Below are positions 1 to 64,000 of a DNA stretch of 64,000 nt, piece after piece. The stretch comes from Collimonas arenae (GTDB lineage Bacteria; Pseudomonadota; Gammaproteobacteria; Burkholderiales; Burkholderiaceae_D), in the NCBI RefSeq assembly GCF_001584165.1, contig NZ_CP013233.1, positions 4,348,620 through 4,412,619 of the forward strand, read 5' to 3'. How positions within the stretch are numbered: the first letter of the stretch is position 1; the number at the start of each line of letters is the position of its first letter. Position numbers and translations under genes: made by a program. The notes below the pieces were generated by a model, which worked only from the letters and a program-made list of their open reading frames with translations, did not search any database and was not told the DNA's origin.

Positions 1-1016
1 CTCATCATTGAAAACCCGAGCGCGTATGGATTAATGCCGCTGTAGTACGACTTGGTCACCGGCGGCTGATACACCACATTACTATGCGAATGGAGAAACT
101 CCATCATGAAACCATCCGTCAGACGGCCTTCATCGTATAGGGTATTCAGGATCGTGTAATGCCAGAATGTGGCCCAGCCCTCGTTCATGACCTGAGTCTG
201 GCGCTGCGGATAGAAATATTGAGCGATCTTGCGCACGATACGGATGACCTCACGCTCCCAGGATTCCAGCAGCGGCGAATTTTTCTCGGCAAAATACAGC
301 AGATTCTCCTGCGTCTCAGGCGGAAAGCGCCCTTCGACCTGCTCTGCCGCCTCAGCCTTCTTCTCCGGCAAAGTGCGCCACAACTCATTGACTTGCGACT
401 GCATGTACTCTGCACGTTCGCGACGCTGCGCCTGTTCTTTCTCCAGCGACAATTTTTGCGGACGCTTGTAACGATCGACGCCGTAATGCATCAACGCATG
501 GCAGGAGTCGAGCAGTTCTTCAACTTTGGAGAAACCGTAGCGCTCCTCGCACTCGGCAATATAACTCTTCGCATACACCAGGTAATCGATGATGGCGTGG
601 GCATCGGTCCAAAGCTGAAACAGGTAGTTTCCCTTGAAAAAGGAATTATGCCCGTACGCTGCATGCGCGATCACCAGCGCCTGCATCGTCATCGTATTTT
701 CTTCCATCAGATAAGCGATGCACGGATTCGAATTGATGACAATTTCGTAGGCTAGGCCCATCTGGCCGCGCTTGTAATCTCGCTCCGTCATCAGGAAATG
801 CTTGCCGAACGACCAGTGCCGGTAATTCACCGGCATCCCTGCCGAAGCATAGGCGTCCATCATCTGTTCAGCAGTAATGATCTCCAACTGGATCGGATAG
901 ATATCCAGCTTGTAGCGCGCCGCCACGCGGGCAATTTCATCGTTGTACTGTTCGATCAGATCGAAACTCCAATCCGACGGACATGGCAACTGGCGATTGA
1001 TCAGACGGTCATTCAT
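1..1016 (-). CDS. SpoVR/YcgB family protein, C-terminus cut off by the window edge
   Basis: The minus-strand frame is open from an ATG at 1016 to the window edge, so about 338 N-terminal residues of a family usually near 500 residues are seen. The start reads MNDRLINRQLP and continues with SpoVR-like text such as GMPVNYRHWSFGK and YEIVINSNPCIAYLMEEN. The ATG overlaps the stop of the VWA gene by four bases (ATGA), which implies translational coupling. SpoVR (YcgB in E. coli) has no settled biochemical function. It is regularly encoded after PrkA/YeaG and YeaH in proteobacteria, where the trio is linked to stationary-phase and nitrogen stress. The family call is confident; the function is inferred from this context. 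Confidence 0.9.
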   Translation of the reverse strand, partial: MNDRLINRQLPCPSDWSFDLIEQYNDEIARVAARYKLDIYPIQLEIITAEQMMDAYASAGMPVNYRHWSFGKHFLMTERDYKRGQMGLAYEIVINSNPCIAYLMEENTMTMQALVIAHAAYGHNSFFKGNYLFQLWTDAHAIIDYLVYAKSYIAECEERYGFSKVEELLDSCHALMHYGVDRYKRPQKLSLEKEQAQRRERAEYMQSQVNELWRTLPEKKAEAAEQVEGRFPPETQENLLYFAEKNSPLLESWEREVIRIVRKIAQYFYPQRQTQVMNEGWATFWHYTILNTLYDEGRLTDGFMMEFLHSHSNVVYQPPVTKSYYSGINPYALGFSMM

Positions 1017-2278
1017 GTCTGCACCTGCTTCTCGAATAATTCGCGGAACACCGGATAGATCTCGCTGGCAGTTTGCACTTTCTTCATTGCGAACTGCGGA
1101 TTGACCGCGGCGATCTGCTCATATTCGGTCCATAGATTCTGTTCTTCGACTGTCACCTGGATGTAGGCAAAATAGCGTGAGCGCGGCAAGATTTCCTGCT
1201 CCAGCAGCTGTCGGCATTTCGGCGAATCGTCATTCCAGTTGTCGCCATCCGACGCCTGGGCGCCATAAATATTCCAGTCGCCCGGCGGATAGCGGGCATC
1301 GATGATCTGCTTCATCAACTCCAGTGCGCTCGACACCACCGTGCCGCCGCTTTCCTGCGAATGGAAAAAAGTATCTTCATCGACCTCGTCGGCACGTGTG
1401 TGATGGCGAATGAAAACCACCTCGATATGCTCATAATTTCTGGTCAGGAACAGATAGAGCAAGATGAAGAAGCGCTTCGACAAATCCTTGCGCTGCTCAT
1501 CCATCGATCCGGATACGTCCATCACGCAAAACATCACGGCGCGGCTCGACGGCTGCGGCACCTTGACCCGGTTGACGTAGCGCAGGTCGAACGGATCAAT
1601 GAATGGAATGCGCCAGATGCGGCCCTTGAGATGATGGATATCGTCCTCCAGGCGCTTGATCTCATCGCGCCGGTCTTGCGGATCGGCCTTGAGCGCCTCC
1701 ATCAGCTGCTCCAGCTCGCGCAGCTTGACCACCAGCGGCGAACCCAATGCAATACGCCGCCCGAGCGAACTGCGCAGCGAGCGGACGATGTCGATATTGT
1801 TCGGTGTGCCGTCGGTAGAGTAGCCGGCGCGCATGTTTTTCCAGCTTGGTACAGCGATCAGGTTGGTCTTGATCAGGCGCGGCAACTCGAGGTCCTCGAA
1901 GAAGTATTGCATGAATTCTTCGCGCGACAGCTGGAAGACAAAATCGTCTTCGCTTTCGCCCTGATTGCTGGGTGAACTGCCGCCACCTCCAGCGCCGCCC
2001 TGAGGGCGGGCGATTCGGTCGCCTTGCAGGTAATCCTGGTTGCCAGGGTGGACCATCTCGCGCTTGCCGCCCGGCCCATGGCCGAATACCGGTTCACTGA
2101 TGCCCCTGCGCGGAATGCTGATGCTCTTGGCGTTCTCGATTTCCTTGATGCCGCGGTCACGTACCGCTTCAGTCACCGAGCGATGAATAGCCGCCCGGAA
2201 GCGCCGCAAAAAGCGCTCCCGATTGGCAATGCTCTTGTTCTTGCCAGAAAGTCTACGGTCGATTATCTGATGCAACAC
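1013..2278 (-). CDS. yeaH: YeaH family VWA-domain protein (DUF444)
   Basis: This 421-residue protein is the usual partner of the PrkA/YeaG kinase. The N-terminal half is basic, with a Gly/Ser-rich stretch near residue 100. The C-terminal half is a von Willebrand A-like domain with a metal-ion-dependent adhesion motif, MDVSGSM, near residue 255, followed by FFILLYLFLTRNYEHIEVVFI. YeaH proteins act with YeaG in stationary-phase and nitrogen-starvation responses, but the molecular role is unclear. The gene lies 82 bp downstream of prkA, and its stop overlaps the SpoVR start by four bases. The three genes therefore look like one operon transcribed leftward. Confidence 0.92.
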   Translation of the reverse strand: MLHQIIDRRLSGKNKSIANRERFLRRFRAAIHRSVTEAVRDRGIKEIENAKSISIPRRGISEPVFGHGPGGKREMVHPGNQDYLQGDRIARPQGGAGGGGSSPSNQGESEDDFVFQLSREEFMQYFFEDLELPRLIKTNLIAVPSWKNMRAGYSTDGTPNNIDIVRSLRSSLGRRIALGSPLVVKLRELEQLMEALKADPQDRRDEIKRLEDDIHHLKGRIWRIPFIDPFDLRYVNRVKVPQPSSRAVMFCVMDVSGSMDEQRKDLSKRFFILLYLFLTRNYEHIEVVFIRHHTRADEVDEDTFFHSQESGGTVVSSALELMKQIIDARYPPGDWNIYGAQASDGDNWNDDSPKCRQLLEQEILPRSRYFAYIQVTVEEQNLWTEYEQIAAVNPQFAMKKVQTASEIYPVFRELFEKQVQT

Positions 2279-2360
2279 GGTCGGCTCTCCTGGTCGGAAT
2301 GCATCTGGTGAGCTGCTGGTAACTGGCGCTTTTCTTTATGCTACTTACCCGCGATCCACC

Positions 2361-4283
2361 TCATGAAGATTTGCGTACTCGCAGATACCATTCGCACAGT
2401 AATCGTACCTGTTTCGGCGTATACCCTTTGCTGACCATGCGATTCACAAAATCTTCATGCTTGCGCAATTCTTCGTTGGAACCCTTGGCGTTGAACGAGA
2501 TAACCGGCAGCAAGTCCTCGGTATTCGAAAACATTTTCTTTTCGATAACGACGCGCAATTTCTCATAGCTGGTCCACAACGGGTTCTTGCCGGCATTCGA
2601 GACGCGCGCACGCAATACGAAATTGACAATTTCGTTACGGAAATCCTTCGGATTGCTGATGCCGGCCGGTTTCTCGATCTTTTCCAACTCTGCATTCAAG
2701 GCTGCGCGATCGAAACTTTCGCCAGTGTCATGGTCGCGGAATTCCTGATCCTGGATCCAGAAGTCGGCATAGGTCACATAGCGGTCGAAAACATTCTGTC
2801 CATATTCAGAATACGACTCCAGATAAGCGGTCTGGATTTCCTTGCCGATAAATTCGGCATAACGCGTTGCCAGCGTATCCTTGACGTAAGACAAATACTT
2901 CTGCTCCACCTCCTGCGGAAATTGCTCGCGCTCGATCTGCTGTTCCAGCACATACATCAGGTGCACAGGATTGGCCGCCACTTCGGTCGAATCGAAATTG
3001 AACACACGCGACAGTATCTTGAACGCGAAACGCGTCGACACCCCTGTCATTCCTTCATCGACACCCGCATAGTCGCGATATTCCTGGAACGACTTGGCTT
3101 TTGGGTCGCTGTCTTTCAGATTCTCGCCGTCATACACCTGCATCTTCGAGAAAATACTCGAATTTTCCGGCTCGCCAAGACGCGTCAGTATCGAGAACTG
3201 CGCCATCATCTTCAATGTGCCCGGCGCGCATACCGCCTTGCCCAGCGAGGATGTGCGAATCAATTTTTCATAAATCTTGATTTCCTCGGAAACCCGCAGG
3301 CAATAAGGCACCTTGACGATGTAGATCCGATCCAGCAGCGCCTCGTTGTTCTTGTTGTTGCGGAAGGCTTTCCATTCCGATTCGTTCGAGTGCGCCAGGA
3401 TGATGCCGTCGAACGGAATCGCGCCAAAACCTTCGGTGCCCTTGAAATTGCCTTCCTGCGTTGCAGTCAGCAAAGGATGCAGCACCTTGATCGGCGCCTT
3501 GAACATTTCAACGAATTCCAGCAAGCCCTGATTCGACAGGCACAAGCCGCCGGAATAGCTGTAGGCGTCGGCATCATCCTGCGAATATTGTTCCAGCTTG
3601 CGGATATCGACCTTGCCGACCAGGGTGGATATATCCTGGTTGTTTTCATCGCCCGGTTCGGTCTTGGAAATCGCAACCTGCCGCAAGATCGACGGATAGC
3701 GTTTAACCACGCGGAACTTGCGGATATCACCGTTGAATTCATGCAGGCGCTTGACGGCCCAGGGGCTCAGGATCGATTTCAGGTAGCGGCGCGGAATGCC
3801 GTACTGTTCTTCCAGGATCGCGCCATCCTCTTCATAATCGAACAGACCGAGCGGCGATTCATTGACCGGCGATCCTTTCAGCGAATAGAACGGCACATGC
3901 TCCATCAGCTGCTTGAGACGCTCGGCGATCGACGACTTGCCGCCGCCGACCGGGCCCAGCAAATAAAGAATCTGTTTGCGCTCTTCCAGGCCTTGCGCAG
4001 CGTGGCGGAAATAGGCGACCACCTGCTCGATCACCTCTTCGGCGCCGTAGAACTCCTTGAATGCGGGATAGACCTTGAGAACCTTGTTGGCAAAGATGCG
4101 CGACAAGGAAGGGTCGTGGCGCGTATCGATCTGCTGCGGTTCGCCTATCGCCATCAGCATGCGTTCCCCAGCTGTCGCATAACAGCTTGGATCGTTCTTA
4201 CAAAGCGCAAGATATTCTTCTAAGGAAAATTCTTCTTCTCTGGTTTTGTCGAACCGACTCGCAAAGCTGCTGTAGATATCCAT
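2361..4283 (-). CDS. prkA: PrkA/YeaG family serine protein kinase with AAA domain
   Basis: At 640 residues this matches the usual length of PrkA/YeaG (about 640). It starts MDIYSSFASRFDKTREEEFSL. The N-terminal half is an AAA-type ATPase-like domain with Walker A GPVGGGKSS near residue 111. The C-terminal half is the PrkA kinase-like region. YeaG in E. coli is a serine/threonine kinase needed for adaptation to nitrogen starvation and stationary phase. The gene leads the prkA-yeaH-spoVR operon, with a GGGGGTG stretch just upstream of its ATG as a plausible ribosome site. No disruption is seen. Confidence 0.95.
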   Translation of the reverse strand: MDIYSSFASRFDKTREEEFSLEEYLALCKNDPSCYATAGERMLMAIGEPQQIDTRHDPSLSRIFANKVLKVYPAFKEFYGAEEVIEQVVAYFRHAAQGLEERKQILYLLGPVGGGKSSIAERLKQLMEHVPFYSLKGSPVNESPLGLFDYEEDGAILEEQYGIPRRYLKSILSPWAVKRLHEFNGDIRKFRVVKRYPSILRQVAISKTEPGDENNQDISTLVGKVDIRKLEQYSQDDADAYSYSGGLCLSNQGLLEFVEMFKAPIKVLHPLLTATQEGNFKGTEGFGAIPFDGIILAHSNESEWKAFRNNKNNEALLDRIYIVKVPYCLRVSEEIKIYEKLIRTSSLGKAVCAPGTLKMMAQFSILTRLGEPENSSIFSKMQVYDGENLKDSDPKAKSFQEYRDYAGVDEGMTGVSTRFAFKILSRVFNFDSTEVAANPVHLMYVLEQQIEREQFPQEVEQKYLSYVKDTLATRYAEFIGKEIQTAYLESYSEYGQNVFDRYVTYADFWIQDQEFRDHDTGESFDRAALNAELEKIEKPAGISNPKDFRNEIVNFVLRARVSNAGKNPLWTSYEKLRVVIEKKMFSNTEDLLPVISFNAKGSNEELRKHEDFVNRMVSKGYTPKQVRLLCEWYLRVRKSS

Positions 4284-4435
4284 ATCACCCCCGCATCAAC
4301 GATGTTGCGAAAACAAATTGAAGATTATTTCTACCGAATTCGACCTCTTCAGATATTCACAGTTCCTTGGTCAGCCAGCTTCATTTTTCGATGCGGCCCA
4401 GAAGAGGATTACGCGATTTGATTCTAAACCTTTTT

Positions 4436-5692
4436 CTAAGATGCAACAGGGTTTTCTGTTTTTTCACTCCACGGTGCGACCTTGAATAAAATCAACATTC
4501 CCGGCAGCGCCAGCGCGAAGCACAAAATGAAAAAATTGAACCACCCTGTTTGAGCAACGATGTAACCCACCGATGAGTTGACAAAGGTGCGCGGCACCGC
4601 GGCAAGACTGGTGAACAGTGCGTACTGCGTTGCAGTGTAGCGCGGATCGGTAGTACGGGCGATATAGGCGACAAACGCGGCGGTGCCGAGGCCAACGCCG
4701 AATGCTTCGCCGCCGATCACGATCGCCAGCACGAACGGATCGGGCCCGACCTGCGCCAGCCACGCAAACCCGAGAATCGTCACCGCCTGCACCACGCCAA
4801 AAATCCACAAGGCGCGATTGATGCCGATCTGGACCATCCATATGCCGCCGATCAGACCACCTACCAGGCTGGCCCACAGGCTGGTGGTCTTGGAAATCAC
4901 GCCGATCTGCGTCAGCGAAAAGCCGAGATCGATATAAAATCTGGTAGCAAGCGCTGTGGCCATGCTGTCGCCCAGCTTGTACAGGAAAATGAATCCGAGC
5001 ACCCACAACGCGCCACGCCAGCCATCTCTTGCGATGAATTCCTGGAACGGCAAGACCACCGCTTCGCGGATATTCTTCGGCGGCGAACCATACACCTCCG
5101 GTTCCTTGATCAGTAACGTGCAGATCAGGCCCGGCAACATGAACGCCGCGGTAATCCAGAACACCGCCTGCCAGCTCATGTGATCGGCCAGGAACAACGA
5201 CAGCGCTCCCGGCACCATACCGGCCACCTTGTAGGCATTGACGTTGATCGCCGCGCCCAGGCCCTGCTCGTTGTCCGGCAGGATTTCACGACGATAGGCG
5301 TCAATGACAATATCCTGGCTGGCCGATAGGAACGCCACCACCGAAGCAACGAAGGCGATCGTCGCCACTTGCGTATGCGGGTCGAGCATGCCCATGCCGC
5401 CAATGGCAACGAACAGGCTGGCCTGGGTCAACATCATCCAGCTGCGCCGGCGCCCCAGCTTACCGAAATGGAAGCGGTCCATCAGCGGCGACCAGAGGAA
5501 CTTCCAGGTGTACGGAAACATGACCAGCGCGAACAGGCCGAGCGCCTTGACGTCAAGGCCTGACTTGCTTAACCAGGCTTGCAGCAAACTCAGCAGAATG
5601 AACAGCGGCAGGCCGGAACTGAAGCCGAGGAAAGCGCAAATCAGCATGCGCCGGTTGAGGTAGTGATGCCAGGGATTTGAATCTGATGTCAT
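4436..5692 (-). CDS. ampG: AmpG family muropeptide MFS transporter
   Basis: A 418-residue, 12-helix major facilitator protein. The N-terminus has AFLGFSSGLPLFILLSLLQAW, the typical AmpG first helix, followed by the FPYTWKFLWSPLMDRF segment. AmpG imports GlcNAc-anhydromuropeptides from the periplasm for cell-wall recycling, and in many bacteria it feeds the signal for beta-lactamase induction. It appears to be a single-gene unit, 152 bp downstream of the prkA start and 215 bp upstream of the metW stop codon. E. coli AmpG is longer (491 residues), but the shorter form is common in beta-proteobacteria. Confidence 0.9.
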   Translation of the reverse strand: MTSDSNPWHHYLNRRMLICAFLGFSSGLPLFILLSLLQAWLSKSGLDVKALGLFALVMFPYTWKFLWSPLMDRFHFGKLGRRRSWMMLTQASLFVAIGGMGMLDPHTQVATIAFVASVVAFLSASQDIVIDAYRREILPDNEQGLGAAINVNAYKVAGMVPGALSLFLADHMSWQAVFWITAAFMLPGLICTLLIKEPEVYGSPPKNIREAVVLPFQEFIARDGWRGALWVLGFIFLYKLGDSMATALATRFYIDLGFSLTQIGVISKTTSLWASLVGGLIGGIWMVQIGINRALWIFGVVQAVTILGFAWLAQVGPDPFVLAIVIGGEAFGVGLGTAAFVAYIARTTDPRYTATQYALFTSLAAVPRTFVNSSVGYIVAQTGWFNFFILCFALALPGMLILFKVAPWSEKTENPVAS

Positions 5693-5817
5693 GAATGCGC
5701 CCGCGTCGGCGGGGAGTTGGGTATCTGCCGCCAGACTACAGCATCAACTGCAGTCCGGCATTTTAAAATCGCCTTCATGCGCGCGCCGGCAGGGATCCAT
5801 GTTGACAGCGAAATGGA

Positions 5818-5833
5818 CCCCGCATGCGCGGGG
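5818..5833. repeat. REP-like palindrome between ampG and metW
   Basis: CCCCGC, loop ATGC, GCGGGG, set in the context ATGGA...ATGACA. Palindromes of this form are commonly dispersed between genes in proteobacteria. There is no T-run on either side, so it is not a clear terminator. Only one copy was noticed in this window. Confidence 0.5.
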
Positions 5834-5907
5834 ATGACATGGCTAACGTTGAATCGAAACAGCTTTGCAGCCCTGCATACTTTTTCTTACCAGCCTTTCT
5901 TACCGGC

Positions 5908-6510
5908 TTATTTCTTGCGAAAACGGAATACCGCAAGACTACCACGCCAGTTGGGCAAGACCGAGATCGGTTGGCCGTCGTGTAGCGCCACGCATTCGAG
6001 TACTTCCAATCCGACCTCGTTCGCCAGCTCTTCAAAATCCTTGATGGTCGCGCAACGCAGGTTGGGGGTGTCATACCATTCGTAAGGCAGCGTCTTGGAC
6101 ACCGGCATGCGACCGCGCAATAGCGCCACTCTATGCGGCCAGTAGGCAAAATTGGGGAATGACACAATCGCCTCGCGGCCGACGCGAGCGATATCGCGCA
6201 GGACGCCCTCGACATTCTTCATCATCTGCAAGGCTGACAGGCACAGCACCGTGTCGAAGGCGTTGTCGGCAAACAGCGTCAAGCCGGCTTCCAGATCCTG
6301 CTGAATGACTGAAACGCCGCGCGTCACGCACGCCGGAATCTTGTCATCGTCGATCTCGACGCCGTAGCCGGCGCATTGCTTGTCGGACTGCAGGTAATCG
6401 AGCATGACGCCGTCGCCGCAACCCAGATCGAGCACCTGCGATTGATCGCGCACCCAATGTGCGATGAAGGCCAGGTCGGGACGCAAATTACTTAATTGCT
6501 GGAAATTCAT
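5908..6510 (-). CDS. metW: MetW, methionine biosynthesis methyltransferase-like protein
   Basis: This 200-residue class I SAM-dependent methyltransferase-fold protein has motif [10 protein letters not shown] near residue 29 and the acidic loop GVEID. MetW is almost always encoded directly behind metX in proteobacteria and is thought to assist the MetX homoserine acylation step or methionine control. Its ATG overlaps the metX TGA (ATGA at 6507-6510), so the two genes are translationally coupled. Both lie downstream of the riboswitch described at 7766-7870. The exact reaction is not settled for the family. Confidence 0.93.
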
Positions 6511-7685
6511 GCGTTTGCTCCCGCCACTTCGGTCTTGTCATTCATTATCGATGATTGCTGCCGATCCAGCTCCTGCCAGATGCGGTTGTAGTATTCGCGC
6601 ACCACGCTTATGTAGCGCGGGTCGTCGAGCAGGAACGCATCATGGCCGTGCGGCGCATCGATCTCAGCATAGCTGACGCGGCGCTTGTTGTTGACCAGCG
6701 CCTGCACGATCTCGCGGCTGCGCTCCGGCGAGAAGCGCCAGTCGGTCATGAACGACACCAGCAGGAACTGCGCCTGGGTCTTGCTCAGGGCGCGCGTCAG
6801 GTCGCCGTCGAATTCCTTGGCAGGGTCGAAATAATCGAGGGCCTTGGTAATCAGCAGATAGGTATTGGCGTCGAAATACTCAGAGAATTTATCGCCTTGA
6901 TAACGCAGGTAGGATTCGATTTCGAAATCGATGCCGAAACCGAACTGGTACTCGCCGGAGCGCAGGTCGCGGCCGAATTTTTCGGCCATGTCGTCATCCG
7001 ACAGATAAGTGATGTGCCCGACCATGCGCGCCACCCGCAAGCCGTTCTTCGGCACCACGCCATGCGCGTAGTAATCGCCGCCATGAAAACCCGGATCGGT
7101 CAGGATCGCCTGCCGCGCGACGTCATTGAAGGCGATATTCTGTGCAGACAGCTTGGGGGTCGACGCAATCACCACGCAATGGCGCAGGCGGGTTGGATAC
7201 ATCAGGCTCCAAGCCAGCGCCTGCATGCCGCCCAGCGAGCCACCCATCACTGCGGCGAATTGCACGATTCCGAGCGCATCGGCCAGCCGCGCCTGGGCCT
7301 GTACCCAGTCTTCGACCGTGACGACCGGAAAATCGGCGCCATAAGGCTTGCCGGTGGCGGCGTTGATGTGCATCGGCCCGGTCGAGCCAAAGCAGGAACC
7401 GAGGTTATTCACGCCGATGACGAAGAATTTATCGGTATCGAGCGGCTTGCCCGGCCCCACCATGTTGTCCCACCAGCCGACATTCTTTTCATCATCCTGA
7501 TACACGCCGGCGACATGATGCGAAGCGTTCAGCGCATGGCAGACCAGCACCGCATTGGATTTGTCGGCATTGAGGCTGCCATAGGTTTCATATACCAGCG
7601 TGTAATCCGCCAGCAGCGCGCCGCTTTGCAACTGTAGCGGCGTCGCGAAATGCATCGATTGCGGTGAAACTATTCCTTGGGACAT
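6507..7685 (-). CDS. metX: Homoserine O-acyltransferase MetX
   Basis: An alpha/beta hydrolase-fold enzyme that acylates homoserine, the first committed step of methionine synthesis. The nucleophile elbow is GGSLGGMQ and the catalytic histidine lies in [12 protein letters not shown] near the C-terminus. [14 protein letters not shown] is typical of the family. The start chosen, [13 protein letters not shown] (392 residues), matches the usual N-terminus. The open frame extends 73 codons further upstream, but that stretch is the riboswitch leader. No strong Shine-Dalgarno is visible before this ATG. Whether the donor is acetyl-CoA or succinyl-CoA cannot be told reliably here; many beta-proteobacterial MetX proteins are reported to use succinyl-CoA. 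Confidence 0.94.
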
Positions 7686-7714
7686 GGTTCGGGCGCCAGG
7701 AGGTAATTGACAAT

Positions 7715-7745
7715 AAAAAGCCCGAGAGCTTTCGCTAGTCGGGCT
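7715..7745 (-). terminator. Intrinsic terminator in the metX leader (attenuator)
   Basis: On the minus strand AGCCCGA pairs with TCGGGCT across a 13-nt loop that can itself fold (AGC/GCT), followed directly by TTTTTATT. It lies 30 bases before the metX ATG and about 20 bases after the riboswitch aptamer. This placement is expected for transcription attenuation by SAM. A small hairpin GCTTG/CAAGC between aptamer and terminator overlaps the 3' strand of the aptamer pseudoknot and could be part of the switch. Confidence 0.75.
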
Positions 7746-7765
7746 AATAATGGGCTTGTACATCA

Positions 7766-7870
7766 AGCTCGCTTTAGCCGTATTTATTTGGCATTTCCAG
7801 ATCGATAACGATTCCGGCAATGCCGCGCGCCCGCAAGCTGAGGTGGTGAGACCAATCAAATCGGCGCGAT
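7766..7870 (-). promoter_or_regulatory. SAM-II (SAM-alpha) type riboswitch upstream of metX
   Basis: The minus-strand leader contains CGCGCC then GATTTG, and later TTGCGGGCGCG, so P1 closes as CGCGCC/GGCGCG (7863-7868 with 7826-7831). Downstream is AAATAAATACGGCTAAAG, which matches the conserved AUAAAU..GCUAAA segment of SAM-II. GCUUGC in the P1 loop can pair antiparallel with GCGAGC just after GCUAAA, giving the expected pseudoknot. Between P1 and the conserved segment sits an extra insert of about 35 nt that can form one or two short hairpins. SAM-II RNAs are known mainly upstream of metX/metA genes of alpha-proteobacteria, with some in other classes. This match was made from memory of the consensus. 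Confidence 0.8.
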
Positions 7871-7926
7871 ATACAAGAATAACCAAGTCGAAGCCTGGCG
7901 TCAAACGCTACCAGGTTGTCAGCCTT

Positions 7927-9681
7927 TCATGCTGTCGCACGCATTTGGCTGACCGCGGCTGCAATCGCGCTGGGTTCGGTGCTGCGCAGGATTTTCTTGG
8001 TTTGCAGCGTCAAGTCATCAAGATCGCTATTCAGGATTTCCTGCTTGACTGCCAGCAACTGCGCCGGATGCATCGAAAACTCCAGCAAACCCATGCCAAG
8101 CAGCAAACGCGTGAACTTGACGTCGCCAGCCATTTCGCCACACACCGACACCGGAATCCCGGCCTTGCGTCCCATCGCGATCACTGTCGACAGCAGGAAC
8201 AGCACCGCCGGGTGCAGCGGGTTGTATAGGTGCGCCACTTCGTGATCGACGCGGTCGATCGCCAGCGTGTACTGGATCAGGTCGTTGGTGCCGATTGACA
8301 AAAAGTCCATACGTTTGATGAACATCGGCAGCGCCAGCGCCGCCGCCGGAATCTCGATCATGGCGCCGATCTTGATGCTCTCGTCGAACCCAATGCCTTC
8401 ATCGCGCAACTGCTGCTTGGCTTGCTCGATGATGGCCAGCGTCTGGTCGATTTCAAATGCGTGCGCCAGCATCGGAATCAGCAATTTGACGGTGCCGAAC
8501 GCGGAAGCGCGCAAAATTGCCCGCAATTGCGTCAGAAACAACTGCGGCTCTGCCAGGCAATAACGGATTGCGCGCAAGCCCAGTGCCGGGTTCAGCGCGG
8601 TTTGTTCTTCGGCGCTGAGCGGCTTGTCGGCGCCGACATCCAGCGTGCGGATCGTTACCGGTCGCCCCTTCATCGCTACCACTGCCTGCCGATACGATTC
8701 AAATTGCTCATCCTCGGTCGGCAATTCATGCTGTGGACCAATCCGGCCCATGAACAGGAATTCCGAACGGAACAGGCCGACACCATTGGCGCCGGACTCC
8801 ATCGCCGACGCACAATCGCTTGGCAACTCAATGTTAGCCAGCAAACTGATTTCGGTGCCATCCAGCGTGACCGCGCGGGTTTTCTTGATCTTGCCGAGCT
8901 TGCGACGTGCGCGCAGCTGATGCGCCTGGAGCTCCCGGTATTGCTTCAATATCATCGGCGCTGGATCGACGATCACTACGCCGGCGTCGCCATCGATGAT
9001 GATCCAGTCATCCTGCTTGATCAGCTTGGAAGCGTGGTTCATGCCCACCGCAGCCGGAATATCAAGGCTGCGCGCGACAATCGCGGTGTGCGAATTCTGA
9101 CCACCGAGATCGGTCACGAAACCGGCAAAGGCGCGATCGCGGAACTGCAGCATGTCCGCCGGGGAAATGTCATACGCAACCACCACGATATTGGCGAACG
9201 ATGCGCCGTCGCTATCGACTTCAGGCAGGCGGGTAGCGGTGCCGGTCAGGACTTTCAGCAAGCGCTCGCCAACCTGCAGCACGTCCATCTTGCGCTCACG
9301 CAGGTAGGTGTCTTCGATTTCGTCGAACTGCGCCGACAATTCGTCGATCTGCGTAACCAGCGCCCATTCTGCGTTGTAGTGACGGTTGCGGATGATGTCG
9401 AGCGACATTTCGGCCAGCATTGGGTCCGACAGGATCAGCAGGTGGACATCAACAAACGCGCCCAGTTCAGGCGGTGATTCTTTCGGCAAGTCGCTACGAA
9501 TGGTCTGCAATTCAGTGCGCACCTTGGCCACTGCATTCTGCAGGCGCTGGACTTCAGCTTCGACCTCGGTTTCACCGATCAGGTAATGCTTGACGTCCAT
9601 TGCCGCCGGCGCAAGCAGGTGCGAACGGCCAATCGCGATGCCGCGCGATACCGGAATGCCATGTAGGGTAAAGGATGCCAT
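7927..9681 (-). CDS. ptsI: PTS enzyme I (phosphoenolpyruvate-protein phosphotransferase)
   Basis: This 584-residue EI autophosphorylates from PEP on a histidine and passes the phosphate to HPr. The N-terminal HPr-binding and swivelling domain carries the active-site motif GGQNSHTAIVARS near residue 190. The C-terminal PEP-binding barrel carries GANGVGLFRSEFLFMGR near residue 300 and VCGEMAGD with the catalytic cysteine near residue 505. The length is typical of EI. It is the last of three genes, EIIA-HPr-EI, with no sugar permease nearby. In beta-proteobacteria such chains usually have regulatory roles. Confidence 0.95.
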   Translation of the reverse strand: MASFTLHGIPVSRGIAIGRSHLLAPAAMDVKHYLIGETEVEAEVQRLQNAVAKVRTELQTIRSDLPKESPPELGAFVDVHLLILSDPMLAEMSLDIIRNRHYNAEWALVTQIDELSAQFDEIEDTYLRERKMDVLQVGERLLKVLTGTATRLPEVDSDGASFANIVVVAYDISPADMLQFRDRAFAGFVTDLGGQNSHTAIVARSLDIPAAVGMNHASKLIKQDDWIIIDGDAGVVIVDPAPMILKQYRELQAHQLRARRKLGKIKKTRAVTLDGTEISLLANIELPSDCASAMESGANGVGLFRSEFLFMGRIGPQHELPTEDEQFESYRQAVVAMKGRPVTIRTLDVGADKPLSAEEQTALNPALGLRAIRYCLAEPQLFLTQLRAILRASAFGTVKLLIPMLAHAFEIDQTLAIIEQAKQQLRDEGIGFDESIKIGAMIEIPAAALALPMFIKRMDFLSIGTNDLIQYTLAIDRVDHEVAHLYNPLHPAVLFLLSTVIAMGRKAGIPVSVCGEMAGDVKFTRLLLGMGLLEFSMHPAQLLAVKQEILNSDLDDLTLQTKKILRSTEPSAIAAAVSQMRATA

Positions 9682-9872
9682 CTGGTCAGCCCGCTGGAAA
9701 ATTCAATTCAAATAATCGTGGGACAGAGAAGTCGTGCCAATCTTGCCGTCTGGCGCAAGGTTTATACATCGGCAAGGCCGTCCTTGCGACAAATTACCTT
9801 ATCGCCAACTGATTCAACAAGAAATATCAAGTCACCAAGTAAGTTGCCGCACCGGGCGGCTGCGGACCGGCT

Positions 9873-10142
9873 TTATTCGCCTTCGCCAAACTTGTCCTGA
9901 ATCAGCTGGTGCAAGGCGTCGAAACAGGCCTTCTCATCCTCGCCCTCAGCTTCCAGCAGGATCGTGCTGCCCTTGCCTGCTGCCAGCATCATCACACCCA
10001 TGATCGATTTGGCGTTGACGCGGCGTTTGTTGCGCGTCATCCACACTTCGCTTTTGAACTTGGTTGCCAGTTGTGTAAATTTGGCCGAAGCACGAGCGTG
10101 CAGGCCGAGCTTATTAATAATTTCGATTTCTTGTTGAATCAT
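9873..10142 (-). CDS. ptsH: Phosphocarrier protein HPr
   Basis: An 89-residue HPr with the phosphorylated histidine in LGLHARASAKFTQLA near residue 16. A serine in the NAKSIMGVMMLAA segment near residue 46 is where HPr kinase acts in those beta-proteobacteria that have HprK. HPr relays phosphate from EI to the EIIA protein encoded 67 bp upstream. The gene is separated from ptsI by 191 bp, so a second promoter there is possible. Confidence 0.95.
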   Translation of the reverse strand: MIQQEIEIINKLGLHARASAKFTQLATKFKSEVWMTRNKRRVNAKSIMGVMMLAAGKGSTILLEAEGEDEKACFDALHQLIQDKFGEGE

Positions 10143-10209
10143 TTTGTCTTTTAGTTAATGTTGTTTTATCGAAATACAACGTTGAATGATCATGCGTTGC
10201 CAGCCGCTC

Positions 10210-10614
10210 CTAGTGCGACACCCGGACCCGATTATCGACCCGAACCGCCCCGCCCTGACCGCCAGCCAGCGCCATTTCCGTGACCACGTCGAGCGTATCG
10301 TTACGATAGGTCAGTGCCCGCAACAGCATCGGCAGACTGATCCCGGCAATGACCTGGGTCTGGTTGCCGCTGCAAAACGGTAGCGTGCAATTGGACGGCG
10401 TGCCGCCCATGACGTCGGTAATCACCAGTACGCCCGAGCCGTCGTCCAGGCGTGCAGCGGCCTGCTTGGCCAGTTGTTGCACTTCAGCGGGATTCTGGTC
10501 AGCGATCACGTCGATCGCTTCGAGCCGCTCCGGGGTCTGGCGAAACACATGAGAGGCAGCTGCGATAAATGCCTGGCCCAGTGGGGCGTGAGTTAATAGA
10601 AGAATGCCAATCAT
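10210..10614 (-). CDS. PTS EIIA component, mannose family
   Basis: This 134-residue single-domain EIIA belongs to the mannose/fructose family (ManX N-domain type). The phosphorylated histidine is H9 in LLLTHAPLGQAF. The second signature VLVITDVMGGTPSN lies near residue 70. It accepts phosphate from HPr. No EIIB, EIIC or EIID genes are nearby, so a regulatory role is more likely than sugar transport. It heads the EIIA-ptsH-ptsI cluster. A hairpin and a tandem repeat lie just upstream. Confidence 0.92.
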   Translation of the reverse strand: MIGILLLTHAPLGQAFIAAASHVFRQTPERLEAIDVIADQNPAEVQQLAKQAAARLDDGSGVLVITDVMGGTPSNCTLPFCSGNQTQVIAGISLPMLLRALTYRNDTLDVVTEMALAGGQGGAVRVDNRVRVSH

Positions 10615-10626
10615 AGTTTCAATCTC

Positions 10627-10645
10627 AAATCCGCTTGGCGGATTT
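10627..10645. repeat. Inverted repeat in the leader of the EIIA gene
   Basis: AAATCCGC, loop TTG, GCGGATTT: eight perfect pairs ending 12 bases before the EIIA start. There is no T-run after it on the minus strand, so a leader structure or operator is more likely than a terminator. Confidence 0.45.
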
Positions 10646-10657
10646 ATCCGGGTTTAC

Positions 10658-10722
10658 AACGGTTTTACAGCAACTGCATCGTGACTGGCCAACGGTTTTA
10701 CAGCAACTGCATCGTGACTGGC
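10658..10722. repeat. Tandem duplication of a 32-bp unit between gshB and the PTS cluster
   Basis: The unit beginning AACGGTTTTACAGCAACTGC occurs at 10658-10689 and again at 10691-10722 without a mismatch, separated by a single C. It is a perfect tandem repeat in the spacer downstream of gshB and upstream of the EIIA gene. No function is evident. Confidence 0.9.
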
Positions 10723-10776
10723 ATCGTTGAAAGCGCAGTCCTCTATAACGAAAAACAAACTTTCCTGTTTTTCCTG

Positions 10777-11718
10777 TTATTTCAGCGCTGCTTCCAGCGC
10801 ATCGATGAACATCGCGGCGACATCGAAACCGCTTTGCTGCTTGATTTCCTGGAAACAGGTCGGGCTGGTGACATTCACTTCCGTCAGATAGTCACCGATC
10901 ACATCTAATCCTACCAGTAACAAGCCGCGCTGTGCCAACACCGGGCCAAGCGCCTCACCGATTTCGCGGTCGCGCGCAGTCAGGGGTTGCGCTACGCCAA
11001 TTCCGCCCGCCGCCAGGTTGCCGCGCACTTCGCTGCCTTGCGGAATCCGTGCCAGCGAGTAAGGCACCACCTTGCCGCCGATCACCAGCACGCGCTTGTC
11101 GCCGGCGACGATCTCCGGGATGAAGCGCTGGATCATGATGGTGCGCTTGCCATTATCAGTCAGGGTTTCGATGATCGAGCCGAGATTCAGGCCATCCTGG
11201 CGCACTCGGAATATCCCGGTGCCGCCCATGCCGTCGAGCGGCTTCAGGATCACGTCCTGGTGTTCCGCATGGAAGGCACGTAGACGCGTGGCGTCGCGCG
11301 TCACCAGCGTTGGCGACGTGAATTTGGAGAATTGCGCGATCGCCAGCTTTTCATTGTGGTCGCGGATCGCCTGCGGCTTGTTGAACACGCGTGCGCCTTG
11401 CGCTTCAGCCAGTTCCAGCAGGTAGGTAGTGTAGATGTACTCCATGTCGAAAGGCGGATCCTTGCGTAGCAGGATCGCGTCGAATTCCGACAGAAACATC
11501 GAAGTCGCCGGACTGGCCCGATACCAGTCCTTGTCGTCCCCGGTCAACGTGACGCGCGCCACGTTGGCAGTGACGATCCCGCTTTCCAGCGCCATGTCTT
11601 TTTGCTCGAAGGCATAGATCGTATGGCCGCGTTTGACGGCTTCAACCATCATTGCGTAGGTCGAATCTTTATACGTCTTGAAGGTGTCGAGCGGATCGGC
11701 GAGGAAAGCGATTTTCAT
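10777..11718 (-). CDS. gshB: Glutathione synthetase
   Basis: A 313-residue ATP-grasp enzyme that adds glycine to gamma-glutamylcysteine. It begins MKIAFLADPLDTFKTYKDST, the usual GshB start, and has the ATP-grasp signature DVILKPLDGMGGTGIFRV near residue 155 and NVTSPTCFQE near the C-terminus. Length is normal. It follows gshA with a 30-bp gap on the same strand, so the two genes form a glutathione operon. Confidence 0.95.
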   Translation of the reverse strand: MKIAFLADPLDTFKTYKDSTYAMMVEAVKRGHTIYAFEQKDMALESGIVTANVARVTLTGDDKDWYRASPATSMFLSEFDAILLRKDPPFDMEYIYTTYLLELAEAQGARVFNKPQAIRDHNEKLAIAQFSKFTSPTLVTRDATRLRAFHAEHQDVILKPLDGMGGTGIFRVRQDGLNLGSIIETLTDNGKRTIMIQRFIPEIVAGDKRVLVIGGKVVPYSLARIPQGSEVRGNLAAGGIGVAQPLTARDREIGEALGPVLAQRGLLLVGLDVIGDYLTEVNVTSPTCFQEIKQQSGFDVAAMFIDALEAALK

Positions 11719-11748
11719 TTTTTTGGGTCCATATGAGTGAATGGCTGT

Positions 11749-13047
11749 TTAGTATTCTTCCGGGTTCGGATCAGTCTTCTCCATCTCCAGAGACGCTGCC
11801 AGCAAACCGAGACGCGCCACTACACCATACATATAGAAGCGGTTCGGTGCAGTGGTGCCTGGCTTGGCCAGCATATCCGGCAACGCATGCTGCTGGGCGA
11901 AGGCGAGCGGCACAAAATGGGCGCCGGGGGCGTTCAGGTTTTCGTTGATGCCGCGTTCCGCATGGACCCGATAGAAACCGCCGACCACGTAGCGGTCGAT
12001 CATATAGACCACCGGTTCCGCAACCGCATCGTTGATGTGCTCGAAGGTGTGCACGCCTTCCTGGATGATCAGGTCATGGATTTCGCCATCAACCTTGCCT
12101 TGTGACAGCTTCTCGCGCTGCTTGCGGCTGAGTTCCTTGATCTGGCCGACTTCGGTCACGCTCATCACGCCCATGCCTTCGGTGCCGGCATCAGCCTTGA
12201 CGATGACGAACGGTTTCTCGGTGATGCCGTATTCTTTGTATTTCTTGCGAATCTTCGCCAGCAGCGAGCTGACGCTGGCAGCCAATTTGTCTTCGCCGTC
12301 GCTGGCCTGGAAATCGACCTGGTCAACCTTGGCGAAGAACGGATTCAGCATCCACGGATCGACATCGACCAGCTTGGCGAATTTTTTCACTACATCGTCG
12401 TAGGCGGAGAAATGGTTGCTCTTGCGACGCACGGTCCAACCGGCGTGCAGCGGCGGCAGCAGGTTTTGCTCGTTGAGGTCTTCCAGGATGCCCGGCGTGC
12501 CGGAAGACAGATCGTTATTCAACAGGATGGTGCACGGATCGAAATTCTTCAGCCCCAGACGACGGCCGTTGGCGGAACGCTCCAGCGGCTCAAGCGTGAT
12601 CGTGCTGCCGTCCGGCAGTTCGATGGTCTTGGCTTCCTTCAAATCCGGCGACAACGAACCGAGTCGCACGTGCAGGCCGGTCTGGCGGAAAATCTGCATC
12701 AGCCGCGCGACATTCTGCAGATAGAAGGTATTGCGCGTGTTCTGTTCCGGCAGCAGCAACAGGTTCTTGGCGTCCGGACAATACTTTTCAATGGCCGCCA
12801 TCGCAGCCTGCACGGCCAGCGGCAACATCTCTGGCGACAGGTTGTTGAAACCGCCCGGAAACAGGTTGGTATCGACCGGCGCCAACTTGAAACCCGAATT
12901 GCGCAGATCCACCGAGCAATAGAACGGCGGCGTGTGCTCTTGCCACTCCATCCTGAACCAGCGCTCGATGGCCGGGGTGGCTGCGAGAATTTTCTTTTCT
13001 AGATCGAGCAACGGGCCATTCAGGGCCGTGACAAGGTGGGGAACCAT
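11749..13047 (-). CDS. gshA: Glutamate-cysteine ligase, proteobacterial short type
   Basis: This 432-residue enzyme makes gamma-glutamylcysteine, the first step of glutathione synthesis. It belongs to the GshA family common in beta-proteobacteria, which is distinct from the 518-residue E. coli type. It starts MVPHLVTALNGPLLDLEKKIL and contains FVIVKADAGTEGMGVMSV near residue 282 as the nucleotide-binding part. It leads gshA-gshB. The 302 bp upstream, between it and the acetyltransferase stop codon, contain the terminator at 13275-13297. Confidence 0.93.
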   Translation of the reverse strand: MVPHLVTALNGPLLDLEKKILAATPAIERWFRMEWQEHTPPFYCSVDLRNSGFKLAPVDTNLFPGGFNNLSPEMLPLAVQAAMAAIEKYCPDAKNLLLLPEQNTRNTFYLQNVARLMQIFRQTGLHVRLGSLSPDLKEAKTIELPDGSTITLEPLERSANGRRLGLKNFDPCTILLNNDLSSGTPGILEDLNEQNLLPPLHAGWTVRRKSNHFSAYDDVVKKFAKLVDVDPWMLNPFFAKVDQVDFQASDGEDKLAASVSSLLAKIRKKYKEYGITEKPFVIVKADAGTEGMGVMSVTEVGQIKELSRKQREKLSQGKVDGEIHDLIIQEGVHTFEHINDAVAEPVVYMIDRYVVGGFYRVHAERGINENLNAPGAHFVPLAFAQQHALPDMLAKPGTTAPNRFYMYGVVARLGLLAASLEMEKTDPNPEEY

Positions 13048-13271
13048 AAAAACTTTCTTTTGGGAACTAAATGGCGTCTTTTATTGCAACTTCCTGGGCA
13101 ACCGCCCATTGCAAATGGCGTATTCCACGACAAACAGGAGACGCCGATTCTAACGGGAATTGCACAATTTCGCCGGTCACCCGGCGCGCTGTTGCGAAAA
13201 TGGTGCGAAGACTCGGTGCACCTGGGCCAACTTTAAATCGGGTCGTTTATGTTTTTTTAAAGTGCCGGGAA

Positions 13272-13297
13272 AGCAAAAAAGCGCCACCCGGCGCTTT
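13272..13297 (-). terminator. Intrinsic terminator downstream of the GNAT gene
   Basis: On the minus strand AAGCGCC, loop GGGT, GGCGCTT is followed by TTTTGC (a run of six T in all). It sits about 50 bases after the stop of the acetyltransferase gene and before gshA, so it separates the two units. Confidence 0.8.
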
Positions 13298-13349
13298 CCT
13301 GATTGTGTCATATTGCCATCAAATCCGATAGCAGGCGATTGCGCTGCGC

Positions 13350-13901
13350 TCAGGCAATTTTCTTGTACATGAAACTGGTATCGCTCAGTTTGCCCGAGGT
13401 CGAACGCGCATAGTCGGGAATAACGCCTGCCAATTCGTAGCCGAGCGAGCGATACAGGGATTCCGCCGCATCGCCGGTGCGCGTATCGAGCGTCAGCAGC
13501 AAACGGCCGTCGGCACGGGCAACGGTCTCGGCCTGCTGCATCAAACTGCGCGCCACGCCTTTGCGACGGACATCGGGATGTACCAGCAACTTGGAAATTT
13601 CTGCACGGTGGCCACCGTTGGCTGGGGTTGCTAGCACGACCTGCACCGTGCCGACTACCTGTCCGGCAAAGCGCGCAACCAGCAGACGCCTGCCGCCACT
13701 CACCAGCGAGCCATTCACGCCGTACCAGAATGAGAACGCGTCCTCGGCGTCCGGCGTACCCAGAAAGCCGACACTGGCCCCCTGCTTCACGCAAGCCATC
13801 AGGATGTCGGCGAGCGGGCCGATCACCTGATCGAACTGACTGGCCCTGACGTCTTCCACGGTGCATGTCGTCAGCCGTTGCGGCGTGATGCTCGGATCCA
13901 C
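13350..13901 (-). CDS. GNAT family N-acetyltransferase
   Basis: The open frame is longer, but a GTG at 13901 preceded by GGAGG at good spacing is the better start and gives 183 residues (VDPSITPQRLTTCTVEDV). GNAT motif A is visible as KLLVHPDVRRKGVARSLMQQ near residue 113, then a C-terminal segment with AAESLYRSLGYE. The substrate cannot be told. It stands alone between the amtB terminator and its own terminator. A different-frame open stretch over the same bases is treated as a shadow. Confidence 0.85.
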   Translation of the reverse strand: MDPSITPQRLTTCTVEDVRASQFDQVIGPLADILMACVKQGASVGFLGTPDAEDAFSFWYGVNGSLVSGGRRLLVARFAGQVVGTVQVVLATPANGGHRAEISKLLVHPDVRRKGVARSLMQQAETVARADGRLLLTLDTRTGDAAESLYRSLGYELAGVIPDYARSTSGKLSDTSFMYKKIA

Positions 13902-13939
13902 TGTACAACCTCCGGTAACGAATACCTCAAACAGTAAAC

Positions 13940-13976
13940 AAAAAATCCCAGGCCTGGACTGCCGACCCGGGATTAC
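13940..13976 (-). terminator. Intrinsic terminator of the nitrogen operon
   Basis: On the minus strand AATCCC with flanking GG pairs to CC-TGGGATT across an imperfect stem, and TTTTTTG follows. It lies about 65 bases after the amtB stop and closes the TorF-glnK-amtB unit. Confidence 0.75.
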
Positions 13977-14039
13977 AGTGCACTTCAACCAAGCCGCCGG
14001 ACTGCCACTGCTGGGCGGCCCGGCGCAATCAAACCAGGC

Positions 14040-15605
14040 TTAGTCGTGATAAGCAGATTCGCCATGGCTGGAGATATCCAGGCCTTCGCGCTCTTCCTCT
14101 TCCGTCACACGCAAGCCCATGACAATATCGACCAGCTTGAACGCGATCAGCGAGACCACGCCGGACCAGATCAAGGTCGTCATCACGCCTTCGAACTGAA
14201 TCAACAGCTGGCCGCTGATCGAGTAGTCTGGCGCTACCGCATTGGCGACATAGTCATAGATACCTGTGCCACCGAGACTAGGCGCAGCGAACACGCCAGT
14301 CAGCAATGCCCCCATGATGCCGCCCACGCCATGCACGCCGAACACGTCCAGCGCATCGTCCGCGCCCAGCAATTTCTTCAGACCGGTGACGCCCCACAGG
14401 CAGACGAAGCCAGCCAGCAGACCCATGATCAAGGCGCCCATCGGGCCGACAAATCCGGCCGCTGGAGTAATCGCCACCAGGCCGGCGACGGCGCCGGAAG
14501 CGCCACCCAGCATCGATGGCTTGCCTTTACCGATCCACTCGCCCGCACTCCAGCTCAGGACCGCAGCGGAAGTCGCCAACAGGGTATTGATGAAGGCCAG
14601 GGCAGCGCTGCCGTTTGCTTCCAGCGCGGAGCCGGCGTTGAAGCCGAACCAGCCGAACCACAGCAACGAAGCACCAACCATGGTCAAGGTCAGGCTATGC
14701 GGCTTGAATGCTTCCTTGCCGAAACCGACGCGCTTGCCGATGACATACGAACCAACCAGGCCAGCGATAGCAGCATTGATATGCACCACGGTGCCGCCGG
14801 CGAAGTCCAGCGCACCTTTTTGGAACAGCCAGCCGCCGGTTGCTGTCAGCTTCTCGGCAGCAGCAGCGTCGGTGAAGCCGTCCGGACCAGGCCAGAACCA
14901 GACCATATGGGCGATCGGCAGGTAGGCGAATGTGAACCACAGCACAGTGAACACCAGGATCGCCGAAAACTTGGCGCGCTCGGCGAAGGCGCCGATGATC
15001 AGTGCACAGGTAATGGCGGCAAACGCGCCCTGGAACACCAGGTAGCCGAACTCAGGCACGACCACGCCCTTGCTGAAGGTGGCGGCGACGGAATCCGGCG
15101 TCATGCCATGCAAGAACAAACGGCTGAAGCCACCAAAGAATGCATTACCTTCAGTGAACGCGATACTGTAGCCATAGATGCACCACAGCACGATGATCAG
15201 CGAGAAGATGGTGAAACATTGCATCAACACTGACAGCATGTTCTTGCTACGGACCAGACCACCGTAGAACAGGCCCAGGCCTGGCAGGGTCATCAGGATC
15301 ACCAATGCGGTACACACCAGCAGCCAGGCGGTGTCGCCCTTGTTCGGCACTGGCGCAGCTGGGGCCGCCGCAGCAGGTGCTGCCGCGGTTGCTGTAGCAG
15401 GCGCCGGTGCTGCTGCAGCAGCAGCCGGAGCAGGTGCAATGGAGGCCGCCGGCGTTGCAGCGGATGCATCGGCGCTGGTCGACGCCACGCTGGCGCTGGC
15501 CGCCGCGGATGCTTCATCCGCGGCCGACGCCGGCGCCATGGCGGTAGCTGCGAGCATCAGCGTGCAGGACGCCAAAACCGTAGCAAACATTCTTTTGATG
15601 TTCAT
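14040..15605 (-). CDS. amtB: Ammonium transporter AmtB with a long Ala/Pro-rich leader
   Basis: This 521-residue Amt family channel conducts NH3/NH4+ across the inner membrane and is gated by the P-II protein encoded just upstream. A signal peptide (about residues 1-29) is followed by a low-complexity Ala/Pro/Thr/Ser stretch to about residue 90. The 11-helix Amt core then begins at GDTAWLLVCTALVILM and includes GLGLFYGGLVRSKN and GVHGVGGIMGALLTG. The Ala-rich spacer makes it longer than E. coli AmtB (428 residues). Long leaders of this kind occur in beta-proteobacterial AmtB. The gene sits 12 bp after glnK. Confidence 0.95.
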   Translation of the reverse strand: MNIKRMFATVLASCTLMLAATAMAPASAADEASAAASASVASTSADASAATPAASIAPAPAAAAAAPAPATATAAAPAAAAPAAPVPNKGDTAWLLVCTALVILMTLPGLGLFYGGLVRSKNMLSVLMQCFTIFSLIIVLWCIYGYSIAFTEGNAFFGGFSRLFLHGMTPDSVAATFSKGVVVPEFGYLVFQGAFAAITCALIIGAFAERAKFSAILVFTVLWFTFAYLPIAHMVWFWPGPDGFTDAAAAEKLTATGGWLFQKGALDFAGGTVVHINAAIAGLVGSYVIGKRVGFGKEAFKPHSLTLTMVGASLLWFGWFGFNAGSALEANGSAALAFINTLLATSAAVLSWSAGEWIGKGKPSMLGGASGAVAGLVAITPAAGFVGPMGALIMGLLAGFVCLWGVTGLKKLLGADDALDVFGVHGVGGIMGALLTGVFAAPSLGGTGIYDYVANAVAPDYSISGQLLIQFEGVMTTLIWSGVVSLIAFKLVDIVMGLRVTEEEEREGLDISSHGESAYHD

Positions 15606-15617
15606 ATTTTTATCCCC

Positions 15618-15977
<360 letters not shown>

Positions 15978-16025
15978 TCAAAATTTCTACGTTGCTCTAT
16001 GTTGTTTCAAGCATTGCGCAATGCG

Positions 16026-16799
16026 TTAGAAGGTTTTTGCCAGCGAGAACACAACGCCATTGCGGCCCAGGTTCTTGCCACTTGGACTGACGTAAGCGCC
16101 ATCCTTGGCGTTGGTGCCGACAAATGCCAGCCCCAAGGTCACGCCGCCGATCTGGTCGAAAGTCTTGGTGACACCGGCTTTCCAGTCAGTGTAGCTGGCG
16201 AAGCTGAAATTCTCGACAGTCTGGTGACCGATATGCAGGCCCAACGTAACGCCCGCACCGACATCAAAGTTGGCGCCGGCATCGTAGTAAGCGCTGTTCT
16301 TGCTATCGACAGTGCCGAACAGGGTGGTCATCGCATGCGAGTATTTGAAGTAAGCGGGGCCGTAGCCGAGCTGGCCGTACAGTTCGAAGGTATTGGCGTT
16401 GCGGCCAATCAGGCTGTAGTTATTGGTCGGATAGTAGTAATACAGGCCGCCGATGTCGTAAGTGAAACCGCCCGGCAGATCGCCACGCTTGCCGGCGTAG
16501 ATATCCCATTCAACCGGACCCTTGCCGCCGGTGCCGGTGTTGGCGCTGTCGACCGCATCCTTGATCCACTTGATGTTGGATAGCCAGGTGCCTGCGTAGA
16601 GGCCGGTCGGGTTGTTGGTGTAATCGGCGCCGCCCTGCAAGGCAGGATCGAAACGCGTTTGCGAAATACCGCGGAAGCGGTAATCGTTAACCACGCCGAT
16701 GTTGTAACTGACTTCATTATCGGGTTTGGCATCTTCCGCATGCGCAAACCCGGTGGCGAAACTTGCTGCTATTGCTGCGGCTAAAATCAGCTTTTTCAT
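16026..16799 (-). CDS. TorF family putative outer-membrane porin
   Basis: This 257-residue protein has a Sec signal peptide (residues 1-21, ending GFAHA) and the beta-barrel pattern of the TorF family. It has SYNIGVVNDYRFRGISQTRFDP after the leader, alternating aromatic strands, and a C-terminal phenylalanine (FSLAKTF) that fits outer-membrane sorting. Such porins often precede glnK-amtB in beta-proteobacteria, and a role in uptake under nitrogen limitation is inferred from that. It is the first gene of the sigma-54 operon. Confidence 0.88.
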   Translation of the reverse strand: MKKLILAAAIAASFATGFAHAEDAKPDNEVSYNIGVVNDYRFRGISQTRFDPALQGGADYTNNPTGLYAGTWLSNIKWIKDAVDSANTGTGGKGPVEWDIYAGKRGDLPGGFTYDIGGLYYYYPTNNYSLIGRNANTFELYGQLGYGPAYFKYSHAMTTLFGTVDSKNSAYYDAGANFDVGAGVTLGLHIGHQTVENFSFASYTDWKAGVTKTFDQIGGVTLGLAFVGTNAKDGAYVSPSGKNLGRNGVVFSLAKTF

Positions 16800-16861
16800 G
16801 GAAGTCCCTGTTGGTATGTTGAATGAAAAACCGATAAATCGTTACTCTCCCAACTTTCCAT

Positions 16862-16877
16862 AGCAGAACCCATGCCA
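16862..16877 (-). promoter_or_regulatory. Sigma-54 promoter of the TorF-glnK-amtB operon
   Basis: The minus strand reads TGGCATGGGTTCTGCT, which matches the consensus TGGCACG-N4-TTGCW at all but two positions. The GG and GC doublets are exactly 10 bp apart. It would start transcription about 50 bases before the TorF ATG. Confidence 0.82.
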
Positions 16878-16993
16878 ACCGCCGCCCCTCCGCCCTTTTC
16901 CCATGCCGCCGCCCGCTTGCGGGGCATTTGCCGGCGGCCCTTTCTGATTGTTAATCACCGAAGCTTTTCAAACGGAAATAATGTCGACAGATC

Positions 16994-17038
16994 GCACCAT
17001 AATGAAGCGTTTTTATATTGTCCGCCTTGTTATGGTGC
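16994..17038. promoter_or_regulatory. NtrC-like inverted repeat upstream of the sigma-54 promoter
   Basis: GCACCATAA at 16994-17002 and TTATGGTGC at 17030-17038 form perfect 9-bp arms, and each arm carries a GCACCA/TGGTGC NtrC half site. They lie about 120-160 bp upstream of the promoter, the normal enhancer distance. The 27-bp spacer is wider than in a classical NtrC site, so two weak sites or another factor are possible. Confidence 0.5.
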
Positions 17039-17086
17039 AATTGTCACTGATCCGCGCTACATGACAGACTGTAGCGGACTACATGA

Positions 17087-18573
17087 CTAATTCCAGGCTT
17101 GCTGCAGGGCCAGCAGAGCGCGCTGGATCGCGATCTCGTCCACCCCCGCAAACCCAAGCGCCAGACCAGCCCGGTGCTGCGGGCTGACAACTTGCCCAGG
17201 CAGGCAGAAGCGACTGACAGGATTGATTTCGACGCCCGCTGCCAGTGCCTTCGCCACCAGTTCCGCCTCTTGACTGAAACTGTCCAGGGACAGGCTGAGA
17301 TGGAGGCCGGCAGCAACCTTCGGCAACGGTAATTGCGCGCCGAACAACGGCGTCCAGCCAGTCATCAGGGCATCCCGACGCGCACGACTGGCGCGGCGCA
17401 TACGCCTGATGTGGCGCTGGAAATGTCCGGCGGCGATAAATTCCGCCATCACCGCCTGATCGGCGGCGGGCGGATGACGGTCTGCCATGGCGCGCAAGGC
17501 GCTTAGCCCCGGTACCAGCTTCGGCGGCAGCACCAGATAGCCCAGCCGCAAGCCGGGGAAGGCGATCTTGGAAAAGGTACCGACATACAGCACGCGCGCG
17601 CTCTGATCGAGCGCAGCCAGCGGCGCCAGTGGCGTGCCGTCATAGCGGTACTCGCCGTCGTAGTCATCTTCGACGATCCAGGCATCGTGGCGCTCGGCCC
17701 AAGCCAGCAGCTCAAGCCGGCGCTGCAGCGACAGCGTGACGCCGATTGGATACTGGTGCGAGGGCGTCACATAAGCCATGCGGCAGTTGGCGTGTTGCGC
17801 CAGCTGCGTGGTGTCCATCCCGTCCTGGTCGAGCGGAATTCCCACCAGTTGCGCACCGGCCAGTGTCAACGCTGCCGCCGCCGACGGGTAGCAGGGATTT
17901 TCGACCGCGACCCGATCGCCCGCATCGAGCAGCAGTTGTGCGCACAAGGCAATCCCGTGCTGCGCACCGGCGGTAATCATGATTTGCGACGGATCGCAGA
18001 TCAGGCCGCGCGCCTGCCGCAGATAGACGGCAATCAGTTCGCGCAGGCGAGAGTTGCCGGCGGCTTCGCCATAACCCATCTGCGCCAGCGGCGCGCGACG
18101 CCAGAAATTGCCTTGCAAGCGCCCCAGATTTCATTTGGAAACAAGTCGTAGGCCGGAATCCCCAGGCGAAAGGCCCGTGCCGGGCCATCGAAGCGGCGAC
18201 GACCGCCAAAACCACTCAAGCGCCGCTGCATGGCCGATAGTTGGGTAGCAGTCGCGCCCGTCGCTGCCTGATCCGCACCCGGCGCCGTTGCGGCTGCCAG
18301 GCCATCGGCATAAGTGCCATCACCGACCCGGCTGCTGATATAGCCTTCGGCATATAGCTGTTCATAGGCGCGCACGACGGTGTTGCGTGAAACCCGCAAG
18401 GCCAGCGCCAGCTCACGCGAGGTAGGCAGCTTGATCCGATGCGTGTCGGGCGTCGCCAGGATACGCTGCCGCAGCGCCAGATACAGCTGCTTGGCAAGGC
18501 CCTTACGACCGTCCAGCGCGATGCCGGCGGGGTCCAGGTGCATCGACAGGGAGGAGGGTTTGGGTTGCGGCAT
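17087..18573 (-). pseudogene. MocR/PdxR-type GntR-aminotransferase regulator, frameshifted
   Basis: The N-terminal part (from ATG 18573, MPQPKPSSLSMHLDP) has a GntR winged helix with KLPTSRELALALRVSRNTVVRAYEQL. The C-terminal part is an aminotransferase-like domain with MITAGAQHGI, the PLP lysine region YVGTFSKIAFPGLRLGYLV, and DDYDGEYRYDG. The two halves lie in different frames. At 18122-18125 there are four C (G on the coding strand) where five are needed to read NEIWGRLQGNFWRRAPLAQMG. The next codons of the upstream frame run to an early stop. It may be a real mutation or a sequencing error in a homopolymer. The divergent acetyltransferase gene is the likely target. Confidence 0.88.
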
Positions 18574-18722
18574 CGCTAGCGCAGGAACAATGGCTTTGTA
18601 TCGCACATGATTGGACCTATAAATACAATCATTATTGGATCTTTGATGATACCAACTTATGGCGCTACGATAAACGCTGTTTCGCATCGATAAACAAGCA
18701 ATGACAACCACAGGAGCGTATT

Positions 18723-19193
18723 TTGGCCACAGATTCAGCAATCCGCCCGGCGGCCACTATCAAGCCGCTGACCGAACAAGACTATGACATCTGGTATCCG
18801 CAATGGCAGGGTTACCAGGATTTTTACCAGGTTGATATCCCGCTCGCCACCAGGAAGATAACTTGGCAGCGGCTGCTCGATCCCAAGGAACCGATGTTCG
18901 GCGCGCTGGCGATGGTTGGCGAACAAGCGGTCGGCATGGTGCACTGGATCTTCCATCGTTCCTGCTGGACGGTGGAATATTCCTGCTATCTGCAAGACTT
19001 GTATGTCGATGCCGGACAACGCGGCTTGGGCCTCGGACGCCTGCTGATCGAGCACGTGTGCGCACAGGCCAAGGCCGCCGGCAGCACACGCGTGCACTGG
19101 CTGACGCATGAAACCAACAGCACCGCGATGCAGCTCTACGACCGCATCGCGCAACGGCCGGGATTCGTGCAATATCGCAAACAGCTCGACTAG
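18723..19193 (+). CDS. GNAT family N-acetyltransferase
   Basis: A 156-residue protein starting at TTG, supported by AGGAG six bases upstream. Motif A is DLYVDAGQRGLGLGRLLIEHV near residue 100, and the C-terminus has NSTAMQLYDRIAQRPGFVQYRK. It is transcribed divergently from the MocR-type gene across a 150-bp spacer. That spacer holds two similar ATTGGA(C/T)CT direct repeats near 18610-18645 that could be the regulator's sites. The substrate is unknown; MocR-linked acetyltransferases are common. Confidence 0.86.
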   Translation: MATDSAIRPAATIKPLTEQDYDIWYPQWQGYQDFYQVDIPLATRKITWQRLLDPKEPMFGALAMVGEQAVGMVHWIFHRSCWTVEYSCYLQDLYVDAGQRGLGLGRLLIEHVCAQAKAAGSTRVHWLTHETNSTAMQLYDRIAQRPGFVQYRKQLD

Positions 19194-19218
19194 TTCGTCA
19201 ACGCCATCCAACCAGACC

Positions 19219-19947
19219 ATGCAAAGTACAACCATGCCACAACAATCCACCGCAGCCGACACCGGCCGCCCGTTACCCGACTGGAAGCCAGCACCGCTGC
19301 CGCAACCCATTCCGCTGCAAGGCGATAGCATACGCCTGCTGCCGGTCGATCCCGCGCGCGATGCATCGGACCTATACGAGGCTGAACATGCCGCCGACGC
19401 CGATCCGACCCAATGGGATTACCTGGCGGTAGGGCCTTTCGACAATCCGCAGGATTTCAGCGCCTGGCTCAAGAATTGCGCCGCCAGCCGCGACCCGCTG
19501 TTCTTCACCGTCGTCGACCAGCACAGCGGCAAGCCGACCGGCGTGTTGAGCTACCTGGCGATCACGCCGGAGCACGGCTCGATCGAAATCGGCCATATCT
19601 GGTTCAGCGCGCGCATGCAACGCACACGCCAGGCCACCGAAGCGATCTACCTGCTGGCGCGGCATGCCTTCGACGATCTCGGCTATCGCCGCCTGGAATG
19701 GAAATGCAATTCGCTCAACCTGCGCTCGCAAAAGGCGGCGCTACGCTTCGGCTTCACTCCCGAAGGCCTGTTCCGGCAACATCGCGTGTTCAAGGGCAAG
19801 AACCGCGACACCGCCTGGTTTTCGATGCTAGATAGCGAATGGCCGGCACAACGGGCCGTCTTCGAAGCCTGGCTGCACGCCGACAATTTCGACAGCGCCG
19901 GCAAGCAAAAAAAATCACTGCAACAAATCCGCGCCGAACAGGCCTGA
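19219..19947 (+). CDS. RimJ/RimL-type GNAT acetyltransferase
   Basis: About 242 residues from the ATG at 19219 (MQSTTMPQQS); the open frame extends further up but would overlap the previous gene. The body matches the RimJ/RimL group: IRLLPVDPARDASDLYEAEHA, GVLSYLAITPEHGSIEIGHIWF, then RRLEWKCNSLNLRSQKAALRF and FGFTPEGLFRQHRVFKGKNRDT. The last segment is typical of enzymes that acetylate ribosomal proteins or free amino groups. It follows the previous GNAT gene by 25 bp on the same strand. No clear Shine-Dalgarno, so the start is uncertain. Confidence 0.85.
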   Translation: MQSTTMPQQSTAADTGRPLPDWKPAPLPQPIPLQGDSIRLLPVDPARDASDLYEAEHAADADPTQWDYLAVGPFDNPQDFSAWLKNCAASRDPLFFTVVDQHSGKPTGVLSYLAITPEHGSIEIGHIWFSARMQRTRQATEAIYLLARHAFDDLGYRRLEWKCNSLNLRSQKAALRFGFTPEGLFRQHRVFKGKNRDTAWFSMLDSEWPAQRAVFEAWLHADNFDSAGKQKKSLQQIRAEQA

Positions 19948-20129
19948 TTTCTACGGCGTCACGGCCAGGCGGAAAATTGCTTAAACCGCCGGGCCGGTAC
20001 ATAATTTGAATGTCAGGGTGGAACGCATCGGTTATCATTTTTCGTATTTGTCGAGGGTAGAGCAATCCGCCACGCAACGGCGGCATGGAACTCCGCCCCG
20101 CCAAACCTTTTCACTCCCAGAGGACGATC

Positions 20130-20372
20130 ATGAACAAACCCAATTTCTTCGACGACATTCAAGCCAAGATCAACCAGGCTATCGAAAACTCGCCCGCCAA
20201 GGACATCGAGAAAAACGTCAAGGCCATGCTGGGCCAGGGTTTCTCCAAACTGGACCTGGTGACACGCGAGGAATTCGATGTGCAGGCACAAGTGCTGGCA
20301 ACCACCCGCGCCAAGCTGGAAGCACTGGAAGCGCGCGTCACGGAACTTGAAGCGCAACTGAAACGCCCTTGA
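20130..20372 (+). CDS. ubiK: UbiK (YqiC) accessory factor of ubiquinone synthesis
   Basis: An 80-residue protein starting MNKPNFFDDIQAKINQAIENS, preceded by AGAGGA. It has an amphipathic N-terminus and a C-terminal coiled coil (LEALEARVTELEAQLKR), the normal BMFP-domain layout. UbiK assists assembly of the ubiquinone biosynthesis complex. It sits immediately upstream of comM, the usual beta-proteobacterial arrangement. Confidence 0.92.
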   Translation: MNKPNFFDDIQAKINQAIENSPAKDIEKNVKAMLGQGFSKLDLVTREEFDVQAQVLATTRAKLEALEARVTELEAQLKRP

Positions 20373-20385
20373 TTCCGCCAAGCCG

Positions 20386-20583
20386 GTGACGCTAGCGGTA
20401 TTGAAAAGTCGGGCGCTGGCAGGCATGCAGGCGCCCGAAGTCACAGTAGAAGTCCATCTGGCCAATGGTCTGCCCTCCTTCACCATCGTCGGCTTGCCCG
20501 AAACCGAGGTCAAGGAATCCAAGGACCGGGTCCGCGCAGCGTTGCAAAACGCGCGCTTCGAATTCCCCTCACGCCGTATCACA
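20386..20583 (+). pseudogene. comM: comM (yifB), first fragment, cut by the 40-kb insertion
   Basis: From a GTG at 20386 the frame reads the ComM N-terminus: VTLAVLKSRALAGMQAPEVT, then VHLANGLPSFTIVGLPETE and RFEFPSRRIT. ComM is a magnesium-chelatase-like AAA ATPase that helps branch migration during natural transformation. After codon 66 the frame leaves comM and ends in unrelated sequence at 20646. The next expected residues, VNLAPADLPKESG, are found at 60848. The gene is therefore broken, and this cell probably lacks ComM unless the island excises. Confidence 0.93.
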
Positions 20584-20637
20584 CGGTTTTTCCGGACTAT
20601 AGTATTAGTCAAGAGGCCAATAAGTCCTTTATTTATC

Positions 20638-20651
20638 GAAGACTAGTCCCT
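20638..20651. repeat. Left copy of a direct repeat flanking the recombinase module
   Basis: GAAGACTAGTCCCT here and GAAGACTAGTCTCT at 27013-27026 match in 13 of 14 bases in the same orientation. The pair brackets the four recombinase genes. It could be a recombinase or regulator site. Confidence 0.45.
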
Positions 20652-20696
20652 CTTTTGGCTGCATTTCTGACAAAGTTTTTTGACAGAAAGGAGGGA
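20647..20696 (+). promoter_or_regulatory. Stem-loop that can hide the ribosome site of the first recombinase gene
   Basis: TCCCTC (20647-20652) is complementary to GAGGGA (20691-20696), and inside it TTTCTG (20664-20669) pairs with CAGAAA (20684-20689). GGAGGG is the Shine-Dalgarno for the ATG at 20702. Folding would block translation, suggesting post-transcriptional control of the recombinases. Confidence 0.5.
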
Positions 20697-20701
20697 TTTC
20701 G

Positions 20702-22765
20702 ATGCTTTCCTTGAAGCTACAAAACCCAAATGCCCGATTCGTTCTTATTGTTGATGAACTCGATCAACACTTCAATCTTTCACTAAAGAATTTTTCTTGG
20801 CTAAACACGGCTGATCTTCAAGCCTTGTTAGAGCCTGTGACAGATTGGCTGAATGGCAAGGCCACGACGACCCAAAGACAGGTCCTTATTAAGTTCTGTG
20901 CGTTAGGAAAAGCCTTAAGCGGTCTTGGGATTAGCGAACTCCCACGGGACGAGGAAGGCTGGCAAGGCCTCATCTTCAGCGCCTTTTCCTTATGGTTCGA
21001 AAGAGATACGAGCGCAAAGCTTGAAAACACTGCCAGGGATTGGAACAGCGCGCACCTCAAGATATTCGAGCTGCTCAGGGATGCAACTGATCTCATACCG
21101 ATTGGGGTCCTCATCCCCCGTGCATCAAAAAACTTGGCTTACGATATTCCTACACATGGAAGTGACCTTATCGGCTCACAACCACTGGTACAAACTGGCC
21201 GTGCTGATCAAACGATCGTCACCTTAGATCTCGAACGCAGCGATACCGAGTATCTCGATGAAATTCGACAACGACTGACTCGCCTTACTTCTGTTCTGGA
21301 GCGTTGCTGCCTCGAATGGTGGGAGCAGATTGAAAAGCACTTCCGTTACGGGCAAGCACTGATAGCGAAGGCTAATTGGGAGGCGATTGACGACCGGATT
21401 TCCAGGGGGGATATCTATGACGTCGCACCAAATGTACGCAACCCAAGGGGGGGATCACATAAGCATTTTCTCAAAGGTGACACCGAAGAGAGCTTTGGCG
21501 ACCTACTTCTTGTACTGACCAAGAAACATGGGCGCCACTTCATCCGTGAAATGTGCGATAGGAATAGGCACCTTCCGTCTCACAAGTCCATCACTATCCC
21601 GCACTGCGCTCCTGAAGTTACCACTCCTCTGACACACAGGAGCGAGAGAATCAATTGGATGCTCGGCAATTTGTCCCCCACTGACTATATGATGGCAGCG
21701 GTATTGTTGACCATCTATCAGCCGAAATTCACACCACATGCGCTCGCCGCAGCCAAACTGGCTGATAAAAATAACCGCCCCTATTTGGAATCCGGAGATT
21801 TAGGCTTTTCTCTAAGGATTGATAAAAAGAGGGTGCATACGATTAAGGATGGCCATTTAAATCAGAAGTGCTTGGACATTCTAAATTTAATACTTGAGAT
21901 GACTACGTCATCGCGAGCAGCGCTTCGCGATAAAGCTAGTCCCTACGCAAACAGTTTCTTTTTGGTTGGAGCCGGCGACGATGTCCGGCAACCACTAAAT
22001 GATGCTCGATTTCTTTCCAAGCGCTCAGGCCCCTCCGGTCTTCCAGATCGCTGGATTGGCGATTTATTTCCGATTCTGGTCGAGGAAGGCGTGACCGCCG
22101 GCATGCTTACTTTGAGGAAAATCAGAACAACTCAAGGAGTGCTGGAATGGTTCGATACCCGCTCCATCGAAAAAATGGCCCGAAAACTTGGAAACTCAAC
22201 TAGTGTTTCCATAACTCATTATTTGCCGCGATCTCTTGTTGAAGCGTGGTACACCCGCCAAATCCGTCAGTTTCAAAACATATGGCTAGCGACAAGCGCC
22301 GCAGGTGAATCATATCTATTGCACGTTACGGACTTCAGCACATTGCCAGCGCTTCATCGGTTTCTACTCAGAATAACCGATCTTTGCCCAGACGGATCCT
22401 CGCCACTTGCTAATGAGCTCCACAAGCGACTTGTCATTAAGAACGACGCCGGGGAGGCTCAACGCATAGGTGACTCACTCGCTATTGCGGCGTCTAAAGA
22501 AAGCTTTCTTTCGCTGTACCTATATAAAGAAGCTGCTCTTTCGAGTACTTCGTCGCACAGCTCCCTATCTGCCGTGGACCAATCAGCCGGCATGTCCCCA
22601 AATGACATCATCATGCTTTCAGATTTGGTGAAAGCAAGAGCTGAAGAAGACAAGAATCCCAAAATCCGAAAAGCGCATTTTGACGCGCTCGCCGAACTCC
22701 CTCTTGCTCGGCTCTCGACAAATTGGGGCGACCTTTTCGCGAAATGGGATCAGAACCATGCATAA
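20702..22765 (+). CDS. Large island protein, probable divergent tyrosine recombinase
   Basis: This 687-residue protein of lower-GC codon use is the first of four overlapping genes. No catalytic set is fully clear. The C-terminal third has RKIRTTQGVLEWFDTRS, then KMARKLGNSTSVSITHYLP, which resembles the distal HxxR/GH...Y end of a tyrosine recombinase in degenerate form (LGNS for LGHS). The N-terminal two thirds are unrecognised. Context supports a recombination role: it starts 118 bp inside the island end and its stop overlaps the next recombinase gene by eight bases. It might be an accessory recombinase or a target-site factor. Confidence 0.6.
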   Translation: MLSLKLQNPNARFVLIVDELDQHFNLSLKNFSWLNTADLQALLEPVTDWLNGKATTTQRQVLIKFCALGKALSGLGISELPRDEEGWQGLIFSAFSLWFERDTSAKLENTARDWNSAHLKIFELLRDATDLIPIGVLIPRASKNLAYDIPTHGSDLIGSQPLVQTGRADQTIVTLDLERSDTEYLDEIRQRLTRLTSVLERCCLEWWEQIEKHFRYGQALIAKANWEAIDDRISRGDIYDVAPNVRNPRGGSHKHFLKGDTEESFGDLLLVLTKKHGRHFIREMCDRNRHLPSHKSITIPHCAPEVTTPLTHRSERINWMLGNLSPTDYMMAAVLLTIYQPKFTPHALAAAKLADKNNRPYLESGDLGFSLRIDKKRVHTIKDGHLNQKCLDILNLILEMTTSSRAALRDKASPYANSFFLVGAGDDVRQPLNDARFLSKRSGPSGLPDRWIGDLFPILVEEGVTAGMLTLRKIRTTQGVLEWFDTRSIEKMARKLGNSTSVSITHYLPRSLVEAWYTRQIRQFQNIWLATSAAGESYLLHVTDFSTLPALHRFLLRITDLCPDGSSPLANELHKRLVIKNDAGEAQRIGDSLAIAASKESFLSLYLYKEAALSSTSSHSSLSAVDQSAGMSPNDIIMLSDLVKARAEEDKNPKIRKAHFDALAELPLARLSTNWGDLFAKWDQNHA

Positions 22766-24971
22766 AAACCATGCTCAAAGCGTCGATACGGCCAGAGCGA
22801 AGGCTATCTCCTGCTACATTGCCAATGCTTTCTCCCAGGTACAACCATACAAGGGGCCTTATACAGCACCTTGGCTATTGAGCTCTTTCGATTCAAACGT
22901 GTGGCTAATCAAAGTCCCAGGTTCCTATTGCGACAGCTCTGGAGAGTGGAAAGGCTTAAAAAAACTGACATGGGATATTTTGCTGGACGACGAAAGCAAG
23001 CTGACCGACTCCGCTAATCTGCTCATGTTCCGAGCCACTAAGTCCGTTCTCTTTCTATCCATAATCGTATCGAATGGCGATCTATCTCCAAAAATGATTC
23101 CCGATATATGGACCGAGTTCAGCAGGATCGTGAAATGGCTATATTTGCATCGAGAGATATATCAGCCGAGTACATACGCGTTTGCAAGAGTTGACGCAAA
23201 TGCGGTTCAATCCTTTATCGCCGATTTCGTTATTCACGGTACAGGTGGTACGCTCAACTATTATGAGAAAATCCTTAAACCGATCTACCAGCAGACTCCA
23301 GAGCTGACTTGGTCGCCAGACCTATTGCAAGACCCCTATCGTCTGCCAAAAAAAGACTCCGAACTCATTGTGAGATGGTTCGAACAGCAAAATTTCTACA
23401 CATGTCGCGTGCACCGTCAGCACGAAAAAAAAACCGAGGTGATTGATCGAGCGCTGATAGCGAAAGCTATCGGAGTTGACTTCAGCAGCTTAAACTCGGA
23501 GAAAATGACTGCGTTCTTTAGGCAATTCGAACCAAGCATGCTTCGCGTAAACCCATCTCTGCTTATTCCCGTTAACAGTGGAGACACTGAATATTACTCA
23601 CACAATGTTCGTCTTATCGACGACGTAATCAACACTCCCAGCAGCGTCACTGCCAGCTTGGCGATGCTTCACAACTGGGAGAGGCTGTTCCGACTTCACC
23701 ATCATCTCCCGGATCAGCTCCCCTCATCGACAGACTCTAAATATGGTCGCCTCCAGAAGGAAATACTAAGCGCCACGGCATCCTCTGGCTCAACACCTTG
23801 GATTCCCCTGCCGGTAGCGTTGAAATATACAAACGAGGCTCTCAGGTTAGTCGTCGTGCACGGTATGTCGATTGCAAAGTTCTACATCAAATCGCTTAAG
23901 TACTTCAAAGAGAACGACCTTCTCAGCGAGGACTCAGATGGGACTACCAGGAGTTTAACCAAGTTAAAAAAGCGCGATAAGTACATTGCCAACAACGTTC
24001 CAGAAGATCTTATGTCCCTAAATATTTCAGACTGGGCCACGCACTGGCGTGCGATCCACAAAGATCCTTGGGAATCACTGAGAACCGCACCCTCGGTGAC
24101 AGACCTTTTGCAGGTCTTAGTCGGAGCCATCTCACTCCTCACGTCGATATTGAAACCAATGCGGCGTGGCGAATTCCCGAGTCTTCGTAATGACTGTCTC
24201 TACTTTAGACAAAATGACGGCTACTACTTACGTCAGCGCCGAGGAAAGAAGGGTGTACTACATCGGCTTGTAGAAGATTCGCGACCGATACCTCGTGTTG
24301 TCGCACTTGGCATAGAAATACTCAAATACCTCGGCGATGAGTTGAAACAGATAGCGGAGGAAAAGGATCCCCACAGTCTTGAAGCACTGATTTACCTTAT
24401 TTCGCCAAAATCAAACAGATCAGCCAAACCAGGGACTGTTAGCGAAAAATTCATTATCACCGCTTTAGATCGCTTTTGTGATTGGGGTAACGATCCACCA
24501 GATAAATATGGGCGTCGATGGTACTACCGGCCTCATGAGGGCCGTAAAACATTCCTCATATCATTTTTCTGGTGCTACAAATACGCCAGTCTCGGTGCGG
24601 CCAGTTGGATGGCAAACCATTCATCATGGAGAGAAACGTTGAACTATATTAGCTCGGCATTCCCAGGAGACGAGCTGCCAGAATTCGAAGCACAATATGC
24701 AGCTGAGCAACTGTGGCAGTTTGAAAAGTATGGGGAAAGTGAAGTGACTAACGTAAGGGATCTCTACAGATTGGTTTGCCGCCACTTCAATGTGGCAAAA
24801 ATCGATCTCATCCCGGAGGCCGATCTTAAATTCTGGTTGAAGGAAGCCTACCTCGACGAAACGTACGAAATTATGCCGATTGTTATTGGAAACAAGCGCA
24901 ACGATAGCCGTATCACCGTGGCCGTTCGCATCAAGCAGGAGCGCACTCATGAGCCTAGACGCAAACCATAG
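22758..24971 (+). CDS. Large tyrosine recombinase/integrase-like protein
   Basis: The start chosen is the ATG at 22758 (MHKNHAQSVDTARAK), which overlaps the previous stop; this gives 737 residues. A distant tyrosine-recombinase core is readable near the C-terminus. It comprises the first arginine in KPMRRGEFPSLRND (about R470), H-x-x-R in YRPHEGRKTFL (H593, R596), and NHSSWRETLNYI with H621 and the candidate nucleophile Y630. The first 450 residues are unrecognised. Size and position resemble the GmtZ-type integrase of Gamma-Mobile-Trio islands, but this is from memory and needs a profile search. Confidence 0.7.
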   Translation: MHKNHAQSVDTARAKAISCYIANAFSQVQPYKGPYTAPWLLSSFDSNVWLIKVPGSYCDSSGEWKGLKKLTWDILLDDESKLTDSANLLMFRATKSVLFLSIIVSNGDLSPKMIPDIWTEFSRIVKWLYLHREIYQPSTYAFARVDANAVQSFIADFVIHGTGGTLNYYEKILKPIYQQTPELTWSPDLLQDPYRLPKKDSELIVRWFEQQNFYTCRVHRQHEKKTEVIDRALIAKAIGVDFSSLNSEKMTAFFRQFEPSMLRVNPSLLIPVNSGDTEYYSHNVRLIDDVINTPSSVTASLAMLHNWERLFRLHHHLPDQLPSSTDSKYGRLQKEILSATASSGSTPWIPLPVALKYTNEALRLVVVHGMSIAKFYIKSLKYFKENDLLSEDSDGTTRSLTKLKKRDKYIANNVPEDLMSLNISDWATHWRAIHKDPWESLRTAPSVTDLLQVLVGAISLLTSILKPMRRGEFPSLRNDCLYFRQNDGYYLRQRRGKKGVLHRLVEDSRPIPRVVALGIEILKYLGDELKQIAEEKDPHSLEALIYLISPKSNRSAKPGTVSEKFIITALDRFCDWGNDPPDKYGRRWYYRPHEGRKTFLISFFWCYKYASLGAASWMANHSSWRETLNYISSAFPGDELPEFEAQYAAEQLWQFEKYGESEVTNVRDLYRLVCRHFNVAKIDLIPEADLKFWLKEAYLDETYEIMPIVIGNKRNDSRITVAVRIKQERTHEPRRKP

Positions 24972-25461
24972 TGATGCACGTATCACACGAAATGACGAAC
25001 AGTTCGAATACCGGCTTGATTTACTTCGGACGATTACAGTGGAAAACTACACTGGAAAAATTCATGCGGAAGCTTGGAGGAACCAGGCCACTTTAGCTGC
25101 TCTTGATCTTCCAGAAAAGCAGATTCATCCGGTTAGTCTAAACACTCTGAAGGCCGCAGCTAGCCGCAAAGAAGGCAATGCTTGGGCTGAAATTGAGGAA
25201 TTGAGAAAGAAAGCGAACGCTCTAGGGCGAAATGGGAATTCCAATTCAAAGAAGAAAAATACGCCACCAAAAAATCTTCAAGAAGACTTGGACCTGTCAT
25301 TTCGATCACGTGCAATTATCTATCGCGCTTATTCAGATCTACTCTCTCTGTCATTGTCGTTCGCAACCAACGACGATGGTTTTTCTGAAAAACTGAGACA
25401 GCACAAAGCCAAATTTGAACAAGACCTCGGCTTGCTGATGGTGGCGAAAAATGCACCCTAA
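24949..25461 (+). CDS. Small protein of the recombinase module (GmtX-like position)
   Basis: 170 residues from the ATG at 24949 (MSLDANHSDARITRNDEQ), overlapping the previous gene by 23 bases. It is mostly helical and charged, with a Lys/Asn-rich linker (NSNSKKKNTPPKN) near the middle. No enzymatic motif is seen. Small helical proteins between two recombinases occur in several multi-recombinase modules and may bind DNA or bridge the recombinases. An equivalence to GmtX is inference from order and size only. Confidence 0.6.
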   Translation: MSLDANHSDARITRNDEQFEYRLDLLRTITVENYTGKIHAEAWRNQATLAALDLPEKQIHPVSLNTLKAAASRKEGNAWAEIEELRKKANALGRNGNSNSKKKNTPPKNLQEDLDLSFRSRAIIYRAYSDLLSLSLSFATNDDGFSEKLRQHKAKFEQDLGLLMVAKNAP

Positions 25462-26887
25462 TGCCCAACTTTTCAGAGTTGTGAAATCGGTTCGACTGCC
25501 AAGCCACTATAGCCTCAATTCAGATTCCGTTCGCCACGAGATAAAAACCCTTATGTCATTCTGCTGGCCCAACGGAGCTCCGTGTATACCCGTTGAGCTG
25601 TTCCTCCTAGACCGAAGCTATGAGCTGACGGTCCGCGACATAGACGGAGGATCTTTAAAGCCATTGTCATCGCATCTGAGTCATCTCGCACGTTACTGCT
25701 ACGCAAACTCGATTCAATTTTGGGACCTTGACGATAATAGTTTCAAGGATTTCGTCTGTGAATTTCTAGTAAATCAGACGCGATCCAGCCGCGGCTTCAC
25801 CCAGCGAAAAAACACCACCAACGGCAACATAGTTGCGACCTGCATCTCGTTTCTTACTTGGCTCCAGGCCAATCTCATCACCGACCGTGTATTGGTTGGG
25901 CCACGCAACACCAATCCACAAATCCGATTAATAGAGAAGAGAAGAAAATCTCGTTACGGGACATCCAGTGTTCTCGTCTATCCATTCTCTCCGATCGACG
26001 ACACGCCGGAACCCAAGGGGCCCATGTCCGATGCGATAAGGAACAAGCTGTGGGCGGCCAACAGTTCATCTGACAATTCAAACACCGGCATTTATCTTCA
26101 AGCTCGGAGAGAGCAACTATTGGCGCTACTAGAAGCGACCGGCTCTCGTCCAGCCGAATTAGCACACATGCTCTTAGAAGACAATAAGACTAGCGTAAAG
26201 GAAGGAGCCCTCTTTCTTCCCACCAAAAAGCGCCGCAAGCTGAAAGACCCAACTAAGCGAGTTCCAGCAACATTGGAAATCACGATTGGCTTTAAGCGCT
26301 ATATAGAAGTTGAGCGCGCACAACTAGTCCAGCATCTCAGAGCGCAGGGGAAGCAACCCGATACTCGGCACGTATTCATTACATCCGACCACGGAAAACC
26401 TCTCACGGAATGGGCGATAACAAAGGATTTCCAAAGGCTGGTCATCCGGGCGGGGGTGGATGAGCGCGCGTGCATGAGTATGTTGCGGCATCGCTTCGTC
26501 ACAATACTGGTGGCATTGCATCTGCAAGACTATGTCGAGAACAACGGCATTACTTCGAAGAAGCAGCTTATCATGGTGGATCAGATCACCATTCTCACCC
26601 GTGTTGCTACCATTACAGGTCACGCTGACCCATTGAGTTTATTGCCGTATATCGATTTGGGCTGGGATTATCTGGGCGTATTCAAACCGATTGAGAAAGC
26701 CAGTCAGATCGCAAGATTTATCAATGAAAGTGCGGTCCATGTGCGAACACTAGGGAAAATCGCGCGCACTAAGACGAGCATTACAAAAGCTGAATTAGTG
26801 GCGTCGGTGGCCACGCAGCTCGACGAACTAGAAGCGCGGATTCGTAGGCTCTTAGAGAACCCAGAGCCTTCAGCTGACAAGCTATAA
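25451..26887 (+). CDS. Tyrosine recombinase (phage integrase family)
   Basis: This 478-residue protein overlaps the preceding stop by 11 bases. Catalytic elements are clear: LEATGSRPAELAHMLLED with R233, MLRHRFVTILVAL with H347/R348, and ITGHADPLSLLPYIDLGW with G390-H391 and the nucleophile Y400. A SAM-like N-terminal DNA-binding segment (SSHLSHLARYCYANSIQFWDL) precedes. It would cut and rejoin DNA at the island ends. This is the most canonical recombinase of the module and the best candidate for the main integrase. Confidence 0.85.
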   Translation: MHPNAQLFRVVKSVRLPSHYSLNSDSVRHEIKTLMSFCWPNGAPCIPVELFLLDRSYELTVRDIDGGSLKPLSSHLSHLARYCYANSIQFWDLDDNSFKDFVCEFLVNQTRSSRGFTQRKNTTNGNIVATCISFLTWLQANLITDRVLVGPRNTNPQIRLIEKRRKSRYGTSSVLVYPFSPIDDTPEPKGPMSDAIRNKLWAANSSSDNSNTGIYLQARREQLLALLEATGSRPAELAHMLLEDNKTSVKEGALFLPTKKRRKLKDPTKRVPATLEITIGFKRYIEVERAQLVQHLRAQGKQPDTRHVFITSDHGKPLTEWAITKDFQRLVIRAGVDERACMSMLRHRFVTILVALHLQDYVENNGITSKKQLIMVDQITILTRVATITGHADPLSLLPYIDLGWDYLGVFKPIEKASQIARFINESAVHVRTLGKIARTKTSITKAELVASVATQLDELEARIRRLLENPEPSADKL

Positions 26888-27012
26888 CCACAAGACGGGA
26901 TCACCGCCGGGTTGCCTCGAAATGGGATGCCTATGAAGGTAAAGAATGCCAATCGGGCTATTACGAGTTGGAACACCCATCGTAAAATCAATGAAATCAA
27001 GATCCAACTTTA

Positions 27013-27026
27013 GAAGACTAGTCTCT
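27013..27026. repeat. Right copy of the direct repeat flanking the recombinase module
   Basis: GAAGACTAGTCTCT, matching 20638-20651 in 13 of 14 bases, 126 bp after the last recombinase stop. Confidence 0.45.
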
Positions 27027-27279
27027 ATTATTTCTCATGGCCTTAACCACATTTTCTGAACATGAATCGATTGTTGCGCTTCAACCTTTCATCATAAATC
27101 CTTTGCGCTTGGACCTGGAGAGACTACAACAGCGTGGCCAGAATCAAAACGTTTTAGTTAGTGAGCTTGAGCATTACTGCGTTAGACCCTCGCCAAAGAG
27201 CAACTGAAACGTTTTCTTGTCGTCGCTTTCCGCTGACAGAAGGTGGTAACGAGGTACCCTTGAGAAGAGAATCTCATCG

Positions 27280-27350
27280 GTGCAGGCGCTGGTGCAAATT
27301 GACCGCTGCGCCGGTTCTGGCTGACCTACTGTGCTGGTTCACGTTGACCT
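27280..27350. repeat. 71-bp repeat, left copy (IS-end remnant)
   Basis: This segment is the reverse complement of 58933-59003 with two mismatches in 71 bases. It contains GTGCAAATTGACCGCTGCG and CTGACCTACTGTGCTGGT, the kind of internally repeated GGTCA/ACCAG sequence seen at IS21-family ends. No transposase is attached, so it is read as an IS remnant. The rest of 26888-27484 holds no convincing gene. Confidence 0.6.
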
Positions 27351-27484
27351 ATCCAGATGGCGTTGACCTCACTGTTCATGAATGACCGACTGATGTGTGT
27401 TGCGACAGGCAGTAAACGACTGTGGATTCAACCGGTGGATGCAACACACTACTATAAACTGCTCAGACAGTGGAGGTGTTGCAA

Positions 27485-27640
27485 ATGGCACAAAGACCTC
27501 GGATCTATTACACGGAAAGCCAGAAGGCATTGATGTGGGAGCGCTGGCAAAAGGGAGAATCTCTTCAGCAGATAGCTTTGCTATTTTCTAAGACTTCTTT
27601 ACGGCCCCGACATTTGGAATTGACGACCAAGATTGTCTGA
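27485..27640 (+). pseudogene. IS30-family transposase, N-terminal fragment
   Basis: Fifty-one codons start MAQRPRIYYTESQKALMWER and continue GESLQQIALLF, the helix-turn-helix N-terminus common in IS30 transposases. After LLF the frame departs from the family and stops, and no DDE domain follows. It is a remnant. Confidence 0.7.
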
Positions 27641-27978
27641 AATTTGCATACGTTTTTCGGACAAAGATTTTCTCAGTGCGCGAGAAAATGGATTGATGGA
27701 TATGTAGTCCGATGAGTCGAAGAGATTATTGAATTACCCTCATGATTCACTGGAGACTTCTAAACAAGGGGAAATGATGGACGAATTCAAGCCCATGTAA
27801 AAGCATTTCATCATTCGAGATATTGATGGCGCCGCAACGGGACCGGCTGCGTACGGCGAAATCGTTGACGACGTTGCGCATAATGTCATGCTGATGGCTA
27901 TCGAACAGTGATATGGTTCAATGAATGCTACTGATCAGATCGGATACCGGCACTTCATATGAACAGTGAGATTCGTCC
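27641..27978. other. Decayed spacer between IS30 fragment and membrane gene
   Basis: No intact gene. A plus-strand frame from 27774 reads MMDEFKPM, then a TAA, then about 36 further codons (KHFIIRDIDGAATGP...) to a TGA at 27909, so it may be the remains of a small gene. Nothing else is recognised. Confidence 0.4.
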
Positions 27979-28890
27979 CTAATTAGCGTATCCAGATTGA
28001 CTTCCGGCGTCCGTATCAATTGGAGGCGATCCATCTTGTGGAGTGATAGCCGCTTTTTTCAACGCCCTATCGTTAGGAGTGCACGGTAACACCTTGAACC
28101 TGGAAGGTATAGTGACTTCTCCAAGGGAGGCTGTTCCCTTTAGAAAATCTTCGAACGATTCGTCGATTTCTAATTTTTGGTCAATCAAGAGTTTATTTTG
28201 ATCGTTTCCAAAAAATAAGTAACTTTCGGTACTCGAGGAATCAATACAATATGCCTTGCTATTGAAGTCCAAATAGTGCGCGAGCTTATAGGCTTTCACT
28301 TTGATTTGATCATCACCCAAAGCCTTGTGGGTGATCCACCAATAGCTGCCAGCACTGAACAACGCTGCGACAATGAAGATGACCGAGCCCCAAGGAAAGC
28401 TGTAGAAATCCTCTTCCTTCGTGGCTACCCATATGGCAACGATATGTGCCAATGAAAAGAATGCCAGTATGAAGAGTACGGGGGTGCACATTTTCATAAA
28501 AAATGCAGCAGATAGCAATGCTCTTGCGAATGGTAAATTCGAACTGTCAACACCAAAAATTCCGTTGAGCAAAGTACTAGCCTGTGCACTAGAATAAACA
28601 ACGGCAGCTGAGAATAAAAAGGCGCATAGTAATTTAACGGAGTTGTACTTCAACATCTGAGTGACGGTGGAACTCTTTTCAATCGATGCTGCAACAAACA
28701 TGACCGTCAATACTGTCCCGAATACAAAAACAAAATAAGACACCGAATTCCACCACGTGATGTCGCTCGAAGCCTGTGAAGACATCAGAACTAGAAACAA
28801 TCCTAAGCCACCACACGTCCATAAAGAGATTGCTTCTGCGCTGGATCGCATCTTGTGCCGTCGTTCCTCTGCCCATCGGCTATCAGACAT
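27979..28890 (-). CDS. Unknown five-helix membrane protein
   Basis: This 303-residue protein is not recognised. It has hydrophobic segments around residues 30-38, 50-68, 85-105, 135-155 and 168-185, then a soluble C-terminal domain of about 115 residues with YCIDSSSTESYLFFGND. The helix count and the C-terminal domain suggest an inner-membrane protein, possibly sensing or effector-like. It lies on the same strand behind the MBL, E2-E1-JAB and patatin genes and could be the last member of that unit. It overlaps the upstream 85-codon frame by 88 bases, so a frameshift joining them cannot be excluded. Confidence 0.6.
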   Translation of the reverse strand: MSDSRWAEERRHKMRSSAEAISLWTCGGLGLFLVLMSSQASSDITWWNSVSYFVFVFGTVLTVMFVAASIEKSSTVTQMLKYNSVKLLCAFLFSAAVVYSSAQASTLLNGIFGVDSSNLPFARALLSAAFFMKMCTPVLFILAFFSLAHIVAIWVATKEEDFYSFPWGSVIFIVAALFSAGSYWWITHKALGDDQIKVKAYKLAHYLDFNSKAYCIDSSSTESYLFFGNDQNKLLIDQKLEIDESFEDFLKGTASLGEVTIPSRFKVLPCTPNDRALKKAAITPQDGSPPIDTDAGSQSGYAN

Positions 28891-29060
28891 ATGTTCTTGT
28901 ATTGCATGCAGATAGCCTTTAATGGTTCGTTCAGAAGAACGTCGATCTTTGTCATTGGGACAATACTCAGCTCCTCATAGATTGCCGATACGGTCTCTTC
29001 AGGCGTACGAGGTTTTGTGTATCTAAACTTTCTAGATTCAATTTCATCTTCAATTAACAT
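28803..29060 (-). CDS. Small hypothetical protein upstream of the membrane gene
   Basis: Eighty-five residues starting MLIEDEIESRKFRYTKPRTPEE. The first 60 residues look like a soluble helical peptide (ETVSAIYEELSIVPMTKIDVLL). The last 25 lie in a different frame over the start of the membrane protein and look less protein-like. It starts 91 bp after the patatin stop. It is either a short gene with a long overlap or the true N-terminus of the 303-residue protein separated by a frameshift near 28890. Confidence 0.45.
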   Translation of the reverse strand: MLIEDEIESRKFRYTKPRTPEETVSAIYEELSIVPMTKIDVLLNEPLKAICMQYKNICLIADGQRNDGTRCDPAQKQSLYGRVVA

Positions 29061-29151
29061 GCCGTACCTATATTCTGGTTAAATGGAAATCTGCGATTCT
29101 CTCGCATGTGACACTATGCAGCGTGGTGTCTTCAAGGTTGAGCTACGAATG

Positions 29152-30246
29152 CTAGACAGCGACTGGGATAACATCCTGATGAAACATCGGCTCGGTACAG
29201 GCGACGTCATAGCCATGAGTTGCAATAGCATCAAATTCGTCTATGGTCGTTCGTCGTAAGGTCGTTGGAAAGCCAGCCGCAAATGCGGCCGATATGCAGT
29301 TCGCTGCCTCGCCGGCAGGCTTACAAATAGGTAGATACGCCCCGTTACCACCTGCTTGCCGCAAATAATTATGGAACGTGCGAACTCTGAGGGAATGAGC
29401 TTGATCGGCCATGATGTCCGCTATTCGTTTCAGGCGCCAGGGATTGAGCGCCAATGCGGAGAATCCTGATCTCAGTGGTGCGCCTGCATCGAACACAATA
29501 ATGGCTTCGCCGTCAATTTTTGAAATGCCTTTCCCTGCATCCAAGAATGGCTCCAAACCTAAGTTGTCGTATACGCCACCATCATAAAGATGCAATGAGT
29601 TGAACGGCGTGTTGACCGACTGCGCAGCCTCCGCAGACGCTTCCCAGGTGGGGCGTTTGCGCCAATTGAATTTTGTCGCGTTAAGCGTCAGTGGTCCAAA
29701 ACCACCGGGGAATGCAGCCGATACCGCCAGTGCTTTCGCCAGTGGAAATGTGTTGGTGGATGCGTACCCTAGGCAATAGTCTCCCATCGAGTCATGCTTG
29801 AACCGAAATCGCTTTCCCGTTTCTGCGGTGGTACCATTAATTGACCATTCCGGCAGCGCCGGAATATCTGACAGTTTTGCTGTGACGTCCCATTCCTTTT
29901 GTAACGCGAGCGCGAGCAGATTCGCGCGCGACAGAAAGAAACGCAAATTCCATGGTTTTATGAGTTGTCGCAGCGCTCCCCATTGCAAGCTGCGACTGCA
30001 GATTTTTCTGCGAAGAGCAGGGTAAATCGTGAATAGAAATTTTTCCGAAGAGGGCCATTGCATATCGGATTCTTGAAATATTAAACCGACTAATAAACTG
30101 CCTCCAGAGACCGTCGAGATCCGCCGCACATCTTCCAAGCGTCCCTTTTCGGCCAAGTGGCGAAGTGCCCCCATATGAAAAATCATAGCACGCACTCCGC
30201 CGCCGGAGAGGGCAAGTGCCAGGTAGCGGTTACTTGATGGATTCAT
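29152..30246 (-). CDS. Patatin-like phospholipase
   Basis: A 364-residue patatin-fold lipid acyl hydrolase. The oxyanion hole is LSGGGVRAM (residues 13-21). The nucleophile elbow is STVSGGS with S47, and here the usual first glycine of GxSxG is replaced. The catalytic aspartate is in LYDGGVYDNLG (D222). LAVSAAFPGGFGP near residue 175 is also typical. In CBASS the patatin CapV is the membrane-degrading effector. Here the ATG overlaps the stop of the E2-E1-JAB gene (ATGA at 30243-30246), so the two are made together. The inferred role is a membrane-attacking effector under control of the conjugation protein. Confidence 0.88.
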   Translation of the reverse strand: MNPSSNRYLALALSGGGVRAMIFHMGALRHLAEKGRLEDVRRISTVSGGSLLVGLIFQESDMQWPSSEKFLFTIYPALRRKICSRSLQWGALRQLIKPWNLRFFLSRANLLALALQKEWDVTAKLSDIPALPEWSINGTTAETGKRFRFKHDSMGDYCLGYASTNTFPLAKALAVSAAFPGGFGPLTLNATKFNWRKRPTWEASAEAAQSVNTPFNSLHLYDGGVYDNLGLEPFLDAGKGISKIDGEAIIVFDAGAPLRSGFSALALNPWRLKRIADIMADQAHSLRVRTFHNYLRQAGGNGAYLPICKPAGEAANCISAAFAAGFPTTLRRTTIDEFDAIATHGYDVACTEPMFHQDVIPVAV

Positions 30247-32504
30247 TTTTCCGCTGTCCCTTGCAGTACCGTTATGTCGTCCTCGCCAATAATCATGGAC
30301 ACTGCCGGCAATCCATCTTCAGCCATCCCCAACGCCAAGTAGGTCAATTGAATAAGATCGTCACCGCTAGGATTGGCGGAATGTCCAGGAGGATGACTAT
30401 GCCATTCACCGAGGTATCGGACTATCCCAGAGGTTCGCCTCGATATCTCCGCGATGGCTTCCGGCAGACCGGCCGTTCCGCGGGTAAATGACGTCGGCGT
30501 GGACACACTATCTGCTGGCGCCGGAAGACCATCCACAATAACGGCCGCTTTCATATTCAGATCGTAATATCCGATTAAGACTCCACCGGTTTCATTGGGT
30601 GCATACAATTGTCTGAGATCGCGCAAGCGGGCAAAGACACCTTTATCGATATAAAGAGTTAGCTCACCAAACTGGTGAGCTACTTCTTGAAAAATGGGAA
30701 TTGCGTGTGCGACCACGGATCCCGTTGCGACGTCACGCGCCCACGCGCGAATCAATGCCTCTTGGCTTTGGCATGCGATCTGAACCTGATCCGCCAGATT
30801 GCCAGCATGCCCGAGCACTCGCGAGTACGGAAGCGCCATTGAGATATCCCGGCAACTGGCTCCACTCCAGTAAGTTCCCAAGTTTCCGTCGAGGTGATTG
30901 TTGCCCCAGGTTTCATGGATCAAGGCGCGATAGTATTGCGCCTCCAACGTGCGTAAGCGCATGCTGCGATCGGCATCCTCAGCCATTAATACTGCGGCGT
31001 TTCCGCTTGGCGTGAGAAATACTGACATATTCCTAGCAATCCCATCTACCGAGCTAGCTAGTCGTGGGTAGTCAAGGGCGGCAGATGCATCTATGATCAA
31101 CGACGTTGCTTTAAGCGAAGACGCTATTTGTTCGTTCTCCAAGTCGCATACATCGGCGCAAATCACCTTCAGTTCGCTGGCGCCGGCTGTGATCTCCCAG
31201 TGCATGTTACTGACGGCTTCTGTCTTTGTCAGTCCTATATGCCTGGTATCTGCCGTGTGTCGGACAAGATTGTGCGGTTTGATATGGTCCTGGTCGATGA
31301 CGGTCCATTTTCCCCATCCACTTCGCGTCCAAATATCTAATAACGCGCTGCCAATAGCACCGGCACCGACCAATACCGCTTCTGGTCCTGGTTCTGATAC
31401 GCCAGATTGTATGCGTGACTGCTCAGGGGAATTTTGATGCAGGACGCCCATCGAAAATAAGGGAAAATTTTTCCACTCAGCTGTCGGGCCGTCGTCACAC
31501 TTCCCCATAGCATCTTTGAAATATTGTCCGTCCAGTAGAAATAGCGCACCAACGGCTGCGCCCAATTTGAGTAAGCCAATATTGATTAAAAATGCGCGAT
31601 GCGATACGCGCTCAATTGGCCCACCTATCGCTCGAACTATTGGTACGAGCAACAAAATGACCACGAATTGTGAATCCGTCGTCGTCGCTTTCCCAATAAT
31701 CCCCACGCTTTCCTGAACTCGTTCGCGTAACAGCGTTAACATTTCAACGCCCCGTTCTGTCATGAGAGTAGTTAATTCTCCCAGCGTGGCTGGATCGTTT
31801 TCTACTTGACCATGTAGAATCGACGGCAGCGTCAGCTCGATAGGCTGTATCGCATTTCCTGGAATTCCTCCTCCTGCTAATGTGGGCTTCAAGAAAAATG
31901 TGATGCCACCATTCGCACGTTCAGGACTGCAGTGGATAAAATATTTCTGTTGCGACCGTCCTTCGGAGTTACTGAAATCCCACGGTAAAACCAACTCGTA
32001 GTTGGATACGAAGAACAACTGTTCCACGGCTTGATCTGTGGGATGTAATGTATCCAAGGCACTTTGCTGTAACCACCATTGAATTCGCGCCAAAAAATTC
32101 TGCGGCGTCCAGGTTCTTGCCACAGATACAGGGGGCTCAAAATAAAGACATAAGCTGGCGGGTGTCCCAATTCGGCCTTGATTCTGGTGAAGTATCCGAG
32201 GAAATTCTTTGCGTAGCGCGAGTACATTTACCAACTGCTTTTCATTCTCTGGCACACACAAGGCCAGGCGTTCGCGATACTTGATTCCATGACGATTTTT
32301 GGGCGTGACTCCATCGCACTCCACATCGACGACAATACACGCCAGCTTTGTCGTCGCGGAATCTACAGTGTTGAGTTGCTGCACAATTTTAAAATCGCGA
32401 TGCCGCTCAACTGCCTTTACAATCGCGTTGGCTCGATCTATCTCGAAAACACCGGGATAGGGCACTGCGACAACGTTAACCAAATCGTAGAAAAGCTCGT
32501 CCAT
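30243..32504 (-). CDS. E2-E1-JAB fusion protein (ubiquitin-like conjugation and deconjugation)
   Basis: This single chain of 753 residues carries three modules. Residues 1-175 look like a bacterial E2: GTPASLCLYFEPP with C119 as candidate active cysteine, then TWTPQNFLARIQWWLQ. Residues 370-600 are an E1/ThiF adenylating domain: VLVGAGAIGSALLD (GxGxxG at 380-385), VIDQDHIKPHNLVRH, and a candidate catalytic cysteine C551 in SGASCRDIS. Residues 615-753 are a JAB/JAMM peptidase: NETGGVLIGYYD (E638) and WHSHPPGHSANPSGDD (H702, H704, D715/D716). In type II CBASS these are separate proteins, Cap2 and Cap3. Triple fusions next to an MBL protein have been described by comparative genomics. It shares TAATG with the MBL gene upstream. 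Confidence 0.88.
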   Translation of the reverse strand: MDELFYDLVNVVAVPYPGVFEIDRANAIVKAVERHRDFKIVQQLNTVDSATTKLACIVVDVECDGVTPKNRHGIKYRERLALCVPENEKQLVNVLALRKEFPRILHQNQGRIGTPASLCLYFEPPVSVARTWTPQNFLARIQWWLQQSALDTLHPTDQAVEQLFFVSNYELVLPWDFSNSEGRSQQKYFIHCSPERANGGITFFLKPTLAGGGIPGNAIQPIELTLPSILHGQVENDPATLGELTTLMTERGVEMLTLLRERVQESVGIIGKATTTDSQFVVILLLVPIVRAIGGPIERVSHRAFLINIGLLKLGAAVGALFLLDGQYFKDAMGKCDDGPTAEWKNFPLFSMGVLHQNSPEQSRIQSGVSEPGPEAVLVGAGAIGSALLDIWTRSGWGKWTVIDQDHIKPHNLVRHTADTRHIGLTKTEAVSNMHWEITAGASELKVICADVCDLENEQIASSLKATSLIIDASAALDYPRLASSVDGIARNMSVFLTPSGNAAVLMAEDADRSMRLRTLEAQYYRALIHETWGNNHLDGNLGTYWSGASCRDISMALPYSRVLGHAGNLADQVQIACQSQEALIRAWARDVATGSVVAHAIPIFQEVAHQFGELTLYIDKGVFARLRDLRQLYAPNETGGVLIGYYDLNMKAAVIVDGLPAPADSVSTPTSFTRGTAGLPEAIAEISRRTSGIVRYLGEWHSHPPGHSANPSGDDLIQLTYLALGMAEDGLPAVSMIIGEDDITVLQGTAEK

Positions 32505-33706
32505 TAGTCCGCCTGTATTGGCGTGGACAAAATGATGATGGCGGCTTCTGCCGTCCCAGCGCGAGGAGGCCTAGATGCGATAATTGCAGGCGCACCTGAC
32601 AAGCTGGCTTTCTTCCACGTGACACCGCCGCTGGTTACGTCAAAGATAATCGGCGTAGGTTGATTGGCGTTCGGCTCTTCCATCGTTACGAGAAATTTCC
32701 TGCCATTTATTTGTTTCAAATACCGTTCGTATGCCTTTCTTGCCTGGATATGTGGTGGCTGGATTTCTTTGTACGCATCTTCAATATCGGTGACCGGGCG
32801 GCTGGAACTAACGATGTACGCATCCGCTTTACCTGCAAGCAGCAGCTCTTTCACCAACGGGTTTGGAATTGTTTCCCGCTCTCCTTTTTCATCACTCAAC
32901 GCAAGGTAACTACAATGATGAGGGATGTTGTACAGATCCCAGGCGAGCCTGTCATCGTTACCATGATATTTCGTTATGCGGACAATTTCCTCCAAGGCTT
33001 CCCATTCTGAATCCCCGACTTCGAGATAGTCAAAATGTTCGGTCCCGGCACGCAGTCTCACGTTAAAAATCAGAGAGGCCGTGTTACGGATAAAGTCGCC
33101 GTCGTCACAATGCTTGATGTAGGGCGAATGACAAAAAAATTCAACTTGATCGTTGTCCAATGTAAATCCGGGAACAAGCGTGCCGGCATCGACAAACAGA
33201 TGATCCCGCGCAGTCTCTGCCAAACCACGCTCTTTCAATTTAGGCCTTAGCCACTCCATCAGCGATTCTGGCTGCGAAAATACACGGATATTCTTACCCT
33301 CCAACAACCGGTGACGGGCCTCTTGTCGCCATAGGATGCACTCGTCTTGTTGGTCTTCATTAGTTCCTTCCTCTATCAGCATTGCGGCAGGCACCCACAA
33401 TTCCTCGATTTTGATGCGGCCCGATCCTTGATATTTCTTTGCATGTTGCAATTCAAAAAAATCGGTGCTGCCACAGATGTGATCAAGATCAGCATGCGTA
33501 AAAGCAACTACGTCGAGATAGTCGCGATTCGCCTCTTTCAGCTCACGCTTCAGGCGGGCGTTTAAATCAATTTCTGGCGTCTCTTCACCCTCGGCCTTCT
33601 GTATATGCCGAAAATCAAAAAGAATCCGTCGGCCGTTCGAAAGAATGACCTGACTGGTATCGCCATTACCTACCGGATAAAACACGACTTGATGTAATTC
33701 AAACAT
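32504..33706 (-). CDS. Metallo-beta-lactamase-fold hydrolase
   Basis: This 400-residue protein is first in the operon. Metal ligands are readable in FTHADLDHICGS (H71, D73, D75, H76), a variant of HxHxDH in which the second histidine is aspartate. Others are GDSEW (D232) and IPHHCSYL (H263/H264). NTASLIFNV near residue 208 resembles ComEC-type MBL domains. The C-terminal tail from about 340 is unrecognised. It may hydrolyse a nucleotide or nucleic acid. Its stop shares bases with the E2-E1-JAB start (TAATG), so expression is coupled. Association of MBL proteins with E2-E1-JAB fusions is known, but their role is not. Confidence 0.85.
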   Translation of the reverse strand: MFELHQVVFYPVGNGDTSQVILSNGRRILFDFRHIQKAEGEETPEIDLNARLKRELKEANRDYLDVVAFTHADLDHICGSTDFFELQHAKKYQGSGRIKIEELWVPAAMLIEEGTNEDQQDECILWRQEARHRLLEGKNIRVFSQPESLMEWLRPKLKERGLAETARDHLFVDAGTLVPGFTLDNDQVEFFCHSPYIKHCDDGDFIRNTASLIFNVRLRAGTEHFDYLEVGDSEWEALEEIVRITKYHGNDDRLAWDLYNIPHHCSYLALSDEKGERETIPNPLVKELLLAGKADAYIVSSSRPVTDIEDAYKEIQPPHIQARKAYERYLKQINGRKFLVTMEEPNANQPTPIIFDVTSGGVTWKKASLSGAPAIIASRPPRAGTAEAAIIILSTPIQAD

Positions 33707-33759
33707 CTTTCCATCCTTTCAAACGCCACTTGTGATTGAGTCACCGCTGTGGCATAGTC

Positions 33760-33777
33760 GGTGTCTGTATAAACAAC
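33760..33777. promoter_or_regulatory. Operator copy 1 in the divergent control region
   Basis: GGTGTCTGTATAAACAAC resembles the perfect palindrome at 33828-33845 in 14 of 18 positions. It lies 54 bp upstream of the MBL start. The pair is probably the binding site of the XRE protein encoded at 33885. Confidence 0.6.
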
Positions 33778-33827
33778 GTATTTTTATTTTTCATAGCTCT
33801 AATTGCATAGAATCAATTAAAACTTCC

Positions 33828-33845
33828 GTTGTCTGCATGGACAAC
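33828..33845. promoter_or_regulatory. Operator copy 2 in the divergent control region
   Basis: GTTGTCTGCATGGACAAC is a palindrome with six-base arms GTTGTC/GACAAC. It is 68 bp, centre to centre, from copy 1 and 40 bp before the XRE start, so it could serve autoregulation. Confidence 0.65.
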
Positions 33846-33884
33846 AGGCTAGTTTAGCTTTTCATTTTTGTCAAGGAGTTTTCT

Positions 33885-34262
33885 ATGCCGCAATCTGGAT
33901 TAGGCATATTGCTTCGTCAGCTTCGCGAAAATCGCGGATTGTCGTTGCGTGAAGTAGGTCAATTATCGTCAACGGATCATGCATACGTACACCGTCTGGA
34001 AACAGGGGAAAAGGAATCGCCCTCATCGGAGGTCTTTACCAAGCTCCTGCGAGTACTTAAGCCGACCGATCGGGAAAACGAGATCGCAAAATGGCTAGTC
34101 GATCATCCGGAAGCAGATCCCGAACTCGTGTTGTACACTTTGAAAGATGCAACAATCGATCCGGAGATTTTCATGGCCGCCGCTGGTGTTCGTCACCGCG
34201 GAACAGGCCGTCCCGATCCGGCCACACTCATTGCTCGTGTCAAACGCGCGTTTGAAGATTGA
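33885..34262 (+). CDS. XRE-family transcriptional regulator
   Basis: This 125-residue protein has an N-terminal helix-turn-helix, LRQLRENRGLSLREVGQLSSTDHAYVHRLETGEKE (residues 8-42). The C-terminal half is helical and may bind the partner protein. AGGAG precedes the ATG. It is divergent from the MBL-E2E1JAB-patatin operon, and its stop overlaps the ImmA/IrrE start. XRE plus ImmA/IrrE pairs are derepression switches in mobile elements: the protease removes the repressor after a trigger. That role is inferred here. Confidence 0.85.
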   Translation: MPQSGLGILLRQLRENRGLSLREVGQLSSTDHAYVHRLETGEKESPSSEVFTKLLRVLKPTDRENEIAKWLVDHPEADPELVLYTLKDATIDPEIFMAAAGVRHRGTGRPDPATLIARVKRAFED

Positions 34263-35137
34263 ATGATATGGATGAAGCCGATGTTCTTTGGAAAGCCAGA
34301 CAGTTTGTAGCATCGGTCGACACATCCAATATTCATGTTGACCTGAACGCATATGTTGATGCGGCCAAAGCAAAAGTTGGCTTTGAAGAACTCGAGGACG
34401 GGGAGTCCGGGTACACAATTAACGTGAAAGGCCAACCGCGAATCACGGTGAACTCACTTGAGACACCGGAGCGGCAACGCTTTACCATTTGTCATGAAAT
34501 TGCCCACATTGTGCTGGGGCTTGTTTCCCAACACGATGAAATTCCCTCCTGGGGCTACGCCAAACGCGATATCAACGAAACTTGGTGTGATGTATTTGCT
34601 GCTGAACTGTTGATGCCTTACGATATATTCAGGGCAAAGATTCGAGACGAGGGAGAACCTTCTGAAGAGTTGATTGAGTCTCTTGCTTCCGAATTTAGAA
34701 CGTCATTTCCCGCCGCAGGATCCCGATTTGCTGCCGTGACAGATTTGCCGTGCGCCTTTGTCACAATTGATCGCAGCATAATTCGATATGCGTCAAGATC
34801 TCTATCACTGCGCAAAATTGGCGCCTGGATTGCACCGAAATCGCCTGTTCCCACTGGTTCCGTTGCACATCGCCTGCGCGCTGATGAAGTCAATGGCAGC
34901 GCCACCCAAGAAGTGGCACAAGATATTTGGTTTAGCGACTGGGAGAAAGATCGCGATCTTTGGGAAATGTCACGGCACTATGCCCGCTTTGATCAAACTG
35001 TCTCGCTCCTCTGGTGCGACGAAGACGATATTTCAGATGTCGAAGTATCCCGGACTCGGCTCACTACCTATGAAAATGATGGACTGAGTGAATTGACCGG
35101 GGAACTGCCATGGCCAGGAAAGCGCAGCCGACGGTAA
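34259..35137 (+). CDS. ImmA/IrrE family metallopeptidase
   Basis: 292 residues from a TTG at 34259, or 289 from the ATG at 34268. The zinc motif is FTICHEIAHIVLGL (H79, E80, H83), followed by CDVFAAELLMPYDIF, the usual ImmA helix. The C-terminal 130 residues are an unrecognised domain. ImmA cleaves the repressor ImmR in ICEBs1, and IrrE cleaves DdrO in Deinococcus. Together with the preceding XRE gene it probably senses damage or infection and releases the cassette. Confidence 0.85.
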   Translation: MNDMDEADVLWKARQFVASVDTSNIHVDLNAYVDAAKAKVGFEELEDGESGYTINVKGQPRITVNSLETPERQRFTICHEIAHIVLGLVSQHDEIPSWGYAKRDINETWCDVFAAELLMPYDIFRAKIRDEGEPSEELIESLASEFRTSFPAAGSRFAAVTDLPCAFVTIDRSIIRYASRSLSLRKIGAWIAPKSPVPTGSVAHRLRADEVNGSATQEVAQDIWFSDWEKDRDLWEMSRHYARFDQTVSLLWCDEDDISDVEVSRTRLTTYENDGLSELTGELPWPGKRSRR

Positions 35138-35520
35138 TGCCGATTGAATGACATTCGTCCGCTATCGGAAGGAACGTTGAGATACCGGCCCACCGCCGAA
35201 GGTTACCTCGTGTACCTCGGCATGCTAGACCTGTCACCAGAGGATTGCCACAGTTGCTTCAGGCTTGCCTTCATGACGTACACCGTCATCAGCGCCGTGT
35301 TGGCGGCAAGCAGTTCACCGTACGAAATCTCCGAAGAGTCATCGGCATGACACACAACGCCGCTCTCATCGTCAAGAACGACTACCTATCGGAGGCACCA
35401 TGAAATCTATCGGCGCCATGCTCGATCATATTTGCGGGTTGCTCGGCACCAAGGACGTGAATGCTTGGAAAACGGCTTTTTCAAGGCCTGCATGAGCACT
35501 TGCGGCCGACGCAACCTGTT
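35138..35520 (+). other. Remnant sequence after the ImmA/IrrE gene
   Basis: No convincing gene. A 68-codon frame at 35144-35350 (MNDIRPLSEGTLRYRPTAEG...) and a 31-codon frame from 35401 (MKSIGAMLDHICGLLGTKD...) with GGAGG upstream look like fragments of phage- or plasmid-type genes, but neither is recognised. Confidence 0.35.
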
Positions 35521-35552
35521 ACGTTGCTATTATTGCAATCGAATATAATGCA

Positions 35553-35591
35553 CAACATAATATGCATTAAATGTAATTGCATATTATGTTG
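35553..35591. repeat. Perfect 14-bp inverted repeat upstream of an XRE gene
   Basis: CAACATAATATGCA (35553-35566) and TGCATATTATGTTG (35578-35591) flank an 11-bp AT-rich spacer. No T-run follows, so an operator for the XRE gene 112 bp downstream is more likely than a terminator. Confidence 0.6.
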
Positions 35592-35703
35592 GGCATATTT
35601 AGGAATGTTAGGAATAAAGAGAAATTCTTGATTTGTGGCAAATGCTGCTTATGCTGTGCATATTTGCTATATGCCTGTTTAAACAAGCATTTTTTTAAAT
35701 GAC

Positions 35704-36162
35704 ATGACAACCCTCCTTCAAATCGGTCAGAGCCTGCGCGCCGAGCGAGTGCACCAGAAGAAACACAAGACGAAATTGGCCAAAGCCAGCGGCGTTCACC
35801 GGAACACGCTTTCGGGGTTGGAAGCCGGCGTCACTAATGTCGAGATGAACACGTTGATTGCCCTTTGCGACCAACTTGGTTTAGACATCGTCCGGGTCAG
35901 AAAAGAAGTCGCAATTCTGAGAGTCTGCCACCGGCATGGTCGTAACTCAATTCTAATCACTGCAAATACTGGGCAGCGAGTGTCAACGTCCAGATTTTCG
36001 ATGTTAATTAACTACGGTTTAAATGTCAAATGTTGCAAACTCCATTTCTACTTTATGAATGCGGGCGAATTACCTGTTATATCTACGCAGAATTTTTCTT
36101 ATCTGTTAGCGTTTGAATTTTATCAATGTATTAACCGTGAAATAATCATGAAACTGTACTGA
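35704..36162 (+). CDS. HipB-like XRE regulator, probably truncated or frameshifted
   Basis: Residues 1-75 are a good XRE domain: LLQIGQSLRAERVHQKKHKT, then SGVHRNTLSGLEAGVTNVEM and LIALCDQLGLDIV. This resembles HipB antitoxins. Beyond about residue 80 (after EVAILR) the sequence no longer looks like the family and becomes rich in Asn, Phe and Tyr, which suggests a frameshift or truncation. No HipA kinase follows; the next gene is on the other strand. It is an orphan regulator or a remnant of a toxin-antitoxin pair. Confidence 0.6.
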   Translation: MTTLLQIGQSLRAERVHQKKHKTKLAKASGVHRNTLSGLEAGVTNVEMNTLIALCDQLGLDIVRVRKEVAILRVCHRHGRNSILITANTGQRVSTSRFSMLINYGLNVKCCKLHFYFMNAGELPVISTQNFSYLLAFEFYQCINREIIMKLY

Positions 36163-36212
36163 AGCGTGGTCTTCGTGTTCGAATTTTGACTCATTTTCTT
36201 GAGTGAAACTAT

Positions 36213-38531
36213 CTACTTGAATTTGTCGTTGTTGAGCAATGGCAAGCCGATCAGGAAGGTTGCCCCTGCGTCTGGCGCGCTATGGGCATCGAACCAGCCC
36301 TGGTGCCGTTTGACCACTGCATGCACCACCGAGAGTCCGAGGCCGCGGCTGCGCGCCGGCAGTTCCGCATCTTCGCGCGCTGCCTCGCGCGCCAGGTTGG
36401 CGCTTGACATCAGCTGCGCCAGCCTTGATGCGCAGATTCCCTCGCCTTCGTCGCTGACCGCCAGCACCACTTCGGTGTTATCGGCAGCTATATTCAGGCA
36501 AAGGCTGACCGTACCTCCCGCCGGACTATGGCGTATGGCATTGTTCAGCAGGTTGAGCAGGGCGCGCGTCAGCATTACCGGATCTACCCGGATCGGACAA
36601 TCATCCTCGCCTAGCGTGGGTACCAGCGAGATTCCCCGTACTTTCGCATATGGCCAGGCCTGGTCGATGGCATCCAGCATGATGGCGCCGGCCTCGGTCT
36701 CCGTGAAACGGTAATCGCCGGATTCGGCCTCGGTCAGGTCCATGAAGCCTTCGGCCAGTCTCAGCGTGCGTTGCGCTTCGCGCCGGATATCGTGGACCAG
36801 GCGCGCCACGCCGATGCCGGAACCGGGCTGCTCGTACAGATTCAGCAGGCTCAGGATCGACACCTGCGGGCTGCGCAGGTCGTGCGAGACAAAGCTGAGC
36901 CACTGCTCGCGCTTGCGTTGGGTCAGGCGTTCGATCGTGAGATCCTGGAGCACGGCCAGCCAGGCGCGCGGGGCGCCGGTGCTGCCCTCAAGTCGGGCGC
37001 TACGCAGCCTGAACACCTTGCCCTGCGCTGTCGTGTATTCGCCGCTGAAGGCTTGCGACCAGTGAACTGTCTGCTGCGGATGGCTACCGGCGATCTGGTG
37101 CAGCAATGATGGCAGGCTATGTCCGCGCAGCGGATCATGCGCCACGTCGGACGGCGGCTGAGCCGGCGCCAGCAGCAATTGCGCCGCGGAGTTGCTCTGG
37201 CTGATGCCGCCGTCGTCCTGGCAGATCAGCACAGCCACCGGCATCTGCCACAAGCCTTCGCTGAGCAAGGCGTGCATGTGAGACAGGCGGTCTATCGCGC
37301 GGTCCAATGCCAGCGTCTGGTTTTCGACGGTATACAGCGCCAGCGGCATATTGCTAGACGCGGGCTCAAAAGCCCCGGCCGGGATGGCGTTAAGGGTGTT
37401 GACCCGCTCTCCGAAAAACAGCAGCAGGGCATTGAGCTGGCGCCAGCTCCAAAGGGAATAGGCGAGGGTCACTCCAAGTATCGGCGCAGTCGGCGGAAGC
37501 CAGTTATGGCCCCAGATCAGGCCGATCACGCACAACAGCAGCCATCCTGCCGCCACACAGCAGGCGAAGGACAAGGCGTTACGCGGCGTATGCAGGAACA
37601 GCAGAAGTACAAGCAGGATCGGAAAGGCGATCCATGCGAACAGTAGCCGGCCTTGGGCAAAGGTGATTGCGCGGCCCTGTTGCAACACATCGATGGCGTT
37701 CGCATGCAGTTCCAGGCCCGACATACGCATCTGCGGCCCTACGCCCGCGACCGGCACGTCGTCGCCCAGGCCGGAATCGCTCACGGCGCCGATCAGCAAG
37801 ATTTTCCCTTGCAAGAATTCTGCGGGGACTTCACCGCGCAAGACGCTGACATAAGGTACTGTGCGATAAGTTTTGGATGCGCCCGCAAGCGCAAAACCGA
37901 ACGGCCCGCGACGTCGACAAGCGTTGGCGCCGGGAGCTTGCAGAAGGGTGCCGGATTGAGTGGACAGGGTCGACACCATCAGCTCGCCGACATAGGACTG
38001 CAGGTTGCCGGCGACGCTTTCCTGATAGAACAGGCGCCGTGCGATGCCGTCGGCGTCGGGAGTCAGTTTGGCGTGACCGACGCCCTTGGCGTTGCGCACA
38101 AACTGGGCCAGCGGCAGACTGAAGCTAGCCGGGCCGATCGTGCCGTCGGCCGGCTCGGCATAGCGTACCGGAAGGAAAACCGGCAGTTTTAACATCGCCG
38201 CCGCCAGTTCCCGGTCCGCTTCAGGTGCAGGACCTGGCTTATCGAGAAACAGGTCGAGCAGGACTGCGCGCGGTGCATAGTGCGACAGGCGTTCCAGCAG
38301 TTGCGCATGCAGGTTGCGGGGCCAGGGCCATGGACCCAGTTCGTTCAGGCTGCGCTCATCAATGCCGATCAGCAGTATCTCGGGCGACGGTTCGTGCACG
38401 TCGAGCTTGATCAGCTTGTCATAAATCGCCAGATCGGCTTGCACCAGGCCCGGCTGCTGGCCCAGCCATGCCATGAGCGGAGGCAGCAACAGTGCTATCA
38501 GCGCCCATTCGATGAGGAAGCGATGCTTCAT
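36213..38531 (-). CDS. CHASE2-domain sensor histidine kinase
   Basis: 772 residues from the ATG at 38531 (MKHRFLIEWALIALLLPPLM), seven bases after the FecR stop. It has one N-terminal helix, then a periplasmic CHASE2 domain (EILLIGIDERSLNELGPWPWPR; GKILLIGAVSDSGLGDDVPV). Three helices (FAWIAFPILLVLLLFLHT and following), a PAS-like region and a kinase core come next. H-box FVSHDLRSPQVSIL, N-box LLNLLNNAIRHSP and G-boxes VSDEGEGI and RGLGLSVVHAVVKRH are intact. It signals an unknown cue to the response regulator encoded at 39811. FecR-CHASE2 gene pairs are common in beta-proteobacteria. Confidence 0.9.
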   Translation of the reverse strand: MKHRFLIEWALIALLLPPLMAWLGQQPGLVQADLAIYDKLIKLDVHEPSPEILLIGIDERSLNELGPWPWPRNLHAQLLERLSHYAPRAVLLDLFLDKPGPAPEADRELAAAMLKLPVFLPVRYAEPADGTIGPASFSLPLAQFVRNAKGVGHAKLTPDADGIARRLFYQESVAGNLQSYVGELMVSTLSTQSGTLLQAPGANACRRRGPFGFALAGASKTYRTVPYVSVLRGEVPAEFLQGKILLIGAVSDSGLGDDVPVAGVGPQMRMSGLELHANAIDVLQQGRAITFAQGRLLFAWIAFPILLVLLLFLHTPRNALSFACCVAAGWLLLCVIGLIWGHNWLPPTAPILGVTLAYSLWSWRQLNALLLFFGERVNTLNAIPAGAFEPASSNMPLALYTVENQTLALDRAIDRLSHMHALLSEGLWQMPVAVLICQDDGGISQSNSAAQLLLAPAQPPSDVAHDPLRGHSLPSLLHQIAGSHPQQTVHWSQAFSGEYTTAQGKVFRLRSARLEGSTGAPRAWLAVLQDLTIERLTQRKREQWLSFVSHDLRSPQVSILSLLNLYEQPGSGIGVARLVHDIRREAQRTLRLAEGFMDLTEAESGDYRFTETEAGAIMLDAIDQAWPYAKVRGISLVPTLGEDDCPIRVDPVMLTRALLNLLNNAIRHSPAGGTVSLCLNIAADNTEVVLAVSDEGEGICASRLAQLMSSANLAREAAREDAELPARSRGLGLSVVHAVVKRHQGWFDAHSAPDAGATFLIGLPLLNNDKFK

Positions 38532-38538
38532 CGGCGCC

Positions 38539-39848
38539 TCAGGGGGCTGGCACTTCAAAGCTGCCGCTGAAAGACGGCGCGGCAGCAAGATCTCCCGTAT
38601 TACTGTCGATTTCAACGCTGCGCCAATAATATTTGCCCGGCACGGCGAACGGCCCTACCGTCACGCCGTTGCCATAGAATGCCGAATCTTCGGCAAGCAA
38701 CGGTGAGAATTCGGTGGTGCGGGCCAGTTCAAACCGGTACTTTTGTCCGGAGCGCCCTGGCCAGCGGACCTTATAGCGGCCATCCCCCAGGTTCTCCACG
38801 CCACTGCGGCGAGAGGCGCTGGCGGCGACATATACAGTACTGTCGCTAGGCAAGCCTTCCAGTTTGCGCTGATCGAGAGCAGTCAGGCGCAAGTGGAAGA
38901 AGCCCGGGGCCAGCGTATCTGGCAGGATAAAGCGCGGCTGGCTGGAGATTTGTTCATGGATCAACTGCAAAAAACGGTCGTCGCGAGCGAGCTGCAGGCG
39001 ATAGCCGCTGGCCTCCGCCATCGGCGCAGCAAGGATATCGCCGTCAATCGCGCTTTCCAGCCGTTCCGGCGCCGGCAGCAGTTGGCACGACTGCATGGCG
39101 TCGCTGCCGGCCAGCAAGGAACCGCGTGCGACGCCAAGCAGGAGATTGCGCGGGTCGGCCGCCACTTCGCCGACCGCCACTTTGCCTTCAATCACTTCGA
39201 CTGCCACCACATTATCTTCGTCGCGCACCCGGAAATACGTGCCGCGCACCCCGAGTTCGGCCGACTTGGTGCGGATCTCGAAATGTTTGCCGTTCTGCTT
39301 TTCGACATGCGATTCCAGGCGCCCGTTCAGCAGTTCAAAGCGCACCAGCTGGCCGTTGATCGCCAGCACCTTGAGGGCGCTGCTGGAGGGCATCACGACA
39401 TGGCTGCCGTCGGCCAGGGTCATGCTCAGGAATGCGTCCTGCTCAGTGACCAGCACATCGCCGGGCTGAACGCCTGCGCCGCGCGCCAACGGTCGTTGCG
39501 GCGTATTGCCGCGCTTGATCCACGCCGAACCGGCCAGCTCCGATACGATCGCGACGGCGCCGCCCAACAGCAGCACCTGGCCGAGTTTCAGGCGTTCCGG
39601 AGTTCGCACGGCATTGTCCTTTTGTATTTCCTGCCAGTGCAACGGCGAGTGCTTGTACTGGCGCGAGAGATCCCACAAGGTGTCGCCGGGGCGCACCACA
39701 TGGGTCTGGCCTTGCTGTGCTGATGCGCTGCCGCTAACGCGATCAACAAGAACAGCAGCATATTCCAGAGCGGTCCCGGGCGCCGGGCCGGCGTTGCGCT
39801 ATCGCATCCGTCAGACAGCGGGTGGCGTTGCATTTTGATTGTCGTCAT
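38539..39848 (-). pseudogene. LysM-FecR domain protein, signal peptide apparently in another frame
   Basis: The main frame (from GTG 39699 to 38539, 386 residues) begins inside a LysM domain (VRPGDTLWDLSRQYKHSP). It continues with a FecR domain (GVQPGDVLVTEQDAFLSMTL; LGVRGTYFRVRDEDNVVAVE) and a C-terminal fibronectin-like part. A protein of this kind should be exported. The neighbouring frame just upstream (start 39848, MTTIKMQRHPL) encodes a good signal peptide, NMLLFLLIALAAAHQHS, and the two frames meet near 39700-39740. A one-base shift there would restore leader plus LysM. It is either a true frameshift or a sequencing error. The alternative is a cytoplasmic protein starting at the GTG. 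Confidence 0.65.
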
Positions 39849-40554
39849 CGGTTGTTTCTAGTCGATAGCCTTGGCCATAAACGGTTTGCAGGCGCAAACC
39901 GCGGGCGGCATACAAGCCAAGTTTTGCGCGCAAGCGGTAGATCTGGCTGTCCAGCGCGCGGGTCGAGAGTTCACCGTCGTGTCCCATGCTTTCCATCAGG
40001 TAGGCGCGGGAGACCGCCTGGCCGAGTTTGCGAAACAGCGCCAGCGCCAGCCGGAATTCGCGCTCCGTCAGCTCGAAACGCTGTTTTTCTCCGTCCTGTT
40101 CGACGCTGATGCTGGACGACGGCCGGTCGAAGATCCAGTTGCCGTAGCGCTCCAGTGAAGTTGCGGGTCCCGGACGATTGCGCTGCAGCAGGCGCCGGAC
40201 TCGCGCCGCCAGTTCCAGCGGCCGGAGCGGCTTGACGATGTAGTCGTCGGCGCCTATGCCCAATGCATTGGCGACATCGTGCTGCGATGAGCGCGAGCTG
40301 AGCATAATCACCGGCGTTTCGCTCTGCTGGTACCGGCGCAGCCAGTGCAGCAGGTCGACGCCGTCGAGGTCGGGTACGTTCCAGTCCAGCACCAGCAAGT
40401 CAAAGGTTTCGCGCCGCAGCGCCCGTCGTAATGCTTCGCCGCGTTCGAAAGTGATGCATGAGACGTTCTCGCCGTCCAGCGCAAGCTGGTTTTCGAGAGT
40501 ATGCACCAGATATTCCATCTGGCTTGGTTCGTCTTCAAGTACGGCGATGCGCAT
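39811..40554 (-). CDS. OmpR-family response regulator
   Basis: This 247-residue protein has a receiver domain with acidic pocket EDE (7-9) and phosphorylated D57 in LLVLDWNVPDLDG. The C-terminal winged helix has FELTEREFRLALALFRKLGQ and a typical end RLQTVYGQGYRLE. It leads the unit with the FecR and CHASE2 kinase genes on the minus strand and probably pairs with that kinase. The divergent spacer of about 460 bp to the BamE-OmpA gene contains nested inverted repeats that may be its targets. Confidence 0.9.
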   Translation of the reverse strand: MRIAVLEDEPSQMEYLVHTLENQLALDGENVSCITFERGEALRRALRRETFDLLVLDWNVPDLDGVDLLHWLRRYQQSETPVIMLSSRSSQHDVANALGIGADDYIVKPLRPLELAARVRRLLQRNRPGPATSLERYGNWIFDRPSSSISVEQDGEKQRFELTEREFRLALALFRKLGQAVSRAYLMESMGHDGELSTRALDSQIYRLRAKLGLYAARGLRLQTVYGQGYRLETTDDDNQNATPPAV

Positions 40555-40770
40555 CGGAACGGAGTCGGTTAAGTAGATCGGTGGAGAAAGGCCGTTGCCA
40601 TGATTGTAGTCCGCAAGGCCGTATGGAATTGCAAACTTCTATCATGCGCCGGTTTTTCTGTGCGCCTGAAAACGACTATGCGCTGGCATGAAAATCCGGC
40701 GCGGCACGACTATTGCTTCTTGCTTCGGGTAGAGGATTATACAAAACATGAAAGCTGTCATGGCCGGCTC

Positions 40771-40888
40771 GCGAGAATTCATCAGAATCGCTCGCCAACC
40801 CGGGCGGCTGAGTAGAGAATGCGACATTTAATTTATTTGCGCAACAAAATGTCGACATAAAGAGAATGCAATTCTGATGAATTCTCGC
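40771..40888. repeat. Nested inverted repeats in the divergent control region
   Basis: GCGAGAATTCATCAGAAT (40771-40788) and its exact reverse complement (40871-40888) form 18-bp arms 82 bp apart. Between them CGACATTT (40822-40829) and AAATGTCG (40847-40854) form a second, inner repeat. They lie between the response regulator gene and the BamE-OmpA gene. The remaining part of 40555-41012 holds no gene. Confidence 0.75.
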
Positions 40889-41012
40889 AGAGTGATCGCG
40901 GCAGATTTTTTTTTTAATATTATCGCCTCATACAAACTCAAGGCAAGGCGGCTAGTAGTTTTGTCAAGCTGAAGTGTCAGGGTTGGTTGGGGCAATTTCA
41001 GGAGATGGAATC

Positions 41013-41888
41013 ATGGTTGAACAAGATCGGCCTGCAATTTCGCGGATGGCAATGACGTCTGTATTGCTATCCACGGCAACGATAGGGGTTTTTCTGCTTT
41101 GCAGCTGTGCCGACTTAGACCTGGCAGGGATGCAGCGGGTACCGGCAAGTCTTGCTGCGCCGCAGGATGGCGATTTTCCCAATCCCGGTTCCGCCATATT
41201 ACGGCAAGGTACGGTTCCCACCACCGAAGCGTTGCGTCTGATGCGCATCGGCATGGGTAAGGGCCAGGTGCGCCAGTTGCTGGGGCCGCCGCATTTTAGC
41301 GAAGGAGTATTTGGCGTCCGCGAATGGAATTATCTGTTCCATCTTCGTAGCGGTAAGGGCGCGGGAGATGTGGTTTGCCAGTATATGTTGCGTTTCGACG
41401 GAAATGTACGCGTCAACGGCATGTACTGGCGCAAGCCGGATTGCGCGTTGCTGGTCGAACCGCCGCCGGTCGAGGCAGCCCAGGCGAAAGCGGTGATGAC
41501 GCCGCAAAAACTGGCGTTCGGGACGGATGGCTTGTTTGGCGCAGAGGGCCGGAGGGTGGGCGACATGTCGCCGGAAGGACGCCTGAAGATCGAGCGCCTT
41601 GCAACGGACATCAAGCGCAATTTCAGGCATCTCTATTACGTGGTTGTGACGGGGTATACCGACCGTCTCGGCTCAGAGGAATACAAGACGGAACTGTCGC
41701 TGGCACGTGCCGGCGCAGTCAGTGAATTGCTGGCGCAGCAAGGCATTGACGCCAAGATCATCCGCATTGCGGGACTGGGCGACCGGCAGCCGTTGGCGAA
41801 GTGTCCGGGGGCGGTGAAAACGACGGCGCTGCTGAATTGCCTGCAGCCTAACCGGCGCATTGAAATCGAGGTTGTTGGAGATGAGTGA
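41013..41888 (+). CDS. BamE-like/OmpA-domain fusion lipoprotein
   Basis: 291 residues from the ATG at 41013, which has AGGAGA upstream. The leader ends in a lipobox-like VFLLCSC. Residues about 65-145 match the SmpA/OmlA (BamE) fold: MRIGMGKGQVRQLLGPPHFSEGVFG. Residues 170-290 are an OmpA-type peptidoglycan-binding domain: VVVTGYTDRLGSEEYKTELS and LQPNRRIEIEV. The protein should anchor the outer membrane to peptidoglycan. A BamE-only paralogue follows the adhesin gene at 47695, so both probably support surface display of the trimeric autotransporter. Confidence 0.85.
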   Translation: MVEQDRPAISRMAMTSVLLSTATIGVFLLCSCADLDLAGMQRVPASLAAPQDGDFPNPGSAILRQGTVPTTEALRLMRIGMGKGQVRQLLGPPHFSEGVFGVREWNYLFHLRSGKGAGDVVCQYMLRFDGNVRVNGMYWRKPDCALLVEPPPVEAAQAKAVMTPQKLAFGTDGLFGAEGRRVGDMSPEGRLKIERLATDIKRNFRHLYYVVVTGYTDRLGSEEYKTELSLARAGAVSELLAQQGIDAKIIRIAGLGDRQPLAKCPGAVKTTALLNCLQPNRRIEIEVVGDE

Positions 41889-42010
41889 AGTGCAAGCGTA
41901 TCTGGAGTACCTGTGTCGGCTGGGTGTCATTCCGGATTGCGACGGCGCGATGTAGGTGCCTCAAGCTCCGGTAATTTTATTATCGGAATAAATTTCAGTA
42001 GAGTTTTTCA

Positions 42011-42415
42011 ATGAGCCAGATACAAGAATACAAATTGAAACTGCGTGACGATCAATGGCTGCAGCTGGAGTCGCACCTGATCGGAAAACCGAGCGACCCC
42101 GGCGTTTGTGCCAGGAACAACCGTTTGTTTATAGAAGCCATTTTGTGGGTGGTGTCGAACCACGCCTTGTGGCAAAGCATACCGCCGCAACTCGGCAAAT
42201 GGAATGCGACTTACGTGCGGTTCCGGCGCTGGACCGAGAGCAATTTCTGGCGCTTCTTGGCCCAGAGCAGGATTCAGGATCCTGAGCTGTTGCGGATGTT
42301 GGAGAAGATTGCGGATTATGCCGACCTCTACACCCAACGCAAGGAACAGCGGCTGCGCAGGAGTATGCACAAAAAACTGTACCGGGGGGAGATTGTCCCG
42401 TCCGAAGGCGTTTAG
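42011..42415 (+). CDS. Orphan DUF4096 (IS5-type transposase N-terminal domain) protein
   Basis: This 134-residue protein has the N-terminal domain of IS5-group transposases: LRDDQWLQLESHLIGKPSD, then NRLFIEAILWVVSNHALWQS and WNATYVRFRRWTESNFW. No DDE domain and no flanking inverted repeats are present. The C-terminus is basic (RKEQRLRRSMHKKLYRGE). A similar protein of almost the same length lies at 50004. Two stand-alone copies around an adhesin locus suggest a domesticated DNA-binding role, perhaps regulatory, rather than decay. It could still be a transposase remnant. Confidence 0.7.
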   Translation: MSQIQEYKLKLRDDQWLQLESHLIGKPSDPGVCARNNRLFIEAILWVVSNHALWQSIPPQLGKWNATYVRFRRWTESNFWRFLAQSRIQDPELLRMLEKIADYADLYTQRKEQRLRRSMHKKLYRGEIVPSEGV

Positions 42416-42952
42416 CGGGAGGTTGGGTGAGGTCGGTTTTTTTCGGCTCAATTGTCAAACCATGTTACTTGAAAAAACTTAACAATAGATGGGCAGGAAT
42501 TTCGTCTTGGCAGCAAACGGCTGGCACGTATGCGGACCAGCGTTTCCGATTTTCCGACGCTATTTGTCTTGATCGATATTTAGCGAAACAGGGCCGGATC
42601 TTGAAAAGGCGGATTCCTTGCTTGTCACAGGATGATAGGCAACGCGGGGGATGGCGGACGAGAGTCTTGCCGTGAAGTTCTGTGTATTCGTCGTTGAGTT
42701 GGTACCTGATAAATTTTCGTATGGAAATCCATTTGTTAGCGCATGTGTAGCGTAACGCAGACCATGCCGAATTCCTTGTGTATGTTGGTTTCGGTATGTT
42801 CTTCATTTTTAGCTCTTCCAAAGTATCGTTATTTTACGGTACCGATGAAAGACTAAATTTCAGGGAAGCTTAGTTGGATTGTTTTTGATTGAAGGCAGGT
42901 CGCTATACCTAAAGGCCATGTACTATTCAAACAGTATTGTATTGGAGGAATA
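42416..42952 (+). other. Long leader before the adhesin gene
   Basis: Over 500 bp without a convincing gene. It is AT-richer than its surroundings near 42800-42950 and ends with GGAGG just before the adhesin ATG, so it presumably contains the adhesin promoter. No operator was identified. Confidence 0.5.
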
Positions 42953-45900
42953 ATGAATAAAATTTATCGAATTGTTTATAGCCGGGTACTTGGCAATTGG
43001 GTTGTTGCGTCAGAACTTACGAAGGGTACAGGGAAGTCTAGCTGCTCTGCGAAAAACGCAATACTAAGTACATTGCTTGCTGGTACAACGATGCTAGTCA
43101 GCATGCCAGAAACCGTTCTAGCGGCGCCGACTATCAGCGGCAACGATCAAAGTTTTACTATCGGCTCTGCCACAGCTAGTGATCCGACTTGTATCGCCAT
43201 TGGCGCTTCCGGTAGCTTTGGTGCCACAGCCAATTGTAGCGGTCCGGATTCGTTAGCGATCGGTAACGCTTCTGCGGCGACTGGGCAAGCTGCGTTAGCA
43301 GTGGGCATGGGTGCCAATGCCGCGGGCTTTTTTTCGGCAGCTGTCGGTCCCCAAGCGAGGGCATCGGGCGATAACTCCTTCGCCGGCGGAGCTCAGGCGA
43401 ATTCTTCTGGAGCCTCCTCTGTCGCTCTCGGCCATGGCACTACAGCCACCGCGAGCAGTAGTGTAGCCTTAGGTGATGGCTCGACTGCCACTGTGGGCGG
43501 CTCGGTGGCGCTAGGGTCTTCTGCAACTACAACCAGCGCGGCATCGGCAGCCACCGGTGGGACCGGCAGCGTCAGTAATGCCACAATCGGCGGAACTACA
43601 TACGGAACGTTTGCCGGCGCAAGTTCTGCGAACGGTGTGATTAGTGTAGGAGCAACAGGGGCGGAGCGCCGGATCCAAAATGTTGCGGCTGGCTTGATTG
43701 GCGCAACCAGTACGGATGCCATTAACGGTAGTCAACTTTATACTGTGGCAAGCACATTGGATTCCAATATTGTTAGTTTGTCCACTTCAACTTCGACTGG
43801 TTTGAGCACTACGAACAGCAATGTGGCGTCGTTGTCGACATCGACCTCGACCGGCCTGAGCACGACCAACAGCAATGTGGCATCGCTGTCGACTTCGACT
43901 TCAACGGGTTTGAGCACGACCAATAGCAGCGTGGCGTCGCTGTCTACTTCGACATCGACCGGCATCACGTCTCTGTCAACTGGTCTCAGCAGCACGAACA
44001 GCAACGTGGCTTCGTTGTCGAGCTCGACCTCGACGGGCTTGAGTACAGCGAAGAGCGGAATCAGTTCCTTATCGACTGGCTTGGCCAATTCAGTTCAATA
44101 TGACGATGCTAGTCACACCAAGGTTACCTTGGGAGGTGTTGGTGCGACGGCGCCAGTGACTCTCACGAATGTGGCCGCGGGTGTGAATCCAACTGATGCT
44201 GTGAATTTCAGTCAGCTGTCTTCGTTGTCGACATCTACTTCAACTGGTTTGAGCTCAGTAGCGGGTGGTAACGCTTCGTTATCAACAAGCTTGAGCACGA
44301 CCAACAGCAATGTGACTTCGTTGTCGACGTCAACTTCGACGGGATTGAGCACGACAAATAGCAACGTCTCTTCGTTGTCGACATCCACTTCAACAGGCTT
44401 GAGTACCACGAACAGCAACGTGACTTCGTTATCGACTTCAACCTCGACGGGTTTGAGCACGACGAACAGCAGTGTGGCATCGCTGTCTACCTCGACATCG
44501 ACCGGCATCACGTCGTTGTCGACTGGCCTGAGCACGACCAATAGCAGTGTGGCATCGCTGTCGACTTCGACATCGACCGGCATTACATCGCTGTCAACCG
44601 GCCTGAGTACAGCCAACAGCAACGTGACTTCATTGTCGACTTCGACCTCGACTGGCCTGAGCACGACTAATAGCAGCGTGGCATCACTGTCGACGTCAAC
44701 TTCGACTGGCTTGAGCACGACTAATAGCAACGTGGCATCGCTGTCGACCTCAACATCGACTGGCATCACGTCGCTGTCGACCGGCCTGAGCACGACCAAC
44801 AGCAACGTGGCTTCGTTGTCGACTTCAACCTCGACCGGTTTGAGTACAACGAATAGCAGCGTTGCATCGCTGTCTACCTCGACATCGACCGGCATCACGT
44901 CGTTGTCGACCGGCCTGAGCACTACCAACAGCAACGTGGCTTCGTTGTCGACTTCAACCTCGACAGGTTTGAGCACAACGAATAGCAGCGTTGCGTCGCT
45001 GTCGACCTCGACATCGTCTGGCATCACATCGTTATCGACCGGTATCAGCACAATACAGACCAATACAAATGCCTTGGGCAACAGTACAGCCTCTGCGCTC
45101 GGCGGCGGCGCGTCTTACGATCCGGCGACCGGCGCGATCAGTGCGCCGTCTTACACCATGTACAACGCCAATGGCACTACCAGCACGGTGAATAATGTTG
45201 GCGCCGCGATCGATAGCATCAACAGCCAAGGCATCAAATACTTCCATGCCAATTCGACCGGCGTCGATTCGATAGCCAGCGGTACCGACGCTGTCGCCAT
45301 TGGCACCGGCGCCGTCGCCGTCGATAACAATGCCGTGGCTTTGGGTGCGAATTCCGTCACCGCGGCGCCGAATCCAACCGCGAGTGCCGTGATTGGCGGA
45401 CAGACCTACAATTTTGCCGGTGCCAACCCTGCCAGCGTGGTAAGCGTGGGTGCGCCAGGATCGGAGCGTCAAGTTACCAATGTGGCTGCAGGCCAGATCA
45501 GCGCTACCAGCACCGACGCCATTAACGGTTCGCAGCTATACGCAACCAATACTGCGCTGACTTCGCTGTCTTCGTCGGTAGGTTCGGTCACTTCGCAGCT
45601 TGGCTCGCTGTCAACCGGCTTGAGTACAACCAACAGCAATGTAGATTCCTTGTCGACGTCAACCTCGACCGGCTTGAGCACAACCAACAGTAACGTGAGC
45701 TCATTGTCGACTTCGACCTCGACCGGCTTGAGCACAACCAACAGTAACGTGAGCGCATTGTCGACTTCGACTTCGACCGGCTTGAGCACAACCAACAGTA
45801 ACGTGAGCTCATTGTCGACTTCGACTTCGACCGGCTTGAGCACAACCAACAGTAACGTGAGCTCATTGTCGACTTCGACTTCGACCGGCTTGAGTACAAC

Positions 45901-47617
45901 AAACAGCAATGTGACATCGCTGTCGACATCGACTTCGACTGGTCTGAGCACTGCGAACAGCAACGTGGCATCGTTGTCGACTTCGACTTCTACCGGTCTG
46001 AGCACGACGAATAGCAATGTTGATTCGCTGTCGACCTCTACTTCGACCGGTTTGAGCACGACCAACAGCAGCGTGGCGTCGCTGTCAACGTCGACTTCTA
46101 CCGGCCTGAGCACGATCAACAGCAACGTCGGTTCACTGTCGAGCGGCCTGAGCACTACGAACAGCAACGTGGCATCGTTGTCGACTTCGACTTCTACCGG
46201 TCTGAGCACGACGAATAGCAATGTTGATTCGCTGTCGACCTCTACTTCGACCGGTTTGAGCACGACCAACAGCAGCGTGGCGTCGCTGTCAACGTCGACT
46301 TCTACTGGCCTGAGCACGACCAACAGCAATGTGGCATCGCTGTCGACATCTACTTCGACTGGCCTGAGCACGATCAACGGCAATGTCGGTTCACTGTCGA
46401 GCGGCCTGAGTACTACGAACAGCAACGTGGCATCGTTGTCGACTTCGACTTCTACTGGTCTGAGCACGACGAATAGCAATGTTGATTCGCTGTCGACCTC
46501 TACTTCGACCGGTTTGAGCACAACCAGCAGCAACGTGGCATCGCTGTCAACATCTACCTCGATCGGTTTGAGCACAACGAACAGCAGTGTGGCGTCGCTG
46601 TCAACGTCGACCTCGACCGGCCTCAGCACGACCAACAGCAATGTGGCATCGTTGTCAACGTCTACCTCGAGCGGTTTGAGCACAACGAACAGTAGTGTGG
46701 CATCGCTGTCAACCTCGACCTCGACCGGCCTGAGCACGACCAACAGCAATGCCGCATCGCTATCTACCTCGACTTCGACCGGCCTGAGCACGGCCAACAG
46801 CAGCGTGGCATCACTGTCGACCTCCACCTCGACCGGCATCACTTCGCTGTCAACCGGACTGAGCACGACCAACAGCAATGTGACATCGCTGTCGACCTCG
46901 GCTTCCACCGCAATTGCGGCCGCCAGGTCGCCGATTGCTTCCAGCGAAGGCAACGTATTCGCCGGCGCTGTCGGCGGAGCCGGATCCAATTCACTGGCGG
47001 TAGGCACCAACGCAGTCGCTACCGGCCAGAATTCGACCGCGGCAGGCCAGGGTTCGGTGGCCAATGCTGCCGGCGCAACCGCGCTGGGCGCGGCTGCTAC
47101 TGCAACTGCGGCCAATGCCACGGCAGTTGGCGCGGGAGCGCAGGCGACGGCAAGCAATTCAGTTGCGGTGGGCGCTAATTCGGTAGCGAACGAAGCCAAC
47201 ACGATGTCGGTCGGGTCCGCCGGCAACGAACGCCGCGTCACGAATGTCGCTGCAGGGGTCAATCCTACCGACGCGGTCAATGTCTCGCAGATGAATGCAG
47301 GAATCGGCAATGCCGTGACGCAATCGAACCAGTACACCGACAGCCGCGTCCAGGGCCTGCAGAATACGGTCGATTCCAACCGGCGCGACGCCGACGGCGG
47401 CACTGCCGCGGCGATGGCTGTTGCCGGATTGCCGCAGCCAACCTCGCCCGGGATGAACATGGTGTCGCTGGCGGGCAGTACTTATCAAGGGCAGACCGGA
47501 CTGGCGCTGGGCATATCGACGGTTTCCGAAAATGGACGCTGGGTCTATAAGGCTGCCGCAACATCGAACAGCCGCGGCAAGACGGGAGCCGTGGTAGGCG
47601 CCGGCTTCCAGTGGTAA
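42953..47617 (+). CDS. Trimeric autotransporter adhesin (YadA-like)
   Basis: This 1554-residue protein starts with an extended signal peptide, [20 protein letters not shown], then a hydrophobic core ending near VLAAP. Residues about 60-240 form a YadA-type head ([20 protein letters not shown]). A neck follows ([20 protein letters not shown]). A very long stalk of 18-residue Ser/Thr-rich repeats (core [18 protein letters not shown], well over 30 copies) is broken by further head and neck modules near residues 730-860. The C-terminus is a YadA anchor, [17 protein letters not shown] to VGAGFQW. It forms trimeric surface fibres for adhesion. Flanking BamE-like proteins fit an assembly role. Confidence 0.92.
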
Positions 47618-47625
47618 CGATGAAA

Positions 47626-47659
47626 GCCATGGCTTGCGCCGAATCGGACAAGCCATGGC
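47626..47659 (+). terminator. Strong hairpin directly after the adhesin gene
   Basis: GCCATGGCTTG and CAAGCCATGGC are perfect 11-bp arms around a 12-nt loop, beginning 9 bases after the adhesin stop. No T-run follows, so it may be a pausing or mRNA-protecting structure rather than a full terminator. The BamE-like gene begins 36 bases later. Confidence 0.55.
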
Positions 47660-47694
47660 GTCAAGCAGCTCAACGCGTTTGCAGGAAGAAAAAG

Positions 47695-48093
47695 ATGAAA
47701 CAACAATCGAACACGCTGCGCGGCATGCGCACAGCTGCATTCGCAGGCGCGCTGTTGACGGCCGCCTGCGCTGCATCGGCGCAAGATGAAGCCGTCAGTT
47801 TCCCGGATCCTGCCTCTGCCTATCTGCAGGAAGGCAGTTTCGTATCGCTTGAAAACCTGCGCAATGTCGCTCCCGGCCTGACAAAAAACCAGGTGCGTGA
47901 ATTGCTGGGATCGCCGCACTTCAGCGAAGGCGTTTTTGGCGTGAAGACCTGGAACTATATTTTCCATTTCCGGCGCGGCGGCGAGATCGTCACGTGTCAA
48001 TACCTGGTGCAATACGACGACGGCAAGCTGCTTCGCAGCACTTACTGGAATCGGCAGGAATGCGAAGATATTGCAAAAACAGGTACGCCTTGA
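47695..48093 (+). CDS. BamE/SmpA-OmlA family small exported protein
   Basis: 132 residues from the ATG at 47695 (MKQQSNTLRGMRTAAFAGAL), preceded by AGGAAG. The signal peptide ends AACAASAQ. The cysteine could allow lipidation, but the lipobox is weak. The body LRNVAPGLTKNQVRELLGSP, then HFSEGVFGVKTWNYIFHFR closely parallels the BamE part of the protein at 41013. BamE belongs to the beta-barrel assembly machinery. This paralogue follows the adhesin and probably supports its insertion, or is co-regulated with it. Confidence 0.85.
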   Translation: MKQQSNTLRGMRTAAFAGALLTAACAASAQDEAVSFPDPASAYLQEGSFVSLENLRNVAPGLTKNQVRELLGSPHFSEGVFGVKTWNYIFHFRRGGEIVTCQYLVQYDDGKLLRSTYWNRQECEDIAKTGTP

Positions 48094-48162
48094 TTCACAT
48101 TTTCAAAAAACCGGAGTGGCGATCCGGCGGATTCATGAGCACGAAGCGGATTGCCGGCCGGG

Positions 48163-48222
48163 GTAGGCGCCGGCTTCCAGTGGTAACGAAACAGACCATG
48201 ACGGATGCAAGCATCTGTCATG
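48163..48222 (+). repeat. Duplicate of the adhesin gene's 3' end plus a hairpin
   Basis: Twenty-seven bases from 48163 repeat 47594-47620 exactly, covering the last adhesin codons (GAGFQW) and its stop. They are followed at 48197-48222 by a hairpin (CATGACGGAT / ATCTGTCATG). This looks like the tail of a lost second adhesin gene or a recombination footprint. Confidence 0.65.
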
Positions 48223-48257
48223 AGGCTAACATCCTGAACGTCAAACGCCGCCCCCGG

Positions 48258-49903
48258 TGTCAGAATAGTTGTCGCGTCATCTGATTGATTGAAATCATAT
48301 CCGGGGGCGGGCAAAAGAAGAACGAGTGAAGAAGTATTCAGCAGAACGAAAAGAAGCACTCATGAGGCGGATGATGCCGCCGGAGAACAAGCTGGTTTCT
48401 CAACTGGCTCGTGAGAGCGGTATCACCGAGCAAACGCTTTATACTTGGCGCCGTCAACTTCGGAATCAAGGAATGCCAGTGCCGGGTAGTGGGAAAAATG
48501 CTGAGGAATGGACCTCAGAAGACAAGTTTGCAGTCGTGCTTGAAACAGCGGCGTTGAACGCGGTCGAGCTGGCCGAGTATTGCCGCCGCAAGGGCCTGTT
48601 CGCCGAGCAGATCGCTGCGTGGCGGGCTGCTTGCAGCTCGGCCAATGCGAGCGTAGCTCAACAGGCGCGTGGTCAGCGCGAGCAATCGAAAGGTGACAAG
48701 AAACGCATCCGGCAACTGGAAAAGGAATTGCTTCGCAAAGAGAAAGCCCTGACGGAAGCCGCCGCGCTGTTGATTCTGCGAAAAAAGCCCAGGCGATCTG
48801 GGGGACAAAGAGGAAGACTGATCAGCGTCCCAGATCGCCTGTTATGTGTATCGTTGATTCGCGAAGCCGCAGCGGCTGGCAGCCGCTTGCACAAGGCATG
48901 TGCCGAGCTCAATCTAAGCTTGCGTACATTTCAGCGTTGGGTGCGCGATGGCGATGATGCCGTTTCCGCCGACAGCCGCACGACCAATATGCGGCCCGCG
49001 CCGGCAAACAAGCTGAGCGAGGACGAGCGCGCGCAGATTCTGGCCGTTGCCAACAGCGAGGAATTTGCCAGCATGCCGCCAAGCCAGATCGTGCCGACGC
49101 TGGCGGACAGGGGCGAGTATGTGGCGTCGGAATCGAGCTTCTACCGAGTCTTGAAACAGGCGTCGCAGCAGCATCATCGGGGCCGGGCGAAGAAGCCATC
49201 GAACCGCGTGGTGACCAGTCATTGCGCCAGCGGTCCGAACGAGGTGTGGAGCTGGGATATCACCTGGTTGCCGGCAGCAGTGAAAGGGCAATATTACTAT
49301 TGGTACATGATGCTCGACGTCTTCAGCAGCAAGATCGTCGGCCACGAAGTGCACACGGCTGAATCGGCAGAGCTGGCGTCGCGTTTAATGCGCCGCACCA
49401 GCTTGGCGGAAGGACTGGCGGGACGCAAGCTGGTGCTTCATTCGGATAACGGCAGTCCGATGAAGGGTGCCACCATGCTTGCCACCCTGGAGCATCTGGG
49501 CGTGGCAGCGTCGTTTAGTCGGCCGCGTGTGAGCAACGACAATCCTTACGCAGAGTCGCTGTTCCGCACCTGCAAGTACCGTCCTGATTACCCGAACAAG
49601 CCGTTCGGCAGTCTGGAAGAAGCGCAAGTATGGACACAGCAATTCGTGCGTTGGTACAACCAGGATCACAAGCACAGCGGCTTGAAGTTTGTCACACCGG
49701 CGCAGCGCCACAACGGACAGGCAGAGGCCATTCTGAAGCAGCGTGAACAGGTTTATCGTGAGGCCAAGCGTCGGAATCCCCAGCGATGGGCGCAACATAC
49801 GAGGAACTGGAAACTGGACGACCAGGTCTGGCTTAATCCGGAACGGATTCAGCCAGAAGCATTAAAGCAGGCGGCTTGAGATGACGCGACAACTAGTTTG
49901 ACA
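48258..49903 (+). mobile_element. IS3-family insertion sequence, complete
   Basis: About 1646 bp bounded by imperfect inverted repeats: left TGTCAGAATAGTTGTCGCGT and right (reverse complement) TGTCAAACTAGTTGTCGCGT, continuing CATCT on both. It contains one transposase gene. No target duplication is obvious. An 89-bp copy of its left end, including seven bases outside the repeat, occurs inverted at 55909-55997. Confidence 0.85.
48326..49879 (+). CDS. IS3-family transposase
   Basis: A 517-residue single-frame OrfAB protein from a GTG at 48326. The N-terminus has a helix-turn-helix (LARESGITEQTLYTWRRQL) and a coiled coil (KRIRQLEKELLRKEKALTE). The integrase core has the DDE residues in WSWDITWLP, LHSDNGSPMKG and NPYAESLFRT. 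AAAAAAG at 48781-48787, at the OrfA/OrfB border, is the classical slippage site, although here both parts are already in one frame. It looks active. Confidence 0.92.
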   Translation: MKKYSAERKEALMRRMMPPENKLVSQLARESGITEQTLYTWRRQLRNQGMPVPGSGKNAEEWTSEDKFAVVLETAALNAVELAEYCRRKGLFAEQIAAWRAACSSANASVAQQARGQREQSKGDKKRIRQLEKELLRKEKALTEAAALLILRKKPRRSGGQRGRLISVPDRLLCVSLIREAAAAGSRLHKACAELNLSLRTFQRWVRDGDDAVSADSRTTNMRPAPANKLSEDERAQILAVANSEEFASMPPSQIVPTLADRGEYVASESSFYRVLKQASQQHHRGRAKKPSNRVVTSHCASGPNEVWSWDITWLPAAVKGQYYYWYMMLDVFSSKIVGHEVHTAESAELASRLMRRTSLAEGLAGRKLVLHSDNGSPMKGATMLATLEHLGVAASFSRPRVSNDNPYAESLFRTCKYRPDYPNKPFGSLEEAQVWTQQFVRWYNQDHKHSGLKFVTPAQRHNGQAEAILKQREQVYREAKRRNPQRWAQHTRNWKLDDQVWLNPERIQPEALKQAA

Positions 49904-50003
49904 AACGCTGCTTCGGTGGTGATCATCAACTAATGTCACCTGCCGCCTCATGTCTGTGTATTGCTAGTTTCATTAGCATCGCTGTTTTGCCATATTTGAT
50001 TAA

Positions 50004-50405
50004 ATGCAGAAAGACCCAATGAATTTACGTGACGATCAATGGCAAATACTGGAGCCCTTGATCGAAGGACGCAAGGTTCCTGGCATTCATTGCAAAGATA
50101 ATCGGTTGTTCATAGAAGCGGTACTTTGCGTCACGTTAAATCAGTGTGAGTGGTCTGATCTGCCGCAGAAGTACGGTAAATGGCGTACGGTGTATATGCG
50201 TTTCCGACGCTGGAATACAGCCGGCTTTTGGCGCAGTCTGACAAATAGTAACATTGACAATCAAGAGTTACTGCTGATGCTTGAACAAATCGCCAGCTGC
50301 GGCGACGTGTATAGCCAACGTGCGACGCAGAGGAAATTAATAATATATGGTCGCCGAAAAAATCATTCGGAAATCGGTGCAAGCGCTGACATTGCGCGAC
50401 CATAG
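50004..50405 (+). CDS. Orphan DUF4096 (IS5-type transposase N-terminal domain) protein, second copy
   Basis: 133 residues; the start may be the ATG at 50019 (MNLRDDQWQILEPLIEGRK). It shows the same domain as the protein at 42011: NRLFIEAVLCVTLNQCEWSD and WRTVYMRFRRWNTAGFW, then LLMLEQIASCGDVY. There is no DDE domain and no IS ends. The last 25 residues look unlike the family, so truncation is possible. It lies 100 bp after the IS3 element. Confidence 0.6.
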   Translation: MQKDPMNLRDDQWQILEPLIEGRKVPGIHCKDNRLFIEAVLCVTLNQCEWSDLPQKYGKWRTVYMRFRRWNTAGFWRSLTNSNIDNQELLLMLEQIASCGDVYSQRATQRKLIIYGRRKNHSEIGASADIARP

Positions 50406-50598
50406 CTGTACTTCCGCGGCGCCAAATTGGGAGTGCATTTGTGGTTCTGCCGGTTAAATATTATTCGCAACAACACAGCAATCGTAGTATGAAAAGTGAC
50501 TAACTATGTTGGCTTGTCCGCTGTAGTGAAGTCCTCAATAAATCGTCATCATGCGGCAGATGTACTGATTGAATAAAATTATTTTGCGGGTCTTATCT

Positions 50599-50784
50599 AT
50601 GACCAAATTTGATAAAAGTAATGCTAGTGGTACACCCAACCTCAATGAACTAAGGGTCATCACCATGACGATGGAGGAAGATTACGCGGCCATCAAGCGA
50701 AAGAAAGTCGAGGCGCGTCGCATGCTCGAAGATGTATTAGAAGCCGCAAAGGAACGCCGTGCGACATTCAACTGGACACTTTAA
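50599..50784 (+). CDS. Small charged protein, paralogue of 55610
   Basis: Sixty-one residues from the ATG at 50599 (MTKFDKSNASGTPNLNEL). The core MTMEEDYAAIKRKKVEARRM, followed by LEDVLEAAKERR, aligns with MTMEIYAAIRRKKIEARSM in the 59-residue protein at 55610, so this is a conserved small family. It is highly charged and helical. The function is unknown. Confidence 0.6.
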   Translation: MTKFDKSNASGTPNLNELRVITMTMEEDYAAIKRKKVEARRMLEDVLEAAKERRATFNWTL

Positions 50785-50889
50785 GTAGATTTTCCAGTTG
50801 CATGTACCTATGTGCTGCGTTGTAAATGGTCGTTCCTCCGTGAAAACGATATATAAATCCATAGCACCAAATGAGAATTGAGATGACGC

Positions 50890-52569
50890 ATGGCACCTTC
50901 ACAATTACAACAAGCCGATCCGTCTGTATCACCACAACCCGCCAAAAGGATATATCTAGCGGATTTAATTGCCGGCCTGTCGATTGCAGGCTTGTTGCTA
51001 CCCGAGGCAGTCGCCTATTCCAGTATCGCTAATCTACCACCGCAAACCGGCGTCATCGCGCTGTTCGCCGGCCTGCTGTGCTACGGCCTGTTCGGCAGCA
51101 GCCGCTTTGCGATCGTCTCCGCCACCTCTTCCTCCGCGGCAGTGCTGGCGGCAGCCACCGCCTCCATGGCGAACGGCGACATCGGCTTGCGCATGACGCT
51201 GGCGATCGGCCTGGTGATGATCACCGGCCTGTTTTTCCTGCTGGCGGGACTGGCGCGCATGGGCAGCGTCACCGACTTCATCGCCAAGCCGGTGCTGCGC
51301 GGCTTTGCTTTCGGCCTGGCCATCGTCATCATTCTCAAGCAGTTCGCCGGCGTGGTCGGCGTCCATCCCGAACATAGCGACATGACCCGCTTCATTCCCG
51401 AAATGCTGGCGCAGGCCGGCCGCTGGAACTGGATCAGCGTCGCCGTCATGGCGGCGGCGCTGGCCCTGCTGTTCCTGTTTGCGCGGCTGCGGCGGGTGCC
51501 GGGCGCGCTGCTGGTGATCGTCATCGGCGTCGCCGCCGGCCAGTGGCTCAATCTGCAGCAATATGGCGTCGGCCTGGTCGGCAGCATCCATCTGCAGCTG
51601 GCGGTGCCGACCCTGCCCGTGCTGTCGCGCGCCGACTGGTTGCGTCTGGGTGAACTGGGCTTTGCCATGGGCATGATTCTGTATGCCGAATCGTATGGCG
51701 CGATTCGTAGTTTTGCCATCAAGCATGGCGACACCACCGCGCCCAACCGCGATCTGCTGGCGCTGGGCGCCTCCAACCTGCTGTCCGGCCTGTTCCACGG
51801 CATGCCGGTCGGCGCCGGCTATTCCGCCACCTCCGCCAATGAAGCGGCCGGCGCCACTTCGAGCTTGTCCGGCTGGGTGGCGATGCTGGTGATTCTGGCG
51901 ATCGTGCTGACCTTGCTGCCGGGAATAGCCCTGACGCCGGAACCTGTTCTGGCGGCGATCGTGATTCATGCGGTCAGCCATACTCTTAATCCGATGGTGT
52001 TCCGTCCCTACTTCCAATGGCGCCGCGATCGCCTGGTGGTGATTGCCTCGGTAGTTGCGGTATTGCTGCTGGGTGTACTGGACGGCTTGCTGGTATCGAT
52101 CGCGATCAGCATCTTCATGATGCTGCGACAGTTTTCTCAATCGACCATTTCGGTGCTGGGAAGACTCGGACAAAGTCATGATTTCGTCAATATAGGCACT
52201 CATCCAGAAGCGCAAGCAGTAGTTGGCATCATCATCTTGCGCCCCAATGAGCCGCTGTTCTTTGCCAATGCCGAACGCATCCTGAGCCAAGCGCGCCGTT
52301 CCATCAGCGCTGCCTCCGGCCTGCACACTGTCATCCTCAGCCTGGAAGAATCGCCCGACCTAGACAGCACCAGTCTGGAAGGCTTGCATGATTTTTTCAG
52401 TTTCGTCAGCGCCAGTGGTCTGCGTCTGCTGCTCGCACGCCTCAAGGATCCGGTCTACGACATCATGAAAAATGCTGTCGAGCCTGCATTTCCGGCCGCC
52501 TCTCTCAGCGCCCTGAGCGTTGCCGAGGCCGTGCATTTGACGCTGGCAGATCAGCAAATGACAGCCTAA
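50890..52569 (+). CDS. SulP family anion transporter with STAS domain
   Basis: This 559-residue SLC26/SulP permease has GLSIAGLLLPEAVAYSSIANLP in the first helices and GLFGSSRFAIVSATSSSAAV next, as in the family. NLLSGLFHGMPVGAGYSATS, then NEAAGATSS near residue 300 follows. A cytoplasmic STAS domain lies at about 440-555. It would import or exchange sulfate, bicarbonate or a dicarboxylate; the substrate cannot be told. The GC of this gene is clearly higher than its neighbours. It stands alone. Confidence 0.9.
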   Translation: MAPSQLQQADPSVSPQPAKRIYLADLIAGLSIAGLLLPEAVAYSSIANLPPQTGVIALFAGLLCYGLFGSSRFAIVSATSSSAAVLAAATASMANGDIGLRMTLAIGLVMITGLFFLLAGLARMGSVTDFIAKPVLRGFAFGLAIVIILKQFAGVVGVHPEHSDMTRFIPEMLAQAGRWNWISVAVMAAALALLFLFARLRRVPGALLVIVIGVAAGQWLNLQQYGVGLVGSIHLQLAVPTLPVLSRADWLRLGELGFAMGMILYAESYGAIRSFAIKHGDTTAPNRDLLALGASNLLSGLFHGMPVGAGYSATSANEAAGATSSLSGWVAMLVILAIVLTLLPGIALTPEPVLAAIVIHAVSHTLNPMVFRPYFQWRRDRLVVIASVVAVLLLGVLDGLLVSIAISIFMMLRQFSQSTISVLGRLGQSHDFVNIGTHPEAQAVVGIIILRPNEPLFFANAERILSQARRSISAASGLHTVILSLEESPDLDSTSLEGLHDFFSFVSASGLRLLLARLKDPVYDIMKNAVEPAFPAASLSALSVAEAVHLTLADQQMTA

Positions 52570-52804
52570 ACAATCGCAAGCCAATCCAGAGAATAAGCAC
52601 TCGCGCATGGTGGAAAATATTGGCAGCGAAGTTTCAATCTCGAAAATCTTCATTCCATGGAAATGACATTAGGTGCGCGGAATATTACATTCAATAACAC
52701 ATTCTGCTTTTATCTATCTGTAACAATTCCGCGAATATTTTTGATGACGTTTGCGTTATGCTTGTCGCGCGACTTATTGATGTACAAATTTAAAAGGAAA
52801 TGTC

Positions 52805-53050
52805 ATGGGTTTTATTGCTTGGTTGATAGTTGGTGCGATTGCAGGATGGTTAGCAGGGGTTGTCGTCAAAGGCGGTGGCTTCGGTGTGTTGGTTGACATC
52901 ATCGTTGGTATCGTCGGCGCTTTCATCGGCGGTTGGTTGGCCGGAGCATTGGGGATTCACATCGGCGACGGCCTGTTGGCATCGATTGTGACTGCCACCG
53001 TGGGGGCCGTGATCCTGTTATTTATTCTGCGCCTCATCAAGCGTGCCTGA
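52805..53050 (+). CDS. GlsB/YeaQ/YmgE family stress membrane protein
   Basis: This 81-residue protein has three glycine-rich helices: GFIAWLIVGAIAGWLAG, then IIVGIVGAFIGGWLAGALG and LLASIVTATVGAVILLFIL. It ends basic (RLIKRA). AAAGGAAA precedes the ATG. The family is a transglycosylase-associated-type small inner-membrane protein induced by stress; its exact function is unknown. Confidence 0.9.
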   Translation: MGFIAWLIVGAIAGWLAGVVVKGGGFGVLVDIIVGIVGAFIGGWLAGALGIHIGDGLLASIVTATVGAVILLFILRLIKRA

Positions 53051-53213
53051 GTCGTATTGAAAGCGCAAACGAGTGATAGATAAGCCTCGCATAAATTGCA
53101 GCAGAGACCGGTTAATTTTGCTGGCGCATGCGTTGTGCCGGCAAGTAACCCGTTACTGATACCGCATTGACAAATTTAGATAACGTAACGCCCTCTTTTT
53201 GGAGAATTTTGAG

Positions 53214-54788
53214 ATGAGTATGAACCTGCTACAACTTACGCAAACCGCACTGGGCGGGCAAGTGATTCAACGCATAAGCGCCCATTATGGGATTGACGCT
53301 AGCAAAGCGACGACTGTCTTTGATACTTTGGTGCCAACCCTGATTGGCTCTGTCGTGAAAAAGGCTGACACACCTGAGGGAGCGCGGGCGCTCTATTCGG
53401 CCATCATGTCTCCTAAAGTTGATCCTAACATTGGCACCAATTTGGTCAGCGTCATCGACAATCCAGTGTCCCTAAGTAACTTGGGGAAAATCGGTGAAGA
53501 ACACACCGTCCACTTGCTCGGCGACAAAGCCGGGGATGTAACAAATGCTGTTGCTCAGCACACCGGTGTGGGAATCAGCACCGTAACATCAATGACGTGC
53601 GTGGCCGCAGCCACCCTGTTTGGTTTGATCAAAAATCACTTGCAAGCGAGTAAAGGCGGGCAGCACACGTTAATTTCTACGCTCGAACACCAAGTACCAT
53701 TCATCCAGGGCAAATTGCCTGAGGGCGTGTGGGCGGCGTTGGGCCTGGGTACTGTAGCGGCATTTTTCAACGGCATTGGCAGCAAACTCAAAAACACGCT
53801 GTCAGCCTTTCATGTGCAAATGCCACAAGCTGCGCATCCAAGCACAAGCGTTAGCCAAGCACCTGAAAAAAAATCAGGCCTGGCAAAATTTTGGTGGCTC
53901 TGGTTGTTGTTGGCCTTGGCTGCATTGCTATTTTTGATGCGCGGTTGCAATAAGGAATCGACACCAGCACCGGCGCCGGTCGTAACGCCACCTGCTGCGG
54001 TCTCTGCCGCACCGGATAAGTCTCCTGTACTGTCGTTGACCACTGATAAAGACGGTAAAGCTACGGTAGTTGCCACCGTCGGTAGCGAAGCTGAGAAAAC
54101 TGCGATTATGGACGACTTGAAAAAGGTTTATGGCGATGCGGTGAGCGCCGACATTAAAGTTGATGCGGCGACTAAGCCTGCTGACTGGATCGGCAAATTA
54201 CCTGATTTATTGCCGACCATCAAATTGCCGAACGCAGAATTGACGATCAAGGGCAACAATATTGAAATCGGCGGCGCCGCAACTGATCCTAAACTGGCCT
54301 TGCTGGATAAGACCAAGACGCTCTTTGGTAGTGCTTATACCGTCTCCCTGTTCGACCTGTCCGAAGCCGTGGCCAATAGCAAGAAAAAATTTGAGGATGC
54401 ACTAGCTGCACTCAAACCAGGTACCTGCACGACGGCCGACGTGGTGAAAGCAATGAATATCTATGCATTTAATTTTGCTTCCGGTTCCTTTGTTATTCCG
54501 AAGGAAGATGTCCTGGAGTTTGCCAAAGCGGTGACAGCCATCAAGGATTGCGCCAAGGATGCAAAACTGGAAATCGGCGGCCATACCGATAATGTAGGGT
54601 CTTCTGCCGTCAATATGGGATTGTCGCAATCGCGTGCCAATGCTGTGCGTGATTTCTTTGTGTCCAAAGGCATTGCTGCCACCGCGTTCACGACCAAGGC
54701 ATACGGGGACTCCAAACCTATTGGTGACAACGATACCGCTACTGGCCGCTTCCAAAATCGTCGGATTGAGTTTGTCGAAAACAAGTAA
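53214..54788 (+). CDS. DUF937-OmpA domain protein
   Basis: 524 residues from the ATG at 53214 (MSMNLLQLTQTALGGQVIQR), with GGAG upstream. Residues 1-200 match DUF937 (helical, Gly-rich). One membrane helix follows (FWWLWLLLALAALLFLMRGC, about 225-245), then a Pro/Ala linker and BON-like repeats (about 265-385). The C-terminal OmpA domain has LEIGGHTDNVGSSAVNMGLS and GRFQNRRIEFVENK. It probably spans the inner membrane and binds peptidoglycan. Such proteins are common in beta-proteobacteria; the function is unknown. Confidence 0.85.
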   Translation: MSMNLLQLTQTALGGQVIQRISAHYGIDASKATTVFDTLVPTLIGSVVKKADTPEGARALYSAIMSPKVDPNIGTNLVSVIDNPVSLSNLGKIGEEHTVHLLGDKAGDVTNAVAQHTGVGISTVTSMTCVAAATLFGLIKNHLQASKGGQHTLISTLEHQVPFIQGKLPEGVWAALGLGTVAAFFNGIGSKLKNTLSAFHVQMPQAAHPSTSVSQAPEKKSGLAKFWWLWLLLALAALLFLMRGCNKESTPAPAPVVTPPAAVSAAPDKSPVLSLTTDKDGKATVVATVGSEAEKTAIMDDLKKVYGDAVSADIKVDAATKPADWIGKLPDLLPTIKLPNAELTIKGNNIEIGGAATDPKLALLDKTKTLFGSAYTVSLFDLSEAVANSKKKFEDALAALKPGTCTTADVVKAMNIYAFNFASGSFVIPKEDVLEFAKAVTAIKDCAKDAKLEIGGHTDNVGSSAVNMGLSQSRANAVRDFFVSKGIAATAFTTKAYGDSKPIGDNDTATGRFQNRRIEFVENK

Positions 54789-55032
54789 TTTGAGGGGGCA
54801 TTAAAAGGATGCTGGCGCGGGGATAAGTTGGGGTTCAATAAGTTGCGATTAATGCTTACCAACGCCTACCGAACCCCGCGCCTGGTGCTTTGATTTATCT
54901 CGAGAAGGAATAAGTGATGGCATGGAATCCACGGACATCAGGAGACTGCAAAGATTTTGTGGATGATGAATTTTTAAATTGCGGCAATCATGCCGCTTTG
55001 GGGCAATTTAGCGCGGTCTTAGGGAGATAATA

Positions 55033-55254
55033 ATGTTTAAAATTAACAAAACCATTGTGGCAATTTTGGTTACTGGCGCCTCGGTGCTTGCTGCGGCATG
55101 TCCGGCAGAAGCCTCAACCAAAGGGATGCATCGCGTTGGTGGTCATGGTCCACACGGAAAAGGCAGCCATTACGTTAAGTCACACCATAACAATGGCATG
55201 CATATCGTCGGCGGCCACGGCCCGCATCATAAGGGCGGCCACATGGTGAAGTAA
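55033..55254 (+). CDS. Small secreted His/Gly-rich protein with an internal repeat
   Basis: Seventy-three residues with a signal peptide (MFKINKTIVAILVTGASVLA to PAEAS) and GGGAG upstream. The mature part is two copies of GMHRVGGHGPHGKGSHYVK / GMHIVGGHGPHHKGGHMVK. About a quarter of the mature residues are histidine, so metal binding is plausible. It is not recognised as a named family. Confidence 0.75.
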   Translation: MFKINKTIVAILVTGASVLAAACPAEASTKGMHRVGGHGPHGKGSHYVKSHHNNGMHIVGGHGPHHKGGHMVK

Positions 55255-55609
55255 TTCGAATAGGGATAGTGCGGACATGATCATGTGTGTATTACCCGTA
55301 TGCATCGCACGCTCTTGCTCTGTGTATGAGCAAGAGCCGTGCTGGATAGTTCAACATCTATAACATTCCATTTAACGAAGTCAAATTCGTGTCCAATCCA
55401 ACGGGACCAGTTCTGGTCGCTCTCATGCCCCTCAATATGACCACAACGGCGCTGGTGTCCAACCAGTACGCCCACGGATATTCGCGGTTAGTGCGCGTTC
55501 GTGGATAATGCATGATTTTCGTAAGTCGTACTCAAGTTCAAAAAAAATGAATACGAAACGATGCAACATGAAACAGAGTAAGACAATGGACTGCTGAGTA
55601 GAAACATAT
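55255..55609. other. Spacer with a hairpin after the His-rich gene
   Basis: No gene is supported. GCTCTTGCTC (55311-55320) and GAGCAAGAGC (55328-55337) form a perfect 10-bp hairpin with a 7-nt loop but no T-run. It may end the upstream transcript. Confidence 0.55.
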
Positions 55610-55789
55610 ATGTTTGGATTACAGAAAAGCCGCGACGACGACGTCGGCACCCTTAAAGAATTAATGATTGCTGTACCGATGACGATGGAAATTTATGCGG
55701 CCATCAGACGCAAAAAAATTGAAGCACGCAGCATGATCGAAGATGCACGCGAAACAGCAAAGCAGCGGCGAGGTACCTTAGATGAATGA
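55610..55789 (+). CDS. Small charged protein, paralogue of 50599
   Basis: Fifty-nine residues (MFGLQKSRDDDVGTLKELM ... RRGTLDE). The core MTMEIYAAIRRKKIEARSM matches the 61-residue protein at 50599. Its stop overlaps the start of the truncated phosphatase gene (ATGAATGA), indicating coupled translation. Confidence 0.6.
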   Translation: MFGLQKSRDDDVGTLKELMIAVPMTMEIYAAIRRKKIEARSMIEDARETAKQRRGTLDE

Positions 55790-55908
55790 GTGGTTGGTTA
55801 TTGATAAGAAAAAAATTGCAGTGGTGTTGGCTTTGACCATTGCCGGCGCAAGCGCCCTAGCAGATGAAACGATTGTTTTTATTCGGCACGGCGAAAAGCC
55901 AGAAAAGG
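55782..55908 (+). pseudogene. Histidine phosphatase family protein, truncated by an IS-end fragment
   Basis: The frame reads a signal peptide (KKIAVVLALTIAGASALA), then DETIVFIRHGEKPEKG, the catalytic RHG motif of the phosphoglycerate mutase-like superfamily. Immediately after it an 89-bp copy of an IS3-element end begins, and the frame stops at 55988. No remaining phosphatase domain is found nearby, so the gene is dead. Confidence 0.8.
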
Positions 55909-55997
55909 GAATACTTCTTCACTCGTTCTTCTTTTGCCCGCCCCCGGATATGATTTCAATCAATCAGATGACGCGACAACTATTCTGACACCGGGGG
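55909..55997 (-). mobile_element. Solo 89-bp copy of the left end of the IS3 element
   Basis: Identical, in inverted orientation, to 48251-48339. It includes the IS terminal repeat and seven bases (CCCCCGG) beyond it. There is no transposase. It lies exactly where the phosphatase gene is broken. Confidence 0.85.
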
Positions 55998-56269
55998 TTA
56001 ATATTGCATCAGAATGCCGCGTCCGCAGTGAAAATTGGCGCCAATCCTTGGCAAAGTACCTTACTGCGAGAATTGATGAAACAGACACGACTGACTTGTC
56101 ATCAGATGAAATGACAGCTAATGGTGCGTACGCCTCACAAATTATGACTGAAGCAAGATTTGAATTTCAAGCGGATGACCGGAATTTGCATTGTCAAAAA
56201 TATTTGAATAGTCAGGAGTTAGTTAGGTTGGATAAACTGCATGCATCAATAGCCCGAAATCGCCAGTGA
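55998..56269 (+). pseudogene. C-terminal remnant of an unknown gene after the IS fragment
   Basis: The frame running out of the IS fragment continues about 90 codons (VNIASECRVRSENWRQSLAK ... KLHASIARNRQ) and stops at 56269. It is helical and charged. It has no start of its own and no recognised family, so it looks like the tail of a gene whose front was lost. Confidence 0.45.
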
Positions 56270-56294
56270 CTTGTAGATGTAGTTTTTTGCAACG

Positions 56295-56621
56295 ATGAAT
56301 ATCATGAATTTTGAAAATTGGATGCTTTTAACGATTCCGTTGCTAGCGGGAGGATCATTCATCGCTACGCAGCTTGTCCGAGAGGAATTGTTTGCAAGGA
56401 TATTGGAAGATCGTAGCTTTCCTTTAGATCGTCTCTGGTATGGCCCTCGAAATGACACCATCCTAAGGATGACCATGATTTGGGGAGAGAAATCACGAGA
56501 GATGTTGAAAATTAGAAGGCTAAGGAATTTGATTTTTGCCGCACGCGTCGCTGCAGGCACATTGTATGTTTGCGTTGCTGTAGTACTGATCGCTTTGGGA
56601 TGGTTTGCCTGGCATCACTAA
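56295..56621 (+). CDS. Unknown small membrane protein
   Basis: This 108-residue protein starts MNIMNFENWMLLTIPLLAGG. It has hydrophobic segments at about residues 10-25 and 83-104 (AAGTLYVCVAVVLIALGWFA), with a basic stretch between (EKSREMLKIRRLRNL). Family and function are not recognised. It lies 25 bp after the preceding remnant. Confidence 0.55.
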   Translation: MNIMNFENWMLLTIPLLAGGSFIATQLVREELFARILEDRSFPLDRLWYGPRNDTILRMTMIWGEKSREMLKIRRLRNLIFAARVAAGTLYVCVAVVLIALGWFAWHH

Positions 56622-56696
56622 TTTGATATGTTGGCCTACGCCGATATCCTCAATAGAGGATCGAGCCGTGCAATTTCTACAAAACTAGGGTGCTGC

Positions 56697-57218
56697 ATGA
56701 TATTGGGACCAATGCAAAATTTGGAGATATTCGACAAGGCAACTGGTCGCGATGGAGTTTAGTTCAGTCTACGTTTTGATGGAGTAACCATTTATGGACT
56801 TTGCCTACCAAAAATCATTAAATTATTTTCTGGCACCTGGACAGTAGGGGCGTTTGAGAATACTGACAAACATTCGCTTGTTGCTTGGATTGATCCCGTA
56901 TCTGGCAAATTTATTTCATTGAAGTCGAACTGGCTTTACTCTGTTTACGGTGTGATGATTCTCATTGGGTATTTTGGGATGACATTTATGGCATGGAGTG
57001 GCCTATGGTTGCGTCATATGGAAACTGCATTCAACAAACATTTCGCCAATTTCTCTTTGATCGCGCTCGCAGTTATGTGCTTTACGTCCGTAGTGTTTTG
57101 TGCGCTCAAGGCGACGAGAAAATCGCCGCTTGAAATCGAGCTTCGAGAAGAACTGGCAAAAAACATGTATTCTGAGCGCCTGTCCGCCAAGGCGCCTACA
57201 CATTCCGATTCGTTGTAG
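56697..57218 (+). pseudogene. Unknown membrane protein with an in-frame nonsense codon
   Basis: From the ATG at 56697 the frame reads MILGPMQNLEIFDKATGRDG, then V and a TAG at 56760-56762. It continues open through RFDGVTIYGLCLPKIIKLFSG to the stop at 57218, 173 codons in all. Two membrane helices lie in the second half (VYGVMILIGYFGMTFMAWSG; FSLIALAVMCFTSVVFCAL). A shorter product from a TTG at 56919 is possible. The continuous protein-like reading on both sides of the TAG favours a nonsense mutation. Confidence 0.6.
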
Positions 57219-57359
57219 TTGCTTCGGGATGTAATGGCTGACGGTCTAAAAGCCAAGATCAAAAAAGATTCCAATTCTCATTTGGACTCATCGCTCTTCG
57301 AATTTAGCTCAATGTGCCGTCATCCGTTGCACAGAGCCCCTGCCACAGGAAATGGGAGC

Positions 57360-58574
57360 ATGAAATTAAAGGCAGTCCTTGTAATATGTATGATCATTGG
57401 GAGCGTGGTTCTAAATTCGCGTGCCAATGCGCTTCCGGTGCAGACGAGTACCAGCATTAGAGGCAATGGCTCAACGCATATCGCGTGCGGCCCTGAGGTA
57501 GAAAAGGGTTCCTGTGGTCCGTGGAAGTTTACCGGAAAGCCAAGCGCCGTAGTTACCGCAGGTATGTTCAAGGCACACCATATATTGCGTATCGGGGCGG
57601 ATCAAAATAATGTTTACGTCGGTGTCAATGCACGCTGGCGTGTGCCAATGGCGGGTGAGATGCAAAATTCTGGCGATCAGGGAAACCCACTGTTGGTCTG
57701 TAGAGCGCAGGACGCAGCATGCAGTTTCGTAAAGATGTATGACTCGACAAGAGTGTCGCACATCATCGGTATCTCAGGCTTGAATTTACTTGCTGAAATC
57801 GAGAGCTACAAGAGTGATTCTCTAAATCGATTCGACGTGAGCTATGAACGCTCTTTCGATAGCGGGCAGACGTGGATACCGGTAAAAGTACCGGTGAATT
57901 GCAATCAGCATCGCTCGTGTCGTCTCGTCTTTTTGGACGCCAACCGGTATACCTTGTTGGCCACGGACACATCTGCACCATCGTTCGATAATTGGACCAC
58001 GCAAATTTATGAGACCGAGGACAGTGGCATGTCATGGATAATGCGAACGGACGGTGCCGGCTTATCTGGCTCCCATTGGGATGCTTATGTCGGAGACCGC
58101 ACAGTCAGCATCACTCTCGGGGCGCGTGAACATCAGAAGGCTATTCTCACTATTGCCAATAACCGCGATGAACTTGCACTGGAGGACATGAAACAACTTC
58201 ACGGTGATGTCGTGAAGTTGATCGGTAACCACGATTTCTTGTACGCGCAAGTTGATAGCGGCACAGCGGAAAACCCAGAAGCGAGATTGTATGCAATTGC
58301 GGGGCATTCTGCCAACGAACTCTGGAAAAGTGAGAGCAACGTATCAGATGCTTTGGCCACACACGATTTGCTGCTGATTCGCACTTGGGATCATCGTGAC
58401 TTTGTGTTGCCAGCGGGTGAATTTCGCAGCACGCTTCACATTAGCAAGGACCGAGGTGCAACCTGGATGACGTACCCCATGCCGGATGACTTGATCGATA
58501 GTTTAATAGCGGTTGTTAACTCGCGTATTTGGGTGGTAACACAAAAGGCAGTTTACTACTTAGATGTGCGATGA
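57360..58574 (+). CDS. Exported protein with Asp-box (sialidase/BNR) repeats
   Basis: 404 residues from the ATG at 57360 (MKLKAVLVICMIIGSVVLNS) with GGGAG upstream; the open frame extends 47 codons further up but lacks a leader there. After the signal peptide come at least three Asp-box motifs: SFDSGQTW, TEDSGMSW and SKDRGATW. These mark the blades of a sialidase-type beta-propeller. Asp boxes occur in glycosidases and many non-enzymatic propellers, and no catalytic set is visible. It follows unknown membrane proteins in the decayed part of the island. Confidence 0.7.
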   Translation: MKLKAVLVICMIIGSVVLNSRANALPVQTSTSIRGNGSTHIACGPEVEKGSCGPWKFTGKPSAVVTAGMFKAHHILRIGADQNNVYVGVNARWRVPMAGEMQNSGDQGNPLLVCRAQDAACSFVKMYDSTRVSHIIGISGLNLLAEIESYKSDSLNRFDVSYERSFDSGQTWIPVKVPVNCNQHRSCRLVFLDANRYTLLATDTSAPSFDNWTTQIYETEDSGMSWIMRTDGAGLSGSHWDAYVGDRTVSITLGAREHQKAILTIANNRDELALEDMKQLHGDVVKLIGNHDFLYAQVDSGTAENPEARLYAIAGHSANELWKSESNVSDALATHDLLLIRTWDHRDFVLPAGEFRSTLHISKDRGATWMTYPMPDDLIDSLIAVVNSRIWVVTQKAVYYLDVR

Positions 58575-58932
58575 CAAACTCAAATGCTGCCCTACCCGCC
58601 GCTTGAGTATCGAGAAGATTTATTGCACAGCATTGACGTCAATGAAAATATCTCTCTGATCTAAACCAGGCGGATTAAACGATACAACTGAAATACAGTG
58701 GCGGTGCAATTACGAATAAGCAGCGTGACATGGCTTTGGAGAAAGCTCAAGAGTTACGGGAGAGAACTTAGAGTGTTTTGGATCGATTCCAGGGCAACTA
58801 TAGAACCGCATGTCCTCAGTAACTTTCTTTTCAGGCAACAGGTAGGTCCATGCACTTAGGATTGCTGTAAATACCGTTATGAGGTAGTCGCGACCCGAAG
58901 TGCGCAGTCATCCGCAACTACACCTAAGCGGC
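58575..58932. other. Gene-free spacer before the right IS remnant
   Basis: No gene, hairpin or other feature is supported in this stretch. Confidence 0.5.
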
Positions 58933-59003
58933 AGGTCAGCGTGGACCAGCACAGTAGGTCAGCCAGAACCGGCGCAGCGGTCAATTTGCACCAGCGCCTG
59001 CAC
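58933..59003. repeat. 71-bp repeat, right copy (IS-end remnant)
   Basis: Matches the reverse complement of 27280-27350 in 69 of 71 bases. It contains GGTCAATTTGCACCAGCGCC and is read as an IS21-type end remnant. The two copies bracket most of the cargo in opposite orientation. Confidence 0.6.
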
Positions 59004-59035
59004 ATTGGAGGGTAAGTCTGAGTTCGCGCTCAAAA

Positions 59036-59108
59036 TGTCCGAACTAAAGCCGCAAATTTCGGACAATTTCTTGCGCGATGTCCGAAAAAACCATATAAAT
59101 ATCGGACA
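59036..59108 (+). promoter_or_regulatory. Twin operators of the AbiEi-type antitoxin gene
   Basis: TGTCCGA-N16-TCGGACA occurs at 59036-59065 and again at 59079-59108, with identical arms, identical spacer length and centres 43 bp apart. They end nine bases before the ATG at 59118. AbiEi proteins are known to repress their own promoter by binding inverted repeats. Confidence 0.8.
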
Positions 59109-59117
59109 AGGAAGAAA

Positions 59118-59801
59118 ATGTCTGTACTCAAATCCCATATCTCTACCCTAATCGAAGCGGCAGGTCCTGGACAAGTTTGGGTACCAACCGACTTTGCACA
59201 GTTGGGCAACCGTGATGCAATCGACAAGACTCTGCAGCGCATGGTGCTGGCAGAAGAGTTGCGTCGCATCGACAGGGGTCTATATGACAGGCCCAAGTGG
59301 AACAACCTGACTAAGCGTCCCACATCCCCCGACTATCGCGCAGTGGTGGAAGCGATTGCCCGTCGGGATCAATTGCGACTGCTTATAGACGGCATGACCG
59401 CCGCCAATGATCTTGGCCTGACCAATGCGGTACCGGCTCGCGTCACCATACATACCGACACGCGCCGTCGCACAGTTCAACTAGACAATCTCACCGTCGA
59501 GTTTAAACAGACGGCACCCAGCCGCCTCTACTGGGCGGGACGTCCGGCCATGCGCATCGTTCAGGCGCTGCACTGGTTGAAAGACACATTGACTTCGGAC
59601 CGTTCTCTTGTCTTGAACAAGCTGACCAAGGTTCTGGACGATCCTATACACGGCGCCGCGATCCGTCAGGATCTGCTCGATGGTTTCAACGTGTTGCCAG
59701 CGTGGATGCAAAATTTGGTCCGTGAACTTCCCAGATGTGACCCACAGGTTTTATCGACCGCGACACGTCAATCTCCCAGCGCTGGTGGGAGTTGGAAGTA
59801 A
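59118..59801 (+). CDS. AbiEi-type antitoxin (DUF6088-like), toxin gene missing
   Basis: A 227-residue protein with AAGGAAG upstream of the ATG. Residues 1-70 are a winged-helix domain (DFAQLGNRDAIDKTLQRMVL; ELRRIDRGLYDRPKW). The rest is the antitoxin body (LRLLIDGMTAANDLGLTNAV; FKQTAPSRLYWAGRP). In type IV AbiE systems the nucleotidyltransferase toxin AbiEii follows directly. Here the following DNA is an RHS fragment on the other strand, so the toxin is lost. Twin operators upstream are intact. Confidence 0.85.
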   Translation: MSVLKSHISTLIEAAGPGQVWVPTDFAQLGNRDAIDKTLQRMVLAEELRRIDRGLYDRPKWNNLTKRPTSPDYRAVVEAIARRDQLRLLIDGMTAANDLGLTNAVPARVTIHTDTRRRTVQLDNLTVEFKQTAPSRLYWAGRPAMRIVQALHWLKDTLTSDRSLVLNKLTKVLDDPIHGAAIRQDLLDGFNVLPAWMQNLVRELPRCDPQVLSTATRQSPSAGGSWK

Positions 59802-59816
59802 TCGGACAGTAGGATC

Positions 59817-60313
59817 CTAGGTGTAATCCATCAGCTTGTTGCCGGTTTGATCGATGAGCTGGATCGTCGAGCCAAGGGCATCGCTGAAATAGTTAATCGT
59901 TTGGGCGCTGGCGCCCGTGTCAGTTTGCTGCGCCAGCACTTCGTCGACTCCAACACCGTTGAGTTCCTGGATCAGGTTGAGGCCGTCGTAGACATAGCCA
60001 GTGCCGACGCCGTTAATCGTCCTGGTCTGGCGCCGTCTGAGCGCGTCATAATTGAATCCGGCTGTGACGGCACCGCTGATTTGCGTGAGCTGGTCGCGCG
60101 CACTCCAGATGTAGGTATTCACGCCGCCACTGGTGAGGTTGCCGGTGAGGTCGGAATGAGGCTCTGTCCACTGCCGACGGTGAGGCGATTGGCGGCATCA
60201 ATCTCGGTATTATTGCTGTTGGCGCTGGGGTTGATGCGGGCGAAGCTGCCGCTGGTCCGGATGCGCCGGCCGGCGTTGTCATACGCATACACTCTGGTGC
60301 GCGAGTACGTCAT
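59817..60313 (-). pseudogene. RHS-repeat protein fragment, frameshifted
   Basis: Two minus-strand frames carry RHS/YD-repeat text. The upstream one is TRVYAYDNAGRRIRTSGSFA, then NTEIDAANRLTVGSGQSLI. The downstream one is NTYIWSARDQLTQISGAVT, then YVYDGLNLIQELNG and YFSDALGSTIQLIDQTGN. The frame changes near 60120-60150, where a segment like YDANGNLTSGGV would be expected. Both ends of a normal RHS gene are missing. Confidence 0.8.
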
Positions 60314-60360
60314 CGAACATCTGACACTGGAGCAGTACGTGCATTCCCTGGAAGGGTCGC

Positions 60361-60621
60361 AAACGCCGCCTGGCCGATAAACTCATCCCCATATTCCCGC
60401 CTCACGAATGTTACGTCGAGGTGTTTTGCGACGGTGCCACGCTGTATTTCCCGCGACCAGCGCCGGCGCGCACCGAAGTCGTTGACGACATTAATGGCGC
60501 ACTGGTCAACCTATATCGCGTTGCGCAGCACCACATGAATGAGTTCCCGGGGAGTTCGGGTGGGCAATCAGCAGTCGGTAGCAGTTCAAATGGCAACAGG
60601 ACTCATGGCCTAAGACATTGA
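60361..60621 (+). pseudogene. DNA adenine methylase fragment (phage type)
   Basis: The frame reads RRLADKLIPIFPPHECYVEV, then FCDGATLYFPRPAPARTEVV and DDINGALVNLYRVAQHHMNEF. This is the N-terminal motif region of phage Dam-type methylases, with the first glycine of the usual GGAALYF box changed to Asp. After NEF it leaves the family and stops. It is a prophage remnant. Confidence 0.75.
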
Positions 60622-60844
60622 CAGATACCGGAGGCAAACCTGAAACGTTGGCTCGAAATAAGTTCGATGCTGCCATACGCCCTATCGAGTATTGAGACAC
60701 ACTCCCTCCAGATTTGCATTTATTGTAAATTCAATATCACCTCGCAGAAATAGATATACATTCCTTTCTCGCAACTACATCCTCCAATATTTCCAAAAGA
60801 TACTTGCGACATCTTTTTGACAGATATCTAGGGCTGTCTTGAAA

Positions 60845-61357
60845 ACCGTTAATTTAGCGCCGGCCGACCTGCCCAAGGAATCCGGCCGTTTCGACCTCCC
60901 CATCGCACTCGGCATCCTGGCAGCATCGGAGCAGATGCCGGCGGATGAACTCGATGCCTACGAATTTGCCGGCGAGCTCTCGCTGTCGGGCGAACTGAGG
61001 CCGATTCGCGGCGCCCTTGCCATGACTTTCGCCATGACGTCGGATAGCCGGAATGCCGATGCGTCCAAGACCGGCAATGGCACCTCATCGGCATCGCCGC
61101 GCGCCTTCATCCTGCCGCAAGCCAACGCGGATGAGGCGGCGCTAGTGTCCGACGCACATATTCTCCCGGCCGAATCGCTGCTTCAGGTATGTGCGCATTT
61201 CTCCTCCAGGCAGACAGAAACCAGGCTCCAGCGTCATATTCCACATGCGCAATCGAAACCACGCAGTCATCCCGATTTCAGCGATGTCAAAGGCCAGTTG
61301 CAAGCGAAACGGGCATTGGAAGTGGCGGCGGCCGGCAACCACAGCGTCCTAATAATA
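60845..61357 (+). pseudogene. comM: comM (yifB), second fragment, cut at both ends
   Basis: Resumes at the codon where the first fragment stopped: TVNLAPADLPKESGRFDLPI, then GELSLSGELRPIRGALAM and DFSDVKGQLQAKRALEVAAA. It ends GNHSVLI at about 61355, where VGPPGSGKS (Walker A) should follow. A TAG comes three bases later and the rest of comM is not in the window. A second insertion therefore sits directly before the ATPase motif. Confidence 0.93.
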
Positions 61358-61498
61358 TAGCCAATTAAACCCCAAAGCTTCCCCAGCCTAGGTCCTGCCA
61401 AACCAGCGTTGGAGAGACTGCTAACGACAGCGACCATATTGGCCAAGCAAATCAGAGATGTTGATTATTCGAAACAATTGTGAGCTTGTTATGATAAT

Positions 61499-61517
61499 AT
61501 AACCCATAGTAGGTTAT
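61499..61517. promoter_or_regulatory. Inverted repeat before the XRE gene
   Basis: ATAACC, spacer CATAGTA, GGTTAT, 34 bases before the XRE ATG. A likely autoregulatory operator. Confidence 0.5.
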
Positions 61518-61550
61518 GGCATATCCCGAGTTGGGTTTCACCCTATGTGA

Positions 61551-61811
61551 ATGGCTAATCCTATTCACGACCCCAACTCACAAGTGTTTCGGCAGATGCT
61601 GGTTGAAGCGCGCATGTCGAGTGGACTATTGCAAGCTGACCTGGCTGACAAACTCCGCAAGACACAATCTTTTGTCTCGAAGTACGAGCGCGGTGAACGA
61701 CGTCTGGATTTTCCAGAATTCATCACTATCGCTGATGCGCTTGGCCTTGACGTATTTGCCTTTATTGAAAAGTACAGGTTACGCATTGCCAAGGATCATC
61801 CGATGATCTAA
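61551..61811 (+). CDS. XRE-family transcriptional regulator
   Basis: This 86-residue single-domain protein has a helix-turn-helix with LLQADLADKLRKTQSFVSKYE, then RGERRLDFPEFITIADALGL, a classical XRE domain covering residues 15-75. An overlapping longer frame from 61516 is not favoured because it carries no domain. It is the first gene of the second insertion and may control it. Confidence 0.85.
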   Translation: MANPIHDPNSQVFRQMLVEARMSSGLLQADLADKLRKTQSFVSKYERGERRLDFPEFITIADALGLDVFAFIEKYRLRIAKDHPMI

Positions 61812-61908
61812 CTGCCTCATCGAGTCGGGAAACACTGCGTCGATAGACCCTCCAATGCCGGGACTTCATAGATGGCAAGCACACAAATGGTGCGAGTGGA
61901 GGAAATGA

Positions 61909-63312
61909 ATGAAGAAGTCTATTGGAGCAGGATTTGTCGCACTAGCGCTGGTCGGATGCGGTGGAGGTGGCGGCAGTAGCGCTACTCCAAGTGTCCCAGT
62001 ACCAGCCGTTTCATTAACTTTGAGTCAGCCGAAAACAAGTATCGGATCGCCTGTAACCGTTGCATGGTCATCCACCAATGCGACAAGCTGCACGGCTTCG
62101 GGTGCATGGAGTGGCATACAGTCGATTTCAGGATCGGCCATACAAACGCCAACAGCATCCGGTGTTGGCACATATACCCTTACTTGTTCTGGCGCCGGTG
62201 GAAGTGCCAATCAGTCAGTCTCATTGACTGTGCCAATTCCGGTATTGAAATCTTCGTATGAGAACAAGGCCGCAGCAGGCGAATCGATTGGCGCTCAAAC
62301 TCTTCCGAGTGAAGTAGCCGCTGGCAATGCAGTGGCGTTTGCCGACTTCTTTCAAGACGGCACGTATTCAATGGTGACGCATACGCTTGAATACAATTCA
62401 CAAGACCCATCCACAGCTAGTAAATTCGGACACATTCATTTCTGGCAGAAAGTTAATGGCACATGGGTAGACCATACGTCTACCTTGTTAGCAAATAACA
62501 CTGGATGTCTCCACCCACGCAAGGCGGTTGTGGCCGATTTCAATGGCGACGGCAAACCAGATATTTTCTTCGCTTGCCACGGCTTCGATGCATCGCCGTT
62601 TTCAGGTGAGCAGCCTCATGTCCTACTTAGCCAGCCTGACGGCACTTACAAGAACGTAACCATTCCGGTAACTTGCTACTGCCACAGCGCATCCGCAGCA
62701 GATATACACGGCAATGGCTATGCCGATGTTTTGGTGACGGATCAATTCGTCCAGAAAACACCATTTTTCTTTACCAACAACAAAGACGGCACCTTCAATA
62801 GTGATTTCTCTCACTTCCCGAAAGTAATCAATGCTTACCAGTCGAACGGACAGCAAGGCATTACAGGATCGAATACTGGACTACCCGAGATATTCACTTC
62901 CGAGTTGATCGATTTTTCTGGCACAGGTCATTTCGATGCATTTTTAGCTGGCAATGCACCGGACAATAGTTTCGGAAACTGGCCGCCGACCATTTTTAAA
63001 AATGACGGTAGCGGAGTGTATTCAGCATCCAACGCAACCGTTCTGCCATATAGCCAGCAATATCAAACGACGCTTGATATTGTGTATCAAGGCGGCTTTG
63101 TCTATTTAACTGCCGTGCAGGACACCTATTCCTCCAACCCATACGGCTTCAGCAACATCGTCAAAATTAATCCAGCGACGATGGCATCAACCCAAATCTA
63201 CGCGAACACTGCGAATTTTTCTAACGGCCGTACCTGGCTGAACTGGATTGTTCCAAACAACGGCCACATCACCAGTCTCGATACGACCTACGGCGTGTCG
63301 GTATCTCAATAA
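61909..63312 (+). CDS. Lipoprotein with Ig-like and VCBS/FG-GAP repeat regions
   Basis: This 467-residue protein starts MKKSIGAGFVALALVGCGGG, a clear lipobox (LVGC at residues 14-17), with GGAGG upstream. A Gly/Ser spacer leads to an Ig-like segment (SIGSPVTVAWSSTNATSCTA). FG-GAP/VCBS-like motifs VADFNGDGKPDIFFACH and SAADIHGNGYADVLVTD, then LIDFSGTGHFDAFLAG follow. These point to a calcium-binding beta-propeller on the cell surface. The function is unknown; such proteins occur in adhesion and carbohydrate binding. Confidence 0.8.
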   Translation: MKKSIGAGFVALALVGCGGGGGSSATPSVPVPAVSLTLSQPKTSIGSPVTVAWSSTNATSCTASGAWSGIQSISGSAIQTPTASGVGTYTLTCSGAGGSANQSVSLTVPIPVLKSSYENKAAAGESIGAQTLPSEVAAGNAVAFADFFQDGTYSMVTHTLEYNSQDPSTASKFGHIHFWQKVNGTWVDHTSTLLANNTGCLHPRKAVVADFNGDGKPDIFFACHGFDASPFSGEQPHVLLSQPDGTYKNVTIPVTCYCHSASAADIHGNGYADVLVTDQFVQKTPFFFTNNKDGTFNSDFSHFPKVINAYQSNGQQGITGSNTGLPEIFTSELIDFSGTGHFDAFLAGNAPDNSFGNWPPTIFKNDGSGVYSASNATVLPYSQQYQTTLDIVYQGGFVYLTAVQDTYSSNPYGFSNIVKINPATMASTQIYANTANFSNGRTWLNWIVPNNGHITSLDTTYGVSVSQ

Positions 63313-63395
63313 CTCAAAGCACATGGCAATCTATTGCGAAAAGTCATCGCAATGGATTGTCATGTCCATAGTCACATCATACGGGGAATAAAAAA

Positions 63396-64000
63396 ATGAT
63401 CGTATCAATGAAGAACGACGCGGGTTTAGTCCGGCAGGTCAAAGTAGGATTTTGTTGGACTGCATTTTTCTTTGGCGCATTGCCGTTCTTCTTTCGCGGT
63501 ATGCCATCAACAGGATTTCTATGGTGCTGTACGTTATTCATCGGGAATTTCGTACTGCCATTCAAGATGAACAAATACACCGCGCAATATTATTTGGAGC
63601 ATGGCTACAAGCCATACGGGAAAGGCTGGCATAAAGCTGCTTTAGCTTGGGGTGTGGCGATACCATCCACTGGCGAAGAGACAACGAATGACGCATTCAG
63701 CGATGAACCAGAGTCTTCGAAATATGTATTTAAGATTTGGCATGCGCTTGTTGCCGTCACTGTCATCCCAGGAATTTTGATGGCAATGTTCGGTTCACAT
63801 GAAAACAAGTCTGCAAAATCCGAACCCGTAGAACAAGTGGTGCATATTCAACCGACTGAACCTGTCGCGCCAGCCATCATCGATACGCCTGCCGCTTTGG
63901 ATAAGGCCGTTGTGACTCAAATGGCTGAAATCGCCTCATCGCAAAATCCGATTGCAGAAACTCCGCGTAACGACATAGCCAAATCCGAATCGCCAAAAAC
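63396..64000 (+). CDS. DUF2628-like membrane protein, 3' end beyond the window
   Basis: From the ATG at 63396 the frame stays open to the window edge (201 codons seen). VKVGFCWTAFFFGALPFFFR, then G near residue 20-40 is the conserved motif of small membrane proteins related to DUF2628. YYLEHGYKPYGKGWHKA follows, then another helix (ALVAVTVIPGILMAMFG) and a Pro/Glu-rich tail. Function unknown. Confidence 0.65.
   Translation, partial: MIVSMKNDAGLVRQVKVGFCWTAFFFGALPFFFRGMPSTGFLWCCTLFIGNFVLPFKMNKYTAQYYLEHGYKPYGKGWHKAALAWGVAIPSTGEETTNDAFSDEPESSKYVFKIWHALVAVTVIPGILMAMFGSHENKSAKSEPVEQVVHIQPTEPVAPAIIDTPAALDKAVVTQMAEIASSQNPIAETPRNDIAKSESPK

Follow-up and report, generated by a model that had tools for sequence, protein, structure and literature searches.

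A 6A-MBL operon of Collimonas arenae with a CapH/CapP-like controller, a candidate MBL conjugate and a probable, exchangeable lipase effector

Introduction

Bil and Bub operons conjugate beta-grasp ubiquitin-like proteins that they themselves encode. The passages available on these systems describe prokaryotic ubiquitin-like cascades placed under exchangeable DNA-damage controllers. In type II CBASS, E2-E1 and JAB activities reside in separate proteins, Cap2 and Cap3, and the available passages of Jenson et al. report both thioester formation and conjugation; they also report that, among 1,583 cGAS proteins, a C-terminal Gly/Ala is conserved only in Cap2/Cap3 operons, and this conserved residue marks the CD-NTase as the E1-E2 substrate. 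CBASS operons can further be governed by CapH/CapP, a transcriptional controller which, according to the passages at hand, is described also with operons having a cyclase, responds to DNA damage and belongs to a family in which ssDNA-activated repressor cleavage is known.

Operon type 6a of Iyer et al. 2006 (PMC1779556), or 6A-MBL, has an E2-E1-JAB triple protein that, in the passages available from that paper, almost always adjoins an MBL protein. Patatin is mentioned nowhere in its main text, and those passages contain neither CapH/CapP nor a C-terminal glycine tail. Here we describe a locus of Collimonas arenae with the same two core proteins, in the same order and from the same family, to which a patatin, CapH/CapP and a 16-residue MBL extension are added. 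The 2006 paper thus bears out the precedent that a sequence-only reading of this DNA had named from comparative genomics.

Results

The window, a stretch of 64,000 nucleotides from contig NZ_CP013233.1, had been read as carrying an MBL/E2-E1-JAB/patatin operon divergent from XRE and ImmA/IrrE genes, and an ORF check confirmed this arrangement, with all five ORFs at the positions first given. On the minus strand, genes for an MBL-fold hydrolase of 400 aa (32504..33706), an E2-E1-JAB fusion of 753 aa (30243..32504) and a patatin-like lipase of 364 aa (29152..30246) overlap one another; the MBL stop and the E2-E1-JAB start share TAATG, and the E2-E1-JAB stop and the patatin start share ATGA. The plus strand encodes a CapH-like XRE repressor of 125 aa (33885..34262) and a CapP-like ImmA/IrrE metallopeptidase of 292 aa (34259..35137). 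Their overlap, also part of the original description, holds if translation begins at TTG 34259; a start at the in-frame ATG 34268 would separate the two genes by a short gap. Both core proteins score far above their NCBIfam cut-offs, the triple protein with 668.5 bits against NF058523 (6A-MBL cap2_3, cut-off 320) and the hydrolase with 391.1 bits against NF058524 (cut-off 220; its Pfam match is sub-threshold only). By these profile matches the operon is a member of the 6A-MBL defence type, with intact active sites and, as detailed below, a near-invariant Arg-Ala-Gly (RAG) motif at or near the end of a disordered MBL tail.

Gene neighbourhoods were surveyed at 88 loci, comprising the window, L002 and 86 that were retrieved by searching with E2-E1-JAB. 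The triple protein has a core MBL ORF before it in 80 of them and a patatin after it in 39, with the same 4-base overlap in 26 of the latter, and the gene order is therefore beyond chance. With patatin at 39 loci only, the proposed constant trio did not hold. Of the eight loci that have no core MBL ORF, five run into a contig end or are truncated (L059, L061, L099, L104 and L105), one is broken (L078), one retains a PPRAG-stop remnant only (L025) and one has none (L032). A supposed MBL-E2E1JAB fusion in L032 was discarded, the additional N-terminal sequence being an unrelated open frame.

The 753-aa chain contains Prok-E2_A (residues 27-177), ThiF (about 377-474) and Prok-JAB (621-742) domains in Pfam, and thus differs from type II CBASS in that JAB is fused to E2-E1. 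C119, GAGAIG, C551, E638, H702 and H704 all sit where they had been placed, the E2 catalytic Cys119 being encoded at 32148..32150 and the candidate E1 catalytic Cys551 at 30852..30854, both on the minus strand. Poor conservation of these motifs had been named as grounds for giving up the interpretation; C119, C551, E638, H702 and H704, together with S713 and D716, are identical in all 85 full-length sequences, window included.

In the AlphaFold2 (AF2) model of the MBL protein, core residues 1-367 are confident apart from two loops and the tail is disordered, and a model-based comparison returned the ComEC MBL domain (9ic4) as the closest PDB match. The metal motif HADLDH (residues 71-76; 33479..33496, minus strand) keeps H71, D73, D75 and H76 in 78/78 aligned core MBLs. 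The tail carries Arg382-Ala383-Gly384 (32555..32563, minus strand), followed by 16 further residues (32507..32554, minus strand). Of 80 core MBLs (from 79 loci and the window), 78 have RAG at or close to the C-terminus; 56 of these end exactly there and 22 continue for another 2-16 residues, and the two exceptions end in KLG (L053) and HGAS (L002). Leftover MBL fragments in L059 and L078 likewise end in PRAG. Among the database matches listed, RAG is present in 120/120 core-MBL homologues, window included, and 117 end exactly there; the window protein is one of the three with an extension, and that of P0250 has the same length (16). Mean entropy is 0.13 bits at RAG and 2.30 in residues 360-380, and Gly384 does not vary across an alignment of 60 rows with identities down to 24%. 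The fetched loci were picked for their resemblance to the E2-E1-JAB of the window, and this sample leans to its clade. In a more distant sample of 369 genomes of the class, five MBLs exceeded the cut-off, all from genomes that also encode the triple protein; RAG is found in three (window, G259 and G230), and the other two end in TYG (G324) and GSGFQ (G239).

The motif is written with 46 different codon triplets in 78 loci, using all six Arg codons, which argues against a translation signal and rules out a ribosome-binding artefact of the overlapping downstream start. A RAG ending was absent from 41 accessory MBLs, 40 patatins, 88 E2-E1-JAB proteins, 18 WYL regulators and 10 CapP proteins, as well as from 120 database patatins, one of which has RAG within its last 30 residues. 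Since the near-invariant tail is confined to the core MBL, much as Gly/Ala marks the CD-NTase in type II CBASS, it suggests the MBL itself as a strong candidate for what E2-E1-JAB conjugates, with Gly384 as the proposed E1 acceptor glycine. The 16 residues beyond Gly384 mean that trimming would have to come first in the window protein, probably by the JAB domain. As alternative E1 substrates within the operons, we rejected patatin, whose C-termini vary and do not end in RAG, and the accessory MBLs; this rejection is weaker for the MBL2-type, 14/24 of which end in a single Gly, without RAG. The literature searched contained no statement on the substrate of the 6a-operon E2-E1-JAB proteins listed in 2006, and papers on 6A-MBL, or on Cap2 or E1/JAB with MBL, nowhere state that MBL is a substrate, in a search that left most subscription papers and all preprints outside. 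The RAG tail as a pointer to the conjugate may thus be new here, and earlier work beyond that search may already show it.

The lipase matches Pfam PF01734 with 67.8 bits and has a candidate Ser47/Asp222 dyad and a GGG oxyanion loop. S47, G48, G49 and D222 are invariant in 27 aligned patatins, window included, and the C-terminus is not conserved. Its AF2 model resembles PlpD, patatin and the CBASS effectors CapV and CapE (AbCapV 9kej, E 4.3e-8); its sequence has no CapV-family or other match in PADLOC and none in the PDB. The third slot holds a patatin in 39/88 loci and a multi-TM protein in 30/88; one or the other membrane-type partner lies downstream in 68/88, one locus having both, and on the E2-E1-JAB tree the patatin label changes, by gain or loss, at least 7 times and the TM label at least 10 times. 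Since the slot is swapped between these proteins, the lipase is best seen as an exchangeable effector. Together with the patatin-type fold and a natural E2-E1-JAB-patatin fusion (L124), this swapping makes the effector role first proposed for it probable.

The divergent pair matches the CBASS controller CapH/CapP. The repressor scores 51.7 bits against PADLOC capH over residues 1-125 and contains HTH_31 (Pfam); the peptidase scores 207.5 bits against capP, contains Peptidase_M78 (Pfam) with the zinc motif HEIAH at residue 79, and is related to CapP in the PDB (7t5t, E 3.3e-15). By these matches the window has the same repressor-peptidase pair, which here faces a 6A-MBL operon and not CBASS. 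The divergent promoter region contains two 19-nt copies (33759..33777 and 33827..33845, the second with the palindrome GTTGTC-N6-GACAAC) that form a direct repeat, 79% identical; they are operator-like and may serve as such, though a short two-copy repeat can arise by chance. CapH/CapP directly diverges from the core in 7/88 loci, a WYL regulator takes this place in 17, and weaker or more distant CapP-like matches occur outside the seven at L036, L041, L052, L063 and L094.

No CD-NTase was found among the window ORFs scanned, and the whole genome has no PF18144 match, in keeping with the absence reported at the outset. A Pfam/PADLOC scan of neighbours covered 126 of 173 unlabelled ones and gave the 25 commonest families among the matches listed; a lone CD-NTase could therefore be missed, and a PF18144 search of whole genomes came next, covering 50 of the 80 locus-bearing ones. 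Forty had no match, and in the other ten the best match lay outside the fetched locus (in G452, two further matches, C2 and C223, were left out of the comparison with L052). Homologues standing regularly beside a CD-NTase, which would have spoken against the sequence-only reading, were thus not encountered, and 6A-MBL loci without one are the usual case.

Discussion

The original interpretation stands in part. Its relation to type II CBASS is upheld by E2-E1 and JAB activities, a patatin-type effector and CapH/CapP control common to both, to which can be added a probable conjugate that is itself an enzyme and has a conserved Gly at its C-terminus; the defence-like build, the lipase, the missing CD-NTase and the precedent stand as well. 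Besides the constant trio, what finds no support is the idea that repressor cleavage replaces a nucleotide signal, because CapH/CapP is a transcriptional controller, occurs also on cyclase-bearing CBASS and directly diverges from the core in only 7/88 loci here. The locus differs from type II CBASS in having an MBL hydrolase in the cyclase's place, with the conserved glycine on the MBL and not on a CD-NTase and its role at E1 proposed by analogy.

We consider it likely that CapH/CapP here controls a 6A-MBL defence operon in which the MBL is conjugated via Gly384 and the lipase is an exchangeable effector. CapP would respond to DNA damage, or to ssDNA made by a phage, by cleaving CapH and would in this way raise expression of the operon. 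In the window protein the JAB domain would remove 16 residues and expose Gly384; E1 would adenylate this glycine and E2 would join the whole MBL to target lysines or other nucleophiles, as Cap2 does with CD-NTase, JAB reversing the step. The conjugated hydrolase, nuclease or phosphodiesterase-like, would thereby be primed or localised and, through some further step, turn on a membrane-attacking effector, here the patatin, which would sacrifice the cell to keep the phage from spreading, no CD-NTase-kind cyclic-nucleotide synthase taking part. For the family at large we give an even chance to the proposal that a ComEC-type, non-beta-grasp metallo-hydrolase is the 6A modifier, in some cases trimmed by JAB to RAG and attached by E2-E1, and that the membrane effectors, patatin or multi-TM proteins that can stand in for one another, are turned on by attachment rather than by a cyclic nucleotide. 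If true, MBL would join CD-NTase as a second kind of modifier without the ubiquitin fold. Its tail names a candidate substrate for the 6a E2-E1-JAB proteins and a residue to mutate, and predicts a mass-spectrometry signature, trypsin cleavage after Arg382 leaving Ala-Gly on the target lysine (cf. Gly-Gly for ubiquitin).

Phosphodiesters are common substrates of MBL-fold proteins. A nucleotide that activates the patatin might still be made or released by an enzyme that has escaped recognition, perhaps by the MBL, making this a CBASS with a different signal source, and the patatin model does resemble CapV with 3',3'-cGAMP and CapE with cUA; we find this doubtful given the genome-wide PF18144 results, while the lack of PADLOC and PDB sequence matches allows a nucleotide site to be called neither way. 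The same fold, with its ComEC likeness and invariant metal motif, could instead make the MBL a toxic nuclease effector that conjugation aims or restrains, the patatin being an accessory. Such a role fits the 18 of 88 loci where no patatin, TM protein or calcineurin-like enzyme is seen in the roughly 2.5 kb downstream, but some of them have a TM protein upstream instead (L076, L077, L081-L083, L091 and L103), and the many-times-swapped membrane-type partner of 68 loci and the patatin fusion make it unlikely.

Conjugation of another protein, such as a ThiS/MoaD-like beta-grasp protein of the host or a small protein that has escaped recognition, with RAG serving docking, localisation or turnover, appears more improbable still. 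It would accommodate the other tails of some divergent loci and the two genomes (L122 and L123) with an E2-E1-JAB homologue and no MBL, and the neighbour survey was limited to ORFs of at least 60 aa; against it, no other neighbour family in the 88 loci is as constant as MBL, the confinement of the tail to the E1-adjacent MBL is the pattern that marks cGAS in the passages on type II CBASS, and no Pfam ubiquitin-like domain was found in the ten window ORFs scanned. This last result also sets the locus apart from Bil/Bub, with which it has in common a ubiquitin-like cascade and, as far as the available passages describe them, an exchangeable DNA-damage controller. That controller, together with phage protection by related Bub operons not being shown so far in those passages, could point to a mobile general DNA-damage response module and no defence function, which we regard as very improbable. 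The operon is built like a defence system, as first read, and its anti-phage role is taken from the NCBIfam family name, for which the literature searched yielded no underlying paper.

Also against a general response module, distribution is sporadic, the family exceeding its cut-off in 2/60 genomes searched, one being the window's own; loci occur also on plasmids, and the matches listed for the 126 scanned neighbours include 13 integrases and 4 type I specificity genes. No clean empty site from which to place island borders emerged when the flanks were searched in 15 genomes of this genus, that of the window among them. Finally, E. coli carries relatives on plasmids as well as on chromosomes, and the MBL gene of L127, compared with 5,426 complete genomes, has matches of at least 80% DNA identity in 29; the model can therefore be tested in E. 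coli.

The operon encodes a 6A-MBL core

The operon lies on the minus strand and encodes, in transcription order, a 400 aa MBL-fold protein (33706-32504), a 753 aa E2-E1-JAB fusion (32504-30243) and a 364 aa patatin (30246-29152), with a TAATG overlap at the first junction and an ATGA overlap at the second, as the sequence-only reading had described. Every catalytic residue which that reading had named in the fusion is present in the window protein, and C119, C551, E638, H702, H704, S713 and D716 are invariant in 85 full-length E2-E1-JAB sequences, the window among them. In NCBIfam, the fusion scores 668.5 bits against NF058523 '6A-MBL_cap2_3' (cut-off 320), and the MBL scores 391.1 bits against NF058524 '6A-MBL_enzyme' (cut-off 220); both models are described there as components of an anti-phage 6A-MBL system. 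The anti-phage label stands on this description, as a literature search for '6A-MBL' found no paper. The name corresponds to row 6a in Iyer et al. 2006 (PMC1779556), according to which the triple-module E2-E1-JAB protein nearly always adjoins a metallo-beta-lactamase, an arrangement also displayed by the window.

The absence of a CD-NTase noted in the window was confirmed by a search of its whole genome, which gave no PF18144 match. Homologues were not consistently beside a CD-NTase either: 40 of 50 locus-bearing genomes searched had no PF18144 match, and in the other 10 the best match lay outside the fetched 6A locus, one genome having two further matches. Judged by the PF18144 family, lack of a CD-NTase appears to be characteristic of the system.

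The third gene is exchangeable

In order to survey the neighbourhood, an alignment of 32 sequences was used as query and the best 80 of 447 relative-encoding stretches of species genomes were kept as loci; with six of ten loci from viral contigs (all but L107-L110, which were weak and partial), L002 of the same family and the window, this gave 88 loci, of which L037 and L039 have identical E proteins. A constant MBL, E2-E1-JAB and patatin trio, for which the sequence-only reading had proposed to look, was not found: a core MBL ORF directly precedes E2-E1-JAB in 80/88 loci, whereas a patatin is encoded within ~2.5 kb downstream in only 39. Within the same distance, 30 loci encode a multi-TM protein (TM segments counted by a simple hydropathy script; one locus has both), two a calcineurin-like phosphoesterase and 18 none of the three, while an accessory MBL, that is another MBL of such loci, occurs in 25. 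When one representative each of the TM proteins (L044) and the accessory MBLs (L022) was compared with PADLOC models, they matched the candidates PDC-M48A and PDC-M48B. In a tree built from 85 E2-E1-JAB proteins, with L002 as a very long branch, the patatin and TM labels each need 11 changes (gain or loss), of which well-supported branches force at least 7 for patatin and at least 10 for TM; both labels are more clustered than shuffled labels. Besides, a natural E2-E1-JAB-patatin fusion of 1178 residues in one chain was found beside a divergent MBL (L124:5469-9005). Because of these counts, the repeated gains and losses and the L124 fusion, we conclude that the system core is MBL plus E2-E1-JAB, with the third slot held by a probable effector that is interchangeable and in most cases directed at the membrane.

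A core MBL ORF is missing from eight loci: five are interrupted by a contig end or truncated, one is broken (L078), one lacks any (L032) and one retains a remnant, as L025:2300-2660 shows, by eye, nothing but PPRAG* before E2-E1-JAB. What stands ahead of this remnant resembles, again by eye, an acetate kinase gene, and the locus may be an assembly join. E2-E1-JAB homologues without MBL were also found in the 13 kb fetched per genome at L122:5284-7770 and L123:5170-7539; the partner survey covered ORFs from 60 aa upward. In one locus a TIR-domain protein (TIR_2, 92 bits; L100:11959-12972) is encoded second downstream of the 6A core, after a TM protein.

The divergent regulator

Divergently from the operon, the plus strand encodes an XRE protein (33885-34262) and, if a TTG is taken as start, an ImmA/IrrE peptidase at 34259-35137. 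The overlap previously claimed for these two genes exists if the TTG at 34259 is the start and is gone if the alternative in-frame ATG at 34268 is used. With PADLOC models, the XRE protein matches CapH (51.7 bits) and the peptidase CapP (207.5 bits), whose structure 7t5t is the closest solved one to the peptidase by sequence (E 3.3e-15). As reported in a 2026 EMBO J paper, ssDNA activates CapP, CapP cleaves CapH, and both CBASS and Bub operons can be accompanied by the pair. The divergent promoter region contains two 19-nt repeats that are 79% identical, one of them with a palindrome; they look like operators, but so short a two-copy repeat may also be chance. CapH/CapP is the divergent regulator of 7 of the 88 loci, a count that leaves out weaker or more distant CapP-like matches at L036, L041, L052, L063 and L094; a WYL protein takes this place in 17, assigned through Pfam WYL for the representative L081. 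The conjugative IncF plasmid pKMi029_1 of E. coli (L127) carries a 6A-MBL core with a WYL regulator, and DNA of its MBL is present, at 80% identity or above, in 29/5,426 complete E. coli genomes.

The core MBL carries a conserved RAG tail

The motif Arg382-Ala383-Gly384 (RAG) of the window MBL recurs within the last 25 residues of 78/80 core MBLs (that of the window and those of 79 other loci), 56 ending exactly at RAG and 22 running 2 to 16 residues beyond; the two others end KLG (L053) and HGAS (L002). RAG is present in all of the best 120 of 1,840 database homologues, one of them the window's own protein, and is exactly terminal in 117, the exceptions being the window, P0250 and P0343. Gly384 is invariant in a 60-row alignment extending down to 24% identity, and in 78 aligned sequences mean entropy is 0.13 bits at residues 382-384 versus 2.30 bits at residues 360-380. 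AlphaFold2 predicts a confident core up to residue 367, except for two loops, and a disordered 368-400 segment (pLDDT under 50). Relatives on plasmids of E. coli and Polaromonas have MBLs ending PRAG plus VINQ and PPRAG, respectively, and PRAG is also terminal in the fragmentary MBLs of L059 and L078. In L042, L046, L034 and L051 the MBL tail has two consecutive RAG motifs, for example PPRAGLESRPLRAG, which gives it the look of a repeated tail.

In the same loci, RAG is terminal in none of 41 accessory MBLs, 40 patatins, 88 E2-E1-JAB proteins, 18 WYL proteins and 10 CapP proteins, nor is it in any of 120 database patatins; it lies inside the last 25 residues of 1/6 TM152 proteins and the last 30 of 1/120 database patatins, and in 14/24 accessory MBLs of the MBL2 type the last residue is a single Gly. 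A role of the tail codons as ribosome-binding site of the overlapping gene is ruled out, since across 78 loci RAG is written with 46 distinct codon triplets, among which each of the six Arg codons occurs; it is therefore the amino acids that are conserved.

The 88 loci are biased towards the clade of the window. When 369 genomes of the class were drawn separately, 5 had an MBL above the NF058524 cut-off, and all 5 also carry the triple protein. RAG is present in three of these MBLs (window, G259 and G230, with HGY after RAG) and absent from two (G324 ends TYG, G239 GSGFQ). Thus, RAG is a motif of the main clade, and a Gly in or close to the last position is the wider feature, as it is in cGAS.

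The MBL as a candidate conjugation substrate

In type II CBASS, according to Jenson et al., 1,583 cGAS from operons with Cap2 and Cap3 have Gly or Ala at a C-terminus whose penultimate residues vary, whereas this C-terminus is not conserved in operons of other kinds; the same work demonstrated that Cap2 forms a thioester with the cGAS C-terminal glycine, that cGAS is conjugated to lysines of targets and that Cap3 performs the cleavage. The cyclase of a B. cereus type II CBASS is reported to be conjugated to PspA via its C-terminal Ala331, and a 2025 review gives Cap2 as then the sole known system of its type with a non-beta-grasp substrate. The MBL has this C-terminal pattern too and is encoded next to enzymes of the same kind; by analogy, it would most simply be read as the E1-E2 substrate, with JAB trimming extended forms and removing MBL from targets. 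A literature search found no paper reporting an MBL as substrate; the source behind the NCBIfam naming may already contain it.

The MBL metal motif is invariant in 78/78 aligned core MBLs. A Foldseek search of the PDB with the MBL model ranks the beta-lactamase-like domain of ComEC first (9ic4, E 7.7e-15; TM 0.64 by target, 0.45 by query), ahead of a phosphorylcholine esterase and PNGM-1. Five models of the patatin have mean pLDDT values from 58 (worst) to 81 (best), and its predicted fold resembles those of PlpD, potato patatin and two lipases of CBASS, CapV and CapE, although no sequence model connects it to CapV among PADLOC models and PDB sequences. We propose that DNA damage would act through CapP/CapH to raise operon expression, that E2-E1 would join MBL to targets, that the attached hydrolase would become primed and that the patatin lipase would then attack the membrane. 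A small molecule could stand between MBL and lipase.

Flanking genes

On the patatin strand, starting 91 bases after patatin, come an 85 aa ORF (28803-29060) and a 303 aa protein with about five hydrophobic segments (27979-28890), which gave no family match; the latter may be one more membrane component. Downstream of CapP, at 35704-36162, is another XRE-type ORF (HTH_3, 38 bits). At 20702-26887, four overlapping plus-strand ORFs encode 687, 763, 193 and 478 aa, the first three without a Pfam match and the last matching Phage_integrase, and they may form a multi-gene recombinase module that moved the island.
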